Source: Bacteroidales bacterium
GTDB taxonomy: Bacteria; Bacteroidota; Bacteroidia; Bacteroidales; Paludibacteraceae
Reading direction: 5' to 3'
DNA: 61,434 bases
NCBI GenBank assembly: GCA_015061185.1
Contig: SUWZ01000015.1
Coordinates: 1 to 61,434, forward strand
The stretch's first letter is position 1. The number at the start of each line of letters is the position of its first letter. Both the position numbers and the translations under genes were made by a program. Under the pieces are notes generated by a model that was given only the letters and a program-made list of their open reading frames with translations, was not told the DNA's origin and ran no database searches. Shown here in pieces: positions 1-61,434 of this stretch.

Positions 1-1500
1 ATGTTGGACCAGATAAAAGAGGGAGGGTCAGCCAATTTTAGCATGAACGATGTATCAGTATCGGGGAATGCTAAATCGACGACATTCGTAAATGCAATAG
101 ATACTGCTTGGTTTGTTTCTGTGGATAAATGTGAGATAGAAAGTGTAAATGCCGGTGTTTATTATGGGAATAGAGCAGTTATTACGAATTCTGTTTTTAG
201 AAATTGCCATTCTACTGTTACAAGTTCTGCAGCTAGAGAAAATATTCTTGTGGAAGGTTGTGAGTTCTATGGAGGAAATAGGACCACCATTTCAGCAAGA
301 TATGCCGAGGTGTTGAATTGTACATTTGATGGTTCTGCCTATGGTGTGTATGTGATGAGACCCCATTGCAACGTTCATGTAGATGCATGTTTGTTTTTGA
401 GAACTCAACTTCATGCCATATATTCTTTTAATACATCAGAAGATTGGCACATAGAGGTTGAAAATTGTGAGTTTTATGATAATAAACGATGGATCTGTTT
501 TATGAAACGCGGTTATTCCGAAGATTTTATACCTGCACCCAGTCGTGTTTTGTTTCATCATAACTATTGTGGTATAACCAAAGAGGGCGAACCAAGGCCT
601 AATGGTGGCGGAGTGTGGGCGCAAATAGATTATGTGGATATTCATGACAATATTTTTGCCACAGATGGTAGTTTTCACATGATTAGAGATGAAGGGAATG
701 ATACCCTATATGTACGCAACAACTATTTCGGAACCAATGTAGATGGAGTAAAAATAGGAGGAGCAAGAGCTATATATTCTACTTATATAGATGATCAAGT
801 AAAAGAGTATATGGCGCCGGGTCGCCAAGAATACAAATATTACGAAGATAATGTTTTTTATGGGATAGAGGATTTTGGTTTCAAAACGGATAGTATAAAA
901 TCCTATGTTACGTTGAGCAGAAATTTATTTATAGATATGCCGGATACAGCCATCATAGATGTGCAAAAGAAGCAAATTCCGGTTATATCGTCAGCAGAAG
1001 TTGTGGAGGATAAACTTATTGTTACCGGAGTTTCCGGAGCCAATTCCGTAGTTGAGATATTTCGTAGCAGTCAGGCGGAGCAAAGCGCATTGGAATACTT
1101 AACTGCAGTAGAAAGTGATGCAGAAGGGGCTTTTACAGCAACTATTCCTATTGAGAAATTTGGTGAGAATCCTATTTGCCTATCAGCCACCGCCACATAC
1201 GCAGACAGAGCCACAAGTGCACTGAGCAAGGCCTATTGCTGTGAGCAAGGTAATACGCAAGTCGAAAGCATTTCAATAAGCATTGAGAATATCTATCCCA
1301 ATCCGGCAACAGACTATTTAAGTTTGCCGGAATATGAAGGAGCAAAATATGAGATATTTTCGGTAGGAGGAAATTGTATAGATGAAGGGGAAGTGCTTTC
1401 CCAAAAAATTTATATATCCAATCTGTCCAAAGGCTCTTATTCTTTGCGGTTAATCAGAGGAGATGAAATTTTTGTAGCAAAATTTATCAAAGAAGATTGA
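1..1500 (+). CDS. T9SS-secreted right-handed beta-helix protein, 5' partial
   Basis: The reading frame is open from the first base and no signal peptide is visible, so the true start probably lies upstream. Residues 1-310 carry short repeats of the 'xxNCxF' and 'xxVxNNxF' kind, which suggests a parallel beta-helix of the sort found in pectate lyases and polysaccharide-binding proteins. Residues about 320-410 look like one Ig-like beta domain. Residues about 425-499 form a type A T9SS sorting domain, beginning near IYPNPATDYL and ending in a basic/hydrophobic beta strand. It is therefore probably exported and surface-attached or released. No substrate can be named and catalytic residues were not identified. 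Confidence 0.75.
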   Translation: MLDQIKEGGSANFSMNDVSVSGNAKSTTFVNAIDTAWFVSVDKCEIESVNAGVYYGNRAVITNSVFRNCHSTVTSSAARENILVEGCEFYGGNRTTISARYAEVLNCTFDGSAYGVYVMRPHCNVHVDACLFLRTQLHAIYSFNTSEDWHIEVENCEFYDNKRWICFMKRGYSEDFIPAPSRVLFHHNYCGITKEGEPRPNGGGVWAQIDYVDIHDNIFATDGSFHMIRDEGNDTLYVRNNYFGTNVDGVKIGGARAIYSTYIDDQVKEYMAPGRQEYKYYEDNVFYGIEDFGFKTDSIKSYVTLSRNLFIDMPDTAIIDVQKKQIPVISSAEVVEDKLIVTGVSGANSVVEIFRSSQAEQSALEYLTAVESDAEGAFTATIPIEKFGENPICLSATATYADRATSALSKAYCCEQGNTQVESISISIENIYPNPATDYLSLPEYEGAKYEIFSVGGNCIDEGEVLSQKIYISNLSKGSYSLRLIRGDEIFVAKFIKED

Positions 1501-1520
1501 GGTTTGCTTTTCGTCAGGAA

Positions 1521-1552
1521 CAAAAAACGGAACTCTTATAAAGCTCCGTTTC
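1521..1552 (-). terminator. Terminator of the rhamnose operon
   Basis: AAACGGA and TCCGTTT form a 7-bp stem around a loop of about 13 nt. Read on the minus strand the stem is followed by a run of T, so it best ends the rfb operon. On the plus strand the tail is weak, but it could also help end the T9SS gene. Confidence 0.65.
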
Positions 1553-1593
1553 CCATATCAATTATGAGTAGTAATTTTTATTTTATAATGTAA

Positions 1594-2460
1594 CTAGTTG
1601 ATCTTCATTTCTATAAGTTCCATACAAACTTTAAGCGAATCTTTCCAATAAGGCACATGTATTCCCATTTCCTTGATTTTGCGTTTATTCAACACACTAT
1701 AGTGTGGTCTTTCTGCAGCGGTGGGATATTCAAAACTTTCTATAGCTTGCAAAGGAATTGTTATTCCGGCAATTTCAAAAATCGCTTTCGTGAAGTCGTA
1801 CCAACTAATAACTCCTTCATTGGAATAATGGTATAAAGTATAACCACTAAATCCTTTTTCCACCAAATCCATTATGGCGATTGCTAAATCAGTTGCATAA
1901 GTAGGAGTTCCGATTTGGTCATAAATAACGCTTAGAGACTCTTTTTCTCTGCCTAAGCGGAGCATTGTTTTAACAAAATTACTCCCAAACTCGCTGTAGA
2001 GCCATGCCGTTCTGATTACAATAGCATCTACACCGCACTCTTCGATGGCAATCTCTCCCTCTCGTTTGGTTTTTCCATATACCCCAATAGGTGCAGTCTT
2101 GTCACTCTCTTTCAAAGGGGTACAATTTCTTCCATCAAAAACATAGTCAGTAGAGATGTGAACCAATTTTGCTCCTGATTTTTTTGCAGCTATAGCCAAA
2201 TTTTTAGGTCCGTCAGCATTTATTTTTCTTGCCAAAACCTCATCGCTTTCAGCTTTATCTACTGCGGTATATGCTGCACAATTGATAATAATATCAATTT
2301 TTTGTTCTTCTATCAGCTTCTCTAAACTAATTAAATCTGTGATGTCCACCTCTGGTACATCCGTAAAGATAAATTGGTAGTTAGGGTATTTGTTAGCAAC
2401 TTTTCTAACGGAATTTCCTAACTGACCATTGCCTCCTGTTACTAATACATTTTTCATCAT
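1594..2460 (-). CDS. rfbD: dTDP-4-dehydrorhamnose reductase
   Basis: Last step of dTDP-L-rhamnose synthesis: NAD(P)H-dependent reduction of dTDP-4-dehydro-L-rhamnose in the cytoplasm. The 288-aa product has the Rossmann motif GGNGQLG near the N-terminus, the STDYVFDG segment near residue 105 and the YxxxK pair (YGKTK) near residue 128, all typical of RmlD. The second Met, three bases downstream, is an equally good start. It is the last gene of a tight cluster trx-rfbA-rfbC-rfbD. The dehydratase gene rfbB is not in the window. Confidence 0.93.
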   Translation of the reverse strand: MMKNVLVTGGNGQLGNSVRKVANKYPNYQFIFTDVPEVDITDLISLEKLIEEQKIDIIINCAAYTAVDKAESDEVLARKINADGPKNLAIAAKKSGAKLVHISTDYVFDGRNCTPLKESDKTAPIGVYGKTKREGEIAIEECGVDAIVIRTAWLYSEFGSNFVKTMLRLGREKESLSVIYDQIGTPTYATDLAIAIMDLVEKGFSGYTLYHYSNEGVISWYDFTKAIFEIAGITIPLQAIESFEYPTAAERPHYSVLNKRKIKEMGIHVPYWKDSLKVCMELIEMKIN

Positions 2461-2478
2461 TATTCAGTTATCCTATTG

Positions 2479-3027
2479 CTACTCAAATACTTCAGCCTCT
2501 TCAAGTGTTGGATGTTTTGTATCTTTTTCAGAAAGAAGTACATCTTTAGAATCAATCATCCAATTCACTCCGATTTTAGGGTCATTATAGATGATTCCTG
2601 CATCAGCTTGTGGAGCATAAACATTGTCCACTTTGTAGGTGAAGATGGCTTCATCGCTCAATACAACAAATCCGTGAGCAAACCCGCGTGGAATAAATAA
2701 TTGTTTTTTGTTTTCTTCGCTAAGTTCAACGGCAACGTATTTACCAAAAGTAGGGGAACTTTTACGAATATCTACTGCAACATCCAAAACTTTCCCTTTA
2801 ATTACACGCACCAATTTAGCTTGTGAAAACTCTCCTTTTTGGTAGTGTAAACCACGTAAAACACCATACGAAGATTTAGATTCGTTATCTTGAATAAAAT
2901 CTATTTTTCCTATAAATTTTTCAAATTCGCTTTGCTTGAAAGATTCCATAAAGTAACCTCTACTATCAGCAAAAACTTTGGGCTCTATCACCCAAACTCC
3001 GGCTATTTCTTGTTCTGTAAATGTCAT
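2479..3027 (-). CDS. rfbC: dTDP-4-dehydrorhamnose 3,5-epimerase
   Basis: Epimerises dTDP-4-dehydro-6-deoxy-D-glucose at C3 and C5. The 182-aa length is normal for RmlC. The cupin signature is visible: RGLHYQ with the catalytic His, then [10 protein letters not shown], and [10 protein letters not shown] in the middle of the protein. It overlaps rfbA by 4 bp and lies 18 bp before rfbD, so translation of the cluster is probably coupled. Confidence 0.93.
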
Positions 3028-3890
3028 TTTCCCAATAAAGATAAAATATATTGTCCGTACTGTGTTTTTTCTAATTTCTTTCCAAGAATTTCCAATTCAT
3101 CATCAGAGATCCATTTGTTTCTCCATGCAATCTCTTCGATGCAAGCAATGTAGTAACCTTGTCTTTTTTGAATTGTTTCGACAAAGTTACTTGCCTCTAA
3201 TAATGAATCACAATTTCCTGTATCCAACCATGCAAATCCTCGTCCGAATAATTCTACATGCAACTTGCCTTCGTTTAAATAGAGTTTATTTAAATCTGTT
3301 ATCTCATATTCTCCTCGTGCAGATGGTTGTAAGTTGGCAGCCTTTTCCGTCACACTCTTATCGTAAAAATAGAGTCCGGGTACAGCATAATTGGATTTTG
3401 GATTTTTAGGTTTTTCTTCCAATGAAATCACCTTTCCTTCTTCATCAAATTCTGCAACCCCGTATGCTGTCGGGTCTTTAACATAGTATCCGAAGATAGT
3501 TGCTCCATCAGTTCTCGATGCTGCCTTTTTGAGCATAGAAGAGAAGTTTTGTCCATGAAATAAATTATCCCCTAAAATCAAGCAACCGGGTTCTCCGCCC
3601 AAAAACTCAGCTCCTAAGACAAATGCCTGCGCTAAACCATTGGGTTGTTCTTGAACTTTATACTGAAATTTCATTCCTAATTCATCGCCATTACCTAATA
3701 ATTGCTGAAACATTGGTAAATCGCGAGGTGTTGAAATGATTAAAATTTCTCTTATTCCTGCTAACATCAGCGTTGACAAGGGGTAATATATCATCGGTTT
3801 ATCATAAACCGGCATTATCTGCTTAGATATAGCTTTCGAGAGGGGGTACAAACGTGTTGCACTCCCTCCGGCAAGTATAATTCCTTTCAT
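3024..3890 (-). CDS. rfbA: Glucose-1-phosphate thymidylyltransferase
   Basis: First step of the dTDP-rhamnose pathway: makes dTDP-glucose from dTTP and glucose-1-phosphate. The 288-aa protein begins [18 protein letters not shown], the nucleotidyltransferase signature, followed by [11 protein letters not shown] and the metal-binding LGDNLFHG. Length is standard. Its start lies 2 bp downstream of the thioredoxin stop, and its stop overlaps the rfbC start. Confidence 0.95.
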
Positions 3891-3892
3891 AA

Positions 3893-4354
3893 TTATTTTT
3901 TCAATAATACTGTTTCAATTGCATTCTTTAATTCTGCTTTTGGTAGCGCTCCGCGAGCTGCTTGTGGTTGACCATCCTTAGGTATAAATACCAATAGAGG
4001 AATACTAGATGCTCCAAATGCTCGACCTAACTCTTTTTCTTTGTCAACATCAATTTTGTAAATATAAATTTGTCCTTGATATTCCTTTGCCAACTCATCA
4101 AGGTAGGGCGAAATCATTCGACATGGTCCGCACCAATTGGCATAAAAGTCCAATATACATGGCTTGTCGCCCAAATATTTCCATGACGAATTGTTATCTA
4201 TATTTACAACTTTCTTGTTAAACTCCTCTTTTGTCAAGTAAATAACTTTACCAGTAGAGTCCTCTTTCGGATTTGCTGCAAAAGCACATGAGCAAAATCC
4301 AATCCCAAATATTACTAAAGCAATGAAGCTTTTTATAAAATTTCTCTTTTCCAT
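3893..4354 (-). CDS. Secreted or periplasmic thioredoxin-like protein
   Basis: A 153-aa thioredoxin-fold protein with the active site WCGPC near residue 75 and the cis-Pro segment SIPLLVF. The start MEKRNFIK is preferred to an upstream in-frame ATG at 4375 because it gives a clean signal peptide; the CSCAFAA region could be a signal peptidase I site or a lipobox. It probably acts as a disulfide reductant in the envelope. It heads the rhamnose operon, with 2 bp before rfbA, which is an unusual partner. A candidate -7 box (TATTTTTG on the minus strand, 4373-4380) lies just upstream. Confidence 0.85.
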
Positions 4355-4544
4355 GTCTGTATAAATTTTTTTCAAAAATAATGATAATAGATGAAATTAC
4401 CATATTTTTTTTTCTTAGAATCCTTTTTTTTCTGTTTTTTCATCTTTTTCACATCTTTTAAGGTGGGATTTTGCTTTTTCTTCTTCGTTTTTTATGAAAA
4501 AGTAACTCGAATATGGGGGGTAAGACTAAATTAGTGAATAGACA

Positions 4545-4575
4545 TTCGTTTTAGTATGATTTTATTGTATCTTTG
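4545..4575 (+). promoter_or_regulatory. Promoter of ahcY
   Basis: TTCG, 19 nt, TATCTTTG fits the Bacteroidota housekeeping promoter with one mismatch in the upstream box. It would give a leader of about 14 nt before the ahcY ATG. Confidence 0.65.
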
Positions 4576-4595
4576 CAAAAATTTTCAATTTTATT

Positions 4596-6014
4596 ATGGA
4601 TATGGATTTGTTTTCATCATTACCTTATAAGGTAGCAGATATCTCTTTGGCTGATTTTGGTCGGAAAGAGATTGAATTGGCAGAGCAAGAAATGCCGGGT
4701 TTGATGGCTTTGAGAGAGAAATATGGTAACCAAAAACCTCTGAAAGGTGCTCGTATCTCTGGCTCGTTGCACATGACTATTCAGACTGCTGTTTTAATCG
4801 AGACACTGGTTGAATTGGGTGCTCAGGTTCGTTGGGCAAGTTGTAATATTTATTCTACGCAAGACCATGCCGCTGCTGCTATTGCTGCTGCCGGTACTCC
4901 TGTTTTTGCTTGGAAAGGTGAGACGTTGGAAGAGTATTGGTGGTGTACGTTGCAGGCTCTTAATTTTGGTAATGGCTTAGGTCCGAATCTTATTGTCGAT
5001 GATGGCGGTGATGCTACCTTGATGATTCATTTGGGTGCTGATGCCGAGAAAAATGCTTCTGTTTTGGATAGAAATGCTACAAGTGAAGATGAGATTGAGT
5101 TGTTGAAAATCTTGAAAAATATTATTAAGGTTGATAATTCCTTTTTTAATAGATTGATTCCGGAAGTTAAGGGTGTTTCTGAAGAGACAACAACAGGTGT
5201 ACATCGTTTGTATCAAATGGAGAAAGAGGGTAAATTGCGTTTCCCTGCTTTCAACGTGAATGATTCGGTGACTAAGTCTAAATTTGATAATCTTTATGGT
5301 TGTCGCGAATCTTTGGCTGATGGTATCAAGCGTGCTACTGATATTATGGTGGCAGGAAAAGTTGTGGTTGTGTGCGGTTATGGTGACGTGGGTAAGGGAT
5401 GTGCTCACTCTATGCGTCATTATGGTGCGAGGGTTTTAATCACTGAAATCGACCCTATTTGTGCTCTACAAGCTGCTATGGAAGGGTTTGAAGTTACTAC
5501 TATGGAAGATGCGGTTGCTGAGGGCGATATTTATGTAACAACTACCGGAAATATTGATGTAATCAGAATTGAGCATATTGAAAAAATGAAGAATTCTGCA
5601 ATTATTTGTAATATCGGTCATTTTGATAGCGAAATTCAAGTGGATAAACTGAAAAAATTCCCAGGTATTAAAGTTAGAAATATCAAACCTCAAGTTGATC
5701 AATATTTCTTCCCTGATGGGCATTCTGTTATTCTTTTGGCCGATGGTAGATTGGTTAATTTGGGTTGTGCAACCGGTCATCCTTCGTTTGTTATGAGTAA
5801 TTCATTTACTAATCAAACATTGGCTCAAATGGAATTGTTTGCTAAGGATTATTCTATTGGTGTTTATTGCCTTCCTAAATCTTTGGATGAAGAGGTGGCT
5901 CGTTTGCATTTGGCAAAAATTGGGGCTAAATTGACTAAGTTGACTCAAGCTCAAGCTGATTATATCGGTGTTTCTGTTGATGGCCCTTATAAATCGGATT
6001 GGTATAGATATTAA
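4596..6014 (+). CDS. ahcY: Adenosylhomocysteinase (S-adenosylhomocysteine hydrolase)
   Basis: Hydrolyses S-adenosylhomocysteine to adenosine and homocysteine, relieving product inhibition of methyltransferases. The 472-aa product is the usual bacterial length. NAD-binding [10 protein letters not shown] lies near residue 260. Other conserved parts are the [14 protein letters not shown] segment, the [13 protein letters not shown] stretch with the catalytic Lys/Asp, and the C-terminal YKSDWYRY ending. It converges with metK across a shared terminator, so the two neighbours cover consecutive parts of the SAM cycle. Confidence 0.96.
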
Positions 6015-6060
6015 TGTTTTTGACGAGAGAAAATCAAAGTTTTTTCTATATAAAAATTAA

Positions 6061-6106
6061 GGTGCATTGAATCGTGTTTTTCACGTTTGATGCACCTTTT
6101 TTTTTA
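6061..6106. terminator. Terminator between ahcY and metK
   Basis: GGTGCAT (6061-6067) pairs with ATGCACC (6090-6096), with further pairing (CGTG/CACG) inside the loop, and is followed by nine T on the plus strand. It ends ahcY and may also act on metK transcripts. Confidence 0.85.
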
Positions 6107-6123
6107 TGATAGAAATTGGTAAT

Positions 6124-7410
6124 TTATCGGGTAGTAGTGAATAGTTTCTTTAATTCTTCTACTTTATCACACTTTTCCCAAGTAAATAATTCTACCTCTT
6201 TTGTTATTTTTTCTCCCGAACCTGTTTCAAATGTTTTGGTAACTATTTTAGGCTCTCTTCCCATGTGTCCGTACGAAGCTGTCTCTTCGTAAATAGGATT
6301 TCTTAGCTTTAGTCGCTCTTCAATGGCTTTGGGACGCATGTCAAAAATTTTGCTCTCGGTTATTTTTCTTGCCATTTCGCCATCGCTAATGGATAGGGTA
6401 GATGTGTTGTAGGTGTTAATAAATAGGTTGATAGGTTCTGCAACACCTATTGCATACGCAACTTGTACCAATACCTCTTTGGCTAAACCTGCTGCTACAA
6501 TATTTTTGGCTAAATGTCTTGCTGCGTAGGCGGCAGAACGATCCACTTTAGATGGGTCTTTCCCGGAAAAAGCACCGCCTCCATGCGCTCCTTTTCCTCC
6601 GTAGGTATCTACAATGATTTTTCGTCCCGTCAAGCCGGTATCACCGTAAGGTCCACCAATAACAAATTTTCCCGTAGGGTTAACATGTAGCGTATAATCC
6701 TCTTTTAGTAGTGCTTGATATTCAGGATGTTTCTCTAACACTCTTGGAATGAGTATCTCTTTTACATCTTTCTTTATCTGCTCCAACATTTTATTGTCTG
6801 CCTCTTTTTGGTTGTTTGCATCTACAATAAACTCGTCGTGTTGTGTGGATAAAACGATTGTGTCAATTCGTTTTGGACGATTATCGTCTCCATACTCAAT
6901 GGTCACTTGCGACTTTGAGTCGGGACGAAGGTAGGTCATCTCTTTACCTGCTTTTCTGATGGCCGCCAATTCGATTAGCAGGTTATGAGCTATATCAATT
7001 GCAATTGGCATATAACTTTGTGTTTCATCACAAGCATAGCCAAACATCATTCCTTGGTCTCCGGCTCCTTGGTCAAATGGATTTTCACGTTCCACTCCTT
7101 GGTTGATATCCGGAGATTGACCATGCAATGCGGTAAGAATTCCGCATGACTCTCCATCAAATTTATAATCACTTTTGGTATAACCAATTTGGTTGATTAC
7201 TCTTCGTGCAATCTCTTGTTCATTGATTCTTGCCGCTGTTTTTATCTCGCCGGCAATGATTACTTGTCCGGTTGTAACTAAAGTCTCGCATGCAACTTTT
7301 GAGTTCATGTCTTGGACTAAAATATTGTCCAAAATGGCATCTGAAATCTGATCTGCTACTTTATCAGGATGCCCTTCTGATACCGATTCTGATGAAAAAT
7401 AATATCCCAT
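6124..7410 (-). CDS. metK: S-adenosylmethionine synthase
   Basis: Makes SAM from methionine and ATP. The 428-aa protein begins with the conserved [11 protein letters not shown] and has [12 protein letters not shown] near residue 113 and the phosphate-binding [16 protein letters not shown] near residue 275. It is slightly longer than the E. coli enzyme, as is common in Bacteroidota. It has a leader of about 150 nt that contains a SAM-II-like riboswitch (7505-7560) right after a -7 box, so product feedback on expression is likely. It is probably monocistronic. Confidence 0.96.
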
Positions 7411-7441
7411 TTTATTTTTTCTTTTAGAATTTACCTATTAT

Positions 7442-7463
7442 TTACAAATTCGTTCGTTTGTAA
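7442..7463 (-). promoter_or_regulatory. Inverted repeat in the metK leader
   Basis: TTACAAA (7442-7448) and TTTGTAA (7457-7463) flank an 8-nt loop, about 32 nt before the metK start. It could be an RNA hairpin that acts together with the upstream riboswitch, or a DNA operator. No T-run follows it on the minus strand, so it is not a standard terminator. Confidence 0.4.
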
Positions 7464-7504
7464 TTCAAGGGGATATTCAACGCTATTCAGGAAAGATGGA
7501 AAAT

Positions 7505-7560
7505 CGAATCTATTTTAGCATTTTTTCCTGTGGTTGCAAGCAGTCAAATCTATCCACTTA
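7505..7560 (-). ncRNA. SAM-II-type riboswitch (metA motif)
   Basis: Read on the minus strand, GTGG (7557-7554) pairs with CCAC (7533-7530) around a loop holding GATTTGA and TTGCAA. Then comes an A-rich stretch and GCTAAAATAG. This is the SAM-II layout: a P1 stem, a GAUUUA loop, and UUGC pairing with the downstream GCUAA to form a pseudoknot. The P1 pairs differ from those of the well-known SAM-II sequence that I recall (CGCGC/GCGCG) but stay complementary. It starts right after a -7 box and precedes metK, so the ligand is probably SAM. Confidence 0.7.
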
Positions 7561-7569
7561 AATTTTTTG

Positions 7570-7577
7570 CAAAGGTA
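7570..7577 (-). promoter_or_regulatory. -7 box of the metK promoter
   Basis: TACCTTTG on the minus strand matches TAnnTTTG exactly. No good -33 TTTG is seen at 19-20 nt. The predicted transcript start, about 7563, falls at the first base of the riboswitch, which supports both calls. Confidence 0.55.
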
Positions 7578-7598
7578 GTATTTTTTTATTTGAATCTA

Positions 7599-8837
7599 CT
7601 ATCTTCTCGTTAAAATTTTTAAAACAGAATCTCGAACACAATTGAAAGAGTCAATTAATTCAGGATTAACAGGTTCTACCGGTGGAGATTTCATCTTTAG
7701 CGGGTTGATTGGAGAGCCGTTTTGATATACTCTAAAATCGAGATGAGGACCGGTTGATAGTCCTGTACTTCCTACATAACCAATCACTTCTCCTTGCTTT
7801 ACGATGGAACCAACGCTGATTTTTCCGTATTTAGAAAGATGCATATAGCAAGTTGTGTATGTGCTATTATGTTGTATTTTAACAGTATGACCACCTCCTT
7901 TGGTGTAGCCTTTAAATATAACTTTTCCATCACCAATGGTGTGTACCGGAGTTCCGGTTGGGGCTGCATAGTCAACACCATGGTGTGGTCTGTAGTATTT
8001 TAATACCGGATGAAATCTTTTATGCGTAAAATGAGAACTGATGCGAGAATAACTTAATGGAGCTTTTAAAAATGCTTTGCGAAGGCTTTTTCCCTCATAG
8101 TCGAAGAAGTCTCTTCTTCCATTCTGAGTAAATGGAATTGCATGAAAATCGGTTCCGCAATGATTGAAAATGGCACACTCTATGCTATCGATCCGAACAA
8201 AATTTGAGTCGCATCGTACCTCGGTATAGACAACATCGTATTTGTCTCCTTTCTGCAGGCTGAAGAAGTCTATGTTCCATGCGTAAATATTGGATAATTC
8301 CAAGGCTAATTCAAATGGTACATTTTGGGCGACAACTGAGTTCCATAGGGAACTTTCGATTTCTCCGGATACTTTTCTTTTTACTCGAGTTAATTCTTTT
8401 TGTTCTTTCTTTACGCAAATTGAATCTGCAAAAGAACACGTAAGGTATTCTGTCTGATTTATCTCATAAATAAAATGGGCAAGGGTGGGAAGGGAGTCTC
8501 GTGTTAGTAATATGTGATAATTGTTTCCACTTCTTATCTTCCTGACATCAAATGTGGATTTTGAACACTCTGCTAATTGATGTATGGTGGCTCCATTTAC
8601 GTTATACGCAGATAATATGTCGCTTAAAGTTTTTCCATTAGGAATTACTCCATGTTCGACGTCTAAATTTTCTACATCGATTCCCATAAACAGCTCCTTG
8701 GGTTTAATTTCGACAGGAATAGAATCTACTTGAATTGTATCTTGTCCCTCTTGTGCTACTTCTGTTGTAGTTGTCGTGTTGCAAGAGAATAGACTGACTG
8801 CCGAGAGTAGTAGTAAGGTAATTTTCAGCTTCGACAT
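7599..8837 (-). CDS. M23-family peptidoglycan endopeptidase lipoprotein
   Basis: A 412-aa lipoprotein with a lipobox at LFSC (Cys about 19), an N-terminal LysM/OapA-like region (NGKTLSDILSAYNVN) and a C-terminal LytM/M23 domain from about residue 270. The zinc and catalytic residues are in HHGVD, YMHLSKY and GPHLDFR. The last motif has Asp where most M23 enzymes have the second His of HxH. It probably cleaves peptide cross-links in the periplasm. It lies 6 bp downstream of trkA and is likely co-transcribed. The divergence in the last metal ligand leaves some doubt about activity. Confidence 0.85.
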   Translation of the reverse strand: MSKLKITLLLLSAVSLFSCNTTTTTEVAQEGQDTIQVDSIPVEIKPKELFMGIDVENLDVEHGVIPNGKTLSDILSAYNVNGATIHQLAECSKSTFDVRKIRSGNNYHILLTRDSLPTLAHFIYEINQTEYLTCSFADSICVKKEQKELTRVKRKVSGEIESSLWNSVVAQNVPFELALELSNIYAWNIDFFSLQKGDKYDVVYTEVRCDSNFVRIDSIECAIFNHCGTDFHAIPFTQNGRRDFFDYEGKSLRKAFLKAPLSYSRISSHFTHKRFHPVLKYYRPHHGVDYAAPTGTPVHTIGDGKVIFKGYTKGGGHTVKIQHNSTYTTCYMHLSKYGKISVGSIVKQGEVIGYVGSTGLSTGPHLDFRVYQNGSPINPLKMKSPPVEPVNPELIDSFNCVRDSVLKILTRR

Positions 8838-8843
8838 ATTTTT

Positions 8844-10178
8844 TTAGTTAAAAAGTTTATCCAATTTATGAAAACTTGAAGATACACAAAAGACGATTAC
8901 ATCGTCACCCGGCATTATTTCAGAATCTCCATTTGCAATGTGTCCTATTCCATCACGGACATATCCTCCTATAAATATGTCCTTAGGAATGGTAATATCT
9001 TTGATTTTCCCGGAGGTGATAGGAGCTCCTTGTTTCGGGGTTAATTCCACCACATCTGCATCTACATGTGTCAGACATTTTACATTGTGTACATCGGCGT
9101 CCAAAGTGTATTGGTAGATATAACTTGCGGCTGTCAGTTTTTTATTGATGACTGTTCCTATGTCTAAACTTTCTGCCAAAGGTATATAATCAATATTTTC
9201 TATCTCTGCAATTGTTTTCTTTAAGCCCATTCTTTTTGCTGTAATACAGGCTAATATGTTGGCTTCTGAATTGTCCGATAGGGCAACAAATGCATCCATC
9301 TCTTCAATACCCTCTTCTTTCAAAAAATCAAGGTCGCTTGCATCTCCATTAAATGCCATAACATTGTCTTGTTCCAATAATTTAGGAACATTATTAGCAT
9401 TTTCCTCTTTTATTAAAACTTTTGCTCGAATGTCGCTTGGAAGACGTTCAACCGTTTTTACCGACATGTTTCCACCGCCTAATATCATTAGATCTTTTAC
9501 CTGAATTACCTCTTTACCGGCTTGTTCCCTAACGTCTGTTACGTAATCTTTGGTGGTTATAAAGTAAACAATATCGTTGGCTTTTATACTATCACTACCT
9601 TTAGGAATGATTGTTACTGTATCTCGACGAATGGCAACCACACGATAGAATTGGCTGTTACGTAAATCCATCAATTTTTGGTTGATGATGGAGGCGTTGT
9701 TACGAACCTTCATACCGATTAGAGTGAGAGCTCCGTTCGAAAACTCCATCCATTGACGAATCCAATTTATCTTGAGTGAATTAACAATCTCTTTTGCAGC
9801 CAATAGTTCGGGATATATCAGTGCGTCAATCCCCAAATCTCTGAAAAATTGTTGGTTTTCTTCTTGCAGATATTCGTAATTATTGATGCGTGCTAAAGTT
9901 TTTTTTGCGCCGAGTTTGTGAGCCAGAATGCAAGAGGTGATATTCTGACTCTCAATAGGTGTTACTGCAATAAATAGGTCGCAATTTTCAATCCCTGCCT
10001 CTTTTAAATCATATATCGAGGTGGATAATCCTTCTGCAACCATGATGTCATAATTCTCCTCCATGGGACGTAGTTTATTATCATCCTCATCAATGAGTAT
10101 TATGTCGTGATTTTCTCTTGAAAGCATTTTGGCTAAGTGTGTTCCAACTTCTCCTGCTCCGGCAATAACAATTTTCAT
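8844..10178 (-). CDS. trkA: Trk system potassium uptake protein TrkA
   Basis: Cytoplasmic NAD-binding regulator of a Trk/Ktr potassium channel. The 444-aa protein has two tandem RCK units: RCK_N with GAGEVGTHLAKML at residue 7, RCK_C near residues 140-215, a second RCK_N beginning DLMILGGGNMS near residue 230, and a final RCK_C. Length and double architecture match TrkA. The membrane partner trkH is not adjacent. The next gene on the same strand is the M23 peptidase. Confidence 0.92.
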   Translation of the reverse strand: MKIVIAGAGEVGTHLAKMLSRENHDIILIDEDDNKLRPMEENYDIMVAEGLSTSIYDLKEAGIENCDLFIAVTPIESQNITSCILAHKLGAKKTLARINNYEYLQEENQQFFRDLGIDALIYPELLAAKEIVNSLKINWIRQWMEFSNGALTLIGMKVRNNASIINQKLMDLRNSQFYRVVAIRRDTVTIIPKGSDSIKANDIVYFITTKDYVTDVREQAGKEVIQVKDLMILGGGNMSVKTVERLPSDIRAKVLIKEENANNVPKLLEQDNVMAFNGDASDLDFLKEEGIEEMDAFVALSDNSEANILACITAKRMGLKKTIAEIENIDYIPLAESLDIGTVINKKLTAASYIYQYTLDADVHNVKCLTHVDADVVELTPKQGAPITSGKIKDITIPKDIFIGGYVRDGIGHIANGDSEIMPGDDVIVFCVSSSFHKLDKLFN

Positions 10179-10326
10179 TTTACTGAATTTCCTAAATTCG
10201 ACGCTTTTCTGATCTTTTTCAATGGCAAATTTAAAAACAATCTTGAAATTTGGAGTATAAATTACATATTTTTAGTTCTAGTTTTAACCTTATTTGCTTT
10301 TTTCGTTCGATATTGATTGGGATTGT

Positions 10327-10358
10327 CTTGTATAAAATTGATAAATTTTATAGGTTTG
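10327..10358 (+). promoter_or_regulatory. Promoter of the PAP2 gene
   Basis: CTTG, 20 nt, TAGGTTTG. The predicted transcript would begin near 10365, after the upstream in-frame codon at 10250, so it supports the ATG at 10391 as the true start. Confidence 0.65.
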
Positions 10359-10390
10359 CAAGGATTTTTGTTCTTTTAAAATTTTATAGC

Positions 10391-11080
10391 ATGGATTCTA
10401 TACTGTCTTGGGATTATGCTGCTATGGTATTTTTAAATTTGGGTAAATACCATAATGGCGGTTTGGATTTTTTTATGTGGATGAATTCTCAAATTCTAAT
10501 TTGGTTGCCGGTAATTTTGATGTTTATTTATGTTTTGGTAAAAAATAAAAAGCGAGATGCGTTGGCAATTATAGGTATGACAATTTTTGTTTTCTTGTTG
10601 TGTGATCAAATCAGTTCTTCTATTTTAAAACCTCTGATTGCTCGTTCACGCCCTAGTAGAGACCCCCTCGTGATGAATTTATTGCAATATGTGAATGATT
10701 ATAGGGGAGGGCTCTTTGGATTCCCATCTTCCCATGCTGCCAATTCTTTTGGTTTTGCCGTCTTCTCGGCTTTGATTTTTAGATATAAACCTTATTCTGT
10801 AGTAGTGATGTTGTGGGCTGCTTTATGTGCTTATACGCGTTTGTATTTAGGAGTCCATTTCCCTACGGATATTATTTGTGGTACTATTTTAGGTGTTTGT
10901 GTCGGATTTTTTTGTTATTGGATATATAGTAAATTCCTACTTAGACCTACCGGATATTATGTAAAATCCTCTGACAAGACCACTTCGTCCGGATTTCTTT
11001 GTTCCGATATTTTATGGTTGATATGGACATTGGTGGTAATCGAATTTATCTTAGTCTTTGCTGGATTTAATTTTTGGTAA
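10391..11080 (+). CDS. PAP2-family membrane phosphatase
   Basis: A 229-aa integral membrane protein with the three PAP2 motifs: KPLIARSRP, PSSHAANS and TRLYLGVHFPTD. It has about six hydrophobic segments. Members dephosphorylate undecaprenyl pyrophosphate or lipid phosphates at the periplasmic face; the exact substrate cannot be told from sequence. The start at 10391 is chosen from the promoter position and because the preceding 47 codons look non-coding. Confidence 0.88.
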   Translation: MDSILSWDYAAMVFLNLGKYHNGGLDFFMWMNSQILIWLPVILMFIYVLVKNKKRDALAIIGMTIFVFLLCDQISSSILKPLIARSRPSRDPLVMNLLQYVNDYRGGLFGFPSSHAANSFGFAVFSALIFRYKPYSVVVMLWAALCAYTRLYLGVHFPTDIICGTILGVCVGFFCYWIYSKFLLRPTGYYVKSSDKTTSSGFLCSDILWLIWTLVVIEFILVFAGFNFW

Positions 11081-11107
11081 GTAGTTTTTTCGATGATTCG
11101 TATTAAT

Positions 11108-11148
11108 AGGGGAGAAGTTTAAATTTATTTTTCTCCCCTGTTTTTTTT
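11108..11148 (+). terminator. Terminator of the PAP2 gene
   Basis: AGGGGAGAA (11108-11116) pairs with TTCTCCCCT (11131-11139), followed by G and eight T. Confidence 0.88.
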
Positions 11149-11233
11149 GAATGTAGTGTTAGACGTAATAATTCGTTTTACATATTCTGAATTCACTCTG
11201 TTTTTATCTTATTTCTTTTTTTTTCTTTTCTCT

Positions 11234-12319
11234 TTATCTGATACCTCTTCTGTTCAATGCTCGTCTATATTTTTCGGCATTATCTTGATGCTCTTTATAG
11301 GTTGTGGCAAAATTGTGGTAACCGGAAAAATCTTCTTTTGCACACATATATATATAGTTGTGGTTCTTGAAATTCAAAACTGCATCAATGGCTTGAATAG
11401 ATGGAATTCTGATTGGTCCGGGTGGTAATCCTGCATACTTATAGGTATTGTAGGGAGAATCATATTCCAAATGTTTTTTATAGATCCGTCTTAAAGAGAA
11501 ATCTTGAACAGCAAATTTTACTGTTGGGTCTGCCTGAAGCGGTATGTTTTTATGAATACGATTTAGGTATAATCCGGCCACAACCGGTTGTTCGTCAGCC
11601 TTTTTTGTCTCCTCTTCCACGATAGAAGCTAAGGTGCTAACTTCCTCTTTGGTTAATCCAACTTCCAATAATTTGTCTGTACGCTCGTCTGTCCAAAATT
11701 TATCATACTCTTTTTTCATTCTATCTATAAGTTCCTCTGCAGTTATGTCCCAATATACTTCGTAGGTGTTCGGGATAAATAGGCAGACAATCGTATTTTT
11801 ATTCAATCCTAAATTATCTAGAGTCGAGGCTGAATTCAGTTCTTGAAGGAACTCCTCTCTCGTAAGTTTTAGTTTTTTGGTAATCCTTTCTGCTAAAATC
11901 TCCTTTGTTCTCACATTATTGAATGAAATACTGATGGGAGTTTGTCTTCCATAGATCAAATTTCTTATGAGGGTTATATTATTCATCTCATTTGATAATT
12001 GGTATCTTCCCGGTTTGAATACCTTTTTAGAATTAAGAATCCATGATGCAGTTTTGAATGTAATCACACTTTTTAAGAGATTTTTACTCTCTAATTGGCT
12101 TAATATGTCATCGTAACATTCATTTTCATAAACTAAAAGATACTCTTTTTTGCCATCTTCAACTGAAATATTAGGAGAAAATAGAGAGTAGGCAATATAT
12201 CCACCTAACGTTCCACCAATAATTAAAAAGAGAGCTAAAGAGATTAAAATCTTATGAATTAGAGAGTTGTTTCGGGAATTCTTTTTGTTTTTATCTTTTA
12301 CGTTACTTTTTTTTGCCAT
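11234..12319 (-). CDS. mltG: Endolytic murein transglycosylase MltG
   Basis: Inner-membrane lytic transglycosylase that cleaves nascent glycan strands. The 361-aa protein has a basic cytoplasmic N-terminus, one membrane segment at about residues 25-47, a LysM-like region, and the YceG catalytic domain with ASIVEEET (catalytic Glu) near residue 235, LYLNR, and QADPTVKFA. It ends with YKEHQDNAEKYR. It is alone on its strand, divergent from tRNA-Ser. Confidence 0.93.
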   Translation of the reverse strand: MAKKSNVKDKNKKNSRNNSLIHKILISLALFLIIGGTLGGYIAYSLFSPNISVEDGKKEYLLVYENECYDDILSQLESKNLLKSVITFKTASWILNSKKVFKPGRYQLSNEMNNITLIRNLIYGRQTPISISFNNVRTKEILAERITKKLKLTREEFLQELNSASTLDNLGLNKNTIVCLFIPNTYEVYWDITAEELIDRMKKEYDKFWTDERTDKLLEVGLTKEEVSTLASIVEEETKKADEQPVVAGLYLNRIHKNIPLQADPTVKFAVQDFSLRRIYKKHLEYDSPYNTYKYAGLPPGPIRIPSIQAIDAVLNFKNHNYIYMCAKEDFSGYHNFATTYKEHQDNAEKYRRALNRRGIR

Positions 12320-12346
12320 AAGAATAAATTTTTTTGTATTTCAAGG

Positions 12347-12376
12347 CAAATTTAATGAAATATTTGTTTTGTGAAA
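12347..12376 (-). promoter_or_regulatory. Possible mltG promoter
   Basis: On the minus strand TTTC, 18 nt, TAAATTTG. The -7 box is exact, the -33 box imperfect. It overlaps the divergent tRNA promoter. Confidence 0.45.
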
Positions 12377-12398
12377 TGAAAAAGGTTTTATATATTTG
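12368..12398 (+). promoter_or_regulatory. Promoter of tRNA-Ser
   Basis: TTTG (12368-12371), exactly 19 nt, TATATTTG (12391-12398). This is a perfect match to the Bacteroidota consensus and places the transcript start about 18 nt before the tRNA. Confidence 0.8.
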
Positions 12399-12422
12399 CA
12401 ATCGCAAAACCGAAAGGGGTTT

Positions 12423-12509
12423 GGTGAGATGGGTGAGTGGCTGAAACCAACAGTTTGCTAAACTGTCGAACGGGTAACCGTTCCGGGGGTTCGAATCCCC
12501 CTCTCACCG
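12423..12509 (+). tRNA. tRNA-Ser(GCT)
   Basis: 87 nt. Acceptor stem GGTGAGA pairs with TCTCACC, followed by discriminator G. The anticodon stem ACAGT/ACTGT encloses the loop TTGCTAA with anticodon GCT at 12457-12459 (reads AGC/AGU). A long variable arm (CGAACGGGTAACCGTTCCG) and the T loop GGTTCGAATCC confirm a serine tRNA. CCA is not encoded. Confidence 0.97.
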
Positions 12510-12510
12510 C

Positions 12511-12547
12511 AAGCGATGAAAACGTTTAGTTTTTGTCGCTTTTTTTA
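12511..12547 (+). terminator. Terminator of tRNA-Ser
   Basis: AAGCGA (12511-12516) pairs with TCGCTT (12536-12541) and is followed by a T-run. Confidence 0.7.
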
Positions 12548-12548
12548 T

Positions 12549-12699
12549 TTAAGGTGAGTCCTATAAATTCACCGTTATTATTTAAGAAAATATAAATCAA
12601 GGGGGCGAACTTTTCGGTACTTTTTGATTTATTTCTGAAGATTGTTGTTAGAAATTAAATCAAAAAATCTGCAAAATAAGTTTATAGATTCCACCTTAA
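12549..12699. repeat. Rep2 copy 1 (151 bp, inverted ends)
   Basis: Left end TTAAGGTGAGTCCTATAAA; the reverse complement of the right end is TTAAGGTGGAATCTATAAA. The interior is AT-rich with a short GGGGGCGAACTTTTC stretch that is also recognisable in copy 4 (43662-43779). No ORF. It fills the gap between tRNA-Ser and the HAD gene. Confidence 0.7.
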
Positions 12700-12715
12700 G
12701 TTTTTGATTACTATT

Positions 12716-13531
12716 ATGTCTTATAAAGTGTTGGTACTTGATATTGATGGTACCTTAATGAATTCAGAAAAGAAAATTACTGAAAAAACTAAAGTTGCAT
12801 TACGTGCTGCACAAGAAGCCGGTGTCACAATTGTTCTTGCTTCGGGAAGACCTACTCCGGGCATTGTTCCTATTGCAAAAGAAATAGGATTGGATGAGTA
12901 TGGGGGGTATATTTTGTCCTTTAATGGGGCTATTGTTACCAATTTTAAAACGGGTGAAATCGTTTTTGAAACAGTTTTACCTCATGATAAAATTCAAGAG
13001 TTATATGATGCGTCTCAAACCTATGGTGTCTCTATCGTTTCTTACAAAGATGGTGGGATTGTTACGGAAAATGAGGATGATAAGTATGTAGAGATAGAAG
13101 CGCGAATTAATAATATGCCGGTTGTTAAAGTGGATAGCTTTGTGGATGCTTTGACGCATCCTGTTACTAAATGTTTAATGCTTGGCGATGGGGATTATTT
13201 GGAGAAGGTGGAGGTTGAAGTCAATAACCAGTTTGGAGATCTCCTTAATATTTATCGATCAGAACCCTACTTTTTGGAAATTATGCCGCAAAACGTAGAT
13301 AAGGCTTACTCGTTAGAGCGTTTATTAGCTCATTTAAATCTTTCGCGTGATGAAATGGTGGCTTGTGGTGATGGTTTTAATGATTTGTCAATGGTGCGTT
13401 ATGCAGGAATGGGAGTTGCTATGGGTAATGCTCAACAGGTGGTAAAAGAGGAGGCTGATTTTGTAACGGCATCAAATGATGAAGATGGGTTGGTATTAGT
13501 TGTAGAGAAATTTTTAGGTAATTGTTTTTAA
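12716..13531 (+). CDS. Cof-type HAD-IIB hydrolase
   Basis: A 271-aa haloacid dehalogenase-family phosphatase. Motif I is LDIDGTL near residue 6, motif II ASGRP near residue 42, and motif IV GDGFNDLSM near residue 217; a type IIB cap lies between. Relatives dephosphorylate sugar phosphates or flavin/pyridoxal phosphates; the substrate is unknown here. ATG at 12716 is preferred to a TTG four codons upstream. The gene lies directly after Rep2 copy 1. Confidence 0.9.
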   Translation: MSYKVLVLDIDGTLMNSEKKITEKTKVALRAAQEAGVTIVLASGRPTPGIVPIAKEIGLDEYGGYILSFNGAIVTNFKTGEIVFETVLPHDKIQELYDASQTYGVSIVSYKDGGIVTENEDDKYVEIEARINNMPVVKVDSFVDALTHPVTKCLMLGDGDYLEKVEVEVNNQFGDLLNIYRSEPYFLEIMPQNVDKAYSLERLLAHLNLSRDEMVACGDGFNDLSMVRYAGMGVAMGNAQQVVKEEADFVTASNDEDGLVLVVEKFLGNCF

Positions 13532-13544
13532 GTTGATTTAAACG

Positions 13545-13607
13545 CATCTGAAAGTATTTGATTTTGCATCTTTTAATAGAGGTGTCTTAATTTGTTTCAG
13601 ATGTTTT
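13545..13607. terminator. Possible shared terminator, HAD and MATE genes
   Basis: CATCTGAAA (13545-13553) and TTTCAGATG (13595-13603) can pair across a loop of about 41 nt, followed by TTTT. The long loop makes this uncertain. Confidence 0.4.
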
Positions 13608-14940
13608 AAGTGTTACAGTTGTTTATATCTGCTTTGGTTAATTTTATCAGAGGTTTTATTAATAAAATACCTCTTAATAAGATAAAAGTTAAAAAGCCTG
13701 CCCAAATTGCATTATTGCCAATTATCGGCATAAGTGTATAGAGTAGAATTAAATAAACAATAAATGATATTGCTACACTATTTCGGAGTACTTTTGTTTT
13801 TGTTGCCCCAAGCATTATTCCATCTATCATGAAGGGTAAAAAACCGGCTAATGGGATGGATATTACCCAAAAAATGTATTGGTGTGCGCACTCTAGTACC
13901 TTGATAGAGGGATTGAATAACCGTAAAATTGGCTCCCAACTGATTATATAACATAAAATAAAGAGGGTAGCAACTCCTCCAGCCCATACCAATAGTTGTT
14001 TTATAATAGATTGTAAGTAATCGTACCTTTTTTCGCCAATGTATCTACCCGATAGCGATTCTGCTGCAAATGCAAATCCGTCTGACATATAGGAAAATAA
14101 GGTGTACAATTGCATTAAGAGGGTATTGGTTGCTAATATCGTTTCTCCGAATTTTGAAGAGTTAATAGTAAACAATGTGTAGGCAATTGTAATGATGAGT
14201 GTACGGATGAAAATATCAATGTTGACATCAAAGAAACGGAGAATCTTAGACTTGGATAAACTCTCTTTTAGGGTTGTATGTTCACATTTTTTTCTGTATT
14301 TAGCATAAAATATTAATAAGGATAGGGCGAGAGAGGCGTATTGTGCTGTTACTGTTCCCCAAGCAACTCCTTTTATTCCAAGTTCTAAGTGTATTGCAAA
14401 GTAGATGCTAAAGATAATATTAACAATGTTAGAAAAGATTGCTATCCACATTGGAGAACGTGAGTCTTGCATCCCAATAAACCACCCATGAATAGAAAAA
14501 ATAGAGATGGAGGCGGGGATTGCCCAAAATCTTGTGAGTAGGTAATCTTTTACCAGAGGTCTTATTGATTCGCTGCATTCGATATAATCTATGGCAAAGT
14601 GTGAAATTGGATTTTTTAATAGTAGTAGGGTGATTGCTATGGTAAGAGATAATATGAGTGAGCGTATCAGTAGATTGGTACACTCTTTCCAATCATTGGC
14701 TCCGTATGCTTGTGCTGTCAATCCGCTACATCCCATGCGTAAAAATGCGCAATTCCAATAAATAAAATTGAAGAGGGTAGAGCCAATGGATATTGCTCCG
14801 ATGGCACTATCTCCTCCAATATGGCCTGCTATAGCAACATCTGCCATTCCTAATAAAGGAATGGTGATGTTGGAAATAATGTTAGGAATGGCTAAATTTA
14901 GAATAAGTTGATTTTTATTTAATTGAGCCGACTTTTCCAT
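13606..14940 (-). CDS. MATE-family efflux transporter
   Basis: A 444-aa protein with about 12 hydrophobic segments and the MATE/DinF N-terminal pattern (LAIPNIISNITIPLLGMADV). Such proteins export cationic drugs or metabolites using a Na+ or H+ gradient in the inner membrane; the substrate cannot be read from sequence. The stop lies within 10 bp of the pepD gene's partner region: pepD is 8 bp upstream on the same strand, so the two may form an operon. Confidence 0.9.
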   Translation of the reverse strand: MEKSAQLNKNQLILNLAIPNIISNITIPLLGMADVAIAGHIGGDSAIGAISIGSTLFNFIYWNCAFLRMGCSGLTAQAYGANDWKECTNLLIRSLILSLTIAITLLLLKNPISHFAIDYIECSESIRPLVKDYLLTRFWAIPASISIFSIHGWFIGMQDSRSPMWIAIFSNIVNIIFSIYFAIHLELGIKGVAWGTVTAQYASLALSLLIFYAKYRKKCEHTTLKESLSKSKILRFFDVNIDIFIRTLIITIAYTLFTINSSKFGETILATNTLLMQLYTLFSYMSDGFAFAAESLSGRYIGEKRYDYLQSIIKQLLVWAGGVATLFILCYIISWEPILRLFNPSIKVLECAHQYIFWVISIPLAGFLPFMIDGIMLGATKTKVLRNSVAISFIVYLILLYTLMPIIGNNAIWAGFLTFILLRGILLIKPLIKLTKADINNCNT

Positions 14941-14948
14941 GGATTTTT

Positions 14949-16415
14949 TTATTTGTTAATATCTGCCACTTTGCTCAATATGTCTTTTAAGTGTTTCCAA
15001 TATTTGTTTACACTGGATATGCTGCATTGTTCGTTGGGAGAATGATTCCCATTGATTTCCGGACCAATTGAAATCATGTCTAACTGGGATGATTTTGCTT
15101 TAAATAATCCACATTCCAATCCGGCGTGAATAGCACTTACAACTGGGGCATAACCAAAAAGATTGGTGAAAGATTGGGTAACTATTTCCTTAATTCGAGA
15201 TTGTAAATTGGGTTTCCAACCGGGATATCCATCACTATGTGTTACAGATGCTCCGCTCAAGAGAAATAGTGCTTCCATGCGATTTTTTAACTCTATCTTT
15301 TTGCTTTCTGTTGAACTCCTTTGACTGGTTGCAACCAAGTATTCGGTTTCTGAAATCCTTTTTATTGATGCTAAGTTAGTGGATGTTTCAGGGAGATTCT
15401 CAATCTCTTTACTCATTTCAATAACTCCGTTAGGAATCCCGAATAGAGTGTTGATAATTCGTTCACTATCTGTTAGTTGAATTATGCTATCTTTGTAATC
15501 ATCCGTTGATAAATCCATCTTAAATTCCTTTTCTGTAGGGTACTCTTCTTCAATAATTGCAGTATAAATATTGAGTTGAATTCGTATTTCTTCTTTGTAT
15601 TTGTAGGGTATGGCTACCGTTGCACCGGCTTCGCGTGGAATCGCATTATGAAGATTTCCTCCACTTATTTCAGCTATGTAAACCGGATATTTCTGTTTTT
15701 GTTCCCATAAAAAACGAGCCAATAACTGAATGGCATTTCCTCGACCCTTATTTATGTCATCGCCGGAATGCCCCCCTTTTAGACCTGACACAGATATTTT
15801 TAAGAAAAATAGATTTTCTTGCGGATGCTCTTGGGTAATCTTGAAGGTTGCACAGGTATCTATTCCTCCTGCACACCCAATACAAAACCGACCATCCTCT
15901 TCTGAGTCTAAATTGAGTAGCATATCTGCATCTAACCATTCAGAAGAGACATGTTGAGCTCCGGTTAATCCCCTCTCTTCATCAACCGTAAATAAACATT
16001 TTAGAGGTCCATGTTTAATTTCTGATGATTGTAAAATGGCCAACATAGATGCAACTCCAATTCCATTATCTGCGCCTAATGTTGTACCTTTGGCTTTTAC
16101 CCAATCTCCATCAATGTAGGTTTGTATAGGGTCATTTTCAAAATCGTGGATAGTATTTTCATTTTTCTCACATACCATATCTATGTGAGATTGCAAGAGT
16201 AATACCGGAGCATTTTCATATCCCGGAGTGGCACTTTTGTGAATTATGATGTTGCCCACACAATCTGTTTCCGTTTGGAGGTTGAGTGATTTTCCGAAAG
16301 AAACAATGTATTCTCTGATTTTTTCTTCTTTACCGGAAGGGTGAGGTATTTGACAAATTTTATCAAACATTTGCCATAATTCTTGAGGCTCAAGATTGCT
16401 TATATTTTCTTCCAT
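14949..16415 (-). CDS. pepD: Beta-Ala-His (Xaa-His) dipeptidase, M20/M28-type
   Basis: A 488-aa cytosolic aminoacyl-histidine dipeptidase (cytosol non-specific dipeptidase). Features: LSNLEPQ-type start, IPHPSGKEEKIREY, the first metal motif LLQSHIDMVCE, then TTLGADNGIG, the catalytic TVDEERGLTGA, and the late IHAGLECGLF and GPEINGNHSPNE segments with metal-binding His/Glu. Length fits PepD. It cleaves peptides in amino-acid scavenging. It is followed 8 bp later by the MATE gene. Confidence 0.93.
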   Translation of the reverse strand: MEENISNLEPQELWQMFDKICQIPHPSGKEEKIREYIVSFGKSLNLQTETDCVGNIIIHKSATPGYENAPVLLLQSHIDMVCEKNENTIHDFENDPIQTYIDGDWVKAKGTTLGADNGIGVASMLAILQSSEIKHGPLKCLFTVDEERGLTGAQHVSSEWLDADMLLNLDSEEDGRFCIGCAGGIDTCATFKITQEHPQENLFFLKISVSGLKGGHSGDDINKGRGNAIQLLARFLWEQKQKYPVYIAEISGGNLHNAIPREAGATVAIPYKYKEEIRIQLNIYTAIIEEEYPTEKEFKMDLSTDDYKDSIIQLTDSERIINTLFGIPNGVIEMSKEIENLPETSTNLASIKRISETEYLVATSQRSSTESKKIELKNRMEALFLLSGASVTHSDGYPGWKPNLQSRIKEIVTQSFTNLFGYAPVVSAIHAGLECGLFKAKSSQLDMISIGPEINGNHSPNEQCSISSVNKYWKHLKDILSKVADINK

Positions 16416-16819
16416 ACTTTTTATTTTACATAAGTCTTATTGTGAGTAAATTGTTGAGTGTTTTTATCGTATGTAATGGTGATTACATATTTTGAATTTG
16501 GCTCAACTTTAATTAGTGCGAAATTACTTGTTTTGTATGACTTAACCAATATTTTTATGTTTTATATTCTTTTGATTACAATACTTTGGTAAAAATTTAA
16601 ACCGATTGAGTGTGATTTGATGACATAATTACTGAGTAGTCAAGTTGTTTCTCTATTTGCTAATTCTTTGCATTCGCATTTTTATTTTGGGAATGAGGTG
16701 TTATGGTATTATTAAATAATGTTAAAACATTATTCGTTCTCTGAAATAATTTAAAAAGATTGTTGAAGAGTAATTGTATCTCAAAATATTTGACTTAATT
16801 TGCGCCGACTTTCTGAATT
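16416..16819. promoter_or_regulatory. Divergent intergenic region with 20-bp palindrome
   Basis: No gene was seen in these 404 bp. The clearest structure is AATAATGTTAAAACATTATT at 16715-16734, a palindrome with arms of 9 bp around AA, about 85 bp before the small membrane protein. It could be an operator. A weak promoter (TTG at 16774, 18 nt, TTAATTTG at 16795-16802) lies 18 bp before the downstream ATG. Confidence 0.4.
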
Positions 16820-17044
16820 ATGGAGAATGTTTGGATTATATTGTTATTGACGTTAGGTATTGTTGCAGTGGCTATATTGCTATTGGGAGTACGTATTTTT
16901 TTTACAAAGAATGGTAAGTTTCCCAATTCCCATGTGGGTGGTAATAAGGCTATGGCAGAACGTGGAATATATTGTGTTCAAACTCAAGACTATATGGAGT
17001 GGAAAGGTATTAAACAAAAAACAAAAAGAAAACATAAAGATTAA
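16820..17044 (+). CDS. Small membrane protein of unknown function
   Basis: 74 aa. One hydrophobic segment covers residues 3-29, then a cytoplasmic tail with FPNSHVGGNKAM, RGIYCVQTQD and a basic C-terminus rich in Lys. I recognise this tail as similar to small conserved Bacteroidales proteins but know of no function. The stop is 3 bp before the OmpH-like gene, so they form an operon and perhaps work together at the envelope. Topology is inferred. Confidence 0.75.
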   Translation: MENVWIILLLTLGIVAVAILLLGVRIFFTKNGKFPNSHVGGNKAMAERGIYCVQTQDYMEWKGIKQKTKRKHKD

Positions 17045-17047
17045 CAG

Positions 17048-17689
17048 ATGAAAAATTTTAACACTATTGCATTGGCTATTCTTGCTTTGGCCGTTGTTGG
17101 TTTGTATGTCCTTCATTTTACCGGTAAAGGTGAAAAACAAGTTGAAGTAGAGTGTGCGAACTTAGTTGCGGATTCTGCTATTGTTGAAACTCCGGTTGAT
17201 TCTCTCTCTAATTCTTTTCCGGTAGCATACATTAACGTAGATTCTTTTTTATTGAATTATGAGTATGCTAAGAAATTGAATGAAACCTTGTTGAAGAAGC
17301 AAGAAAAATCCAGAAAAGAACTAGTTTCTGCTCAACAAAAGTTGCAAGCCGAGTTGGAGGTCTTCCAACAAAAATACCAAGCAGGTGGTTTTTTGTCTAA
17401 GGAGTCTTTTGAACAAGAACAAAATCGTTTATTTAAAAAAGATCAAGAATTGCAAACGTTGGAACAGAGATTGGCGCAAGATTTGATAACTGAACAACAA
17501 AAGATGAATATGCGTTTACGTGATTCCATTAATTCTTTCTTTGAATTTTTTAATGCAGATAAACGTTATAAATTGATTCTAAGTAATACGGATGCAGATA
17601 ATATTTTGTATGCTGAACCTATGTTGAATATTACTTCTGAGGTTGTATTTGTAATGAATCAACGTTATCGTGCTTCTCAACAAAAATAA
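17048..17689 (+). CDS. OmpH/Skp-family envelope chaperone-like protein
   Basis: 213 aa. An uncleaved or signal-type hydrophobic segment lies at residues 5-24, then a Ser/Val-rich linker, the strand FPVAYINVDSFLLNYEYAKK near residue 57, and a long coiled coil rich in Glu/Lys/Gln (about residues 80-160), then the C-terminal strand pattern of Skp. Skp-type proteins hold outer-membrane proteins in the periplasm. The N-terminal anchor suggests it stays on the inner membrane. Operon with the preceding 74-aa gene. Confidence 0.82.
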   Translation: MKNFNTIALAILALAVVGLYVLHFTGKGEKQVEVECANLVADSAIVETPVDSLSNSFPVAYINVDSFLLNYEYAKKLNETLLKKQEKSRKELVSAQQKLQAELEVFQQKYQAGGFLSKESFEQEQNRLFKKDQELQTLEQRLAQDLITEQQKMNMRLRDSINSFFEFFNADKRYKLILSNTDADNILYAEPMLNITSEVVFVMNQRYRASQQK

Positions 17690-17724
17690 ATTGTAAATAA
17701 TTTTTGATTTTAAAATAGAAAATT

Positions 17725-17760
17725 CACCGGTAGAGTTTTACTATCTATCGGTGTTTTTTT
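17725..17760 (+). terminator. Terminator of the OmpH-like operon
   Basis: CACCGGTAGA and TCTATCGGTG pair around a short loop and are followed by seven T. Confidence 0.88.
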
Positions 17761-17931
17761 GTTTGGAAATACTTTTAAGTTCACTCTTAATTAATTCCGC
17801 CATCGTGTTAGTCATTATATAATTTCGGTTACTGCCGTTGGGGTAAATCGCATTCGCCCTGTTTCATATCCGCAATATTTATTCTGGATAGTGTCAATAA
17901 ATTCCGCCAATGGGTTGATACTAATACATTT
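17741..17931 (-). other. Two overlapping short reading frames, possible gene remnant
   Basis: Downstream of groEL on its strand, an open stretch without a good ATG (17931-17815) encodes about 38 residues including NPLAEFIDTIQ and TGRMRFTPTAVTEII. Its stop overlaps, as TAATG, an ATG-started 24-codon frame (17815-17741) beginning MTNTMAELIKSEL. The composition is less AT-biased than the surrounding spacer, and LAEFI/MAELI look like related starts. It may be a decayed gene or an unannotated small gene pair; chance is also possible. Confidence 0.3.
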
Positions 17932-17973
17932 TTATTGATTAAATAAAATGTATAACGTAACAAATATTATGGC

Positions 17974-18012
17974 TAAAAAAGAAAGGTGTGTCAACCAATA
18001 TGCTGACACACC
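17974..18012 (-). terminator. Terminator of groES-groEL
   Basis: GGTGTGTCA (17985-17993) pairs with TGACACACC (18004-18012). On the minus strand it is followed by TTTCTTTTTT. Confidence 0.85.
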
Positions 18013-18037
18013 CTTTTATAAATAGGGAAAGATAATT

Positions 18038-19687
<1,650 letters not shown>

Positions 19688-19758
19688 TTAAATTATTTTT
19701 ATGTAGAAGTTTTTATAATTCTCTTTATAATGTCGTTTAATGAAATTTTAAGCAATCT

Positions 19759-20028
19759 TTAGATTATTGCCAAAATATCGCTTTGACGCATTATCAAATA
19801 TTTTTCACCTTCTAATTCTAATTCTGTTCCGGCATATTTACCATAAAGCACAATATCGCCTGATTTTACAACCATCTCTTCATCTTTGGTTCCATTACCG
19901 ATTGCGATAACTTCTCCTTTTAATGGTTTCTCTTTTGCTGAGTCCGGAATTATTATTCCACTTGCGGTCTTTTCTTCTGCAGCTGCTGGTTTTACCAAAA
20001 CTCTGTCTGCCAATGGTTTAATATTCAT
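19759..20028 (-). CDS. groES: Co-chaperonin GroES (Hsp10)
   Basis: 89-aa lid subunit for GroEL. It starts [15 protein letters not shown], with the mobile loop [18 protein letters not shown] and the YGKYAGTE segment. First gene of the groES-groEL operon. No CIRCE element (TTAGCACTC-N9-GAGTGCTAA) was seen upstream, so control by HrcA is not evident; see the upstream region for an alternative repeat. Confidence 0.98.
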
Positions 20029-20411
20029 AATTATAATTTTTTATTAAGAGGTATTTAAAATTATTTTCGTTTCTACAATAGAATTAAATAGCCTCTTTGT
20101 TAAACATTTATTTTTAAATTTTGTTTTTGATTCTTTAAAATTCCTTTATTTTTCTGCACAATTTGTGCCAAACAGATTTCTCTGTCATTCTTACCTAAAA
20201 TTGTCTTTACCTAAATTATATCTATGTCATTTTGTCATATTTATCTCTTTGGGTGGGGTCTATAATTTTTTTTGCGAAAGTTTTGAAGTCTGCTTCTATA
20301 ATTTGCTAATCCATTATTGTGGCTGCCTCCCTTATTTTTGATTTCCTTGTCTTTTTTTTGATTTAGTTAAAGTTTTTTATAATATGTTTAGAACTTATTA
20401 CATTTATTACT
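20029..20411. promoter_or_regulatory. groES upstream region with TGTCAT direct repeat
   Basis: No gene in this divergent spacer, which is strongly T-rich. TGTCATTTTGTCAT (20225-20238) is a direct repeat of TGTCAT, and GTGCCA and TGTCAT occur again at about 20160-20195. These may be heat-shock or other regulator sites, but they lie about 130-200 bp from groES. No clear TAnnTTTG box was found on the minus strand. Confidence 0.3.
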
Positions 20412-20419
20412 TAACTTTG
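20412..20419 (+). promoter_or_regulatory. -7 box before the first small lipoprotein
   Basis: TAACTTTG matches TAnnTTTG. The upstream box is poor (TTTA at 21 nt). It lies about 70 bp before the start codon. Confidence 0.5.
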
Positions 20420-20490
20420 CAGAAAATATGGGTGGTGGTTTAGAGTGTTTCTGATTATCGCCGAGTTTTTATAACTAGAATTGATTAAGC

Positions 20491-20688
20491 ATGACTAAGT
20501 TTTTGCTACAGATTTGTGCTTTGTTACTTTTCTTATCTTCTTGTTCAAAGGATGAGGAGTGTATTTGTGAGACGTTTGTCAATGGAGTATTTGAGAAGAG
20601 TGAGAATGTTGATCCGGCAGAGTTTGGGGTTAGTAAATGCAAAGAATTAGATTTTGCTCTATTTGGGACTAGTTATAAATGTAAATAA
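20491..20688 (+). CDS. Tiny Cys-rich lipoprotein, paralogue 1
   Basis: 65 aa. A signal peptide ends in the lipobox LSSC (lipidated Cys 18). The mature part, under 50 residues, has four further Cys: CIC close to the anchor, one in SKCKEL, and one next to the C-terminus (YKCK). The same spacing (CxC, 20-24 residues, C, 13-16 residues, C, end) recurs in the next two genes, so they are tandem paralogues. Probably two disulfides on a lipid-anchored domain. Function unknown. Confidence 0.75.
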   Translation: MTKFLLQICALLLFLSSCSKDEECICETFVNGVFEKSENVDPAEFGVSKCKELDFALFGTSYKCK

Positions 20689-20808
20689 AGGTAATTGAAC
20701 GGTTAATTAATTGGGTTAATTACTTTTGAATGTGATAATATTTCAATAGATATATTATAGGGGAAGTCGAAAACCTTAAGAGTAGACAAAATTTAAATAA
20801 AAAAACAA

Positions 20809-20991
20809 ATGAAAAAGTTATTATTACCAGTTGCAGTTTTGGCAATGGTTTCTATTTCTTGCTCTAAAGAATGTGAGTGCGAAATTAAAATGGGTGGAGA
20901 AGTTATCGAAATAGAAACTGTAGAGATCGAGGACGGTAAATGTTCTGATATGAACAGTGATGTATTCGGTGTTGTTACTGAATGTAAGTAA
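20809..20991 (+). CDS. Tiny Cys-rich lipoprotein, paralogue 2
   Basis: 60 aa with lipobox SISC (Cys 18), then KECECEI, an acidic middle (EVIEIETVEIEDG), GKCSDMNSDVFG and a terminal ECK. The four mature Cys align with the neighbours on both sides. It is followed by its own strong terminator. It is very acidic. Function unknown; location is probably the outer surface of the inner or outer membrane. Confidence 0.78.
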   Translation: MKKLLLPVAVLAMVSISCSKECECEIKMGGEVIEIETVEIEDGKCSDMNSDVFGVVTECK

Positions 20992-21010
20992 TTATTTCGC
21001 TGAAAATTTT

Positions 21011-21050
21011 ATGGAGCAAATTCTTTGTGATTTGCTCCATGTTTTATTTT
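21011..21050 (+). terminator. Terminator after lipoprotein paralogue 2
   Basis: ATGGAGCAAAT (21011-21021) and ATTTGCTCCAT (21030-21040) form a perfect 11-bp stem, followed by GTTTTATTTT. Confidence 0.88.
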
Positions 21051-21138
21051 GGGTGATTACCACAACTCTGTAAACTAAATTTACTACTACAGCAGTTTTT
21101 TTTTGAAAAATTGCCTATTGATGTTTTTCTTATATTTT

Positions 21139-21169
21139 TTTGTTTCTCTTTAAATTATTATTACATTTG
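21139..21169 (+). promoter_or_regulatory. Promoter of lipoprotein paralogue 3
   Basis: TTTG, exactly 19 nt, TACATTTG: a perfect match to the consensus, about 65 bp before the ATG. Confidence 0.8.
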
Positions 21170-21234
21170 CGATATAAAAAAATTTCTTGAGTTGTAAATT
21201 GTGAATTTTAAATTCCGAATATAATTTTTTGAAA

Positions 21235-21441
21235 ATGAAAAGACATATTTTTTTATCAGTATTGTTTTTTATCGGTTTACTCTCTTCATGTACTATTGAT
21301 TGCGAGTGTGTGTTTTACGATGAAACCGGAGAAGTAGTTCCTAGTTATAGTACTGTTTTTGAAGAGGTTGACGTAGCACAATGTTCGGAGTTGTCAACAA
21401 TTTCAACACCGGGAGAGAGAGCAGGGTATATTTGTCCTTAG
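21235..21441 (+). CDS. Tiny Cys-rich lipoprotein, paralogue 3
   Basis: 68 aa starting at the ATG of MKRHIFLSV rather than an in-frame TTG two codons upstream. Lipobox LSSC (Cys 19), then DCECVF, an acidic segment, AQCSEL and the last Cys one residue from the end (ICP). It shares the Cys pattern with the two upstream genes but has its own promoter and terminator. Function unknown. Confidence 0.75.
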   Translation: MKRHIFLSVLFFIGLLSSCTIDCECVFYDETGEVVPSYSTVFEEVDVAQCSELSTISTPGERAGYICP

Positions 21442-21470
21442 TTTTTGGTAATTTATTGAATTGTACTACA

Positions 21471-21509
21471 AAAAGAGGGAGAATCATGGTTGAAATTCTC
21501 CCTCTTTTT
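21471..21509. terminator. Bidirectional terminator
   Basis: AAGAGGGAGAAT pairs with ATTCTCCCTCTT, with A-run before and T-run after. It serves lipoprotein 3 on the plus strand and the biotin carrier gene on the minus strand. Confidence 0.9.
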
Positions 21510-21514
21510 GCGTT

Positions 21515-21829
21515 TTAGTCTAAAAGCATTAGAACTGTGTGTTTGCCAATTTTTTGCTTTTTTTCTACCAAGATTCTCTTTATTTTCCCATCATGTGGCA
21601 TACGTATGATATTTTCCATCTTCATAGCTTCTAAGATGAGCAATGGAGCCCCTTTTAGAAGATTTTCTCCTTCGGTTACAAATATTTGAATGATTGTTCC
21701 GGGTATTTCAGAAACTACTTCGTTTTCGTTCCTTTTTTGATATGGAATCCTATTTTTAAACTTGTTAGTACTGTATGTATTATATCTCCCAGATTCTAAC
21801 AATAATTCTATTTGATTACTTTTTTCCAT
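21515..21829 (-). CDS. Biotinyl-domain (biotin carboxyl carrier) protein
   Basis: 104 aa from the ATG at 21829; an upstream in-frame codon is TTG. The C-terminal 75 residues form a biotinyl/lipoyl domain with EAMKMEN (biotinylated Lys) near residue 73 and preceding GTIIQIFVTEGENL. It carries carboxybiotin for the carboxyltransferase encoded 14 bp upstream. Shorter than the second carrier at 52838. Confidence 0.88.
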   Translation of the reverse strand: MEKSNQIELLLESGRYNTYSTNKFKNRIPYQKRNENEVVSEIPGTIIQIFVTEGENLLKGAPLLILEAMKMENIIRMPHDGKIKRILVEKKQKIGKHTVLMLLD

Positions 21830-21843
21830 GTTCTTCAAATTAA

Positions 21844-23382
21844 TTAGAATGGAGGTAACCCGTGTTTTTTCTTAGGGCGGTGCTCTTCTTTGGCATGAGA
21901 GATTAATAGAGCATGAGCCAATTTTTTTCTTGTTTCTTTTGGCTCTATTATATCATCTATATATCCTTTGGATGCCGCAACATACGGATTGGCAAATTTA
22001 TCTGTGTATTCTTTTACCTTCTCAATTCGAGTTTCTGTTGGATTTTCAGAATTTGAAATGTCTGATTTGAATATGATATTGGCTGCGCCTTCAGGTCCCA
22101 TTACTGCAATTTCTGCAGAAGGCCAAGAGAAGACAAAATCTGCACCTAAGTGTCTTGAATTCATTGCAATATATCCTCCACCGTATGCTTTGCGAAGTAT
22201 GACTGTGATTTTAGGTACAGTAGCTTCTGAATAGGCATAAAGCATTTTTGCTCCATGACGAATTACTCCGGCATGCTCTTGATCGACTCCCGGAAGATAG
22301 CCTGGCATATCTTCTAAGGTTATAATAGGGATATTAAATGAGTCGCAGAATCGTATAAATCGAGCAGCCTTATCTGCGCTATCACAATCCAAAACCCCGG
22401 CTAAATAGAGTGGTTGATTGGCTACAAATCCAACCGTTTTCCCTTCTATTCGTCCAAAACCTATTACTATATTGGGGGCGAATAGTGCCTGCACTTCTAA
22501 GAAGTCTGAATCATCAGCTATCGCTTTGATGATTTCTTTTACATCGTAGGGTTGCTTGGGGTCGTTAGGAATTATATTTTCTATGTTGAACGACTCTTTG
22601 GGCAATTGAGGTGTTATCGTCTGAGGTTGTTCGTTATTGTTTGCCGGTAAGAACGAAAGTAGTTTCTGTATTTGTTGAAAACACTCTTTCTCATCTTTGG
22701 CATAAAAGTGAGCATTCCCCGTTATTTCTGCATGAACTTTTGCACCTCCTAACTCTTCTTGAGATATTTTTTCTCCTAATACTGTTTCAATTACATTGGG
22801 TCCGGTGATGAACATTTTTGAAGTGTTTTCCACCACAAAAACGAAGTCGGTGAGGGCAGGAGAGTAAACAGCTCCTCCTGCGCAAGGACCTAATATTACT
22901 GAAATTTGGGGAACAACACCGGAAGCTAAAGTATTACGATAAAATATTTCTCCATAACCGGCTAATGCATCCACGCCCTCTTGTATTCGAGCACCACCAG
23001 AATCATTGATTCCGATGCAGGGTATTCTCATTTTTAAAGAGTAATCCATCACCTTAGTTATTTTCCTCGCGTGCATTAAACCGAGTGAGCCTCCTTGTAC
23101 AGTAAAGTCTTGTGCATATATGCAAATTGGTCTCCCGTTGATTGTTCCGGTACCAGTGATAACTCCATCGCATGGTAACTCTTTTTTCTCCATGCCAAAA
23201 TCATGTACGTTGTGGCGGACAAACATGTCGCACTCATCGAAGGAGTTTTTATCTAAAATAGCATCAATACGTTCTCTTGCTGTTAATTTGCCAATTGATT
23301 TTTGTTTTTCGATGGCAGATTCACCTCCGCCTAATGCTAATTTATTTTTTTTTGCATTTAATTCGTCTATCTTTTTATTCAT
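21844..23382 (-). CDS. Acyl-CoA carboxyltransferase / methylmalonyl-CoA decarboxylase alpha-type subunit
   Basis: 512 aa, carboxyltransferase family. It has KLTARERID near residue 33, DFTVQGGSLG, the NDSGGARIQEG oxyanion-hole motif, GPCAGGAVYSPALTDF, and in the C-terminal half EDMPGYLPG and RKAYGGGYIAM. Relatives transfer CO2 between biotin and propionyl/methylmalonyl-CoA. Its own biotin carrier follows but no biotin carboxylase or OadB-type membrane subunit is adjacent, so it may share the carboxylase at 53403 or act as a decarboxylase. The exact substrate is unresolved. Confidence 0.85.
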   Translation of the reverse strand: MNKKIDELNAKKNKLALGGGESAIEKQKSIGKLTARERIDAILDKNSFDECDMFVRHNVHDFGMEKKELPCDGVITGTGTINGRPICIYAQDFTVQGGSLGLMHARKITKVMDYSLKMRIPCIGINDSGGARIQEGVDALAGYGEIFYRNTLASGVVPQISVILGPCAGGAVYSPALTDFVFVVENTSKMFITGPNVIETVLGEKISQEELGGAKVHAEITGNAHFYAKDEKECFQQIQKLLSFLPANNNEQPQTITPQLPKESFNIENIIPNDPKQPYDVKEIIKAIADDSDFLEVQALFAPNIVIGFGRIEGKTVGFVANQPLYLAGVLDCDSADKAARFIRFCDSFNIPIITLEDMPGYLPGVDQEHAGVIRHGAKMLYAYSEATVPKITVILRKAYGGGYIAMNSRHLGADFVFSWPSAEIAVMGPEGAANIIFKSDISNSENPTETRIEKVKEYTDKFANPYVAASKGYIDDIIEPKETRKKLAHALLISHAKEEHRPKKKHGLPPF

Positions 23383-23422
23383 TTTTTTGCATTTATTTTT
23401 CGTTTAACGCATGGGGTAGCTA

Positions 23423-24502
23423 TTATTTTGGAGCCTTTTTGTATAGATACACAGCTATCAAAGAAAATACGATATTAGGAAGCCATACAGCTACCATAGG
23501 AGGTAGCGAGCCATTGATGGTAAATGTAGATGAAATTTCTCCAAATAGAATATAGACAATACTTAAAAGTAGTCCGATTCCCAAGTTGATTCCCATACCT
23601 CCTTTAACTTTTTTTGATGAAAGTGATACTCCAATTATAGTCAAGATGAAGGCTGCGAAAGGGAATGAGAATCTTTTTTCATACTCTATTTCGAAATTCT
23701 TTATATTTCCGACCCCTCGTTCCTTCTGCCGTTCTATATAGGCAGACAACTTCCTATTGTTCATCTGTTCGTGCATATTAGGGAATACCAATAAGTCTGC
23801 AGGTATGATGTTAATCTCTTTTACCATGGTATCTCCCTGACTTATATTTTCATATAAACCATCAAATTCGCGATGCGTGTATCTCGTTATCTTCCATACA
23901 TTCGTAGTGTCGTAAATAAGTCGATGTCCGGTAATTCTTGAAACTAATGTCTTGCCGTTAAATTGGTCTAAAGATACTCTATGACCGGTATTTTCTGTGT
24001 GATCGAAGTAATCAACATAAAGAATTTCATTCTGAGAAACCTTTATTTGTAACTTCGCAACAAAATCCTTCTTTTTCTTTCTGACATACTCTTCTTGAAA
24101 ATCCAATCGAATTTTATTTGCAGGAGGAATGACATATCCCCCTAAAATATATGTCATGGAGGCTATGATAGATGCTGAAATTAGGTATGGAACCATCATT
24201 CTGTGGAAGCTGATACCTGATGCAAAAGTGGCGATGATTTCTGAATTGTCTGCCATCTTCGACGTGAAAAATATCACAGCAATGAATGTAAATAAAGGAC
24301 TGAATAGATTTGCGTAATAGGGAATAAAATTTACATAGTAGTCGAAAATAATAGCTCTTAGAGGAGCTTCATTTTCATAAAAGTTATCTAGTTTTTCTGA
24401 GATGTCGAATACCACTGCAATACTGATTATCAGAATAATAGATAAAAAGTATGTCCCTAAAAACTTTTTAATGATATAGGTGTCGAATCGTTTTAAAATC
24501 AT
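23423..24502 (-). CDS. LptF/LptG-family permease (YjgP/YjgQ)
   Basis: 359 aa with three N-terminal membrane segments, a periplasmic beta-jellyroll middle (residues about 125-265) and three C-terminal segments, the YjgP/YjgQ layout. Such proteins are the membrane subunits that extract LPS for transport to the outer membrane. It starts MILKRFDTYIIKKFLGTY. The start overlaps the tgt stop by 4 bp, a pairing seen in related genomes. Confidence 0.88.
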   Translation of the reverse strand: MILKRFDTYIIKKFLGTYFLSIILIISIAVVFDISEKLDNFYENEAPLRAIIFDYYVNFIPYYANLFSPLFTFIAVIFFTSKMADNSEIIATFASGISFHRMMVPYLISASIIASMTYILGGYVIPPANKIRLDFQEEYVRKKKKDFVAKLQIKVSQNEILYVDYFDHTENTGHRVSLDQFNGKTLVSRITGHRLIYDTTNVWKITRYTHREFDGLYENISQGDTMVKEINIIPADLLVFPNMHEQMNNRKLSAYIERQKERGVGNIKNFEIEYEKRFSFPFAAFILTIIGVSLSSKKVKGGMGINLGIGLLLSIVYILFGEISSTFTINGSLPPMVAVWLPNIVFSLIAVYLYKKAPK

Positions 24503-25629
24503 AATCTATTGCTCATTTGATTTACCATTTGATTCTTCCAAACAGAAAAATCTCCTGCGATAATGTGCTTTCTTGCCTCTTTCACCAACCAAAGGTAAAA
24601 AGCCAAGTTATGGATAGAAGCTATCTGCATTCCCAATAGTTCGTTAGAAACCAATAGATGTCGTAAATATGCTTTGGTATAAGCTGTATCAACGTATGAT
24701 GCACCTTCCGGGTCGATTGGGGAAAAGTCATCTGCCCACTTTTTGTTTCGCATATTCATTGTCCCATATTTAGTGAACAACATTCCATTCCGACCATTTC
24801 GAGTAGGCATCACACAATCAAACATATCAACGCCACGCTCTATTGCTTCCAAAATGTTGATTGGTGTACCAACGCCCATCAAATAGCGAGGCTTCTCTTT
24901 CGGTAATATTTCGTTCACGACTTCAATCATTTCATACATAACCTCGGCCGGTTCGCCTACCGCCAAACCTCCGATAGCATTCCCTTCTCTATTTTGTTCT
25001 GCAACAAATTCTGCCGAACGTTGGCGTAAGTCTTTGTAAGTACAACCTTGAACAATTGGGAAAAATGTTTGACTATAACCATATTTAGGTTCTGTCTCGT
25101 CAAAATGTTTCAATCCTCGCAACAACCAACGTTGAGTTCTTTCCAATGACTTTTTTGCGTAATTATAGTCGGCTGTGCCCGGAGTGCATTCATCAAGAGC
25201 CATAATTATGTCTGCTCCTATGATACGTTGTGTATCCACTACATTTTCAGGAGTAAATATATGTCTGGAGCCATCAATGTGAGATTGAAATGTGCATCCC
25301 TCTTCTGTTAGTTTTCTCATACCGGTAAGCGAGAAAACTTGAAAACCTCCGCTGTCAGTAAGTATGGGTTTGTCCCAGCCGTTAAATTTATGCAGCCCTC
25401 CTGCTTTTTCTAAGATATTCAAGCCCGGTCGAAGATATAGGTGGTAGGTGTTCCCTAATATGATTTGAGCTTGAATGTCTTCTTTTAACTCTTTTTGGTG
25501 TACTGCTTTTACTGAACCAACCGTTCCCACGGGCATGAAAATTGGTGTTTCAATTTCTCCGTGGTCGGTAATTAATTTACCGGCTCTTGCGCCACTTTTT
25601 AAATCGGTATGTTGTAATTGAAATTGCAT
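24499..25629 (-). CDS. tgt: Queuine tRNA-guanosine ribosyltransferase
   Basis: 376 aa. Exchanges guanine for preQ1 at position 34 of tRNAs with GUN anticodons. Seen: MPVGTVGSVKAV, GNTYHLYLRPG, the substrate-binding DSGGFQVFS with catalytic Asp, MALDECTPG, and MPTRNGRNG. The usual CxCxxC zinc ligands before AYLRHL are replaced by EGASYVD, although the following AYLRHLL and SIHNLAFY match the family. It is first in the tgt-lptG pair. Confidence 0.94.
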   Translation of the reverse strand: MQFQLQHTDLKSGARAGKLITDHGEIETPIFMPVGTVGSVKAVHQKELKEDIQAQIILGNTYHLYLRPGLNILEKAGGLHKFNGWDKPILTDSGGFQVFSLTGMRKLTEEGCTFQSHIDGSRHIFTPENVVDTQRIIGADIIMALDECTPGTADYNYAKKSLERTQRWLLRGLKHFDETEPKYGYSQTFFPIVQGCTYKDLRQRSAEFVAEQNREGNAIGGLAVGEPAEVMYEMIEVVNEILPKEKPRYLMGVGTPINILEAIERGVDMFDCVMPTRNGRNGMLFTKYGTMNMRNKKWADDFSPIDPEGASYVDTAYTKAYLRHLLVSNELLGMQIASIHNLAFYLWLVKEARKHIIAGDFSVWKNQMVNQMSNRL

Positions 25630-25700
25630 GCTACAAATTTAAGAAACTCTTTTTAATTATCTTGAAAAGGTTTGAATTTTGTTTTTTATTTTTAGTTTTA

Positions 25701-26948
25701 TTATTCAAAACGAATGGCTTTTATCGGTGCAATTCGTGTAATAATATGGGTTGATAATCTTAAAACTAAGTAGGAGATGATTATTGTTCCTACGTTAACT
25801 AAAACAATGTTGAAGAATGATAATTCAATTGGAACGGAATCTACATAATACATTTCAGGATCTAATTTTAAAACAGCAAATTTTTTCTGAATTAAAGTCA
25901 AAGTCAAGGCTATAAAATTCCCCCAAACCATTCCTTTCCCGACCAATAATAGGGTATGATAGAGAAATATATTTTTTATGGACTGGTTGGTAGCACCTAA
26001 TGCCTTGAGTATTCCTATCATGTTGGTTCTATCTAAAATTAGAATCAACAAGCCTGATATCATAGTGAAACTTGCTACTGCTATCATGAGAATCAGAATA
26101 ATTACCACATTTGTATTGAGCAGATCCAACCAACCAAATATTTGAGGATTGATTTGTTGTATACTTTTCATCATGTAGTAGTTTCCTGCTTCGTCTGTTC
26201 TATTCCCTATAATGTTAAATAAAGATTCTTGAACCTCCTCAATCAATGAAAAATCGTTTATCTCAATTTCTATTCCACTGCATTCGTCTTCTGTCCATTT
26301 ATTGAGTTTGCGTATGTGTTTGATGTCGCCTATGATAAATATTTTGTCATAATCAGAGAATCCTGTTGTGTAAATGCCGCTAACTGTAAATGGACGAACT
26401 CTTACTTTCCCGTCTATAATAAAATAGGTGAAAAATTTATCTCCAACTTCTAGTTGTAGTAAATCGGCGATTTTTTTTGAAATTAAAGTCTGATTAGTTG
26501 ATGAACTATCGTTAATTTGAAATATTTCTCCGGCAATAAGATAGTTTTCAAAAAATGTCCAATCGTAATCTTTGTCTATTCCTTTTAAGACAACCCCCTG
26601 AAAATTTCCATCTACTTTAACAATTCCCGGTTGAGTCGCAAATTGTTGAGCATGTTTGACGTCTGGGAGTAAATTGATTCTGTCTATCAGTGATGAATCA
26701 ATTTTTAGAGATTGAGTTTTGTAGGTGTGATTGGAGAATGAAGATGAAATTTGAATGTGAGAGCCAAAGCCGATTAGTTTGTTGCGAACTTCTTGTTTAA
26801 AACCAATAACGATACCAACAGACAATATCATTACAGCTAAACTTAAAGCAATTCCTCCCATTGTTAAACGAACAATAGGACGGGAGATTTTGCGTTCTCC
26901 CTCCTTATTGAATTGTATTCGTTTAGCAATGAAAAATTCAAACTTCAT
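25701..26948 (-). CDS. FtsX/LolE-like ABC transporter permease
   Basis: 415 aa. One N-terminal membrane segment (residues about 28-50), a large periplasmic MacB-type domain and three C-terminal FtsX segments ending in APIKAIRFE. This is the LolC/LolE layout, which extracts lipoproteins from the inner membrane. The ATPase partner is not adjacent, so the specific role is inferred. It follows the aminotransferase gene by 14 bp. Confidence 0.85.
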   Translation of the reverse strand: MKFEFFIAKRIQFNKEGERKISRPIVRLTMGGIALSLAVMILSVGIVIGFKQEVRNKLIGFGSHIQISSSFSNHTYKTQSLKIDSSLIDRINLLPDVKHAQQFATQPGIVKVDGNFQGVVLKGIDKDYDWTFFENYLIAGEIFQINDSSSTNQTLISKKIADLLQLEVGDKFFTYFIIDGKVRVRPFTVSGIYTTGFSDYDKIFIIGDIKHIRKLNKWTEDECSGIEIEINDFSLIEEVQESLFNIIGNRTDEAGNYYMMKSIQQINPQIFGWLDLLNTNVVIILILMIAVASFTMISGLLILILDRTNMIGILKALGATNQSIKNIFLYHTLLLVGKGMVWGNFIALTLTLIQKKFAVLKLDPEMYYVDSVPIELSFFNIVLVNVGTIIISYLVLRLSTHIITRIAPIKAIRFE

Positions 26949-26962
26949 TGTTAGTTATTTTT

Positions 26963-28162
26963 TCAAAGTGTGCGTCCTGGATAAACTTCCAACGCCTTTT
27001 TTAGAACAAAAAGAGCTTTAGATAACTCCTCTTTTTCCAAAACATAGGCTAATCGAACCTCGTTTTTCCCAATCTCTTTTCCGGTATAGAATCCGGAAGC
27101 AGGAGCCATCATTACGGTTTGACCTTCAAATTCGAAATCGTTTAACAACCAAGCACAGAATTTGTCGGAGTCATCAATTGGTAATCGGGCAACCGTATAG
27201 AACGCACCCATCGGAATAGGAGAGTAAACTCCCGGTATGCGATTAAGTCCATCGATCAAATACTTACGTCGTTCAACATACTCATTGTACATCTCCAACA
27301 TATACTCCTCAGGTGTATCCATTGAAGCTTCAGCAATGATTTGCCCAATTAGCGGAGGACTTAGCCTTGCTTGACAGAATTTCATCACACTTTTTCTAAC
27401 CTCTGCATTTTTTGTAACCAATGCTCCAATACGAATTCCACACTCGCTATATCTTTTAGAAACAGAGTCGAACAAGATGATATTTTCTTCAATTCCGTCC
27501 AAATGGAACGCAGAAATGTAGGGTGCGCCCGTATAGCAAAACTCTCGATAAACTTCATCCGAGAACAGGTATAAGTCATATTTCTTTACCAAATCACGGA
27601 TTTTATTCATCTCTTTTTGTGTGTATAAATAGCCGGTCGGGTTGTTGGGGTTACAGATTAATATACCTTTTGTTCGTGGAGTTATCATCTCTTCGAACTT
27701 GTCTATATGAGGAAGTGCAAATCCCTCTTCTATAGTAGATACTATAGGCTTGATGGTAGCTCCCGCTGCAATTGCAAATGCAGTATAATTGGCGTATGCA
27801 GGTTCTGGTACAATAATCTCATCTCCAGGATCTAAACATGCCATAAATGCAAAATTTACAGCTTCAGACCCTCCGCAAGTGATGATAATATCGTTGCTTG
27901 TTACGTTGATTTTAAATTTTTGATAATATTCAGCCAATTTGGTGCGGAGACTCTTGATTCCATCACTCGGACTATATTCGAGAATATCTCGATCAATCTT
28001 TTTTAGAGCATCTAATGCGATGCGCGGAGTTTTTAAGTCCGGCTGACCAATATTTAAGTGATAAACTTTAATCCCTCTTTCTTTGGCTTTGTCCGATAAA
28101 GGAACCAATTTCCGAATAGGGGACTCAGGCATAATCTGACCTCTTTGTGATGTCTGTGGCAT
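26963..28162 (-). CDS. Class I/II pyridoxal phosphate aminotransferase
   Basis: 399 aa of fold type I. Seen: YSPSDGIKSLR, NPNNPTGYLY, SDEVYREF and the PLP Lys in SVSKRYSECGIRIG. The Bacteroidota relatives are usually named aspartate aminotransferase; the exact amino donor cannot be told. The leader (28163-28262) has a -7 box TATCTTTG (28263-28270 on the minus strand), a hairpin AAGGGA/TCCCT and the palindrome AAAAACTAGTTTTT at 28204-28217. Confidence 0.9.
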   Translation of the reverse strand: MPQTSQRGQIMPESPIRKLVPLSDKAKERGIKVYHLNIGQPDLKTPRIALDALKKIDRDILEYSPSDGIKSLRTKLAEYYQKFKINVTSNDIIITCGGSEAVNFAFMACLDPGDEIIVPEPAYANYTAFAIAAGATIKPIVSTIEEGFALPHIDKFEEMITPRTKGILICNPNNPTGYLYTQKEMNKIRDLVKKYDLYLFSDEVYREFCYTGAPYISAFHLDGIEENIILFDSVSKRYSECGIRIGALVTKNAEVRKSVMKFCQARLSPPLIGQIIAEASMDTPEEYMLEMYNEYVERRKYLIDGLNRIPGVYSPIPMGAFYTVARLPIDDSDKFCAWLLNDFEFEGQTVMMAPASGFYTGKEIGKNEVRLAYVLEKEELSKALFVLKKALEVYPGRTL

Positions 28163-28353
28163 ACTAATGTCTATAATGGATTTGCAAAATCCTCATTTAC
28201 GTTAAAAACTAGTTTTTTTAGAAGGGAAAAATAGTGTTATTATCCCTCTTTTGTACAACTTACAAAGATACTTTTTAATTTGGTTTTTAAGGCGATTTTT
28301 AGAAAAAAAATAATACAAAAGAGGTGAAGTTGACAAGAAGTTACTATTTTTTC

Positions 28354-29283
28354 TCATATTTGCATATATAATTTCCCTTGAAAGGAGTCTCTTTCCCTCA
28401 TCCTTTTTTCCAATTTAGCAGTAAATTCAAAATTTTTTAATCCCCAAGATGGTTTTAATAACAGGTCTGTCGGAGATTGTGAAATAAATCGTTCAACTAC
28501 AAATTTAGGGTGAATTCGTTCTACAAAATCGATTGCAAGATCAATGTATTCATCTGCGCTATAGAGATAAAACCATTCCGGATTTTTTAGGTATTGTTGG
28601 GCCATTTTAGTCCCTTTGATAAGTTGTAGTTGATGAAGTTTTATACAGGTTAGAGGTAATTCCGAAATATTTTGGGCATGTTTTAATATTATATCCTTGT
28701 CCTCTTGGGGTAGTCCTAAGATTAAATGTGCTCCTGTCGCAATTCCTCTTTGTGAGGTTGCTATAACGGCATTTCTTGCAGTGGCAAAGTCGTGTCCTCT
28801 ATTTATGAACTTTAGCGTATCATCATTTGTTGATTCGATGCCAAACTCAATCATAACATATTTTGTTTTAGAAACTCTTTCCAAATAGTCTAATAGTAGA
28901 TTATCTATGCAATCTGGTCGAGTTCCAATAACAATGCCTACGACCAACGGGTGTGAAAGAGCTTCTTCATATTTGGAAATCAGATTTTCTAATTTGTCGT
29001 AGGTGTTTGTATAGGCTTGAAAATAGGCTAAATACCTTTGATTTTCATATTTTTTTCTGAAAAAGTTTATACCTTCATCTAATTGTTCGGTAATGCTTTT
29101 TTCCGGTTGACAATAGTCGGGATGAAATGTTTGATTATTGCAATAGGTACACCCTCCAAAGCCTATTTTCCCATCTCTGTTGGGACAAGTAAATCCTGCA
29201 TTAATTGAAATTTTTTGAATTCTTTGTGGGAAAATGTTACTTAAATAGGATGAATAATCGTTGTATCTTTTTTTTGTTTCCAT
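28354..29283 (-). CDS. YhcC-like radical SAM protein
   Basis: 309 aa, TIGR01212 type. The iron-sulfur Cys are in FTCPNRDGKIGFGGCTYCNN (Cys, 11 residues, Cys, 2 residues, Cys), followed by YFQAYTNTY and GTRPDCI, which are typical of the Elp3/YhcC group. The reaction is unknown; relatives are believed to act on RNA or proteins. It is alone on its strand. The spacer that follows has no obvious terminator. Confidence 0.88.
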   Translation of the reverse strand: METKKRYNDYSSYLSNIFPQRIQKISINAGFTCPNRDGKIGFGGCTYCNNQTFHPDYCQPEKSITEQLDEGINFFRKKYENQRYLAYFQAYTNTYDKLENLISKYEEALSHPLVVGIVIGTRPDCIDNLLLDYLERVSKTKYVMIEFGIESTNDDTLKFINRGHDFATARNAVIATSQRGIATGAHLILGLPQEDKDIILKHAQNISELPLTCIKLHQLQLIKGTKMAQQYLKNPEWFYLYSADEYIDLAIDFVERIHPKFVVERFISQSPTDLLLKPSWGLKNFEFTAKLEKRMRERDSFQGKLYMQI

Positions 29284-29325
29284 AATTCAATTGATAGTTT
29301 CTCTATTAAACTCTTATAATCGTAA

Positions 29326-29378
29326 AGAGGGTTCTATAAATTCAAGAATTCCGCTAAATGAATTTATAGAGCCCACCT
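29326..29378. repeat. Rep2 copy 2 (53 bp, minimal form)
   Basis: Left AGAGGGTTCTATAAATTCA; the reverse complement of the right end is AGGTGGGCTCTATAAATTCA. Only 14 bp separate the ends, so this is the shortest copy and could fold into one hairpin. Confidence 0.75.
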
Positions 29379-29445
29379 AAAAAGAATCTCAAAGATGCCG
29401 AAAATAAGAGTGTGAAACTTAAAATAATATTTAAACGGCTTCTAA
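29379..29445. repeat. Rep1 copy A, right half only
   Basis: Starts directly at the end of Rep2 copy 2 and matches the right arm of the full element (CTCAAAGATGCCGAAAATAA, GTGAAACT, ATTTAAACGGCTTCTA). The left arm is missing, so this is a truncated copy. Confidence 0.75.
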
Positions 29446-29491
29446 AAGAATCTGTGAAGTTATTTTCTGCAAAATTAAAGCAAGTTTTTAT

Positions 29492-29522
29492 TTTTTTAAG
29501 GCAATATATAGAGATAATTTTG
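29492..29522 (+). promoter_or_regulatory. Promoter of the DUF4301 gene
   Basis: TTTT, 19 nt, TAATTTTG, 34 bp before the ATG. The -7 box is exact. Confidence 0.55.
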
Positions 29523-29556
29523 TATATTAGCGAAAATAATTTTAAAATCGAAGCCT

Positions 29557-31071
29557 ATGCTAACAAAAGAAGATTTAGAGTGCTTGGAAAGAAAGGGCAT
29601 AAGTGAGGATACTTTCAGTGAGCAGTTGCGCCGATTTCAAGAGGGATTCCCTTATATGAAGGTTGAACGAGCAGCTGTTGTTAATGATGGTATTTCTGTG
29701 ATAGATGAGGCTGATAAATCAGCTTACATAGAGTTGTGGCGTACTTATTTGGCATCTGGTTGTAATGTGGTGAAATTTGTTCCTGCATCAGGAGCTGCAA
29801 GTAGAATGTTTAAGAGTTTGTATGCTTTTTTAGACTCTGAAGGAGAGATGGCTGATTCTGAAAAAATATTTTTTGAGCAAATTGAAAAGTTTGCTTTTTA
29901 TTCAGAATTGAATGCGAAGTGCAAACGAAATGAAGGACGTGAAATTTCACGATTGTTAGAACTTGACAAACATAAAACTATTGTAGAGAACCTTTTAACA
30001 AAAAAAGGTTTGAACTATGGTTTCTTGCCTAAAGGTTTATTGTTGTTTCATAATTATACCGATGCTCCAAGAACTCCGTTCGAGGAACATTTGGTGGAGG
30101 GAGCTTTATATGCAAAGGATTCTAAAGGTAAGATACAACTTCATTTTACGGTTTCTAATGAGCATATAACCTATTTTAAATCGTTATTAGATGCGAAGAA
30201 AGGGGGGTATGCTTATCGTTTTGGCGCAGATTATGATGTTTCATTTTCAGTACAAAAGCCCTCTACGGATACAATTGCTGTTGATATGAATAATGAACCG
30301 TTCCGAACCAATGGCGAATTGTTGTTTCGTCCGGGAGGGCATGGTGCATTGATTGAAAATTTAAATGCAATTGATGCAGACGTTATTTTTGTCAAAAATA
30401 TTGATAATGTTACTTTGGATGCGTACAAACAGAGTACTATAGAATATAAATCGGTGCTTGCAGGTTTGTTGATTAAAGTGCAAAAAAAGCTTTTTGAATA
30501 CCAAGAGAGTTTGGATTCTGACGATGTTTCTGATGATCAACTTCAGAAGATGTTGACCTTTTGTGAAACTACTTTAGCTGTTACCAATAAGTTTAATCCA
30601 TTAGATTCAAAAGAGGATAAGAAAACTTATTTGAAGATGATTTTTAATCGCCCATTGAGGGTGTGTGGTATGGTTAAGAATGAGGGAGAGCCAGGAGGCG
30701 GTCCTTTCTTATGTCAAAATCCTAATGGTACTATATCTGCGCAAATTTTGGAGAGTTCTCAATTTGATATGTCTGACGAAAAACAGGTTGAAATTCTAAA
30801 AAGTTCTACTCACTTTAATCCTGTGGATTTGGTTTGTGCGGTGAAAAATTATCGTGGAGAAAAGTATGATTTGACTCAATTTATTGATGAAAATACAGGT
30901 TTTATTTCTGTTAAGTCAAAGGATGGAAAAGAGTTGAAAGCTTTGGAACTTCCGGGTCTTTGGAATGGGGCCATGTCTAATTGGAATACCTTATTTGTAG
31001 AGGTGCCTATTGATACATTTACTCCGGTGAAGGTGGTTAATGATTTGTTGCGTCCTGTGCATCAAGGCTAA
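29557..31071 (+). CDS. DUF4301 family protein
   Basis: 504 aa, no signal peptide. N-terminus MLTKEDLECLERKGISEDT, a stretch FVPASGAASRMFKSL near residue 78, FRPGGHGALIENLN near residue 250, and VCGMVKNEGEPGGGPF near residue 368. I recognise it as the Bacteroidota DUF4301 family. The GASRMFK and PGGHGALI parts hint at a nucleotidyltransferase-like enzyme, but this is only an inference. It is monocistronic with its own promoter and terminator. Confidence 0.85.
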   Translation: MLTKEDLECLERKGISEDTFSEQLRRFQEGFPYMKVERAAVVNDGISVIDEADKSAYIELWRTYLASGCNVVKFVPASGAASRMFKSLYAFLDSEGEMADSEKIFFEQIEKFAFYSELNAKCKRNEGREISRLLELDKHKTIVENLLTKKGLNYGFLPKGLLLFHNYTDAPRTPFEEHLVEGALYAKDSKGKIQLHFTVSNEHITYFKSLLDAKKGGYAYRFGADYDVSFSVQKPSTDTIAVDMNNEPFRTNGELLFRPGGHGALIENLNAIDADVIFVKNIDNVTLDAYKQSTIEYKSVLAGLLIKVQKKLFEYQESLDSDDVSDDQLQKMLTFCETTLAVTNKFNPLDSKEDKKTYLKMIFNRPLRVCGMVKNEGEPGGGPFLCQNPNGTISAQILESSQFDMSDEKQVEILKSSTHFNPVDLVCAVKNYRGEKYDLTQFIDENTGFISVKSKDGKELKALELPGLWNGAMSNWNTLFVEVPIDTFTPVKVVNDLLRPVHQG

Positions 31072-31118
31072 TCAAAATGAAGTTTTTCCTAAATTGTATA
31101 GGATTTATAACTAATTCT

Positions 31119-31155
31119 AAAGAGGGTCTCATCATAAGTTAGAGTCCCTCTTTTT
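31119..31155 (+). terminator. Terminator of the DUF4301 gene
   Basis: AAAGAGGG (31119-31126) pairs with CCCTCTTT (31146-31153), then T-run. Confidence 0.82.
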
Positions 31156-31225
31156 CGTAATTTAGGTGTCTTTTAATGGGTTAATTTATAGATTCTCCTT
31201 GAATTGAACATGTTCACAAGAAGTC

Positions 31226-32476
31226 TTAATCTATATAGTGGCAATCATAGCCTAATTTTTCTACTTCAGCAATGATTGTTTCTTTTTGAACATCGCCGTT
31301 GATATAAGCAATTCCCTTTTCTAATTCAATTTCTACTGAGGTGATATTTGCAATTTTTTTTAGGTTCATTTCAACATTGTTTTTACAATGATTACATTTC
31401 ATACCCTCAATTTTAAATTTTAGGAGAGTGTTGCAGTTTTTTTCTTCTATTTCCATTTTGTTTGTATGTTTTTTCTTGATAAAAGCATGTATAATTAATC
31501 CTATGAATAGAAAGCTTGATGCAATTTTCCACCATTCAGTATCATTTTTACAAGAGGTTATTTTTGATGTGGCAAATGTGTTACTAAACCATTCGGCAGG
31601 TAGTAGATAATCGATAGTCAATCCAAATCCAATTGCACCAATAATGATTGATGTTAGATATAGAATTAAAGTTTTTCTCTCTAACACTTTTCTGACAATC
31701 AAAATAGATGCCATATTGGTTGCAGGACCAGCCATTAGTAGGACGAAAGCAGCTCCGGGGGATAACCCTTTCAGCATTAAAGCTGCTGCGATTGGGATTG
31801 AGCCTGTGGCGCATAAATACATAGGAAGGGCAAATAAAAGAATTAGCAACATATTTGCAAGGGGATATTCAGCCAATAAAGTAAAAAAATCATCCGGAAC
31901 AAATAGAGTTATTAATCCGGCAATCAATAAACCAATTATTAAATATTTCCCGATGTCTTGCATCATTTCTACAAAGCCATAATGCAACGCTTCTATGCAT
32001 CGAGTTTTAAAATCTTTTTTTTCTGAACAGGAGTTAATATCAACTAAATTTTCTTTTTCCTCTTCATTTTTATTAAAAATGTTAACCAATGTTCCGCCGA
32101 CCAACGCTGTGAATAGAGCGGCAAAAGGACGTATAATGGCAAAGGGAATACCCATTAACGAAGCTGTGGCTAAAATTGAATCCACGCCGGTTTGAGGTGT
32201 GGCAATCAAAAATGATACTGTAGCTCCTTTAGATGCATTGTTTTTTCGTAATGACATTGCTGTTGGAATAACGCCGCAGGAACAGAGGGGGAGAGGTATT
32301 CCAAATAGAGTGGAATAAAGTACCGATTTGAAGTTGTTTTTAGAGAAGTGTTGTTGGTAAATCTTTTGAGGTACAAAAGAATGTAATACTCCGGCTATTA
32401 GAAATCCTAAAAGCAAGTAGGGTGACATTTCGTTTAAAATGTTGAAAAAAGGTTTAATGTAGGTTTCCATGTTCAT
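31226..32476 (-). CDS. SO_0444-type Cu/Zn efflux permease with C-terminal HMA domain
   Basis: About 416 aa. Eight to ten membrane segments in two halves with PLPLCSCGVIP and PMYLCATGSIPIAAA, typical of the UPF0718/ArsP-like permeases. The C-terminal 70 residues form a heavy-metal-associated domain with GMKCNHC. It probably exports a soft metal ion. The start is uncertain: METYIKPFF (ATG at 32470 or 32476) matches the family, but the frame is open to another ATG at 32539, which also lies downstream of the promoter. It is the only gene in its unit. Confidence 0.85.
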   Translation of the reverse strand: MNMETYIKPFFNILNEMSPYLLLGFLIAGVLHSFVPQKIYQQHFSKNNFKSVLYSTLFGIPLPLCSCGVIPTAMSLRKNNASKGATVSFLIATPQTGVDSILATASLMGIPFAIIRPFAALFTALVGGTLVNIFNKNEEEKENLVDINSCSEKKDFKTRCIEALHYGFVEMMQDIGKYLIIGLLIAGLITLFVPDDFFTLLAEYPLANMLLILLFALPMYLCATGSIPIAAALMLKGLSPGAAFVLLMAGPATNMASILIVRKVLERKTLILYLTSIIIGAIGFGLTIDYLLPAEWFSNTFATSKITSCKNDTEWWKIASSFLFIGLIIHAFIKKKHTNKMEIEEKNCNTLLKFKIEGMKCNHCKNNVEMNLKKIANITSVEIELEKGIAYINGDVQKETIIAEVEKLGYDCHYID

Positions 32477-32556
32477 TATTTTTACTATAAATTCAGATTG
32501 GCAGCATCCAAATTTTGTACTTTTTAGAACCGCAATCATATATTGAATTTCGACTA

Positions 32557-32588
32557 CAAAAGTAGTGAATTTTTTATGTTAAGGCAAA
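32557..32588 (-). promoter_or_regulatory. Promoter of the metal permease
   Basis: On the minus strand TTTG, 20 nt, TACTTTTG. The transcript would start near 32550. Confidence 0.65.
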
Positions 32589-32605
32589 TGAAAATTAAGG
32601 TATGG

Positions 32606-32672
32606 AAGTTGGACGGTCCTCAGATTTTACAATAAAGAAATACTTTGAATTTCTGTTCAGACCGTCCGACTT
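32606..32672. repeat. Compound inverted repeat
   Basis: AAGTTGGACGGTC (32606-32618) is inverted as GACCGTCCGACTT (32660-32672) with one mismatch. Inside lies a second hairpin AGAAAT/ATTTCT. No T-run follows on either strand. It lies between the permease promoter and Rep2 copy 3, in a spacer without genes (32589-32828). Confidence 0.6.
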
Positions 32673-32684
32673 AGTTCTCTTTAT

Positions 32685-32771
32685 AGAGGGTTTTATAAAT
32701 TCCTCGAAAAGTTTACCCTCCATACGATTTATGCTTTTAAAATTTAAAACAGTGAATTTATAGAACTCACT
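32685..32771. repeat. Rep2 copy 3 (87 bp)
   Basis: Left AGAGGGTTTTATAAATTC; reverse complement of the right end AGTGAGTTCTATAAATTCAC. Interior AT-rich and unlike copies 1 and 4. Confidence 0.65.
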
Positions 32772-32828
32772 AATAGAATCCCTTCCCCTTATGTATTAAT
32801 TAAAATCAAAGAGGAATTTACAAGAAAT

Positions 32829-33680
32829 TTACTCTTCCACATCGTAGCTGACAAAAGCAAATTGTTTGCTATCAGGAGACCAAGAGTTTACATTGATTGT
32901 ACCTTGTCCGCCAAAAAGAGAAACAATAGTTTGAGGTTCACCACCTTTGGATGAGATTAGTCTCAATACTACATTTTTATTGGGTAAGTGTTCATCCGGT
33001 TTTAAATCACCCTTGTGATACGCAATATAAACCACCCATTCGCCATTTGGAGATACATGTGGAAACCATGAATTTAAATCCTCGTCAAATGTAATTTGCG
33101 TCTGTTCGCTACCATCAGATTTCATCCTCCAAACTTGCATTAGACCTGTTTTTACCCAATTGAACCAGATATAATTTCCGCAAGGACTATATTCTGGTCC
33201 ATCGCTTAGTCCTTCTTTCTCTTCTGTATGAGCAGTTTCAATCCCTGTTTCTAAATTGATGGTATGTACAACGTGAGCATTACCTCTGAATGCACAATAA
33301 GCCATCTCTTTCATAGAGGGGTGCCAACCATGTAGGTAACTCGGTCCTTCTGAAGTAATAAGCTCAGGCTCTCCACCTTCGAAAGGCAATGTGTAGATTC
33401 TGGATATTCCGTCTTCACCATGGTGACTTACTGCAATTTTCTTACCATCAGATGAGATGACGTGGTCGTTGTTGCATTTTTGTGCAATTCCGGATTCAAT
33501 TAGAATGGGTTCGTCGCTACCTTCAGCGGCCATTCTATACAATTTTCCTTCCGAGTTAAATATCAACCACTTCCCGTCAGGAGACCAATTCGGAGCTTCG
33601 ATTAAAAAAGGAAACACTTTTACGACTTTATGACTTTTGCTTTCAAGGTCATAAATCTCGACTTTACTTATAGTTTTCAT
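32829..33680 (-). CDS. TolB-like beta-propeller (PD40) protein
   Basis: 283 aa from the ATG of MKTISKVEI; the frame is open 10 codons further. No signal peptide, so probably cytoplasmic. Repeats of the 'PNWSPDGKWLIFNS' and 'SPNGEWVVYIA' type occur about five to six times, the WD40-like PD40 pattern. It probably forms a propeller that binds a partner. Function unknown. Single gene. Confidence 0.8.
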   Translation of the reverse strand: MKTISKVEIYDLESKSHKVVKVFPFLIEAPNWSPDGKWLIFNSEGKLYRMAAEGSDEPILIESGIAQKCNNDHVISSDGKKIAVSHHGEDGISRIYTLPFEGGEPELITSEGPSYLHGWHPSMKEMAYCAFRGNAHVVHTINLETGIETAHTEEKEGLSDGPEYSPCGNYIWFNWVKTGLMQVWRMKSDGSEQTQITFDEDLNSWFPHVSPNGEWVVYIAYHKGDLKPDEHLPNKNVVLRLISSKGGEPQTIVSLFGGQGTINVNSWSPDSKQFAFVSYDVEE

Positions 33681-33820
33681 AGATATATAATTAAAGAACA
33701 ACCTTAACAAAGCAAAGTGTATTAACTAACGAGCGAACTTTTGAGATATAAATATCTACAAAGCATTAGCACAATCGTTTTACCCAATGATTTGTTAAGG
33801 TTGAAATAGTTTAAAAGAAC

Positions 33821-34174
33821 TTATCGAACTAACTTGTTGGTTGCAGTATCCGGAAATACCACTGTAGGCTTAAATGTTTTAGCCTCTTCAAAATCCATGA
33901 TAGCGTACGACATGATAATAATAACGTCTCCTTTGTGAGCCATTCTCGCTGCCGCTCCGTTAAGGCATATAACACCCGAGCCACGTTCTCCTTTTATTAT
34001 GTAAGTCTCAAAGCGAGCGCCATTACAATTGTTGACGATATATACCTTTTCGTTTGGAATCATGTTGGCAGCTTCCAATAATTCTTCATCAATTGTAATG
34101 CTACCAATGTAATTTAAGTCTGCTTCCGTTACGGTAACGCGATGTATTTTTGATTTTAAAATCTGTATTTGCAT
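33821..34174 (-). CDS. panD: Aspartate 1-decarboxylase
   Basis: 117-aa pyruvoyl enzyme that makes beta-alanine for pantothenate. The proenzyme self-cleavage site is Gly-Ser in NYIGSITI (residues 24-25), and [10 protein letters not shown] and [12 protein letters not shown] are conserved. It follows panC by 6 bp, giving both enzymes that supply and use beta-alanine. Confidence 0.95.
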
Positions 34175-34180
34175 AATTTA

Positions 34181-35023
34181 CTATTTATATTGAATATTAT
34201 CAATTAACCTAACTTCTCCACAATAGACAGTGATGCATCCGGTGATATTATCACAATCGTTCCAAGAGTTAACACTTTGCATAGTCAACGAATTAACAAT
34301 TTCATAGTATTCAACCTCAAGAATAGCCTCTTCATTGATGGTGTCAATAACCCATTTCTTAACCTCGTCAACAGAGTGAGATTTTGCCATTTCAACACTC
34401 TTGAAAAGAGTTTGAGAAATCTTTACAGCTCTTTTTCGTTCATCAGCAGATAAACGTTCGTTTCTTGAACTGAGAGCCATACCATCTTTTTCCCGAACGA
34501 TAGGACAGCCTATAATTTCTACAGGAATATGGTATTGTTTAACCATTTCTCGAATGATAGCGAGTTGTTGAAAATCTTTTTCGCCGAAGTATGCTTTTTT
34601 AGGGGCAACAATATCGAAAAGTCTGCTTACAACTTGGGCAACACCATTAAAATGTCCGGGTCTGTAGGTTCCTTCCATAACCTTGTCTAATGGTCCAAAA
34701 TCGAATTGTCGTTTGTCAACTTTGGGATATATCTGTTTCACAGAAGGAGCAAATACGACATTGCATCCCACACTTTTCAATAAATTAATATCGCGTTCTA
34801 AATTTCTTGGGTACTTTTCCAAATCAGTTTTGTTGTTAAATTGGGTAGGATTAACAAAAATGCTGACAACGCAGATATTGTTTTCATTCAAACATCTTTT
34901 AACAAGAGATAAATGACCATCGTGAAGCGCCCCCATTGTTGGAACAAATCCAATTTGCGCCCCCTTTTGTCTTAATTCGTTTAAGTGACGTTGTAGTCCC
35001 GCAACTGTTTTATATACTTTCAT
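34181..35023 (-). CDS. panC: Pantothenate synthetase
   Basis: 280 aa. Joins pantoate and beta-alanine using ATP. HIGH-like [12 protein letters not shown] near residue 30, FGEKDFQQL near residue 150 and the KMSKS-like ALSSRNERL are present. The ATG of MKVYKTVAG is preferred to one 7 codons upstream. First gene of panC-panD, divergent from the GT5 gene. Confidence 0.95.
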
Positions 35024-35124
35024 TATTTTATCGTTTAAAAACAATAATTAACAACTATTCAAACTCTAAAAGAGTACACAAAGGAAGTAAATTCTATTGA
35101 TTATTGAAAGAAAAAAAATGAAAA

Positions 35125-35156
35125 TTTGGCAGTTTCCCATGATTTTGTTATCTTTG
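35125..35156 (+). promoter_or_regulatory. Promoter of the GT5 half-protein gene
   Basis: TTTG, 20 nt, TATCTTTG, about 18 bp before the ATG. Confidence 0.7.
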
Positions 35157-35174
35157 TGATTAAAATATTATCGA

Positions 35175-35993
35175 ATGAGTACTACAAGAGTTTTGTATAT
35201 CGCCCAAGAGATTACTCCTTACCTTCCGGAAGGAGAGATTTCTTGTATATGTAGAAATCTTCCGCAGGCGATTCAAGAAAAGGGAAAAGAGATTAGAACA
35301 TTCATGCCACGTTTTGGTTGTGTCAATGAACGCAGAAACCAATTACATGAAGTGATTCGTCTTTCAGGTATGAATTTAATTATTGATGATACAGATCATC
35401 CTCTAATTATTAAGGTGGCTTCTATTCAGTCGGCAAGGATGCAGGTCTATTTTATAGATAATGATGATTTTTTTCAGCGAAGATATACTATTGCTGATGA
35501 GAATGGAGAGTTTGAAGATAATGAAGATCGCTCTATCTTCTTTGTGAGAGGAGTTCTTGAGACGGTAAAGAAGTTGCGTTGGACACCGGATATTATTCAT
35601 TGCCATGGTTGGATGACTGCTCTTACCCCTCTTTACATAAAAAAAACATTTAGTCAGGATCCGTTTTTCCGTAATTCTAAGTTGGTTTATTCTGTTTATG
35701 CTGATGATTTTCAAGTCCCGTTTAGTAATAGATTTGGAGAGAAAGTGATAACTGATGGGGTTACAGAAGAGGATGTAAAGCAGTTAATTGGTAAAGAAAT
35801 TTCTTTTGAAGAGTTATCTAAATTTGCTATTGAGTATTCGGATGCTGCAATTATTGGTAGTGAGAATATAAATGAAAACATAAAGAAGTTCATTGAAAAT
35901 TCAAACAAACCATTTTTGCCTTTCCAATCGCAAGATGCATATATAGATGCTTATAACAATTTTTATGATAAATTAATGGAGTCTGAGTTATAA
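35175..35993 (+). CDS. Glycogen/starch synthase N-terminal domain protein (GT5 half)
   Basis: 272 aa. It corresponds only to the N-terminal Rossmann half of GT5 glycogen synthase: VLYIAQEITPY, LPQAIQEKGKEIRTFMPRFG, and PDIIHCHGWMTAL near residue 140. The C-terminal nucleotide-sugar half is absent, and the gene has its own promoter and terminator, so the short form seems real. In related genomes it also sits next to panC. Whether it has any transferase activity is doubtful. Confidence 0.8.
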   Translation: MSTTRVLYIAQEITPYLPEGEISCICRNLPQAIQEKGKEIRTFMPRFGCVNERRNQLHEVIRLSGMNLIIDDTDHPLIIKVASIQSARMQVYFIDNDDFFQRRYTIADENGEFEDNEDRSIFFVRGVLETVKKLRWTPDIIHCHGWMTALTPLYIKKTFSQDPFFRNSKLVYSVYADDFQVPFSNRFGEKVITDGVTEEDVKQLIGKEISFEELSKFAIEYSDAAIIGSENINENIKKFIENSNKPFLPFQSQDAYIDAYNNFYDKLMESEL

Positions 35994-36008
35994 TATTCAG
36001 ACTTTTTT
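35980..36008 (+). terminator. Terminator of the GT5 gene
   Basis: AGTCTGA and TCAGACT pair across the stop codon, then six T. Confidence 0.75.
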
Positions 36009-36121
36009 ACGTTATTCGGTTTGAAATGTCTTTTCTTAAGTCTCTTAGGTGTGTTGTTGTGAGAGATTTTTTGATAAGGGATATTTCGATTGGATTTTAG
36101 TTGAATTTTAATTTACATTGT

Positions 36122-37588
36122 ATGTTTTTTAGAATAATAGCACTCTGTGTTTGTGCTCTTTTAGTAGGGTGTAGCGATGAAGAAGGAGTGGGTTCTATTA
36201 TACAACCCGAAGAAGATTTTTTGCATTCCTATTCTAATGGATTGGAAGTGGGAACTTCGACCATTAAATCTGATTCTGTTTTAAGTAAATCAGAATCATT
36301 GTTGTTGGGTCGTTATGTTGATGCTAAATTTGGAGAAATAAAAGCTGAGTTTTTAACTCAATTGGATGCGAGGTTAGGCGGAGGAATCGTTTTGCCTGAC
36401 ACAACGGTTGTAGCGGCAAATTCAGGTATCTCGGGGATATTAAATTCTATGTTGCAATCTGTTGATGAAAAGTTTGGTCTGATTAAAAGTGTCTATTCTC
36501 CATCAAATTTAACGGTCGATTCTGTAGTATATATTATTCAATATGGAAGCGATTTTATGGGAGATTCAACCTCTTTGCAAGCTTTGAGTGTTTATGAATT
36601 GACTAAAGAGCTTACAAATCAACATTATTATACAGATGTAGATGTTTCAAAATATTGTGATAAAAGTAATTTGTTAGGAGCAACTTCATTTCAGGTGAAA
36701 AATTCCAGAGAAATTAGAATTCCTCTTAAAACTGAATTGGGTGAAAAATTGATTAGTATATACAATCCCTCTTCAGATGTTAAAACACAAGAGGATTTTA
36801 ATTCATTCTTTAATGGTGTGTATGTTTCTCATTCATTTAATAGTGGGACTATATTAAATGTTTTAGTATCTGGAATTTTGGTCTATTACTCATTTGACGC
36901 AAAGATTTCAACGTCATACGATGGGAGAGATACTGTTCTTACCTCATCACAAATAGAGGATAGATATTCAATTAATCCATTGGTATCAAGTATATTCTTG
37001 TCTGCTAATAAAGCAGTTCAGCGTGTGAATGCGATTCAGCATTCTGACTTGGAGTCTGTTTATGAAGATTTGCAGACAGATACATTGACTTATGTGTTTA
37101 CTCCATCCGGATTTTATACATCGGTTTCGATTCCGTTCAAATCGATGATGGATTCTATTCGATTGAATGCAGAGGATACATCTAAAGTTATGTTCAATTC
37201 TGTTAAATTAAGATTCTATTATGCTAAGAAATATTGGGATACCGATTTATTGCAAAGTGCAAATATGCTTTTGATAGATAAGAAAGAGGTGGAATCATTC
37301 TTCTATGAAAATAAGCAACCGGATGGAATAACCTCATTTGTATCATCGATGGATACGACAGCAAAAGCATACATATTTAATATAACGGCAGCTACTCAGG
37401 AAAAGATTTTTGGTGGAGGAGCTTATGGCGACGATTTAGTTTTGGTTCCCGTTGTTAAGACGTCTGTAAATGGAAATATATATTATCGCCAACAATTATG
37501 GTTGACTACAGCCTTACTCTATAGAGATAATGTTTTAAATAAGGAGAAAAGGCCACGATTGGATATGGTATATACAAAGAGAGAGTAG
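36122..37588 (+). CDS. DUF4270 family lipoprotein
   Basis: 488 aa from the ATG of MFFRIIALC; an in-frame TTG lies 7 codons upstream. Lipobox LVGC near residue 18, then the acidic start of DUF4270 (GVGSIIQPEED) and LLLGRYVDAKFGEIKAEF. Members are conserved in Bacteroidota and sit beside the GT5 half-gene. No function is known. It is probably outer-membrane-anchored. Confidence 0.85.
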   Translation: MFFRIIALCVCALLVGCSDEEGVGSIIQPEEDFLHSYSNGLEVGTSTIKSDSVLSKSESLLLGRYVDAKFGEIKAEFLTQLDARLGGGIVLPDTTVVAANSGISGILNSMLQSVDEKFGLIKSVYSPSNLTVDSVVYIIQYGSDFMGDSTSLQALSVYELTKELTNQHYYTDVDVSKYCDKSNLLGATSFQVKNSREIRIPLKTELGEKLISIYNPSSDVKTQEDFNSFFNGVYVSHSFNSGTILNVLVSGILVYYSFDAKISTSYDGRDTVLTSSQIEDRYSINPLVSSIFLSANKAVQRVNAIQHSDLESVYEDLQTDTLTYVFTPSGFYTSVSIPFKSMMDSIRLNAEDTSKVMFNSVKLRFYYAKKYWDTDLLQSANMLLIDKKEVESFFYENKQPDGITSFVSSMDTTAKAYIFNITAATQEKIFGGGAYGDDLVLVPVVKTSVNGNIYYRQQLWLTTALLYRDNVLNKEKRPRLDMVYTKRE

Positions 37589-37631
37589 GAGAGTAAATAC
37601 TAAATAATTTTAATTGCAAAAAAAGAAAAAG

Positions 37632-37662
37632 TTTTTTTATAGCAAAATATTTTTTACCTTTG
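37632..37662 (+). promoter_or_regulatory. Promoter of tig
   Basis: TTTT, 19 nt, TACCTTTG, about 38 bp before the ATG. Confidence 0.65.
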
Positions 37663-37699
37663 CGCACTGAAATTTAGAAATATATTAAACGTTGTTAAA

Positions 37700-39058
37700 A
37701 TGAACATCGAAAGAAAAGATCTTGATAGTGTGAATGCTATCATTAAATTGCAGATTGAAAAAGGAGATTATGCGGATGCAGTAGAATCTTCACTTCGTTC
37801 TTATGCTCGTAAAGCGAATATTCCAGGTTTCCGTCCCGGAAAAGTTCCTGTGGCTCATGTGAAGAAAATGTATGGGAAAGCAGTCATCGCAGAGGAAGTT
37901 AATAAGTTGATTTCTGATACTTTGTATAAGTATATCAAAGATAATGATATAAAGTTGTTAGGTGAGCCTTTGCCAAATAATGAGGAGCAAAAAGCAATTG
38001 ATTTTGATTCTCAAGAGTCATTTGAATTTGCATTTGATATAGCAATTGCACCTGATTTCAAAGTTGTTTTAGATAAGAAGGTTTCTGTGCCTTATTATGA
38101 AATAGAGGTGGATGATAAGATGATTGAGAACGCTGTTAAATCCTATACACGTCGTTTCGGATCTTATGAGGATGCAGAAGCTGCAACTGAATCTGATGTT
38201 ATCAAAGGAAACTTGGTTGAAATGCGTACTAAAACGAAGGAAAAAGAGGATGGAATTTCTGTAGAAGAGGCTGTTCTTTGTCCTAAATATATGAAAGCGG
38301 AGGACCAAAAGAAATTATTTGAGGGGTTGAAGGTTGGTGAATCTGTATCATTTAATCCAAAAAAAGCGTATGAAAATGAGGCTGAAATAGCATCTTTATT
38401 GAAGTGTACAAAAGAAAAAGTCGCTGAAATTGATTCAGATTTTAAGTTTACTGTAGTAGAAATTACTCGCTTTAAAGAGGCTGAATTGAATCAAGAGTTA
38501 TTTGATAAGGCTTTGGGAGAGGGTGTTGTAAAATCAGAAACTGAATTTAAAGATAAATTGGTTAGCGATATGAAGGCTTCTTTGTCTGTTGATAGTGATT
38601 TTAAATTATTGATGGATGTTAAAGAAACTTTATTGAAAAAAATTGAAGATGTAACTTTCCCAGAAGAATTTTTGAAACGTTGGGCACTTGAAACCAATGA
38701 AAAGTTAACTGCGGAAGAGTTGGATCAACAATTCCCTAAAATGTTGGATGACTTGAAGTGGCATTTGATTAAAGATCAAATAGCAAAGAATAACGATGTA
38801 AAGATAGAAGAGGCTGATATGATGAATTTTGCAAAGAAGGCAACTAAAGCTCAATTTGCTCAGTATGGAATGATGTCTATTCCGGATGATATGTTGGAAA
38901 ATTATGCAAAAGAGATGTTGAGTAATAAAGATTCTCTAAATAATATTGTTGATAGAGTTATGGATGAGAAGATTTTGGCTGTAGTGAAAACTGCTGTTAA
39001 ATTAAATGAGAAGAAGACCTCTTTGGATGATTTTAATAAAATGTTCGAGAATATATAG
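37700..39058 (+). CDS. tig: Trigger factor
   Basis: 452-aa ribosome-bound folding chaperone. The ribosome-binding loop GFRPGKVPVAHVKKMYG is near residue 42. The middle FKBP domain is divergent and probably lacks isomerase activity; the C-terminal helical domain is complete. The gene precedes clpP-clpX, the usual order, but a terminator and a 400-bp spacer separate them. Confidence 0.93.
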   Translation: MNIERKDLDSVNAIIKLQIEKGDYADAVESSLRSYARKANIPGFRPGKVPVAHVKKMYGKAVIAEEVNKLISDTLYKYIKDNDIKLLGEPLPNNEEQKAIDFDSQESFEFAFDIAIAPDFKVVLDKKVSVPYYEIEVDDKMIENAVKSYTRRFGSYEDAEAATESDVIKGNLVEMRTKTKEKEDGISVEEAVLCPKYMKAEDQKKLFEGLKVGESVSFNPKKAYENEAEIASLLKCTKEKVAEIDSDFKFTVVEITRFKEAELNQELFDKALGEGVVKSETEFKDKLVSDMKASLSVDSDFKLLMDVKETLLKKIEDVTFPEEFLKRWALETNEKLTAEELDQQFPKMLDDLKWHLIKDQIAKNNDVKIEEADMMNFAKKATKAQFAQYGMMSIPDDMLENYAKEMLSNKDSLNNIVDRVMDEKILAVVKTAVKLNEKKTSLDDFNKMFENI

Positions 39059-39160
39059 GTTTGAGTAAATCTTATTATGTTAAAAATACTTTAGAAAACG
39101 AGTGACTTTTGATAAAATTTTTAAATAATAAGATTTGCTAACTTAAGAATAATAAAAATA

Positions 39161-39195
39161 GTCCCTGACAATAAAATTTGTCGGGACTTTTTTTT
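39161..39195 (+). terminator. Terminator of tig
   Basis: GTCCCTGACA (39161-39170) pairs with TGTCGGGAC (39179-39187) with one bulge, followed by eight T. Confidence 0.9.
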
Positions 39196-39472
39196 GTTTT
39201 TAATGCAAAAAGTTTAGTAACTTCGAGGTCTAATTTTAAAAACTAGATAATATAAGATTTTTTAGAATCCTATTGTTTTAATTTTAAAATTAAAATTGGT
39301 TGTTTCTGTAAATTAGATTAAGAATTTAAAGATGAAGATTTAACACAATAATTAAAAATATTTTACTACAATTGATTGAATTAAATCTATCTATAGAACC
39401 ATCCTTATAAATTATATAGATAAAATAGAAAGGGGAATTCCCTTATAATATAACATAATAAATTACTTGTTT
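39196..39472 (+). other. AT-rich leader region before clpP
   Basis: No gene is seen. It contains TTTTAATTTTAAAATTAAAA near 39275-39295 and further A/T runs. A weak promoter (TTTG, 21 nt, TAACTTCG at 39218-39225) would give a leader of about 240 nt. No clear regulatory motif. Confidence 0.3.
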
Positions 39473-40147
39473 ATGAATAATAAAGATTTTAGGAATTATG
39501 CTACTAAGCATTTAGGAATGAATGGTTTAGCATTAGACCAATATGTTAGCAGTGTGTACAATAATTATATATCTCCTACAATATTGGAGGAGAGACAATT
39601 GAATGTTTCGCAAATGGATGTGTTTTCCAGATTAATGATGGATCGGATTATCTTTTTAGGTACACAAATTGATGATTACACAGCCAATGTAATTCAGGCG
39701 CAATTGTTGTATTTGGATTCAGCTGATCCCGGAAAAGATATATCAATTTATCTAAATACACCCGGAGGGTCTGTTTATGCAGGTTTGGGAATTTACGATA
39801 CAATGCAGTATATTGGTTGCGATGTGGCTACAATCTGTACCGGAATGGCTGCATCAATGGGGGCTGTATTGCTTGTTGCGGGAGAAAAAGGGAAAAGATC
39901 TGCATTAAAGCATGCAAGGGTGATGATTCATCAGCCGATGGGAGGAGCTCAAGGACAAGCCTCTGATATTGAGATAACAGCAAGGGAAATTCAAAAATTG
40001 AAAAAAGAACTCTATACAATTATTGCAGATCATTCGGGTAATTCTTTTGAACGCATTGAAAAGGATTCGGACAGAGATTATTGGATGACATCCGGAGAGG
40101 CAAAGGAGTATGGAATGATAGATGAAATTTTGGTTAGAAACAGATAA
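39473..40147 (+). CDS. clpP: ATP-dependent Clp protease proteolytic subunit
   Basis: 224 aa from the ATG of MNNKDFRN. Catalytic triad: Ser in [10 protein letters not shown] near residue 122, His in [11 protein letters not shown], Asp in DSDRDYWM. It forms the tetradecameric chamber used with ClpX, which starts 4 bp downstream. Length is a little above the E. coli enzyme because of the N-terminal propeptide region. Confidence 0.96.
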
Positions 40148-40151
40148 AAAT

Positions 40152-41375
40152 ATGGCAAAAAAACAAAATGAAGGATGCGCTTTCTGTGGCTCACCAAGAA
40201 CGAATGGAATATTGTTACAAGGTTTATCGGCAAATATTTGTGAGCATTGTGTAAAACAAGCTTATGAGGTGTTGGAACAATCTGCACGGCAACAGAAACA
40301 GCTAAATTTAGATAAAGCAAAATTGCCCAAACCGGTTGAGATTAAAGAATTTTTGGATCAATATATCATTGGTCAAGATATAGCAAAAAAGACTTTGTCT
40401 GTAGCGGTATATAATCATTACAAACGATTAATGCAAGACTTGGATGATAATGATGTGGAGATTGAAAAATCCAATATTATTATGGTCGGGGCCACAGGAA
40501 CGGGTAAAACATTGTTGGCAAAGACTATTGCAAAGTTGTTAGAAGTACCTTTTACCATAGTAGATGCTACTGTATTGACGGAAGCCGGATATGTGGGGGA
40601 GGATATAGAGAGTATTTTGACCCGTTTGTTGCAAGCATCGGATTACGATGTAGAGGCTGCCGAAAGAGGAATTGTTTTTATTGATGAGATAGATAAAATT
40701 GCAAGAAAAGGGGATAATCCATCAATTACAAGAGATGTAAGTGGAGAAGGAGTTCAACAAGGATTGTTAAAACTATTGGAAGGTTCTGTCGTGAATGTGC
40801 CACCACAAGGAGGTAGAAAGCATCCTGATCAGAAAATGATTCCGGTTAATACAAAGAATATCTTGTTTATATGTGGAGGAGCATTTGATGGTATAGAGCA
40901 AAAGATAGCTCATCGTCTAAATACGAAAGTGGTTGGCTATGCAGCATCCAAAGTTAATGCTGTATTAGATTCAAATAACCTCTTGCAGTATGTTTCGCCG
41001 CAAGATTTGAAATCATTTGGATTAATTCCGGAGATAATAGGTCGTTTACCGATGTTGTGTTATTTGGAACAGTTGGATCGAGTGGCATTGCGCAGTATTT
41101 TGACGGAGCCAAAGAATTCTATCATCAAACAGTATGTCAAAATGTTTGAAATGGATAATGTGAAGTTGACATTTGACGAAGATGTTTTAGAGTTTATAGT
41201 AGATAAGGCGATAGAGTTTAAATTAGGTGCAAGAGGGTTACGTTCTATTGTGGAGACAATTATGTTGGATATTATGTTCGATGTGCCTTCATCAAAAAAG
41301 AAGAGCGTGACGATAAATTTGGAATATGCCCAAAATAAATTGCAAAATGTGAATGCAGATAAATTAAGGGCTTAA
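40152..41375 (+). CDS. clpX: ATP-dependent Clp protease ATP-binding subunit ClpX
   Basis: 407 aa from the ATG of MAKKQNEG. N-terminal zinc finger CAFCGSP...CEHC (residues about 7-30), Walker A GATGTGKTLLAK near residue 120, pore loop GYVGED, Walker B IVFIDEIDKIA, and GRLPM. Unfolds tagged substrates and feeds ClpP. It starts 4 bp after clpP; the upstream in-frame ATG inside clpP is rejected because the zinc finger fixes the start. Confidence 0.97.
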   Translation: MAKKQNEGCAFCGSPRTNGILLQGLSANICEHCVKQAYEVLEQSARQQKQLNLDKAKLPKPVEIKEFLDQYIIGQDIAKKTLSVAVYNHYKRLMQDLDDNDVEIEKSNIIMVGATGTGKTLLAKTIAKLLEVPFTIVDATVLTEAGYVGEDIESILTRLLQASDYDVEAAERGIVFIDEIDKIARKGDNPSITRDVSGEGVQQGLLKLLEGSVVNVPPQGGRKHPDQKMIPVNTKNILFICGGAFDGIEQKIAHRLNTKVVGYAASKVNAVLDSNNLLQYVSPQDLKSFGLIPEIIGRLPMLCYLEQLDRVALRSILTEPKNSIIKQYVKMFEMDNVKLTFDEDVLEFIVDKAIEFKLGARGLRSIVETIMLDIMFDVPSSKKKSVTINLEYAQNKLQNVNADKLRA

Positions 41376-41395
41376 GAAAAATTTCTTAGATAATA

Positions 41396-41426
41396 CTTGC
41401 GTGTTTATTCAATTTGTTTATATTTG
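41396..41426 (+). promoter_or_regulatory. Promoter of recQ
   Basis: CTTG, 19 nt, TATATTTG, about 50 bp before the ATG. Confidence 0.75.
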
Positions 41427-41475
41427 TATTTGATTAAAGTATTATAGAGTATCCAAAAACTTAAAATTAATTCGT

Positions 41476-43665
41476 ATGAGCAAGAATTGTGATTTAACGA
41501 GTCAATTAAAGTTGCATTTTGGTTTTGATTCTTTTAAAGGGAATCAAAGAGATATCGTTCAAAACGTTTTGGATGGTAAGGATACTTTTGTTTTGATGCC
41601 GACCGGAGGGGGGAAGTCGCTTTGTTATCAATTGCCTTCGTTGTTAATGGAGGGAACGGCGATAGTTATTTCGCCATTGATAGCTTTGATGAAGAATCAG
41701 GTGGATGCGATGCGTAATTTTAGTGAAGAAGATGGTGTAGCTCACTTTATAAATTCTTCGTTAAATAAGGCTGCGATAGATAGTGTAAAGGCTGATATTT
41801 TATCCGGGAAAACGAAATTGTTGTATGTTGCTCCAGAGTCTTTAACAAAGGAAGAGAATATAGAATTTTTGCGTCAGATAAAGATATCATTTTATGCAGT
41901 AGATGAAGCGCATTGTATTTCGGAGTGGGGGCACGATTTTCGTACAGAGTATAGAAGAATACGTCCTATCATAAACGAAATTGGTCAAAAAGCTTCTGTG
42001 ATAGCTTTAACAGCAACAGCCACACCGAAGGTTCAGCATGATATACAAAAGAATTTAGGTATGACGGATGCGACAGTTTTCCGTTCTTCCTTTAACCGTT
42101 CGAATTTATATTATGAGGTTCGTCCCAAAAGTAATGATGTTGACAAAGATATTATCAAGTACATAAAAAGCAAAGAGGGAAAATCCGGTATTATCTACTG
42201 TTTGAGTAGAAAGAAAGTTGAAGAACTTGCTGAAATGTTGCGAGTCAATGGTATTAATGCTTTGGCTTATCATGCAGGTATGGATAGTGCTACGCGCTCA
42301 GGAAATCAAGATAGTTTTTTGATGGAGAAGGTGCAGGTTATTGTTGCGACCATAGCGTTTGGTATGGGTATAGATAAGCCGGATGTGCGTTTTGTTATTC
42401 ATTATGATATTCCGAAAAGTTTGGAAGGTTATTATCAAGAGACAGGACGAGCAGGTCGTGATGGTGGTGAAGGTGAGTGTATAGCTTTTTATTCGAGCAA
42501 AGATTTGCAAAAATTGGAGAAATTTATGCAAAGCAAACCGGTGGCGGAGCAGGAAATTGGGAAGCAGTTGTTGTTGGAGACTGCTGCTTATGCCGAAAGT
42601 TCTGTATGCCGTCGTAAGGTATTATTGCATTATTTTGGTGAAGATTACGAGAAAGATAATTGTGGAAATTGTGATAATTGTTTAAATCCTAAAAAGCAAG
42701 TGGAAGGGAAAGAGTTGCTATGTACCGTTTTAGAAACGATTATAGCGTTGAATGAAAAGTTTAAGGCGGAGCATGTTGTTGATGTTATTGTAGGAAACGT
42801 GACCTCCGAAGTGAAGTCTTACGGACATGATGAAGAGATTGAGACTTTTGGTGAAGGGAAAGATGAAAGTGAAAGAACTTGGCAAAATGTGATCCAAAAG
42901 GCGATGATTTCTGGTTATATCGTAAAAGATATTGAAAATTACGGAATCTTAAAGATAACGCCGGAAGGAAAGGCCTTTTTGAAAAAACCTAAATCGTTCC
43001 AAATTATCAAAGATGATGAGGAAGAGGAGGAGACTGATATTCAAATCAAAGGAGGTGGATCTTGTGCTGTAGATCCGGAGTTGTTCTCTATGCTTAAAGA
43101 TCTTAGAAAAAAGATGTCTAAAAAATTAGAGTTGCCTCCGTTTGTAATCTTTCAGGACCCATCTTTAGAAGCGATGGCTACTACTTATCCGATTACAATC
43201 GAAGAGTTGCAAAATATTCCGGGTGTTGGTGCAGGTAAAGCAAAACGTTTTGGTGAGGAGTTCGTTAAATTGATTCGAATTCATGTTCAAGAAAACGAGA
43301 TTGAGCGTCCGGAGGATTTACGTGTTCGCTCGGTTGCTAATAAGTCTAAATTGAAAGTATCTATAATTCAGGCAATTGATAGAAAAATTGCTTTGGATGA
43401 TATTGCAGAATCTAAGGGATTGGACTTTTCGGAGTTGTTAGATGAGATTGAGGCTATTGTCTATTCTGGAACTAAGATTAATATTAATTATTTCTTGGTG
43501 CAGATCATGGATGAAGATAGAATTGAAGAGGTGTTTGAATATTTTAAAGATGAGGCTGAATCAGATGATGTTGAGACTGCCCTTAGGGAATTGGGTGAAA
43601 ATGATTATACTGAGGAGGAGATTCGTTTGGTCAGAATCAAGTTCTTATCTGAAATGGGTAATTAA
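41476..43665 (+). CDS. recQ: ATP-dependent DNA helicase RecQ
   Basis: 729 aa, 3'-5' helicase for recombination repair. Walker A MPTGGGKSLCYQLP near residue 43, DEAH box VDEAHCISEWGHDFR, LTATATP, the arginine-finger region QETGRAGRDG, zinc Cys in CRRKVLLHYFG and CGNCDNC near residues 375-398, a winged-helix domain and a C-terminal HRDC domain (residues about 535-615). It ends with about 110 more residues of a helical tail. Its stop codon lies in the left end of Rep2 copy 4. Confidence 0.96.
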   Translation: MSKNCDLTSQLKLHFGFDSFKGNQRDIVQNVLDGKDTFVLMPTGGGKSLCYQLPSLLMEGTAIVISPLIALMKNQVDAMRNFSEEDGVAHFINSSLNKAAIDSVKADILSGKTKLLYVAPESLTKEENIEFLRQIKISFYAVDEAHCISEWGHDFRTEYRRIRPIINEIGQKASVIALTATATPKVQHDIQKNLGMTDATVFRSSFNRSNLYYEVRPKSNDVDKDIIKYIKSKEGKSGIIYCLSRKKVEELAEMLRVNGINALAYHAGMDSATRSGNQDSFLMEKVQVIVATIAFGMGIDKPDVRFVIHYDIPKSLEGYYQETGRAGRDGGEGECIAFYSSKDLQKLEKFMQSKPVAEQEIGKQLLLETAAYAESSVCRRKVLLHYFGEDYEKDNCGNCDNCLNPKKQVEGKELLCTVLETIIALNEKFKAEHVVDVIVGNVTSEVKSYGHDEEIETFGEGKDESERTWQNVIQKAMISGYIVKDIENYGILKITPEGKAFLKKPKSFQIIKDDEEEEETDIQIKGGGSCAVDPELFSMLKDLRKKMSKKLELPPFVIFQDPSLEAMATTYPITIEELQNIPGVGAGKAKRFGEEFVKLIRIHVQENEIERPEDLRVRSVANKSKLKVSIIQAIDRKIALDDIAESKGLDFSELLDEIEAIVYSGTKININYFLVQIMDEDRIEEVFEYFKDEAESDDVETALRELGENDYTEEEIRLVRIKFLSEMGN

Positions 43666-43779
43666 GGTGATTCAATAAATTCACCATTTATAATGCAGAA
43701 AGTATATTAGGGTGGGGATAAACTTTTCAGTAAGGTTGATTTGTTTCGGTCACTTATTGTTTATAGAATCCATCTTAAT
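43662..43779. repeat. Rep2 copy 4 (118 bp), overlapping the recQ stop
   Basis: Left TTAAGGTGATTCAATAAATT; reverse complement of the right end TTAAGATGGATTCTATAAAC. The interior shares GGGTGGGGATAAACTTTTC with copy 1. The TAA of recQ (43663-43665) is part of the left end. Confidence 0.7.
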
Positions 43780-43792
43780 TCTTCTTGTAATT

Positions 43793-43988
43793 AAGAAGTT
43801 GTTTAGATTTTATTTCGAGCATATTTGAGAGAGATTTTTAAGGTTATTTTTATTATTTTTTTGCCGTTAATAGTGGACTATTATCAAAAAAGAATAATAA
43901 AAATAGATTAAAAAGAATCTCAAAGATGCCGAAAATAAGAGAGTGAAACTCTAAAGTATTTTTTTCAATAAAATTTAAACAGCTTCTA
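43793..43988. repeat. Rep1 copy B, full palindromic element
   Basis: The left end AGAAGTTGTTTAGATTTTAT and the reverse complement of the right end AGAAGCTGTTTAAATTTTAT are inverted repeats. Pairing continues through the arms: GAGCATATTTGAGA with GGCATCTTTGAGA (from the other side) and TATTTTTATTATT with the same read inverted. The tip is TAATAGTGGACTATTA. The right arm has an extra bulge containing GAGTTTCACTCTC. No ORF. It could be a MITE or a transcribed giant hairpin. Confidence 0.8.
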
Positions 43989-43990
43989 AT

Positions 43991-44065
43991 AATAGTTGTG
44001 TGTCTATAATGGTTGTGTTTCAATTATTGGAACGACTTATTTTGGGTACACAACTATTTTTTTTT
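43991..44065 (+). terminator. Possible terminator after recQ
   Basis: AATAGTTGTGT (43991-44001) pairs with ACACAACTATT (44048-44058), followed by T-run. The loop is long (46 nt). Confidence 0.5.
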
Positions 44066-44094
44066 GTAACAGTTTAACTTGGTAGATTTAGATA

Positions 44095-44134
44095 ATAAAA
44101 AAGCCTCAATGTTTTTTTTTATTACATTGAGGCT
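44095..44134 (-). terminator. Terminator of the microprotein transcript
   Basis: AGCCTCAATGT (44102-44112) pairs with ACATTGAGGCT (44124-44134); on the minus strand TTTTTT follows. Confidence 0.85.
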
Positions 44135-44175
44135 ACATTCGGTCATCTTTCTGTTTTTCCATAAGTACTCATTTT

Positions 44176-44262
44176 TTATTTTGTTAATGCGTCTTTGACA
44201 GATAATACTTTAACTACGAAAGAGATTACCACTGCAGTTGCGAATAAATAAGCTGTTACCAT
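44176..44262 (-). CDS. 28-aa single-span membrane microprotein
   Basis: ATG to TAA, 28 codons. The N-terminal part (MVTAYLFATAVVISFVVKV) is a hydrophobic helix, and the end (SVKDALTK) is polar and charged. It sits alone between a good promoter (44309-44339) and a strong terminator (44095-44134), so a transcript of about 200 nt is predicted. Family unknown to me. A second 9-codon frame (44143-44172) follows but is too short to support. Confidence 0.6.
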   Translation of the reverse strand: MVTAYLFATAVVISFVVKVLSVKDALTK

Positions 44263-44308
44263 AATTCATAAATATTTAATTGTTATACATTTTGTTATTA
44301 TCACAATA

Positions 44309-44339
44309 CAAATATATGCAATAAATTTTAATTAGTAAA
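44309..44339 (-). promoter_or_regulatory. Promoter of the microprotein
   Basis: On the minus strand TTTA, exactly 19 nt, TATATTTG. About 40 nt before the ATG. Confidence 0.75.
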
Positions 44340-44480
44340 TATTTTTTACATATTTTTTCAAAAAATATTACATAATTTTTTATGAATTATTGTTGTTTAA
44401 TAAATTTGAAATATGAAATATTCATCTATTAGCTTGAAATTTAGGTATATACGATGTATTTTTTTTATTGTATATTGATT

Positions 44481-44514
44481 GAATAAATATTTATTCGGGA
44501 ATGAATATTTATTC
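44481..44514. repeat. Palindromes at the end of the efflux operon
   Basis: GAATAAATATTTATTC (44481-44496) is a perfect palindrome, and GAATATTTATTC follows at 44503-44514. They lie just past the emrB stop. On the plus strand TTTT follows; on the minus strand there is no T-run, so a role as 3' end structure is only possible. Confidence 0.4.
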
Positions 44515-44516
44515 TT

Positions 44517-46094
44517 TTAGAGTCGTTTTAGAATTCGTTTTCTAAGATTTTTAAATTTTGGATGCGTAATCATTTGATTTGGCTTGATGTCACTTTTCCT
44601 GAGAAGGAGAAAAATAATGCAAAGAATAGATAAGATTAACAGCCAACCATAAATTTCTTTCATAGAAATTATTACTGCATGTTGGTAAACTATGTGGTAT
44701 AGATCTTTTATAGGAAGAGTATTTACATCTGTGTTTACACGATCAAAAGAGGCACTTATCAGATTAAAGTTTTTTAAAGAGGTGCTATCTAATAATCTTC
44801 CAACGACAGCATTTCCAATAGCAGCACCGAAAATTGCGCTAAACATATTTTGAATTGTTACGCCTTGAAAAAATTCAAATGGGAAAGGGAGTCTTGTATT
44901 GGCAGTAAGTAGCGAAATTGAAAGTATGATGTAACCAAAATTTCTTATAAAAATTGGAAAGAATAACATCTCTTTTGGTAGATTATAATCGATATAAAAA
45001 TAGAAATAGAGGAGGTATAAAAATATGCATATAAAGGAGATTAGTAACATCCTTTGATAGCTCCATTTCTTTATTGCAAATACTCTCCAAGTGAAGAATA
45101 CTCCCAATATACTCCCTCCAAGAGCAATCCAATTTAAAGAAATTAAGTTTATGGCATCATATCTGAACATTCCCTCCATTAAAATATGTTCGAATATATG
45201 TCCGGGAGCTAATAGAATATCTGCAATTATGATAGTTGCAATAATTTGTAATATAATAGGATGTCTAAATGTATGAGGGAAAATGTAAGCATGTCTTATA
45301 AAACTGGCTCTCCATAAATTAAGAGCGACAAGTACAACGGTTGCAATAGTTGCTGCCCAAATATATTCTGACTTCCACCAATCATAATGTTTACCATATA
45401 TACATATAAACAGAGCTGATAATGCAGCTGCTCCCCACATAAACATACCTAACCAATCTATGCCAATTAAGGGAATTTTGGGCATTGTAGAGTAGTTTTT
45501 ATAGCAAAGCATTACAATAAGCAACATGAATAGCATTAGGCCGATTATAAACCATTGCATATAGTGCCATTCAGAAAAAGTGCTTATAAATACAGTTGTT
45601 AGTCCGGACAATTGAATGGTGCCATTCACTATTAAATAGACCCATGAAAAAAATACCGACATATCTCTTGATGGAGTCAGCCATAGTTGAATTGTTGAGT
45701 TGCATTGAAATGTAGCTTGCATTCTGAAAAAGCCGGCAATAAGACAAGTTATAACTAAAACCGGAACGCTATGAGTGTTCATGCAGATGAGGTTGGCCAG
45801 TATAATGACTATTCCGCAAACAAAATAGGTAGTTTTAGGAGGAATTGCACATTTAATGCGAAACATAAGTACAAAGTTTAAAGCCATTCCAATTAGAGAG
45901 GCATATCCCGCCATCATAATATCTTCTTGCATAAGAGCCGTTGTTCCCACCATCTCGCTAACAGATGAAAGGTACACACCTCCTGAGAATTGAATAATTA
46001 TCAGAAAGGCAATAACAATAAATGGTTTAGCTCGTTCCGGTACAAATGAACGAATTTCAGGAATAGAAAAAGTCTGAGAATGCTGATGCTCCAT
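44517..46094 (-). CDS. EmrB-like MFS efflux transporter
   Basis: 525 aa from the ATG of MEHQHSQ; an upstream TTG is not preferred. About 14 hydrophobic segments, as in the DHA2/EmrB group. It would form a three-part pump with the membrane fusion protein and TolC-like protein encoded upstream (12 bp and 1.1 kb). Substrate unknown. Sequence similarity to classical EmrB is low by eye, so the subfamily assignment rests partly on context. Confidence 0.82.
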   Translation of the reverse strand: MEHQHSQTFSIPEIRSFVPERAKPFIVIAFLIIIQFSGGVYLSSVSEMVGTTALMQEDIMMAGYASLIGMALNFVLMFRIKCAIPPKTTYFVCGIVIILANLICMNTHSVPVLVITCLIAGFFRMQATFQCNSTIQLWLTPSRDMSVFFSWVYLIVNGTIQLSGLTTVFISTFSEWHYMQWFIIGLMLFMLLIVMLCYKNYSTMPKIPLIGIDWLGMFMWGAAALSALFICIYGKHYDWWKSEYIWAATIATVVLVALNLWRASFIRHAYIFPHTFRHPIILQIIATIIIADILLAPGHIFEHILMEGMFRYDAINLISLNWIALGGSILGVFFTWRVFAIKKWSYQRMLLISFICIFLYLLYFYFYIDYNLPKEMLFFPIFIRNFGYIILSISLLTANTRLPFPFEFFQGVTIQNMFSAIFGAAIGNAVVGRLLDSTSLKNFNLISASFDRVNTDVNTLPIKDLYHIVYQHAVIISMKEIYGWLLILSILCIIFLLLRKSDIKPNQMITHPKFKNLRKRILKRL

Positions 46095-46106
46095 GTTTCT
46101 TTGCAA

Positions 46107-47141
46107 TTAGTAATTAACAGTACATTCTACGTTCATTCCTGCGCAAATACGTTGTAAATCTTCCGTTCTATTATCTTTTGTAAAATTGATACGGATTGGA
46201 ATCCTTTGTTCTATTTTTACGAAATTTCCGGCAGAATTGTCTTGTGGAAGTAATGAATAACTTGCTCCCGTAGCTTTAGATAGTGAGCCAACAACTCCTT
46301 TGAATACGATTCCAGGAATTGCATCAACTTCAATATCAACAGTTTGTCCTTCTTTTATATTAGTTGTTTGGGTTTCTTTATAATTTGCAATTATCCATTT
46401 GTCGTTATCATCAACAATATCAACAATTGTTTGACCTGCTTGTATTAATTGACCTTCTTGAATGTTTTTTCTTCCTGTATAACCATCGCAAGGGGCCGTA
46501 ATAATTGTGTAGGATAAATTTAGTTTCGCCAATTCTAAAGCCACTTCTGCCAATTTTACGGCAGCAGAACTTTGACCTAAACGATTTTGTTGCTCTTTTT
46601 TTATTAGCGAGGTTGATTGTTTTTGCTTTGTCAATTGGTCATATCTGGCTTGTAATGCATCATAGTTAGTTTTGATGGCATCGTATTGTTGTTTCGTAAC
46701 TGCTTCTTGTGCCAATAGATTTTTATATCTTTCATATTCTCTTTTGGCATTTTCTAATCTAACTCCAACCTCTGTTATTGCTGCATCTGATACAGATATG
46801 TTGTTATCTGTGGTGTTGATTGTACTTTTCATTGCAGCTTTACCGGAGGTGGCTTTTTCATAGTCTGCTTCTGCTAAAGCAACCTTATAACGAAATTCTA
46901 CATCTTCTATTATTGCTAATGTGTCCCCTTTTTTTACGGGTTGGTATTCATTAAAGTGTATCTTTTTAATGAATCCTTGAATTCTTGAATTGACCGGGAT
47001 AATAAGTTGTTTAGCTTGTGCGTTATCTGTATATTCTACATTACCAAAGTGTACGAATTTGGATATGACCCATGCGATTGCAACTACCAATACTGTACAT
47101 ACAACAATGTTGTAAATAATTTTTTTTGTTCTTTTTTTCAT
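46107..47141 (-). CDS. EmrA/HlyD-like membrane fusion protein
   Basis: 344 aa. One N-terminal membrane segment (residues about 8-28), then a biotinyl-lipoyl half-motif (VNSRIQGFIKKIHFNE), a coiled-coil hairpin (residues about 85-190), the second half (YTIITAPCDGYTGRKNIQEG) and a beta-barrel domain. It links the MFS pump to the outer-membrane channel. It lies between tolC-like and emrB-like genes. Confidence 0.92.
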   Translation of the reverse strand: MKKRTKKIIYNIVVCTVLVVAIAWVISKFVHFGNVEYTDNAQAKQLIIPVNSRIQGFIKKIHFNEYQPVKKGDTLAIIEDVEFRYKVALAEADYEKATSGKAAMKSTINTTDNNISVSDAAITEVGVRLENAKREYERYKNLLAQEAVTKQQYDAIKTNYDALQARYDQLTKQKQSTSLIKKEQQNRLGQSSAAVKLAEVALELAKLNLSYTIITAPCDGYTGRKNIQEGQLIQAGQTIVDIVDDNDKWIIANYKETQTTNIKEGQTVDIEVDAIPGIVFKGVVGSLSKATGASYSLLPQDNSAGNFVKIEQRIPIRINFTKDNRTEDLQRICAGMNVECTVNY

Positions 47142-47162
47142 TTCTTTATTAATTTCAATTGT

Positions 47163-48476
47163 TTATAACGTTCCGCTTAATCTGCAAAGATTAAAATAGT
47201 GCATCAAAATGTTGATTTTTGAGTCTGCCATTTGTAATTCGGCACTTAATTTAGAGTTGCTGGCATCTAGCATATCAGTAATTAATGCCAAATCATTTAA
47301 ATATCTATTATTCACTATTTCGTAGTTGTTATTTGCTAACTCCAAACTTTTCTTGTGGGTTTCTAATATAGAAAAAGATTCATTGAATCGTGTCCAAGTT
47401 TCGTTTATTTTTATTTCAAGTTCTTCCATTGCTACCTTCTCATTTTCGTTGGCAATTTGTCTTCCTAAACTAGCTTGTCTCTCTTCTCTTGTAGCTTTAT
47501 AGAGTGAAGCAATGTTGTATTTAACTCCTACACCCACATACCAATAGTTTAAATTTTTGTTGATAGGGGGGACTTCTATGGTGATCGGACCCTCAAGTTT
47601 ATCTCCTGCGAAGGCTACAATTGTCGGAATCTTCTGAGCTCTAACAATTTTTAGACTGTTTTCACTCTCTTCTTTTTGCAATTGAGCCAGTCTAATGTCA
47701 GGAGAGGTTGCTATTGCATTGGTCAACCATTCGTTTTCTTCTTTTAGGATAGGTAATTCATTAATTATTTGTTTGTCTATCTTGATCTTCGTGTTGGTTG
47801 GGAGTTCTAACAAAATACGAAGTCTATTTTGGGCTGTAGTTAAATTGTTTTTTACTTGGGTTAAAGCTAATTGTAGATTTTGCAATTGCAATTCGTATCG
47901 AGTAATATCATTTTTGAGAGCTACCCCCTCTTGAGCTTTCAGTAGAATATCATCTACTAATTTTTGAGTTTGTATAATGTTTTTTGAATAGATTTCAACT
48001 TGATTTTCTAAGTGAAATATTTGTAAATATTCTCTGAGAAGAGCAAATTTAATATCTTGTTTACATTTTAATTTTTGCATTTGGGTCTTTTGATAGGCTA
48101 CTTCTGCATTCTTAATGCTATTTTTTATCGCTCCTCCTGCAAATAAGATCTGTGAAGCTTCTATACTGATATTGTTGCCAAAATGTGGCATTTCTCCCGT
48201 AATACCATTTGAGAAATTTCTATCCGTAATCCATGCATTCCCTAAATAACTGGCTGAAAGTGAAAAATCAATAGATGGAAGCAAAGCATTTTTTGAGACG
48301 GATATGCCTTCTCTTGAACTTTCTTCTAATAATTTTTGAAGTTTTATTGCCCTGTTGTTTTCTTCTGCTATTTTAAACATACTATCGATTGTTAATGGAA
48401 CATTTTCCATCTCTTGGGAAATGCAGTAGTTGTTTATGCTACATGATAAAAGTGCAAATAGAATTATTTTTTTCAT
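47163..48476 (-). CDS. TolC-family outer membrane efflux protein
   Basis: 437 aa with a signal peptide (MKKIILFALLSCSINNYC) and two OEP-type halves of alpha-helical coiled coil with beta segments. First gene of the tolC-emrA-emrB operon. It forms the outer-membrane exit duct. Divergent from the AraC gene that probably regulates it. Confidence 0.9.
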   Translation of the reverse strand: MKKIILFALLSCSINNYCISQEMENVPLTIDSMFKIAEENNRAIKLQKLLEESSREGISVSKNALLPSIDFSLSASYLGNAWITDRNFSNGITGEMPHFGNNISIEASQILFAGGAIKNSIKNAEVAYQKTQMQKLKCKQDIKFALLREYLQIFHLENQVEIYSKNIIQTQKLVDDILLKAQEGVALKNDITRYELQLQNLQLALTQVKNNLTTAQNRLRILLELPTNTKIKIDKQIINELPILKEENEWLTNAIATSPDIRLAQLQKEESENSLKIVRAQKIPTIVAFAGDKLEGPITIEVPPINKNLNYWYVGVGVKYNIASLYKATREERQASLGRQIANENEKVAMEELEIKINETWTRFNESFSILETHKKSLELANNNYEIVNNRYLNDLALITDMLDASNSKLSAELQMADSKINILMHYFNLCRLSGTL

Positions 48477-48497
48477 TTTTTTTACTCATTCGTTTTG

Positions 48498-48528
48498 CTT
48501 GCAAATTTCTTAAAATTTAATAGATTTG
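48498..48528 (+). promoter_or_regulatory. Promoter of the AraC regulator gene
   Basis: CTTG, 19 nt, TAGATTTG. Its spacer contains the first copy of the 12-bp direct repeat. Confidence 0.65.
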
Positions 48529-48547
48529 TTCTTGGTTAAAATTTAAT
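48510..48547. promoter_or_regulatory. Direct repeat, candidate AraC operator
   Basis: TTAAAATTTAAT occurs twice, at 48510-48521 and 48536-48547, 26 bp apart start to start. The first lies in the araC promoter spacer and the second at its predicted transcript start, between the regulator and the efflux operon. AraC proteins often bind such half-site pairs. No binding data. Confidence 0.5.
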
Positions 48548-48633
48548 GAAATTAGTTAATTTTGGACATAACTTTATTAAAAGTTGTATCTATAACATAT
48601 TTTATATTGAATATTTTGTATATTTTTTACTTT

Positions 48634-49560
48634 ATGAAGAAGGTGAAATTGCATGATAGTCGTTTTTTTGAATCCCCAACAACTGGGTCATTGCGTTGTA
48701 AATTAAATTGTTGTGAGTATGATGAAGTTTTATTAAAGCAAATTTTTTATGAGCCGATTTCTATTGGGGCATCAGTTACTTTATTGATACTATCAGGACG
48801 TGCAAAAATTATGGTAAATTATAGAGTCTTTGAATTGAAGGCTAATAATGTGATTTTACTTTCTACACTTCATCTTTTTCAATTTATTGATTGCAGTGAG
48901 GATTTTAAGTGTTACTCTCTTTTTGTTTCTAAACAATTTATGGATGAGATGGATCCTGCAGAGATGATTTCGCTTAGAACCAAGTATGGAATCCGTTTAT
49001 TTCGCAATCCTGTTGTTTGCTTAGATTCTACTGAGTTAAATTTGTTACATCGAAGAATTTTAGAGATAAATCGTGTCTTGGATTCGTTATGTCATACCTA
49101 TTATCATCAATTGGTTTTGAGTGCTGTAATCATGTTTTTTCTTGATTTTAGTGATTTGGTTGATAAGAGGGTAGGAGGGGTAGAGGTGAAGTTGACTTTT
49201 ACGCGTCAAGAACAAATTTGTTTTTCGTTTATCAGTTTAATGTTGGAACATTACAAGGTGCATCATGGGGTTGATTTTTATGCGGATAAATTGGGTATAT
49301 CTGCTCATTATTTGACTTTGGTTGTGAAACAAATGACCGGTCAAAGTGCATCTAAATTAATTGTCAGTATGTTGTATAACGAGTCAAGGGTTTTATTGTT
49401 ACAGTCTGATTTATCTATTCAGGAGATAGCATTTCAGTTGAATTTTTCTGATCAGGCTGTATTTGGAAAATTTTTTAAGCGTTTGTCTGGTGTTTCTCCT
49501 TTTGCATTTAGGGCAAATAAATTCGATAGAGATTGTGTAATTGATAAATATTGCTTTTAA
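48634..49560 (+). CDS. AraC-family transcriptional regulator
   Basis: 308 aa from the ATG of MKKVKLHDSR. The upstream open codons from 48562 start with TTG and would add a hydrophobic stretch, so they are not used. N-terminal sensor region with AraC_binding-type pattern; C-terminal HTH18 domain (residues about 208-300) with DFYADKLGISAHYLTLVVKQ and LSIQEIAFQLNFSDQAVFGKFFKRLSG. It probably controls the divergent efflux operon. Confidence 0.9.
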   Translation: MKKVKLHDSRFFESPTTGSLRCKLNCCEYDEVLLKQIFYEPISIGASVTLLILSGRAKIMVNYRVFELKANNVILLSTLHLFQFIDCSEDFKCYSLFVSKQFMDEMDPAEMISLRTKYGIRLFRNPVVCLDSTELNLLHRRILEINRVLDSLCHTYYHQLVLSAVIMFFLDFSDLVDKRVGGVEVKLTFTRQEQICFSFISLMLEHYKVHHGVDFYADKLGISAHYLTLVVKQMTGQSASKLIVSMLYNESRVLLLQSDLSIQEIAFQLNFSDQAVFGKFFKRLSGVSPFAFRANKFDRDCVIDKYCF

Positions 49561-49673
49561 CAAAAAGAAGTGGTATGTTTTGAGACTCTTTTGCTTTTTG
49601 GGTATTTTATTCTTGTTTTAGCTTTTTCTTATAAACCATAATTAATTGATTTATTTCCCTTTTAATTGGGCAA

Positions 49674-49708
49674 TAAAAAAGAAGAGGATGTTAAAAACAC
49701 CCTCTTCC
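49674..49708 (-). terminator. Terminator of the second T9SS gene
   Basis: GAAGAGG (49681-49687) and CCTCTTC (49701-49707) pair, with more pairing inside; on the minus strand a T-run follows. Confidence 0.8.
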
Positions 49709-49731
49709 TATTATAAATTTCCTATTGGAAA

Positions 49732-51117
49732 TTATTTTTTGATAATAGATTTGAATGCGATACCTTCAGCAGTGTAAGCCTTAACGATGTAAGAACCAGC
49801 AGCCAAAGAAGCAATGTTAGCTTGGTTACCTTCTGCAGATGCAACTACTGCACCATTCAAAGCGATAACTTCGATTTTTTCAACATCACCGGATACTGTG
49901 ATAATATCAGTTGCAGGGTTTGGAGTAATTTCGATTTCGATATCAGAAGCAATAGTTGCAACGTTATCTCCAATCCAATTTGCACCGATACGAACGTTAT
50001 CTACTACGTATCCGAAGTCTGAGTTACTCTTAAAGATCAAATCTATAGTTTTTGCTCCAGCAGGAACTGCAATTACAGATTTGATAGCATCCCATTGACC
50101 ATCCATCAAAGAGTCTGTAATTTGAATTTCTGTTCCGTTATCAAATTTAATAACTGCAGGAATAATTCTTTGTTCATCAGTCGCAGACTCAAATCCCGAA
50201 CCATTTACATATAAGTTTTTAATGTAAGCTTTGAAAGCAATTTCACCACCATTAGACAATTCAGCAGGAATTTCAATACCAGCGATTGTGATATCTTTTC
50301 CAGCAGCAGGAACATGAAGAGCATGATAGTTTTCATCATCCATGAACCAAGAACCATCGTGTCCATTATCTTCCCATAATCTTCCAACTTTGATAAGAGA
50401 TTTAGAAGATACAGCTTTTCCACCTGTTAATTGTGAATCTCCATAATAACCATAATCAGGTTCATCAGAATACACTACTATCCTACTAGATCCAACACAT
50501 TCAAAATCTTCTGCGTAGAATGGTCTTTGACCTCCTTCACCATCAATGAACTTCAAGTTTTTGATGTAGATAGGATCCATAACTGTTCCAACTTCGCGAC
50601 AATAAGAAAGAGTTAGGACTTTACAAGAGTCTACACTTGGATTTGCATATACAAACTTCTTAACAGTTGTCCAAGTGTCTGCTTGAGCAGAAAACTTTCC
50701 ATCGATATCAATTCTAATAGGTGCCACATTAACGTCATACTTACCTGTATCTGGATACATACCAAAAATGAACATAGGTTTCTTTCCATCCCACAAATCA
50801 GAGTGAGGTCCGGTAGGATCCAATGCTGTAGCAGGAACTTTGTATTCCATTTCCATTACCCAAGTATCCTTTAAAGAAAGAGGCCATGCAGTCAAATCTA
50901 TCTGAACATCCTTATACTTATTTTCGTTGTGTTGGTACTTTGCACCGGTTGTAGCATTTCCCGATGTAAGAACATCGAAAACAGCATCAGTTGTGTTCGG
51001 CATAATCGTGATGTCCTCGTTCAACTTACCATCTTTGATTACCCAATACTCAGCTGCATTTGCAGTGAAAGCAAAGCAAGAAAGGGCTGCCATTGCGAGT
51101 AAATTTCTTTTTTTCAT
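49732..51117 (-). CDS. Secreted T9SS protein with C-terminal sorting domain
   Basis: 461 aa. Signal peptide MKKRNLLAMAALSCFAFTANA. The middle is mostly beta with no family I recognise; the segment IAGIEIPAELSNGGEIAFKAY resembles a jelly-roll or carbohydrate-binding domain. The last 75 residues (EIEITPNPATDIITVSG to SIIKK) are a type A T9SS sorting domain. Codon choice is visibly more biased to C-ending codons than its neighbours, suggesting high expression. Monocistronic. Function unknown. Confidence 0.85.
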   Translation of the reverse strand: MKKRNLLAMAALSCFAFTANAAEYWVIKDGKLNEDITIMPNTTDAVFDVLTSGNATTGAKYQHNENKYKDVQIDLTAWPLSLKDTWVMEMEYKVPATALDPTGPHSDLWDGKKPMFIFGMYPDTGKYDVNVAPIRIDIDGKFSAQADTWTTVKKFVYANPSVDSCKVLTLSYCREVGTVMDPIYIKNLKFIDGEGGQRPFYAEDFECVGSSRIVVYSDEPDYGYYGDSQLTGGKAVSSKSLIKVGRLWEDNGHDGSWFMDDENYHALHVPAAGKDITIAGIEIPAELSNGGEIAFKAYIKNLYVNGSGFESATDEQRIIPAVIKFDNGTEIQITDSLMDGQWDAIKSVIAVPAGAKTIDLIFKSNSDFGYVVDNVRIGANWIGDNVATIASDIEIEITPNPATDIITVSGDVEKIEVIALNGAVVASAEGNQANIASLAAGSYIVKAYTAEGIAFKSIIKK

Positions 51118-51238
51118 AAATAATTTAATTTAAGTTTATAATAATTCTTTTTTTCTGAATTTACATTCGTTGATAAATTCGACTGCTAAGTAAATATATT
51201 TTTTGCAAATAAAAAAACTTTTTACCCTATTTTAACGC

Positions 51239-51278
51239 AAAAAAGTCCGAAAAAAAACTTGATTTTTCGGACTTTTAT
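51239..51278 (-). terminator. Terminator of the biotin carboxylase operon
   Basis: AAAAGTCCGAAAAA and TTTTTCGGACTTTT form a long stem; on the minus strand TTTTTT follows. It could also act on the plus strand. Confidence 0.88.
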
Positions 51279-51301
51279 ATTCAATTTATTTGTAATCAAT
51301 A

Positions 51302-52822
51302 CTATAAAGGAATATTGCCATGTTTTTTAGCCGGATTAGAACGAATCTTAGTATGTGTCATATCCAATGCTTGAATCAATTTTTCTCTAGTTTGAGATGG
51401 CAATATGATTTCATCTATATATCCTAATTCCGCAGCTCTGTACGGATTAGAGAACTCCTCTTCGTATTCTTTTCTTACTTTTTCCTTCTCTTCATCCGAA
51501 ACATTCTTGTACAGAATATTGACAGCACCATCTTGTCCCATTACAGCAATCTCAGCATTAGGGTAAGCAAAGTTAATATCTGCTCCGGTATGTTTACTAG
51601 ACATTACAATATAGGCCCCTCCGTATGCCTTTCTGGTGATAATTGTAATTTTTGGAACAGTTGCTTCTACGTAGGCATATACAATCTTTGCTCCGTGACG
51701 GATGATTCCTCCATGCTCTTGTGTACATCCCGGTAAGAATCCAGGAACATCCACAAATGATACAATTGGAATGTTGAAGCAATCACAGAAGCGAATAAAT
51801 CTTGCCGACTTGTCGGCTGTATCAATATCCAAAACTCCGGCTTGATAAGCAGGTTGGTTGGCAACAATACCGATTACTTTTCCATCAATTCTTGCAAATC
51901 CGGTCAAGATATTAGGTGCAAATCCCTCCATGATTTCAAAGAAATATCCACCATCTACGACAGACTCAATCAACTCTACCATGTCATACGGTTTGCTTGG
52001 ATCTGTTGGGATAAAGTTGTCTAAGTCTGATGAACTTGAGTAGGCATCTGTAGATGGTAATCTTGGTGCATCATCCATATTGTTTGAAGGCAAGAATGCC
52101 AGCAACTCTCTAACCATCAATAATGTATCCTCTTCTGTTTCTCCGATGAAGTGAGCAACACCACTCTTCGTGGTATGAACAGCAGCACCTCCTAATCCTT
52201 CTTTGTCTATCTCTTCGTGAGTTACGGTTTTAACGACATCCGGCCCGGTTACAAACATGTGACTATGTTCTTTCACCATAAAGATGAAGTCCGTAAGGGC
52301 AGGAGAGTAGCATGCACCACCGGCACAAGGTCCCAATATGACAGAGATTTGGGGAATAACTCCTGATGAGATTGTGTTTTGATAGAAAATATCTCCGTAT
52401 CCGGACAAACTAGAAACACCTTCCTGAATTCTGGCACCTCCGGAATCATTCAATGCAATAATTGGCGCCCCCATTTTTAGAGCTAACTTTTGTACTTTAA
52501 CAATTTTATTTGCATTAGTTCTGCTTAATGACCCTCCTAAAACTGTAAAGTCGTATGCATATACATAAACCAATCTTCCATCAATTTTTCCATAACCGGA
52601 AATAACGCCGTCACCGGCTTGTTTTGATTTATCTAATCCAAAATTGCTACATTGATGAATCACGAATTTATCAATTTCGACAAACGTACCCTTGTCTAAT
52701 AATAATTCAATTCTTTCTCTTGCAGTCATTTTGCCGGCTTGATGTTGCTTTTCGATTCTTGCTGCATTACCGGCCTCTGCTAGGCGATTCAATTCAATGA
52801 ATTTCTCGTTGGCTGATTTCAT
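51302..52822 (-). CDS. Acyl-CoA carboxylase carboxyltransferase subunit (propionyl-CoA type)
   Basis: 506 aa. Same family as the protein at 21844: GKMTARERIELLLDKGTF, DFTVLGGSLS, NDSGGARIQEGV, GPCAGGACYSPALTDF, VDVPGFLPG, RKAYGGAYIVM. Together with the carrier and biotin carboxylase just upstream it forms a complete biotin-dependent acyl-CoA carboxylase, most likely using propionyl-CoA, with acetyl-CoA possible. Last gene of the operon, followed by a strong terminator. Confidence 0.9.
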   Translation of the reverse strand: MKSANEKFIELNRLAEAGNAARIEKQHQAGKMTARERIELLLDKGTFVEIDKFVIHQCSNFGLDKSKQAGDGVISGYGKIDGRLVYVYAYDFTVLGGSLSRTNANKIVKVQKLALKMGAPIIALNDSGGARIQEGVSSLSGYGDIFYQNTISSGVIPQISVILGPCAGGACYSPALTDFIFMVKEHSHMFVTGPDVVKTVTHEEIDKEGLGGAAVHTTKSGVAHFIGETEEDTLLMVRELLAFLPSNNMDDAPRLPSTDAYSSSSDLDNFIPTDPSKPYDMVELIESVVDGGYFFEIMEGFAPNILTGFARIDGKVIGIVANQPAYQAGVLDIDTADKSARFIRFCDCFNIPIVSFVDVPGFLPGCTQEHGGIIRHGAKIVYAYVEATVPKITIITRKAYGGAYIVMSSKHTGADINFAYPNAEIAVMGQDGAVNILYKNVSDEEKEKVRKEYEEEFSNPYRAAELGYIDEIILPSQTREKLIQALDMTHTKIRSNPAKKHGNIPL

Positions 52823-52837
52823 GTGTTATTATTTAGG

Positions 52838-53350
52838 TTAAACTTCAGGCATTTCACATAACTCAAGCAATACTTGATTGCCGGCTATATTATCGCCCTC
52901 TTTGACTAAAATCTTTTTAATTTTGCAATCGTCATTTACTTTATATTCACTTTGCATCTTCATTGCTTCAATGACAATTACAGGTGTACCGGCTTTAACT
53001 TCGTCTCCCTCATTTACCATGATTCTGACAACCTTACCCGGCATTGGTGAAAATATTCTATCTTGTTTTTCGCTTGCTTTGGTCTTTTTTGTTAGGTATT
53101 GATATGTGTTCAATACTTCAACGGGAAAAGCATTAAAAGCTACACTAACAGTGTATTTTTGACCATTATTTTCAGGCTTTAATTCTGCATTGTAAGAACG
53201 ACCATTTTTTGTTATAATGGAGCATAAACCATTTTCAGCCATTACAATGTCAAGATAGTAAACCTTCCCATCAACGGATACTTCTACGTTATTTCCGTCT
53301 TTATTGATGAGTGAAATTTCTTTGATCTTATTTCCGATCTTGATTTTCAT
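52838..53350 (-). CDS. Biotin carboxyl carrier protein
   Basis: 170 aa from the ATG of MKIKIGNK; the six upstream codons are not needed. An N-terminal region for contact with the carboxylase, then a biotinyl domain with VIEAMKMQSE near residue 133. Middle gene of the carboxylase operon, with a spacing of 15 bp to the next gene. Confidence 0.92.
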   Translation of the reverse strand: MKIKIGNKIKEISLINKDGNNVEVSVDGKVYYLDIVMAENGLCSIITKNGRSYNAELKPENNGQKYTVSVAFNAFPVEVLNTYQYLTKKTKASEKQDRIFSPMPGKVVRIMVNEGDEVKAGTPVIVIEAMKMQSEYKVNDDCKIKKILVKEGDNIAGNQVLLELCEMPEV

Positions 53351-53402
53351 ATAAATATAGTTTAACAAGCGTGTTATTTTAATACACTCCTGTTGGTTTT
53401 AC

Positions 53403-54932
53403 TTAATCATAATTTCTCATGCTGGAACGTTTCCCAAACTCTCTCCAACGACTAATAGGACGATTATCAGTTGAAGTGGAAGATCCACTTCTTTCCTCGT
53501 TTATCATATAGTCAAAGTAAGCTGCTATTGCAGCGATATCTTCTGCTGTTTGTAAATCCTCAGATTCGTCATCAATGGTAACATTCTCTAAGAATTTTTT
53601 ATTATCTTCCAAAAATGAAGTTGTGTAATGCCCGTTTACAAAGTCTGGCACTTCCAAAATTTTTCGCAAGTAACTGATGTTTGTCTTTGTTCCGGTGATT
53701 TTATATTCAAACAGCACTCTTCTCATTCGTTCTATAGCATAAGTTCTGTTGGCTGCCCAAACAACCAATTTACTTAGCATGGCATCATAATAGATAGGTA
53801 TTTCATAACCTTCGTAGCAGAAACTATCCACACGAACACCAATACCTTGAGGCTCTGTAATCAACTTGATGATTCCGGGTGTTGGAACAAATCCATTTTC
53901 TGCATCTTCAGCACAAATACGACACTCTATAGCATGACCTCTTTGAGATAAATCCTCTTGTTTGAATCTTAGAGGATTTCCATTGGCTACATTGATTTGT
54001 TCTTTTACTAAATCAACTCCTAAAACCTCTTCTGTGATAGGATGCTCTACTTGCAATCTTGTATTCATCTCCAAGAAGTAGTAGTTCATGTCCTTATCCA
54101 CCAAGAACTCAATTGTTCCTGCACCTTCGTATGCAACAGCTTTGGCGGCTCTTACTGCAATTTCACCCATCTCATGACGAATCTTGTCAGTAATATAAGG
54201 AGAAGGAGTTTCTTCAATCACCTTTTGATGTTTGCGTTGGATAGAACATTCCCTTTCGTATAAGTGAACAGCATTCCCATGTTTGTCTGCCAAGACTTGG
54301 AATTCGATATGATGAGGTTGTTCGATCAATTTCTCCATGTAGATAATTCCATTGGCAAAAGATGCAGTTGCTTCTGAAATCGCACTCTCGTAAGCATTTT
54401 TAAGTTCATCTAATTCTCTGATGATTCGAATACCTTTACCACCACCACCGGCCGAAGCTTTAATCATAACAGGTAATCCAATCTCTTTTGCGGTGCTAAG
54501 AGCCTCTTCGTAAGACTGAAGTGGTTGTTCGGTTCCCGGAACTACCGGAACTCCTGCCGAAATCATTAATTTTCGTGCAGATATTTTGTCTCCCATTGCA
54601 CGGATTGCTTTGTAGGGAGCTCCAATGAAAATAATTCCTTCTTTTTCACATCTTTCTGCAAAATCTGCATTTTCAGAAAGAAAACCATATCCGGGGTGGA
54701 TTGCATCCGCTTTGAATTTTTTTGCAGCTTCAATGATATTGTCAACTTTAAGATAACTTTCAGCTGACTGTGCCGGACCTATACACACTGCTTCGTCTGC
54801 AAAAAAAACATGACGAGATGTTCGGTCAGCCTCTGAATAAACTGCCACCGTTTTAATACCCATTTCTTTGCACGAGCGCATAACTCTCATTGCAATTTCT
54901 CCACGGTTGGCAACCAGAATTTTTGAAATCAT
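53403..54932 (-). CDS. accC: Biotin carboxylase (acyl-CoA carboxylase subunit)
   Basis: 509 aa from the ATG of MISKILVANRGEIAMR; 16 upstream codons are rejected because MISKILVANRG is the family start. ATP-grasp motifs KASAGGGGKGIRI, MEKLIEQPHHIEFQ, ECSIQRKHQKVIEE and EMNTRLQVEHP. A C-terminal tail of about 60 residues goes beyond the E. coli length. Carboxylates biotin for one or both carboxyltransferases in this window. The gene has a long structured leader. Confidence 0.95.
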   Translation of the reverse strand: MISKILVANRGEIAMRVMRSCKEMGIKTVAVYSEADRTSRHVFFADEAVCIGPAQSAESYLKVDNIIEAAKKFKADAIHPGYGFLSENADFAERCEKEGIIFIGAPYKAIRAMGDKISARKLMISAGVPVVPGTEQPLQSYEEALSTAKEIGLPVMIKASAGGGGKGIRIIRELDELKNAYESAISEATASFANGIIYMEKLIEQPHHIEFQVLADKHGNAVHLYERECSIQRKHQKVIEETPSPYITDKIRHEMGEIAVRAAKAVAYEGAGTIEFLVDKDMNYYFLEMNTRLQVEHPITEEVLGVDLVKEQINVANGNPLRFKQEDLSQRGHAIECRICAEDAENGFVPTPGIIKLITEPQGIGVRVDSFCYEGYEIPIYYDAMLSKLVVWAANRTYAIERMRRVLFEYKITGTKTNISYLRKILEVPDFVNGHYTTSFLEDNKKFLENVTIDDESEDLQTAEDIAAIAAYFDYMINEERSGSSTSTDNRPISRWREFGKRSSMRNYD

Positions 54933-55186
54933 ATACACAAAACATTTTTTTGAGTTCAGACGAACTTCGTCTTTGCTCATTCGATTTTCAACTTGTAAGT
55001 TGATTAAGTTAATACTGTCACTTTAAAACCCTGAAAAGTGAATTATTATGGAAGAGCATACCGCATCTTCTTTCCTGTCATACTCTAATGACGTTCGTGT
55101 TTTCTCTTTCCAAACTATGCGGAAAGTACAAATCGTGTAACGGGTTCTTACGCTCGATTTGAGACTTGGACCTTTTAGACCAAAAT
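54933..55186 (-). ncRNA. Long structured leader of the accC operon
   Basis: About 250 nt between a good promoter and the accC ATG. Seven inverted repeats: 55166-55183 (TTGGACCTTTTAGACCAA, two mismatches), AAATCG/CGATTT (55130-55135, 55155-55160), ATGCGG/CCGCAT (55117-55122, 55061-55066), GTCAT/ATGAC (55077-55081, 55088-55092), TCACTTT/AAAGTGA (55018-55024, 55035-55041), CAACTTGTAAGTTG (54989-55002) and GACGAACTTCGTC (54959-54971). I do not recognise a known riboswitch. A cis-regulatory RNA is inferred; the short frame MTGKKMRYALP within it could be chance. Confidence 0.55.
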
Positions 55187-55191
55187 CGGCA

Positions 55192-55223
55192 CAAAGATAT
55201 ATTTGTTTTTTTAATTAACCAAA
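55192..55223 (-). promoter_or_regulatory. Promoter of the accC operon
   Basis: On the minus strand TTTG, 20 nt, TATCTTTG. Sets a leader of about 250 nt before accC. Confidence 0.7.
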
Positions 55224-55346
55224 AAAGATACGTTCAATCTTTTTATAGCCTCTTTTATTCTTGCTCTTTTTTCTTGTTGTTATAGCTTATAACTATCTAA
55301 TTATGATAGTGAATATTAAAAAAATAACAATTTATGTAAAAAAAGG

Positions 55347-55377
55347 TTTTTGAACTTCTGAATATTTTATAAATTTG
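55347..55377 (+). promoter_or_regulatory. Promoter of the dicarboxylate transporter
   Basis: TTTT, 19 nt, TAAATTTG. The transcript would start just before Rep1 copy C, placing that element in the 5' leader. Confidence 0.6.
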
Positions 55378-55388
55378 CGACTCTTAAA

Positions 55389-55588
55389 TTAAAGTTGTTT
55401 AAATTTTATTTTGAGCATATTTATGAGCGATTTTTAAGATTATTTTTATTATTTTTCTTAATGAAGTTAATAGTGTTCTATTCACAAAAAAGAGTAGTAA
55501 TGATAGGTTAAAAAGCTATTCAAAGATGCCGAAAAAAAGAGTGAAGCTCAAAATCAAATTTAATAATAAAATTTAAACAACTTCTTAG
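55389..55588. repeat. Rep1 copy C, full palindromic element
   Basis: Aligns over its whole length with copy B: left AAAGTTGTTTAAATTTTATT, reverse complement of the right end AAGAAGTTGTTTAAATTTTAT, with TTCAAAGATGCCGAAA in the right arm and tip AATAGTGTTCTATT. Lies in the leader of the dicarboxylate transporter operon. Confidence 0.8.
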
Positions 55589-55648
55589 TGCTAAAATGCC
55601 ATTTAGGAGTGTGAATTTAATAAAATAAGGTTTAATAAATAATTTATT

Positions 55649-57073
55649 ATGGATTCAAAAAAACTAATAGGATTAGCTATTTCTGTTGTTTTGACATTGA
55701 TAGCATGGTTCTTACCTCTGGATAGTTTTGGTATTCCGGGGTTGACTATTATCGAACAACGAGTGATTGCGTTGTTTATTTTTGCAGCTTGTATGTGGAT
55801 TTCAGAAGCTATTCCAATTTGGACTACATCTGTTTTGGTGTTGGTGCTTATGTTATTGACTACATCTGACAGTATGTTTAATTTTATGAAAGTTGATGAT
55901 GTTTTGTTTGGAACACCTATTAAAAATAAAGCTTTGATGGCTTCTTTTGCTGACCCAACCATTATGTTGTTTATGGGTGGTTTTGTGTTGGCTATTACTG
56001 CTACCAAATATAAATTGGATGCAGCTTTGGCTAAAGTTATGTTGGCTCCTTTCGGAACTCGTTCAGAGATTGTGATGTTAGGTTTTATCTTGGTTACTGC
56101 TATTTTCTCTATGTTCATGAGTAATACCGCAACGGCTGCTATGATGTTGGCAATTTTAACTCCGGTATTATCTTCTCTTCCTGCAGATGGAAAGGGACGT
56201 ATCGGTTTAGCGTTGTCTATTCCTATTGCTGCTAATGTGGGAGGAATTGGTACGCCTATTGGTACTCCTCCGAATGCCATAGCTAAAGGTAACTTGGAAA
56301 ACTTATTGGGTATCAATATCGGGTTTGGAGATTGGGCAATGGTGATGATTCCTCTTGCCATGGTTGTTTTACTAATTATGTGGTTTGTCTTGATTAAGAT
56401 GTTCCCATTCTCTCAAAAAAATATCAAGATTGAGATTGATGGTGAGTTTGAAAAGAGTCCTAAGGCTTACATTGTTTATATTACATTTGCATTAACAATT
56501 TTATTGTGGGTTACAGATAAATTGACAGGAGTTAATGCCAATGTGGTTGCGTTGATTCCTTTTGCAGTGTTCAGCGTTTGTGGAATCTTCACTAAGGAGG
56601 ACTTACGCTTGATTGATTGGGATGTGCTTTGGTTGGTTGCCGGAGGCTTTGCATTGGGAATTGGTTTGGATAAAACCGGTTTGGCAGAGCATTTGGTTAA
56701 CGCCATTCCATTTAATACGTGGTCTCCTTTGGTTGTGATAGTTGGTTCCGGTTTGTTGTGTATTGTGATGTCCACCTTTATGTCTAACTCTGCAACGGCT
56801 GCTTTGTTGATTCCAATCTTGGCAGCTGTAGGGTCTGGAATGGAAGCAGAGTTGTTGCCATTTGGTGGGGCTAAAACATTGTTAATTGGATTGGCTCTGT
56901 CAGCATCGTTTGCGATGGCATTACCAATCAGTACTCCTCCAAATGCCTTGGCATACGCAAAAGGTTTTATCCAACAAAAGGATATGGCTATTGTAGGAAT
57001 TATTGCCGGAGTTGTGGGTATGTTGTTAGGATATGTTGTTTTAGTGTTTGTAGGGGAAGCCGGTTTGCTATAA
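55649..57073 (+). CDS. SLC13/DASS-family sodium:dicarboxylate symporter
   Basis: 474 aa with about 11 membrane segments. The two SNT motifs are seen: MFMSNTATAAMML and FMSNSATAALLIP, each followed by a Pro-rich segment (GTPIGTPPNAIA, PISTPPNALA). This family imports succinate, fumarate or citrate with Na+. The porin gene follows by 12 bp, so a transporter-porin pair for a small acid is likely. The leader holds a Rep1 element. Confidence 0.92.
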   Translation: MDSKKLIGLAISVVLTLIAWFLPLDSFGIPGLTIIEQRVIALFIFAACMWISEAIPIWTTSVLVLVLMLLTTSDSMFNFMKVDDVLFGTPIKNKALMASFADPTIMLFMGGFVLAITATKYKLDAALAKVMLAPFGTRSEIVMLGFILVTAIFSMFMSNTATAAMMLAILTPVLSSLPADGKGRIGLALSIPIAANVGGIGTPIGTPPNAIAKGNLENLLGINIGFGDWAMVMIPLAMVVLLIMWFVLIKMFPFSQKNIKIEIDGEFEKSPKAYIVYITFALTILLWVTDKLTGVNANVVALIPFAVFSVCGIFTKEDLRLIDWDVLWLVAGGFALGIGLDKTGLAEHLVNAIPFNTWSPLVVIVGSGLLCIVMSTFMSNSATAALLIPILAAVGSGMEAELLPFGGAKTLLIGLALSASFAMALPISTPPNALAYAKGFIQQKDMAIVGIIAGVVGMLLGYVVLVFVGEAGLL

Positions 57074-57085
57074 TTAAAATGTAAA

Positions 57086-58471
57086 ATGAAACATAAAGCA
57101 ATAAACTTTAAAACATTAGTCACCGTTGTTCTTTGGGGAGCTTCGGTGGCTTCTTTATTTGCGGTAGATGCTAAAACAGTTCAGGATAGCATTGCCAATA
57201 ATGAGATGAAAGAACCTATTAAAGAGGTGGTAGAAAATAAAAAAACAAAGTTTAAATTTTATGGTTTTGTTCGTAATTATTTTATTTACGATTCAAGACA
57301 AAACTATCAATCCAATGAGGGGTTGTACAATCAAATCCCCAAGGACCAAAATTTAAACGAATTAGGTGAAGATTTAAATGAAATATCGTCTTCAAAATTT
57401 TTGGCGATGACTTCTCGTTTAGGAGTTGATGTTTCGGGCATAAAAGCGTTTAATGCAGATTTGTCTGCTAAGATTGAGACTGATTTTTGTGGTTTCTCAT
57501 CGAGTACAACTATGTTGAGAATACGTCAGGCTTACGTTAAAATGAAGTGGGAAAAGAATGCACTGTTGATGGGTCAAACTTGGCATCCAATGTCAAGTGA
57601 TTTGCCGGATGTGTTAGGCCTGGCATCTGGATCGCCTTTTCATCCATTCAGTAGGACCCCACAAATTCGTTATGATTTCTCGTTATCGAAACTTCGTTTT
57701 ACTTTGGCAGCATTATGGCAATTTCAATATAAATCTGTAGGTCCGGATGGGGCAGATGCAAAATATTTGAATCATTCCATTATGCCTGAGTTTTATGTTG
57801 GATTTGATTTCTCAAATAAAAAAGGATTTCAGATTGGAACCGGATTGGATATTGTTCGTCTAAGACCAAGAACAACAGCTTTGGAGTATTTTGTGTCCGG
57901 ACAAGATACGACAGGAAAAGATATTTATTCATCTTTTACCAAGAAGGTGGATGAAACGTTCTTATCTACCTCTCCGGTATTGTTTTTAAATTATAAGAAA
58001 GAAAAATTCTTAATGAGATTTAGAACAACTTATGCAAGAAGTACAACACACTTAAATATGATGAGTGGGTATGGTGTAACCGGAATTGATGAAGAGACGG
58101 GTGTCAGAGAATATTCTCCGCTAAGAAGTTTATCATCTTGGATTAATTTTTCGTACGGGAATGATTTGAAATTTAATCTTTTCGGAGGTTACATAAAGAA
58201 TTTCGGTATGGAAAAGGAGTTGGTGAAAATTGTAAATCCGGATGGGAAATCTGAAAATTCTCTCTATACCCGAAGTAACGTGTCAAACATTGATTGTATC
58301 TATCGTATATCACCGGCAATTTCTTATACCATGAAGAGAATGACCTTTGGTGTGGAGTATGAGTGGACTGCTGTTTCTTATGGAGATGGTTATAATGAAT
58401 TTGTCGAAGTTGATGGTGTGCGAACGGTTTCTAACCATCGTGTTTGCGGGCTAATTCGCTACGCATGGTAA
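57086..58471 (+). CDS. DcaP-like outer membrane porin
   Basis: 461 aa with a signal peptide (residues 1-26), a short coiled or charged segment, then a beta-barrel pattern with alternating hydrophobic residues (FYGFVRNYFIYDS, GIKAFNADLSAKIETDF, LLMGQTWHPMSSDLPDV) and a C-terminal aromatic residue (RYAW). It resembles DcaP, a trimeric porin for dicarboxylates. Co-transcribed with the symporter at 55649, which suggests the same substrate. Confidence 0.8.
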   Translation: MKHKAINFKTLVTVVLWGASVASLFAVDAKTVQDSIANNEMKEPIKEVVENKKTKFKFYGFVRNYFIYDSRQNYQSNEGLYNQIPKDQNLNELGEDLNEISSSKFLAMTSRLGVDVSGIKAFNADLSAKIETDFCGFSSSTTMLRIRQAYVKMKWEKNALLMGQTWHPMSSDLPDVLGLASGSPFHPFSRTPQIRYDFSLSKLRFTLAALWQFQYKSVGPDGADAKYLNHSIMPEFYVGFDFSNKKGFQIGTGLDIVRLRPRTTALEYFVSGQDTTGKDIYSSFTKKVDETFLSTSPVLFLNYKKEKFLMRFRTTYARSTTHLNMMSGYGVTGIDEETGVREYSPLRSLSSWINFSYGNDLKFNLFGGYIKNFGMEKELVKIVNPDGKSENSLYTRSNVSNIDCIYRISPAISYTMKRMTFGVEYEWTAVSYGDGYNEFVEVDGVRTVSNHRVCGLIRYAW

Positions 58472-58502
58472 GGCTTTGATATATATTGTTGAAAACTTTT
58501 TT

Positions 58503-58546
58503 GATAGGTATATGGTATTTTTTAATTATTATATACCTATCTTTGT
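58503..58546 (+). terminator. Terminator of the symporter-porin operon
   Basis: GATAGGTATAT (58503-58513) and ATATACCTATC (58531-58541) form an 11-bp stem followed by TTTG and TTTT. Confidence 0.82.
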
Positions 58547-58726
58547 TTTGTGCTGTTAGGTAAATAAATCATAATTGTATTATATTGATTAGTAGTGGAT
58601 TGAAGATGCTTGGACATTGAAATTTAGTTGTGCAATTTGATGGGGATTAAGAGAGTGTCTTGTATATGCTTTCCTGTTAGATGCATACAATAGGTGAAAG
58701 AAAAAATAATAAAAAAAGAAATAATA

Positions 58727-60829
58727 ATGAGTGGTAATATTTTAATTGTAAAAAGAGATGGAAAGGTAGAGCCATTTTCTTTAGATAAGATAAAGAATGC
58801 TATTTCGAGAGCCTTTTTGTCCGTAGGAAGTTTTGCAACCCAAGAGATTTTGACTGACATATTGGGGCGTCTTAGTATTCACAATGGAATGAGTGTAGAG
58901 GAAATTCAAAATCAAGTTGAATTTTCGTTGATGAGTGAGCGTTATTTTTCGGTAGCTAAATCTTATATTTTGTATCGTCAAAAGCATACAGAAGATAGAG
59001 AGGTTAGGGATAAATTACAATTTTTGGTAGATTACTGTAATGCATCAAATTCTGCATCCGGAAGTAAATATGATGCGAATGCGAATGTTGAGAATAAAAA
59101 TATAGCAACATTGATTGGCGAGTTACCAAAATCAAATTTTATTCGTTTGAACAGACGTTTGTTGGTAGATCGTTTGAAGGATTTGTATGGGAAAGAGATT
59201 GCGGATAAATATTTGAATTTACTAAATTCTCATTTCATTTATAAAAATGACGAGACCAGTTTAGCCAATTATTGTGCAAGTATAACCATGTATCCATGGT
59301 TGATTGGAGGTACACTTTCGATTGGAGGAAATTCAAAGAAACCAACCAATTTAAAATCTTTCTGTGGCGGTTTTGTAAATATGGTCTTCATGGTATCAAG
59401 CATGTTGAGTGGAGCGTGTGCAACTCCCGAATTTTTGATGTACATGAATTATTTTATTGGCAAAGAGTATGGTGTAGATTATTATAAAAATGTTGATAAG
59501 GTAGTGGATTTATCTATCCGTCAACGTACTTTGGATAAAGTTATTACTGACTCTTTTGAACAGATTGTTTATTCTATAAATCAGCCAACCGGAGCTCGTA
59601 ATTTTCAAGCTGTTTTTTGGAATATTTCTTATTATGATAAGTATTATTTCAATAGTTTGTTTGAGAACTTTGTTTTTCCGGATGGGTCTCGTCCGGATTG
59701 GGATTCGTTGAATTGGCTTCAAAAGCGTTTTATGAAGTGGTTCAATGCCGAGAGAATGAAGACTGTTTTGACATTCCCTGTAGAAACAATGGCATTGTTA
59801 ACGAAGGATGGAGATGCTGCGGATGAAGAGTATGGAGATTTTACGGCAGAGATGTATTCAGAAGGGCACTCTTTCTTTACATACATCAGTGATAATGCGG
59901 ATTCATTGAGTAGCTGTTGTCGATTAAGAAACGAAATTCAGGATAATGGTTTTTCCTATACGTTAGGAGCTGGTGGAGTTTCAACAGGATCTAAGAGTGT
60001 ATTGACTGTAAATTTGAATCGTTGCGTGCAGTATGCTGTCAAGAATGGCATGCCATATTTAACTTATTTAGAAGAGGTAGTTGATTTGGTTCATAAGGTT
60101 CAGTTGGCTTACAATGATAATTTGAAAAATTTGCAAGAGAAAGGTCTGTTACCATTGTTTGATGCCGGTTATATCAATTTGTCTCGTCAATATTTGACAA
60201 TTGGAGTAAATGGATTGGTAGAAGCTGCTGAATTTTTGGGTATTGCCATTAAAGATTCTAAGGAGTATGTAACTTTCGTCCAAAACGTTCTTGGTTTAAT
60301 AGAAAAGTACAACAAAAAATATAGAACCAAAGATGTTATGTTTAACTGTGAAATGATTCCTGCAGAGAATGTAGGTGTTAAGCATGCGAAGTGGGATAGA
60401 GAAGATGGTTATTTAGTTCCAAGAGATTGTTATAATAGTTATTTCTATATTGTGGAGGATACCTCTTTGAATGTTGTGGATAAGTTTCGTTTACATGGAA
60501 GTAAATACATTGAACATCTTACCGGAGGTTCTGCTTTGCACATGAATTTGGAAGATCACTTATCTAAAGAACAGTATAGGCATCTATTGCGAGTTGCAGC
60601 AAAAGAGGGTTGTAATTATTTTACTTATAATATTCCTAATACGGTTTGCAATGATTGTGGAACAATTGATAAAAGATATTTGAAGGAGTGTCCTTCTTGC
60701 CAGAGCAAAAATTTGGATTATTTGACTCGTGTTATTGGTTACATGAAGCGAGTAAGTAATTTCTCTGAACCTCGTCAAGAAGAGGCTGCTCGAAGGTTTT
60801 ATGCAAAATTCAACGAACCGGCATGTTGA
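58727..60829 (+). CDS. nrdD: Anaerobic ribonucleoside-triphosphate reductase
   Basis: 700 aa from the ATG of MSGNILIVKRDG; an in-frame GTG 11 codons upstream is not preferred. N-terminal ATP-cone (residues 1-95), the class III core, a zinc site near the end (CNDCG and CPSC, residues about 645-665) and the glycyl radical site RVIGYMK. Makes deoxyribonucleotides without oxygen. nrdG overlaps its end by 7 bp. Confidence 0.95.
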   Translation: MSGNILIVKRDGKVEPFSLDKIKNAISRAFLSVGSFATQEILTDILGRLSIHNGMSVEEIQNQVEFSLMSERYFSVAKSYILYRQKHTEDREVRDKLQFLVDYCNASNSASGSKYDANANVENKNIATLIGELPKSNFIRLNRRLLVDRLKDLYGKEIADKYLNLLNSHFIYKNDETSLANYCASITMYPWLIGGTLSIGGNSKKPTNLKSFCGGFVNMVFMVSSMLSGACATPEFLMYMNYFIGKEYGVDYYKNVDKVVDLSIRQRTLDKVITDSFEQIVYSINQPTGARNFQAVFWNISYYDKYYFNSLFENFVFPDGSRPDWDSLNWLQKRFMKWFNAERMKTVLTFPVETMALLTKDGDAADEEYGDFTAEMYSEGHSFFTYISDNADSLSSCCRLRNEIQDNGFSYTLGAGGVSTGSKSVLTVNLNRCVQYAVKNGMPYLTYLEEVVDLVHKVQLAYNDNLKNLQEKGLLPLFDAGYINLSRQYLTIGVNGLVEAAEFLGIAIKDSKEYVTFVQNVLGLIEKYNKKYRTKDVMFNCEMIPAENVGVKHAKWDREDGYLVPRDCYNSYFYIVEDTSLNVVDKFRLHGSKYIEHLTGGSALHMNLEDHLSKEQYRHLLRVAAKEGCNYFTYNIPNTVCNDCGTIDKRYLKECPSCQSKNLDYLTRVIGYMKRVSNFSEPRQEEAARRFYAKFNEPAC

Positions 60830-61284
60830 AATTTGTAGATTATGATATCGTTTTTCAGGAGATTCCTGATGAGGTAACTTTGGCAATCAATATTTCCAAT
60901 TGCCCTAATCGGTGTATTGGTTGCCATAGCCCTTTTTTATGGGATGATGTTGGTGCTGAGTTGAACTCTGAAGCATTGAAGTTATTGTTGGAAAAGTATG
61001 GTAGTGCGGCAACATGTCTCTGTTTTATGGGTGGAGATGGTGATGTTGAAACTTTGTTTTCTTTGGCTAAGTGGTTGAGAGAGAATAGTGTGCTAAAAAT
61101 AGGTTGGTACTCTGGTAAGGATAAATTGCCTACTAACTTTAATGCAGATTTGTTTGATTATGTAAAAATAGGTCCTTACGTCGAAGAGTTTGGAAATTTA
61201 AAGTCTCCTAAAACGAATCAACGTCTCTACAAAATTAATAAGGATGGTGTCTTGGAGGATATTACTCATTGTTTCTGGAAATAA
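60823..61284 (+). CDS. nrdG: Anaerobic ribonucleotide reductase-activating protein
   Basis: 153 aa, radical SAM activase. The CPNRCIGCHSP cluster motif (Cys, 3, Cys, 2, Cys) is at residue 27, then a glycine-rich SAM-binding part (CFMGGDGD). It puts the glycyl radical on NrdD. It overlaps nrdD by 7 bp, so they are translated together. Confidence 0.93.
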   Translation: MLKFVDYDIVFQEIPDEVTLAINISNCPNRCIGCHSPFLWDDVGAELNSEALKLLLEKYGSAATCLCFMGGDGDVETLFSLAKWLRENSVLKIGWYSGKDKLPTNFNADLFDYVKIGPYVEEFGNLKSPKTNQRLYKINKDGVLEDITHCFWK

Positions 61285-61434
61285 TTTCCAAGGACTTTAC
61301 AAAGCATTTTATGATGTATCAGAGGAATTTGAGGCAGGAAAATTATATTTTTCTCCATTGTGTTGAGCCGAGAGAAAAAAATTATTGATAGTCAATTGGT
61401 GAAGAGAAGTTCAATAGACAGAAAGATTTAAAAG
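61285..61434. other. Spacer at the window end
   Basis: 150 bp without a supported gene or a clear terminator. A 40-codon frame (61244-61366) overlaps the end of nrdG but cannot be supported. Confidence 0.4.

Follow-up and report, generated by a model that had tools for sequence, protein, structure and literature searches.

The window analysed here, a 61,434-nt stretch of DNA from a Bacteroidales bacterium of the Paludibacteraceae, carries a carboxylase operon on its minus strand. It comprises accC for biotin carboxylase (53403–54932; TIGR00514, 664 bits, above cut-off), a gene for a biotin carrier protein (52838–53368; family matches, all under their curated cut-offs) and a gene for an MmdA-like carboxyltransferase (51302–52822; TIGR01117, 765.7 bits, under the cut-off of 998.8). 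The -7 promoter element of the operon, TATCTTTG, matches the motif TAnnTTTG and lies at 55192–55199 (-), with a -33-like element, TTTTTTGG, about 19 nt upstream of it. From the TAnnTTTG to the accC ATG (54932–54930) the spacing is about 255 nt; no closer TAnnTTTG was found between TATCTTTG and the ATG, and no terminator-like site was found in 54800–55650. The genus to which the window belongs is represented by 16 genomes with 15 distinct leaders (those of L017 and L018 are identical), which leader alignment and an accC tree divide into subclades A (the window and its closest relative, G012), B, C and D. In all 16 genomes the nearest TAnnTTTG lies 147–267 nt 5′ of the accC ATG, and within the promoter region (55192–55236) the window and G012 differ at one of 45 positions. 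From this recurrence, and from the lack of any nearer motif, we infer that transcription starts at the distal promoter, which would give accC a 259-nt leader (54933–55191, minus strand). Published work in PMC7366714 covers thetaiotaomicron, apparently its 5′ UTRs. Divergently from the operon, an SLC13 (DASS) transporter gene starts at ATG 55649 and appears to have a leader of its own, about 270 nt long (55381–55648, plus strand). This leader contains a perfect 17-bp long-range helix (55394–55410 with 55565–55581), whose arms carry three changes in G012, every one still paired as G·U.

Each of the 16 genus genomes yielded one AccC match at E ≤ 1e-100. Methylmalonyl-CoA mutase (PF01642) was found in none of the 16, in a search that was positive for 8 of 14 control genomes, including E. 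coli and Bacteroides ihuae, and classical AccA exceeded its cut-off in 2 of 41 genomes, neither of them in the genus. Given this single AccC and a genus with neither mutase nor classical AccA, the operon probably encodes the acetyl-/acyl-CoA carboxylase of the cell, and judging by gene content the accC product looks like its only biotin carboxylase. The window also encodes a second MmdA-like carboxyltransferase (21844–23382, minus strand), with no AccC-like ORF of at least 120 aa nearby (18000–27000); within the genus, two carboxyltransferase matches occur in the window genome and G012 only. The genus lies near the Paludibacteraceae: AccC shares 82–86% identity with the proteins of four MAGs (L031–L033 and L039), three of them named as Paludibacteraceae and one as Bacteroidales, two of whose sources are yak omasum and horse faeces. 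The source organism itself looks like a gut or rumen bacterium.

Within the leader we counted eight non-overlapping Watson-Crick stems of at least 5 bp, allowing loops of 3–30 nt: CAAATCG/CGATTTG, CTTTCC/GGAAAG, GTCAT/ATGAC, GAAGA/TCTTC, TCACTTT/AAAGTGA, TCAACT/AGTTGA, AGACGA/TCGTCT and CAAAA/TTTTG. Dinucleotide shuffles of the same stretch contained 3.99 ± 1.14 such stems, and none of 500 reached eight. The excess persisted for stems of at least 6 bp (5 versus 1.64 ± 1.05; 4/500 shuffles), while for stems of at least 7 bp the count was 2 versus 0.53 (40/500). The preliminary description of a promoter followed by about 250 nt rich in inverted repeats is thus borne out. Folded as a whole, the leader is only moderately better than chance (-59.3 kcal/mol, z = -2.02, 4 of 200 shuffles).

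The hairpins are distributed unevenly over the genus. At the 5′ end lies P1 (GATTT.GG/CC.AAGTC, 55163–55187, minus strand), in which one G·U pair has become A-U in G012; subclades B and C have 5′ hairpins as well, those of L020 and L021 being weak, and P1 is absent from D. The next four, CAAATCG/CGATTTG, CTTTCC/GGAAAG, GTCAT/ATGAC and GAAGA/TCTTC (55051–55161, minus strand), belong to subclade A alone: their pairs are all kept in G012, and the region, about 100 nt of extra hairpins, is a gap in the alignment of the 13 other distinct leaders. The hairpin TCACTTT/AAAGTGA (55018–55041, minus strand) has identical pairs in G012 and no alignable helix outside subclade A. A long-range helix CACGAA/TTTGTG with an invariant 3′ arm was seen in subclade-A folds. 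The pair CCGCAT/ATGCGG (55122–55117 and 55066–55061), which had been proposed to close a multi-branched fold, does exist and does enclose GTCAT/ATGAC; the multi-branched fold, however, is broken in the sister genome, where only four of the six pairs remain, and it competes with the overlapping CTTTCC/GGAAAG hairpin.

Comparison with G012 revealed that substitutions avoid the stems. The two leaders differ at 17 of 259 positions, and only one of these changes falls within 92 stem bases (seven of the eight counted stems, CAAAA/TTTTG excluded, plus the outer helix of P4, the hairpin beside the accC ATG), where it turns A-U into G-U and keeps the pair. With P1 included, two of the 17 changes fall within 110 nt and both keep pairing; the chance probabilities, P = 0.005 and P = 0.006, respectively, are too favourable, because five of the 17 substitutions cluster in one loop. 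For scale, the same two genomes differ at 49 of 260 positions in the SLC13 leader, at 8 of 93 in the inter-promoter stretch and at 60 of 742 in SLC13 coding DNA, and accC coding DNA is 95.7% identical. Beside the sequence upstream of the promoter, the window/G012 leader is the less divergent (6.6% vs 11.6%).

Across the genus, all 15 distinct leaders share three elements: the sequence TTAATCAAC(T/C), the hairpin P4 and AAATGTTTKTG 5′ of the ATG. The first lies at 54998–55007 (minus strand), its sole variant being TTTAACCAACC in L023. Ahead of the accC start codon the window carries the conserved AAAATGTTTTGTG (54936–54948, minus strand), which reads AAAATGTTTGTG in subclades C and D and AAATGTTTTGTG in B. 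The 5′ half of the leader, by contrast with these shared elements, is unalignable between subclades.

P4 is a two-part hairpin, TGAG/CTCA and AGACGA/TCGTCT in the window (54951–54979, minus strand), and its 3′ end lies 16–18 nt before the accC ATG in all 14 leaders compared (L018, identical to L017, and L027, whose P4 equals that of L026, add nothing distinct). The outer helix is fully paired in all 14 while its sequence changes: subclade A has TGAG/CTCA and B has AGGG/TCCT, GGAC/GTCC is shared by C and some D leaders, and the remaining D leaders have GGGT/ACCC, GGGT/GCCC or GGGC/GCCC. When the arms of these six distinct pairs were re-paired at random, 111 of 20,000 arrangements paired fully. 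In the C/D alignment of eight leaders, 96.8% of P4 cells are paired, cells with a double change number 10 against 3.9 ± 1.5, and the covariation score, computed on a structure derived from the same sequences, is 0.491 against 0.225 ± 0.053 (0/500), with 0.183 for the best slid control; two of the five measures in this test were not unusual (88/500 each), and by our reading of the accC tree the double changes of the outer helix within C/D amount to about two events. The conservation and compensatory changes in related genomes on which the preliminary description had made its proposal depend were therefore found for P4. Its stability is variable: the mean z over the 14 leaders is -1.99, and in L017, L019 and L020 the values of -0.76, -0.63 and +0.07 indicate little or none above that of shuffles. 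Overall, the hairpin adjoining the start codon appears to have been kept by selection in the genus, and on this ground the leader probably has a real role, in control or in protection.

Between P4 and the accC AUG runs an A/U-rich stretch, AAAATGTTTKTG, and Bacteroidota mostly lack a Shine-Dalgarno site. In each of the 14 leaders, the stretch from -15 to +6 was predicted to be more open behind the native upstream sequence than it was on average behind shuffled versions; taken singly, the leaders equalled or exceeded between 14 and 30 of their 30 shuffles in openness, and leaders that are related do not count as independent. Leaders whose structure insulates or regulates the initiation of translation are a known general kind of 5′ element. 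The window leader resembles them in placing a hairpin just 5′ of a predicted open start region and differs in that its sequence is confined to one genus and its function is predicted. By this model, the local hairpins would form independently and shield the start region from the rest of the long leader upstream, leaving the AUG open for the ribosome; the 5′ hairpins would slow mRNA decay, and the leader would thereby set the level of the apparently sole biotin carboxylase. To this reading, a genuine structured leader of this operon and genus only, in which local hairpins keep the start region insulated and the RNA protected, we give about an even chance.

A plainer account is that the promoter lies far upstream by chance and that the hairpins are of little consequence. 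Such a passive leader would suit a 5′ half that differs between subclades and the mixed whole-leader z-scores (-2.84 to +0.30 across 13 genus leaders), and most relatives in genus g20 have a TAnnTTTG only about 73 nt before the ATG. Against it stand the long promoter-to-ATG distance in 16 of 16 genus genomes, the avoidance of stems by substitutions and the compensatory change in P4, and we consider it unlikely. The g20 leaders (L114–L120) are about 64 nt long with one strong hairpin, AAAGTGCACCAC...GGTGGACTTT, and the two that were folded have z-scores of -5.0 (L114) and -3.5 (L118). By eye, genera g4 and g5 have long accC leaders; those of g4 (L111–L113 and L122) span about 225–241 nt, and in them GAGGCTT could pair, again by eye, with AAGCCTT or GAGCCTC a short way upstream of the start region (z = +0.77 in L111, -0.63 in L113 and -1.63 in L122).

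Two coding explanations of the leader were considered and rejected. An N-terminal extension of AccC from the in-frame ATG at 54980 would apply to the two subclade-A genomes alone, as only these have an in-frame upstream ATG; among the other 14 genus genomes, upstream in-frame starts are GTG or TTG in nine, and five have no start codon. The second was a mini-ORF. In 13 of 16 genomes an ORF of 4–5 codons from the conserved ATGTTT (MFCV, MFVKL or MFVKI) ends on the accC start with an ATGA overlap, which is absent in the window, G012 and L024. Where present, among the L017–L030 leaders, the overlap could provide translational coupling, but it cannot explain the window leader because both subclade-A genomes lack it.

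We also looked for a known RNA class. At gathering score, Rfam matched only a SAM-II riboswitch and a tRNA in the whole window and nothing at the accC leader, and at E ≤ 5 it had no match over 54800–55650, cobalamin riboswitch RF00174 included. The leader thus lies outside the curated Rfam classes, as the preliminary description had surmised; a degenerate cobalamin riboswitch was excluded on the same grounds, and an attenuator with a terminator was dismissed since the region holds no terminator-like site. The SAM-II riboswitch, at 7505–7563 (minus strand), scores 66.4 bits, above its gathering score. A narrow literature search found no paper on the accC leader.

A covariance model built from subclades C and D (R1) was then used to search 61 genomes under strict filters. 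Among the matches listed it recovered nine C/D accC leaders and further matches at E 0.31 and 0.51 and missed the A and B leaders; these matches included no second locus for the leader, within the reach of a model that does not extend to A and B. In 24 sources, R1 matched L015, L016, L017 and L019 at E 0.37–1.1 and returned nothing for L020 and L021, and unrelated sites in L029 and L030 scored equally high. As R1 fails to prove kinship, it is the conserved anchors flanking P4 that support its being related from one subclade to another.

These results bear on the suggestion that the leader senses a metabolite or biotin. A riboswitch of a new class, with biotin, an acyl-CoA, a corrinoid or another ligand, would fit a long multi-hairpin leader that no known class matches, and RNA-level control has a precedent at this operon, since five relatives from other genera carry a cobalamin riboswitch upstream of it. 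However, a conserved aptamer is unsupported, because the subclades differ in their 5′ halves and the matches that R1 listed in 61 genomes revealed no further locus: what the leaders have in common is two short motifs and P4 instead of an aptamer-like core, P4 is the only helix with compensatory changes, and among the matches listed the element stands at no other gene, of one pathway or otherwise. The lack of a terminator-like site and the pace of change also speak against it: in four of seven close pairs the leader is more divergent than the 70 nt preceding the promoter, and in three it is less so (in L025/L030, 26 of 146 positions differ in the leader versus 1 of 70 upstream). We therefore regard a new riboswitch class as distinctly improbable. 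Hairpins above chance that are kept in relatives are, in turn, what a structured leader should have, and the element fits a general kind already known, as a structured leader that is unregistered and was seen in one genus.

Regulation by the leader is possible, and the conserved TTAATCAAC and P4 are candidate sites at which a trans-acting regulator may bind. In E. coli, the carboxyltransferase of acetyl-CoA carboxylase reportedly represses translation of its own mRNA. The enzyme here is of the same kind and might likewise be controlled through its own mRNA, although the carboxyltransferase is MmdA-like and is not known to bind it. An RNA-binding protein, be it a carboxylase subunit, a biotin-protein ligase or some other, that lowers translation by occupying P4 or TTAATCAAC would account for a conserved sequence and a conserved hairpin beside the start codon of what is apparently the sole biotin carboxylase, in an enzyme of a committed step, and for finding no second copy among the matches listed in 61 genomes. 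The binding partner is hypothetical, however, and the loops and inner helix of P4 vary widely among leaders, so that we hold such autogenous or protein-mediated control, the main rival of the insulating leader, to be rather unlikely.

The riboswitches of other genera were examined at family level. Of 150 family genomes, 45 had an AccC match at E ≤ 1e-150 and 105 did not, and Rfam was scanned over 47 upstream loci, 16 of the genus and 31 of 32 others (G093, with 75 nt to the contig end, was excluded). Five of the 47, L128, L129, L133, L135 and L140, from genera g2, g6, g7, g48 and g57, carry RF00174 on the same strand, 155–423 nt before the accC ATG. No Rfam match was found upstream of accC at the other 42, among which the stretches of L115, L136 and L139 measure only 110–211 nt. 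A small cysteine-rich ORF separates riboswitch and accC in L129 (MKKTCPRCNQDF...) and in L140 (MNKICPSCNSLF...), and in L128 a promoter-like element is nearer to accC than the riboswitch; owing to these, riboswitch control of accC in the three is likely but not certain.

All five riboswitch bearers encode the mutase, compared with one (G089) of 15 genomes chosen from the other 26, the remaining 14 being negative. The riboswitch therefore stands upstream of the operon in five of the six mutase-bearing relatives examined (Fisher P = 0.0004, or 0.00002 with the 16 genus genomes, both uncorrected for kinship). By contrast, X. ruminicola lacks a cobalamin riboswitch in the vicinity of its genes for the propionate pathway (PMC11575231). 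Like RF00174 in these relatives, the window leader is a structured RNA upstream of an orthologous accC operon on the same strand; unlike it, the window leader has no RF00174 match at E ≤ 5, and the 16 genus genomes, in contrast to the bearers, encode no mutase. It is conceivable, if improbable, that after loss of the B12-dependent mutase in this lineage the cobalamin riboswitch of the operon gave way to a new regulatory leader that changes fast, which would tune the only malonyl-CoA-forming enzyme of the cell through some signal or protein.

If functional, the leader would offer uncultured Bacteroidales of rumen and gut, which lack a classical AccA, a point at which to control the first step in making fatty acids. 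With a cobalamin riboswitch in mutase-bearing members and an unclassified leader in members without the enzyme, a single family would allow a direct test of whether one kind of RNA control took the place of another.
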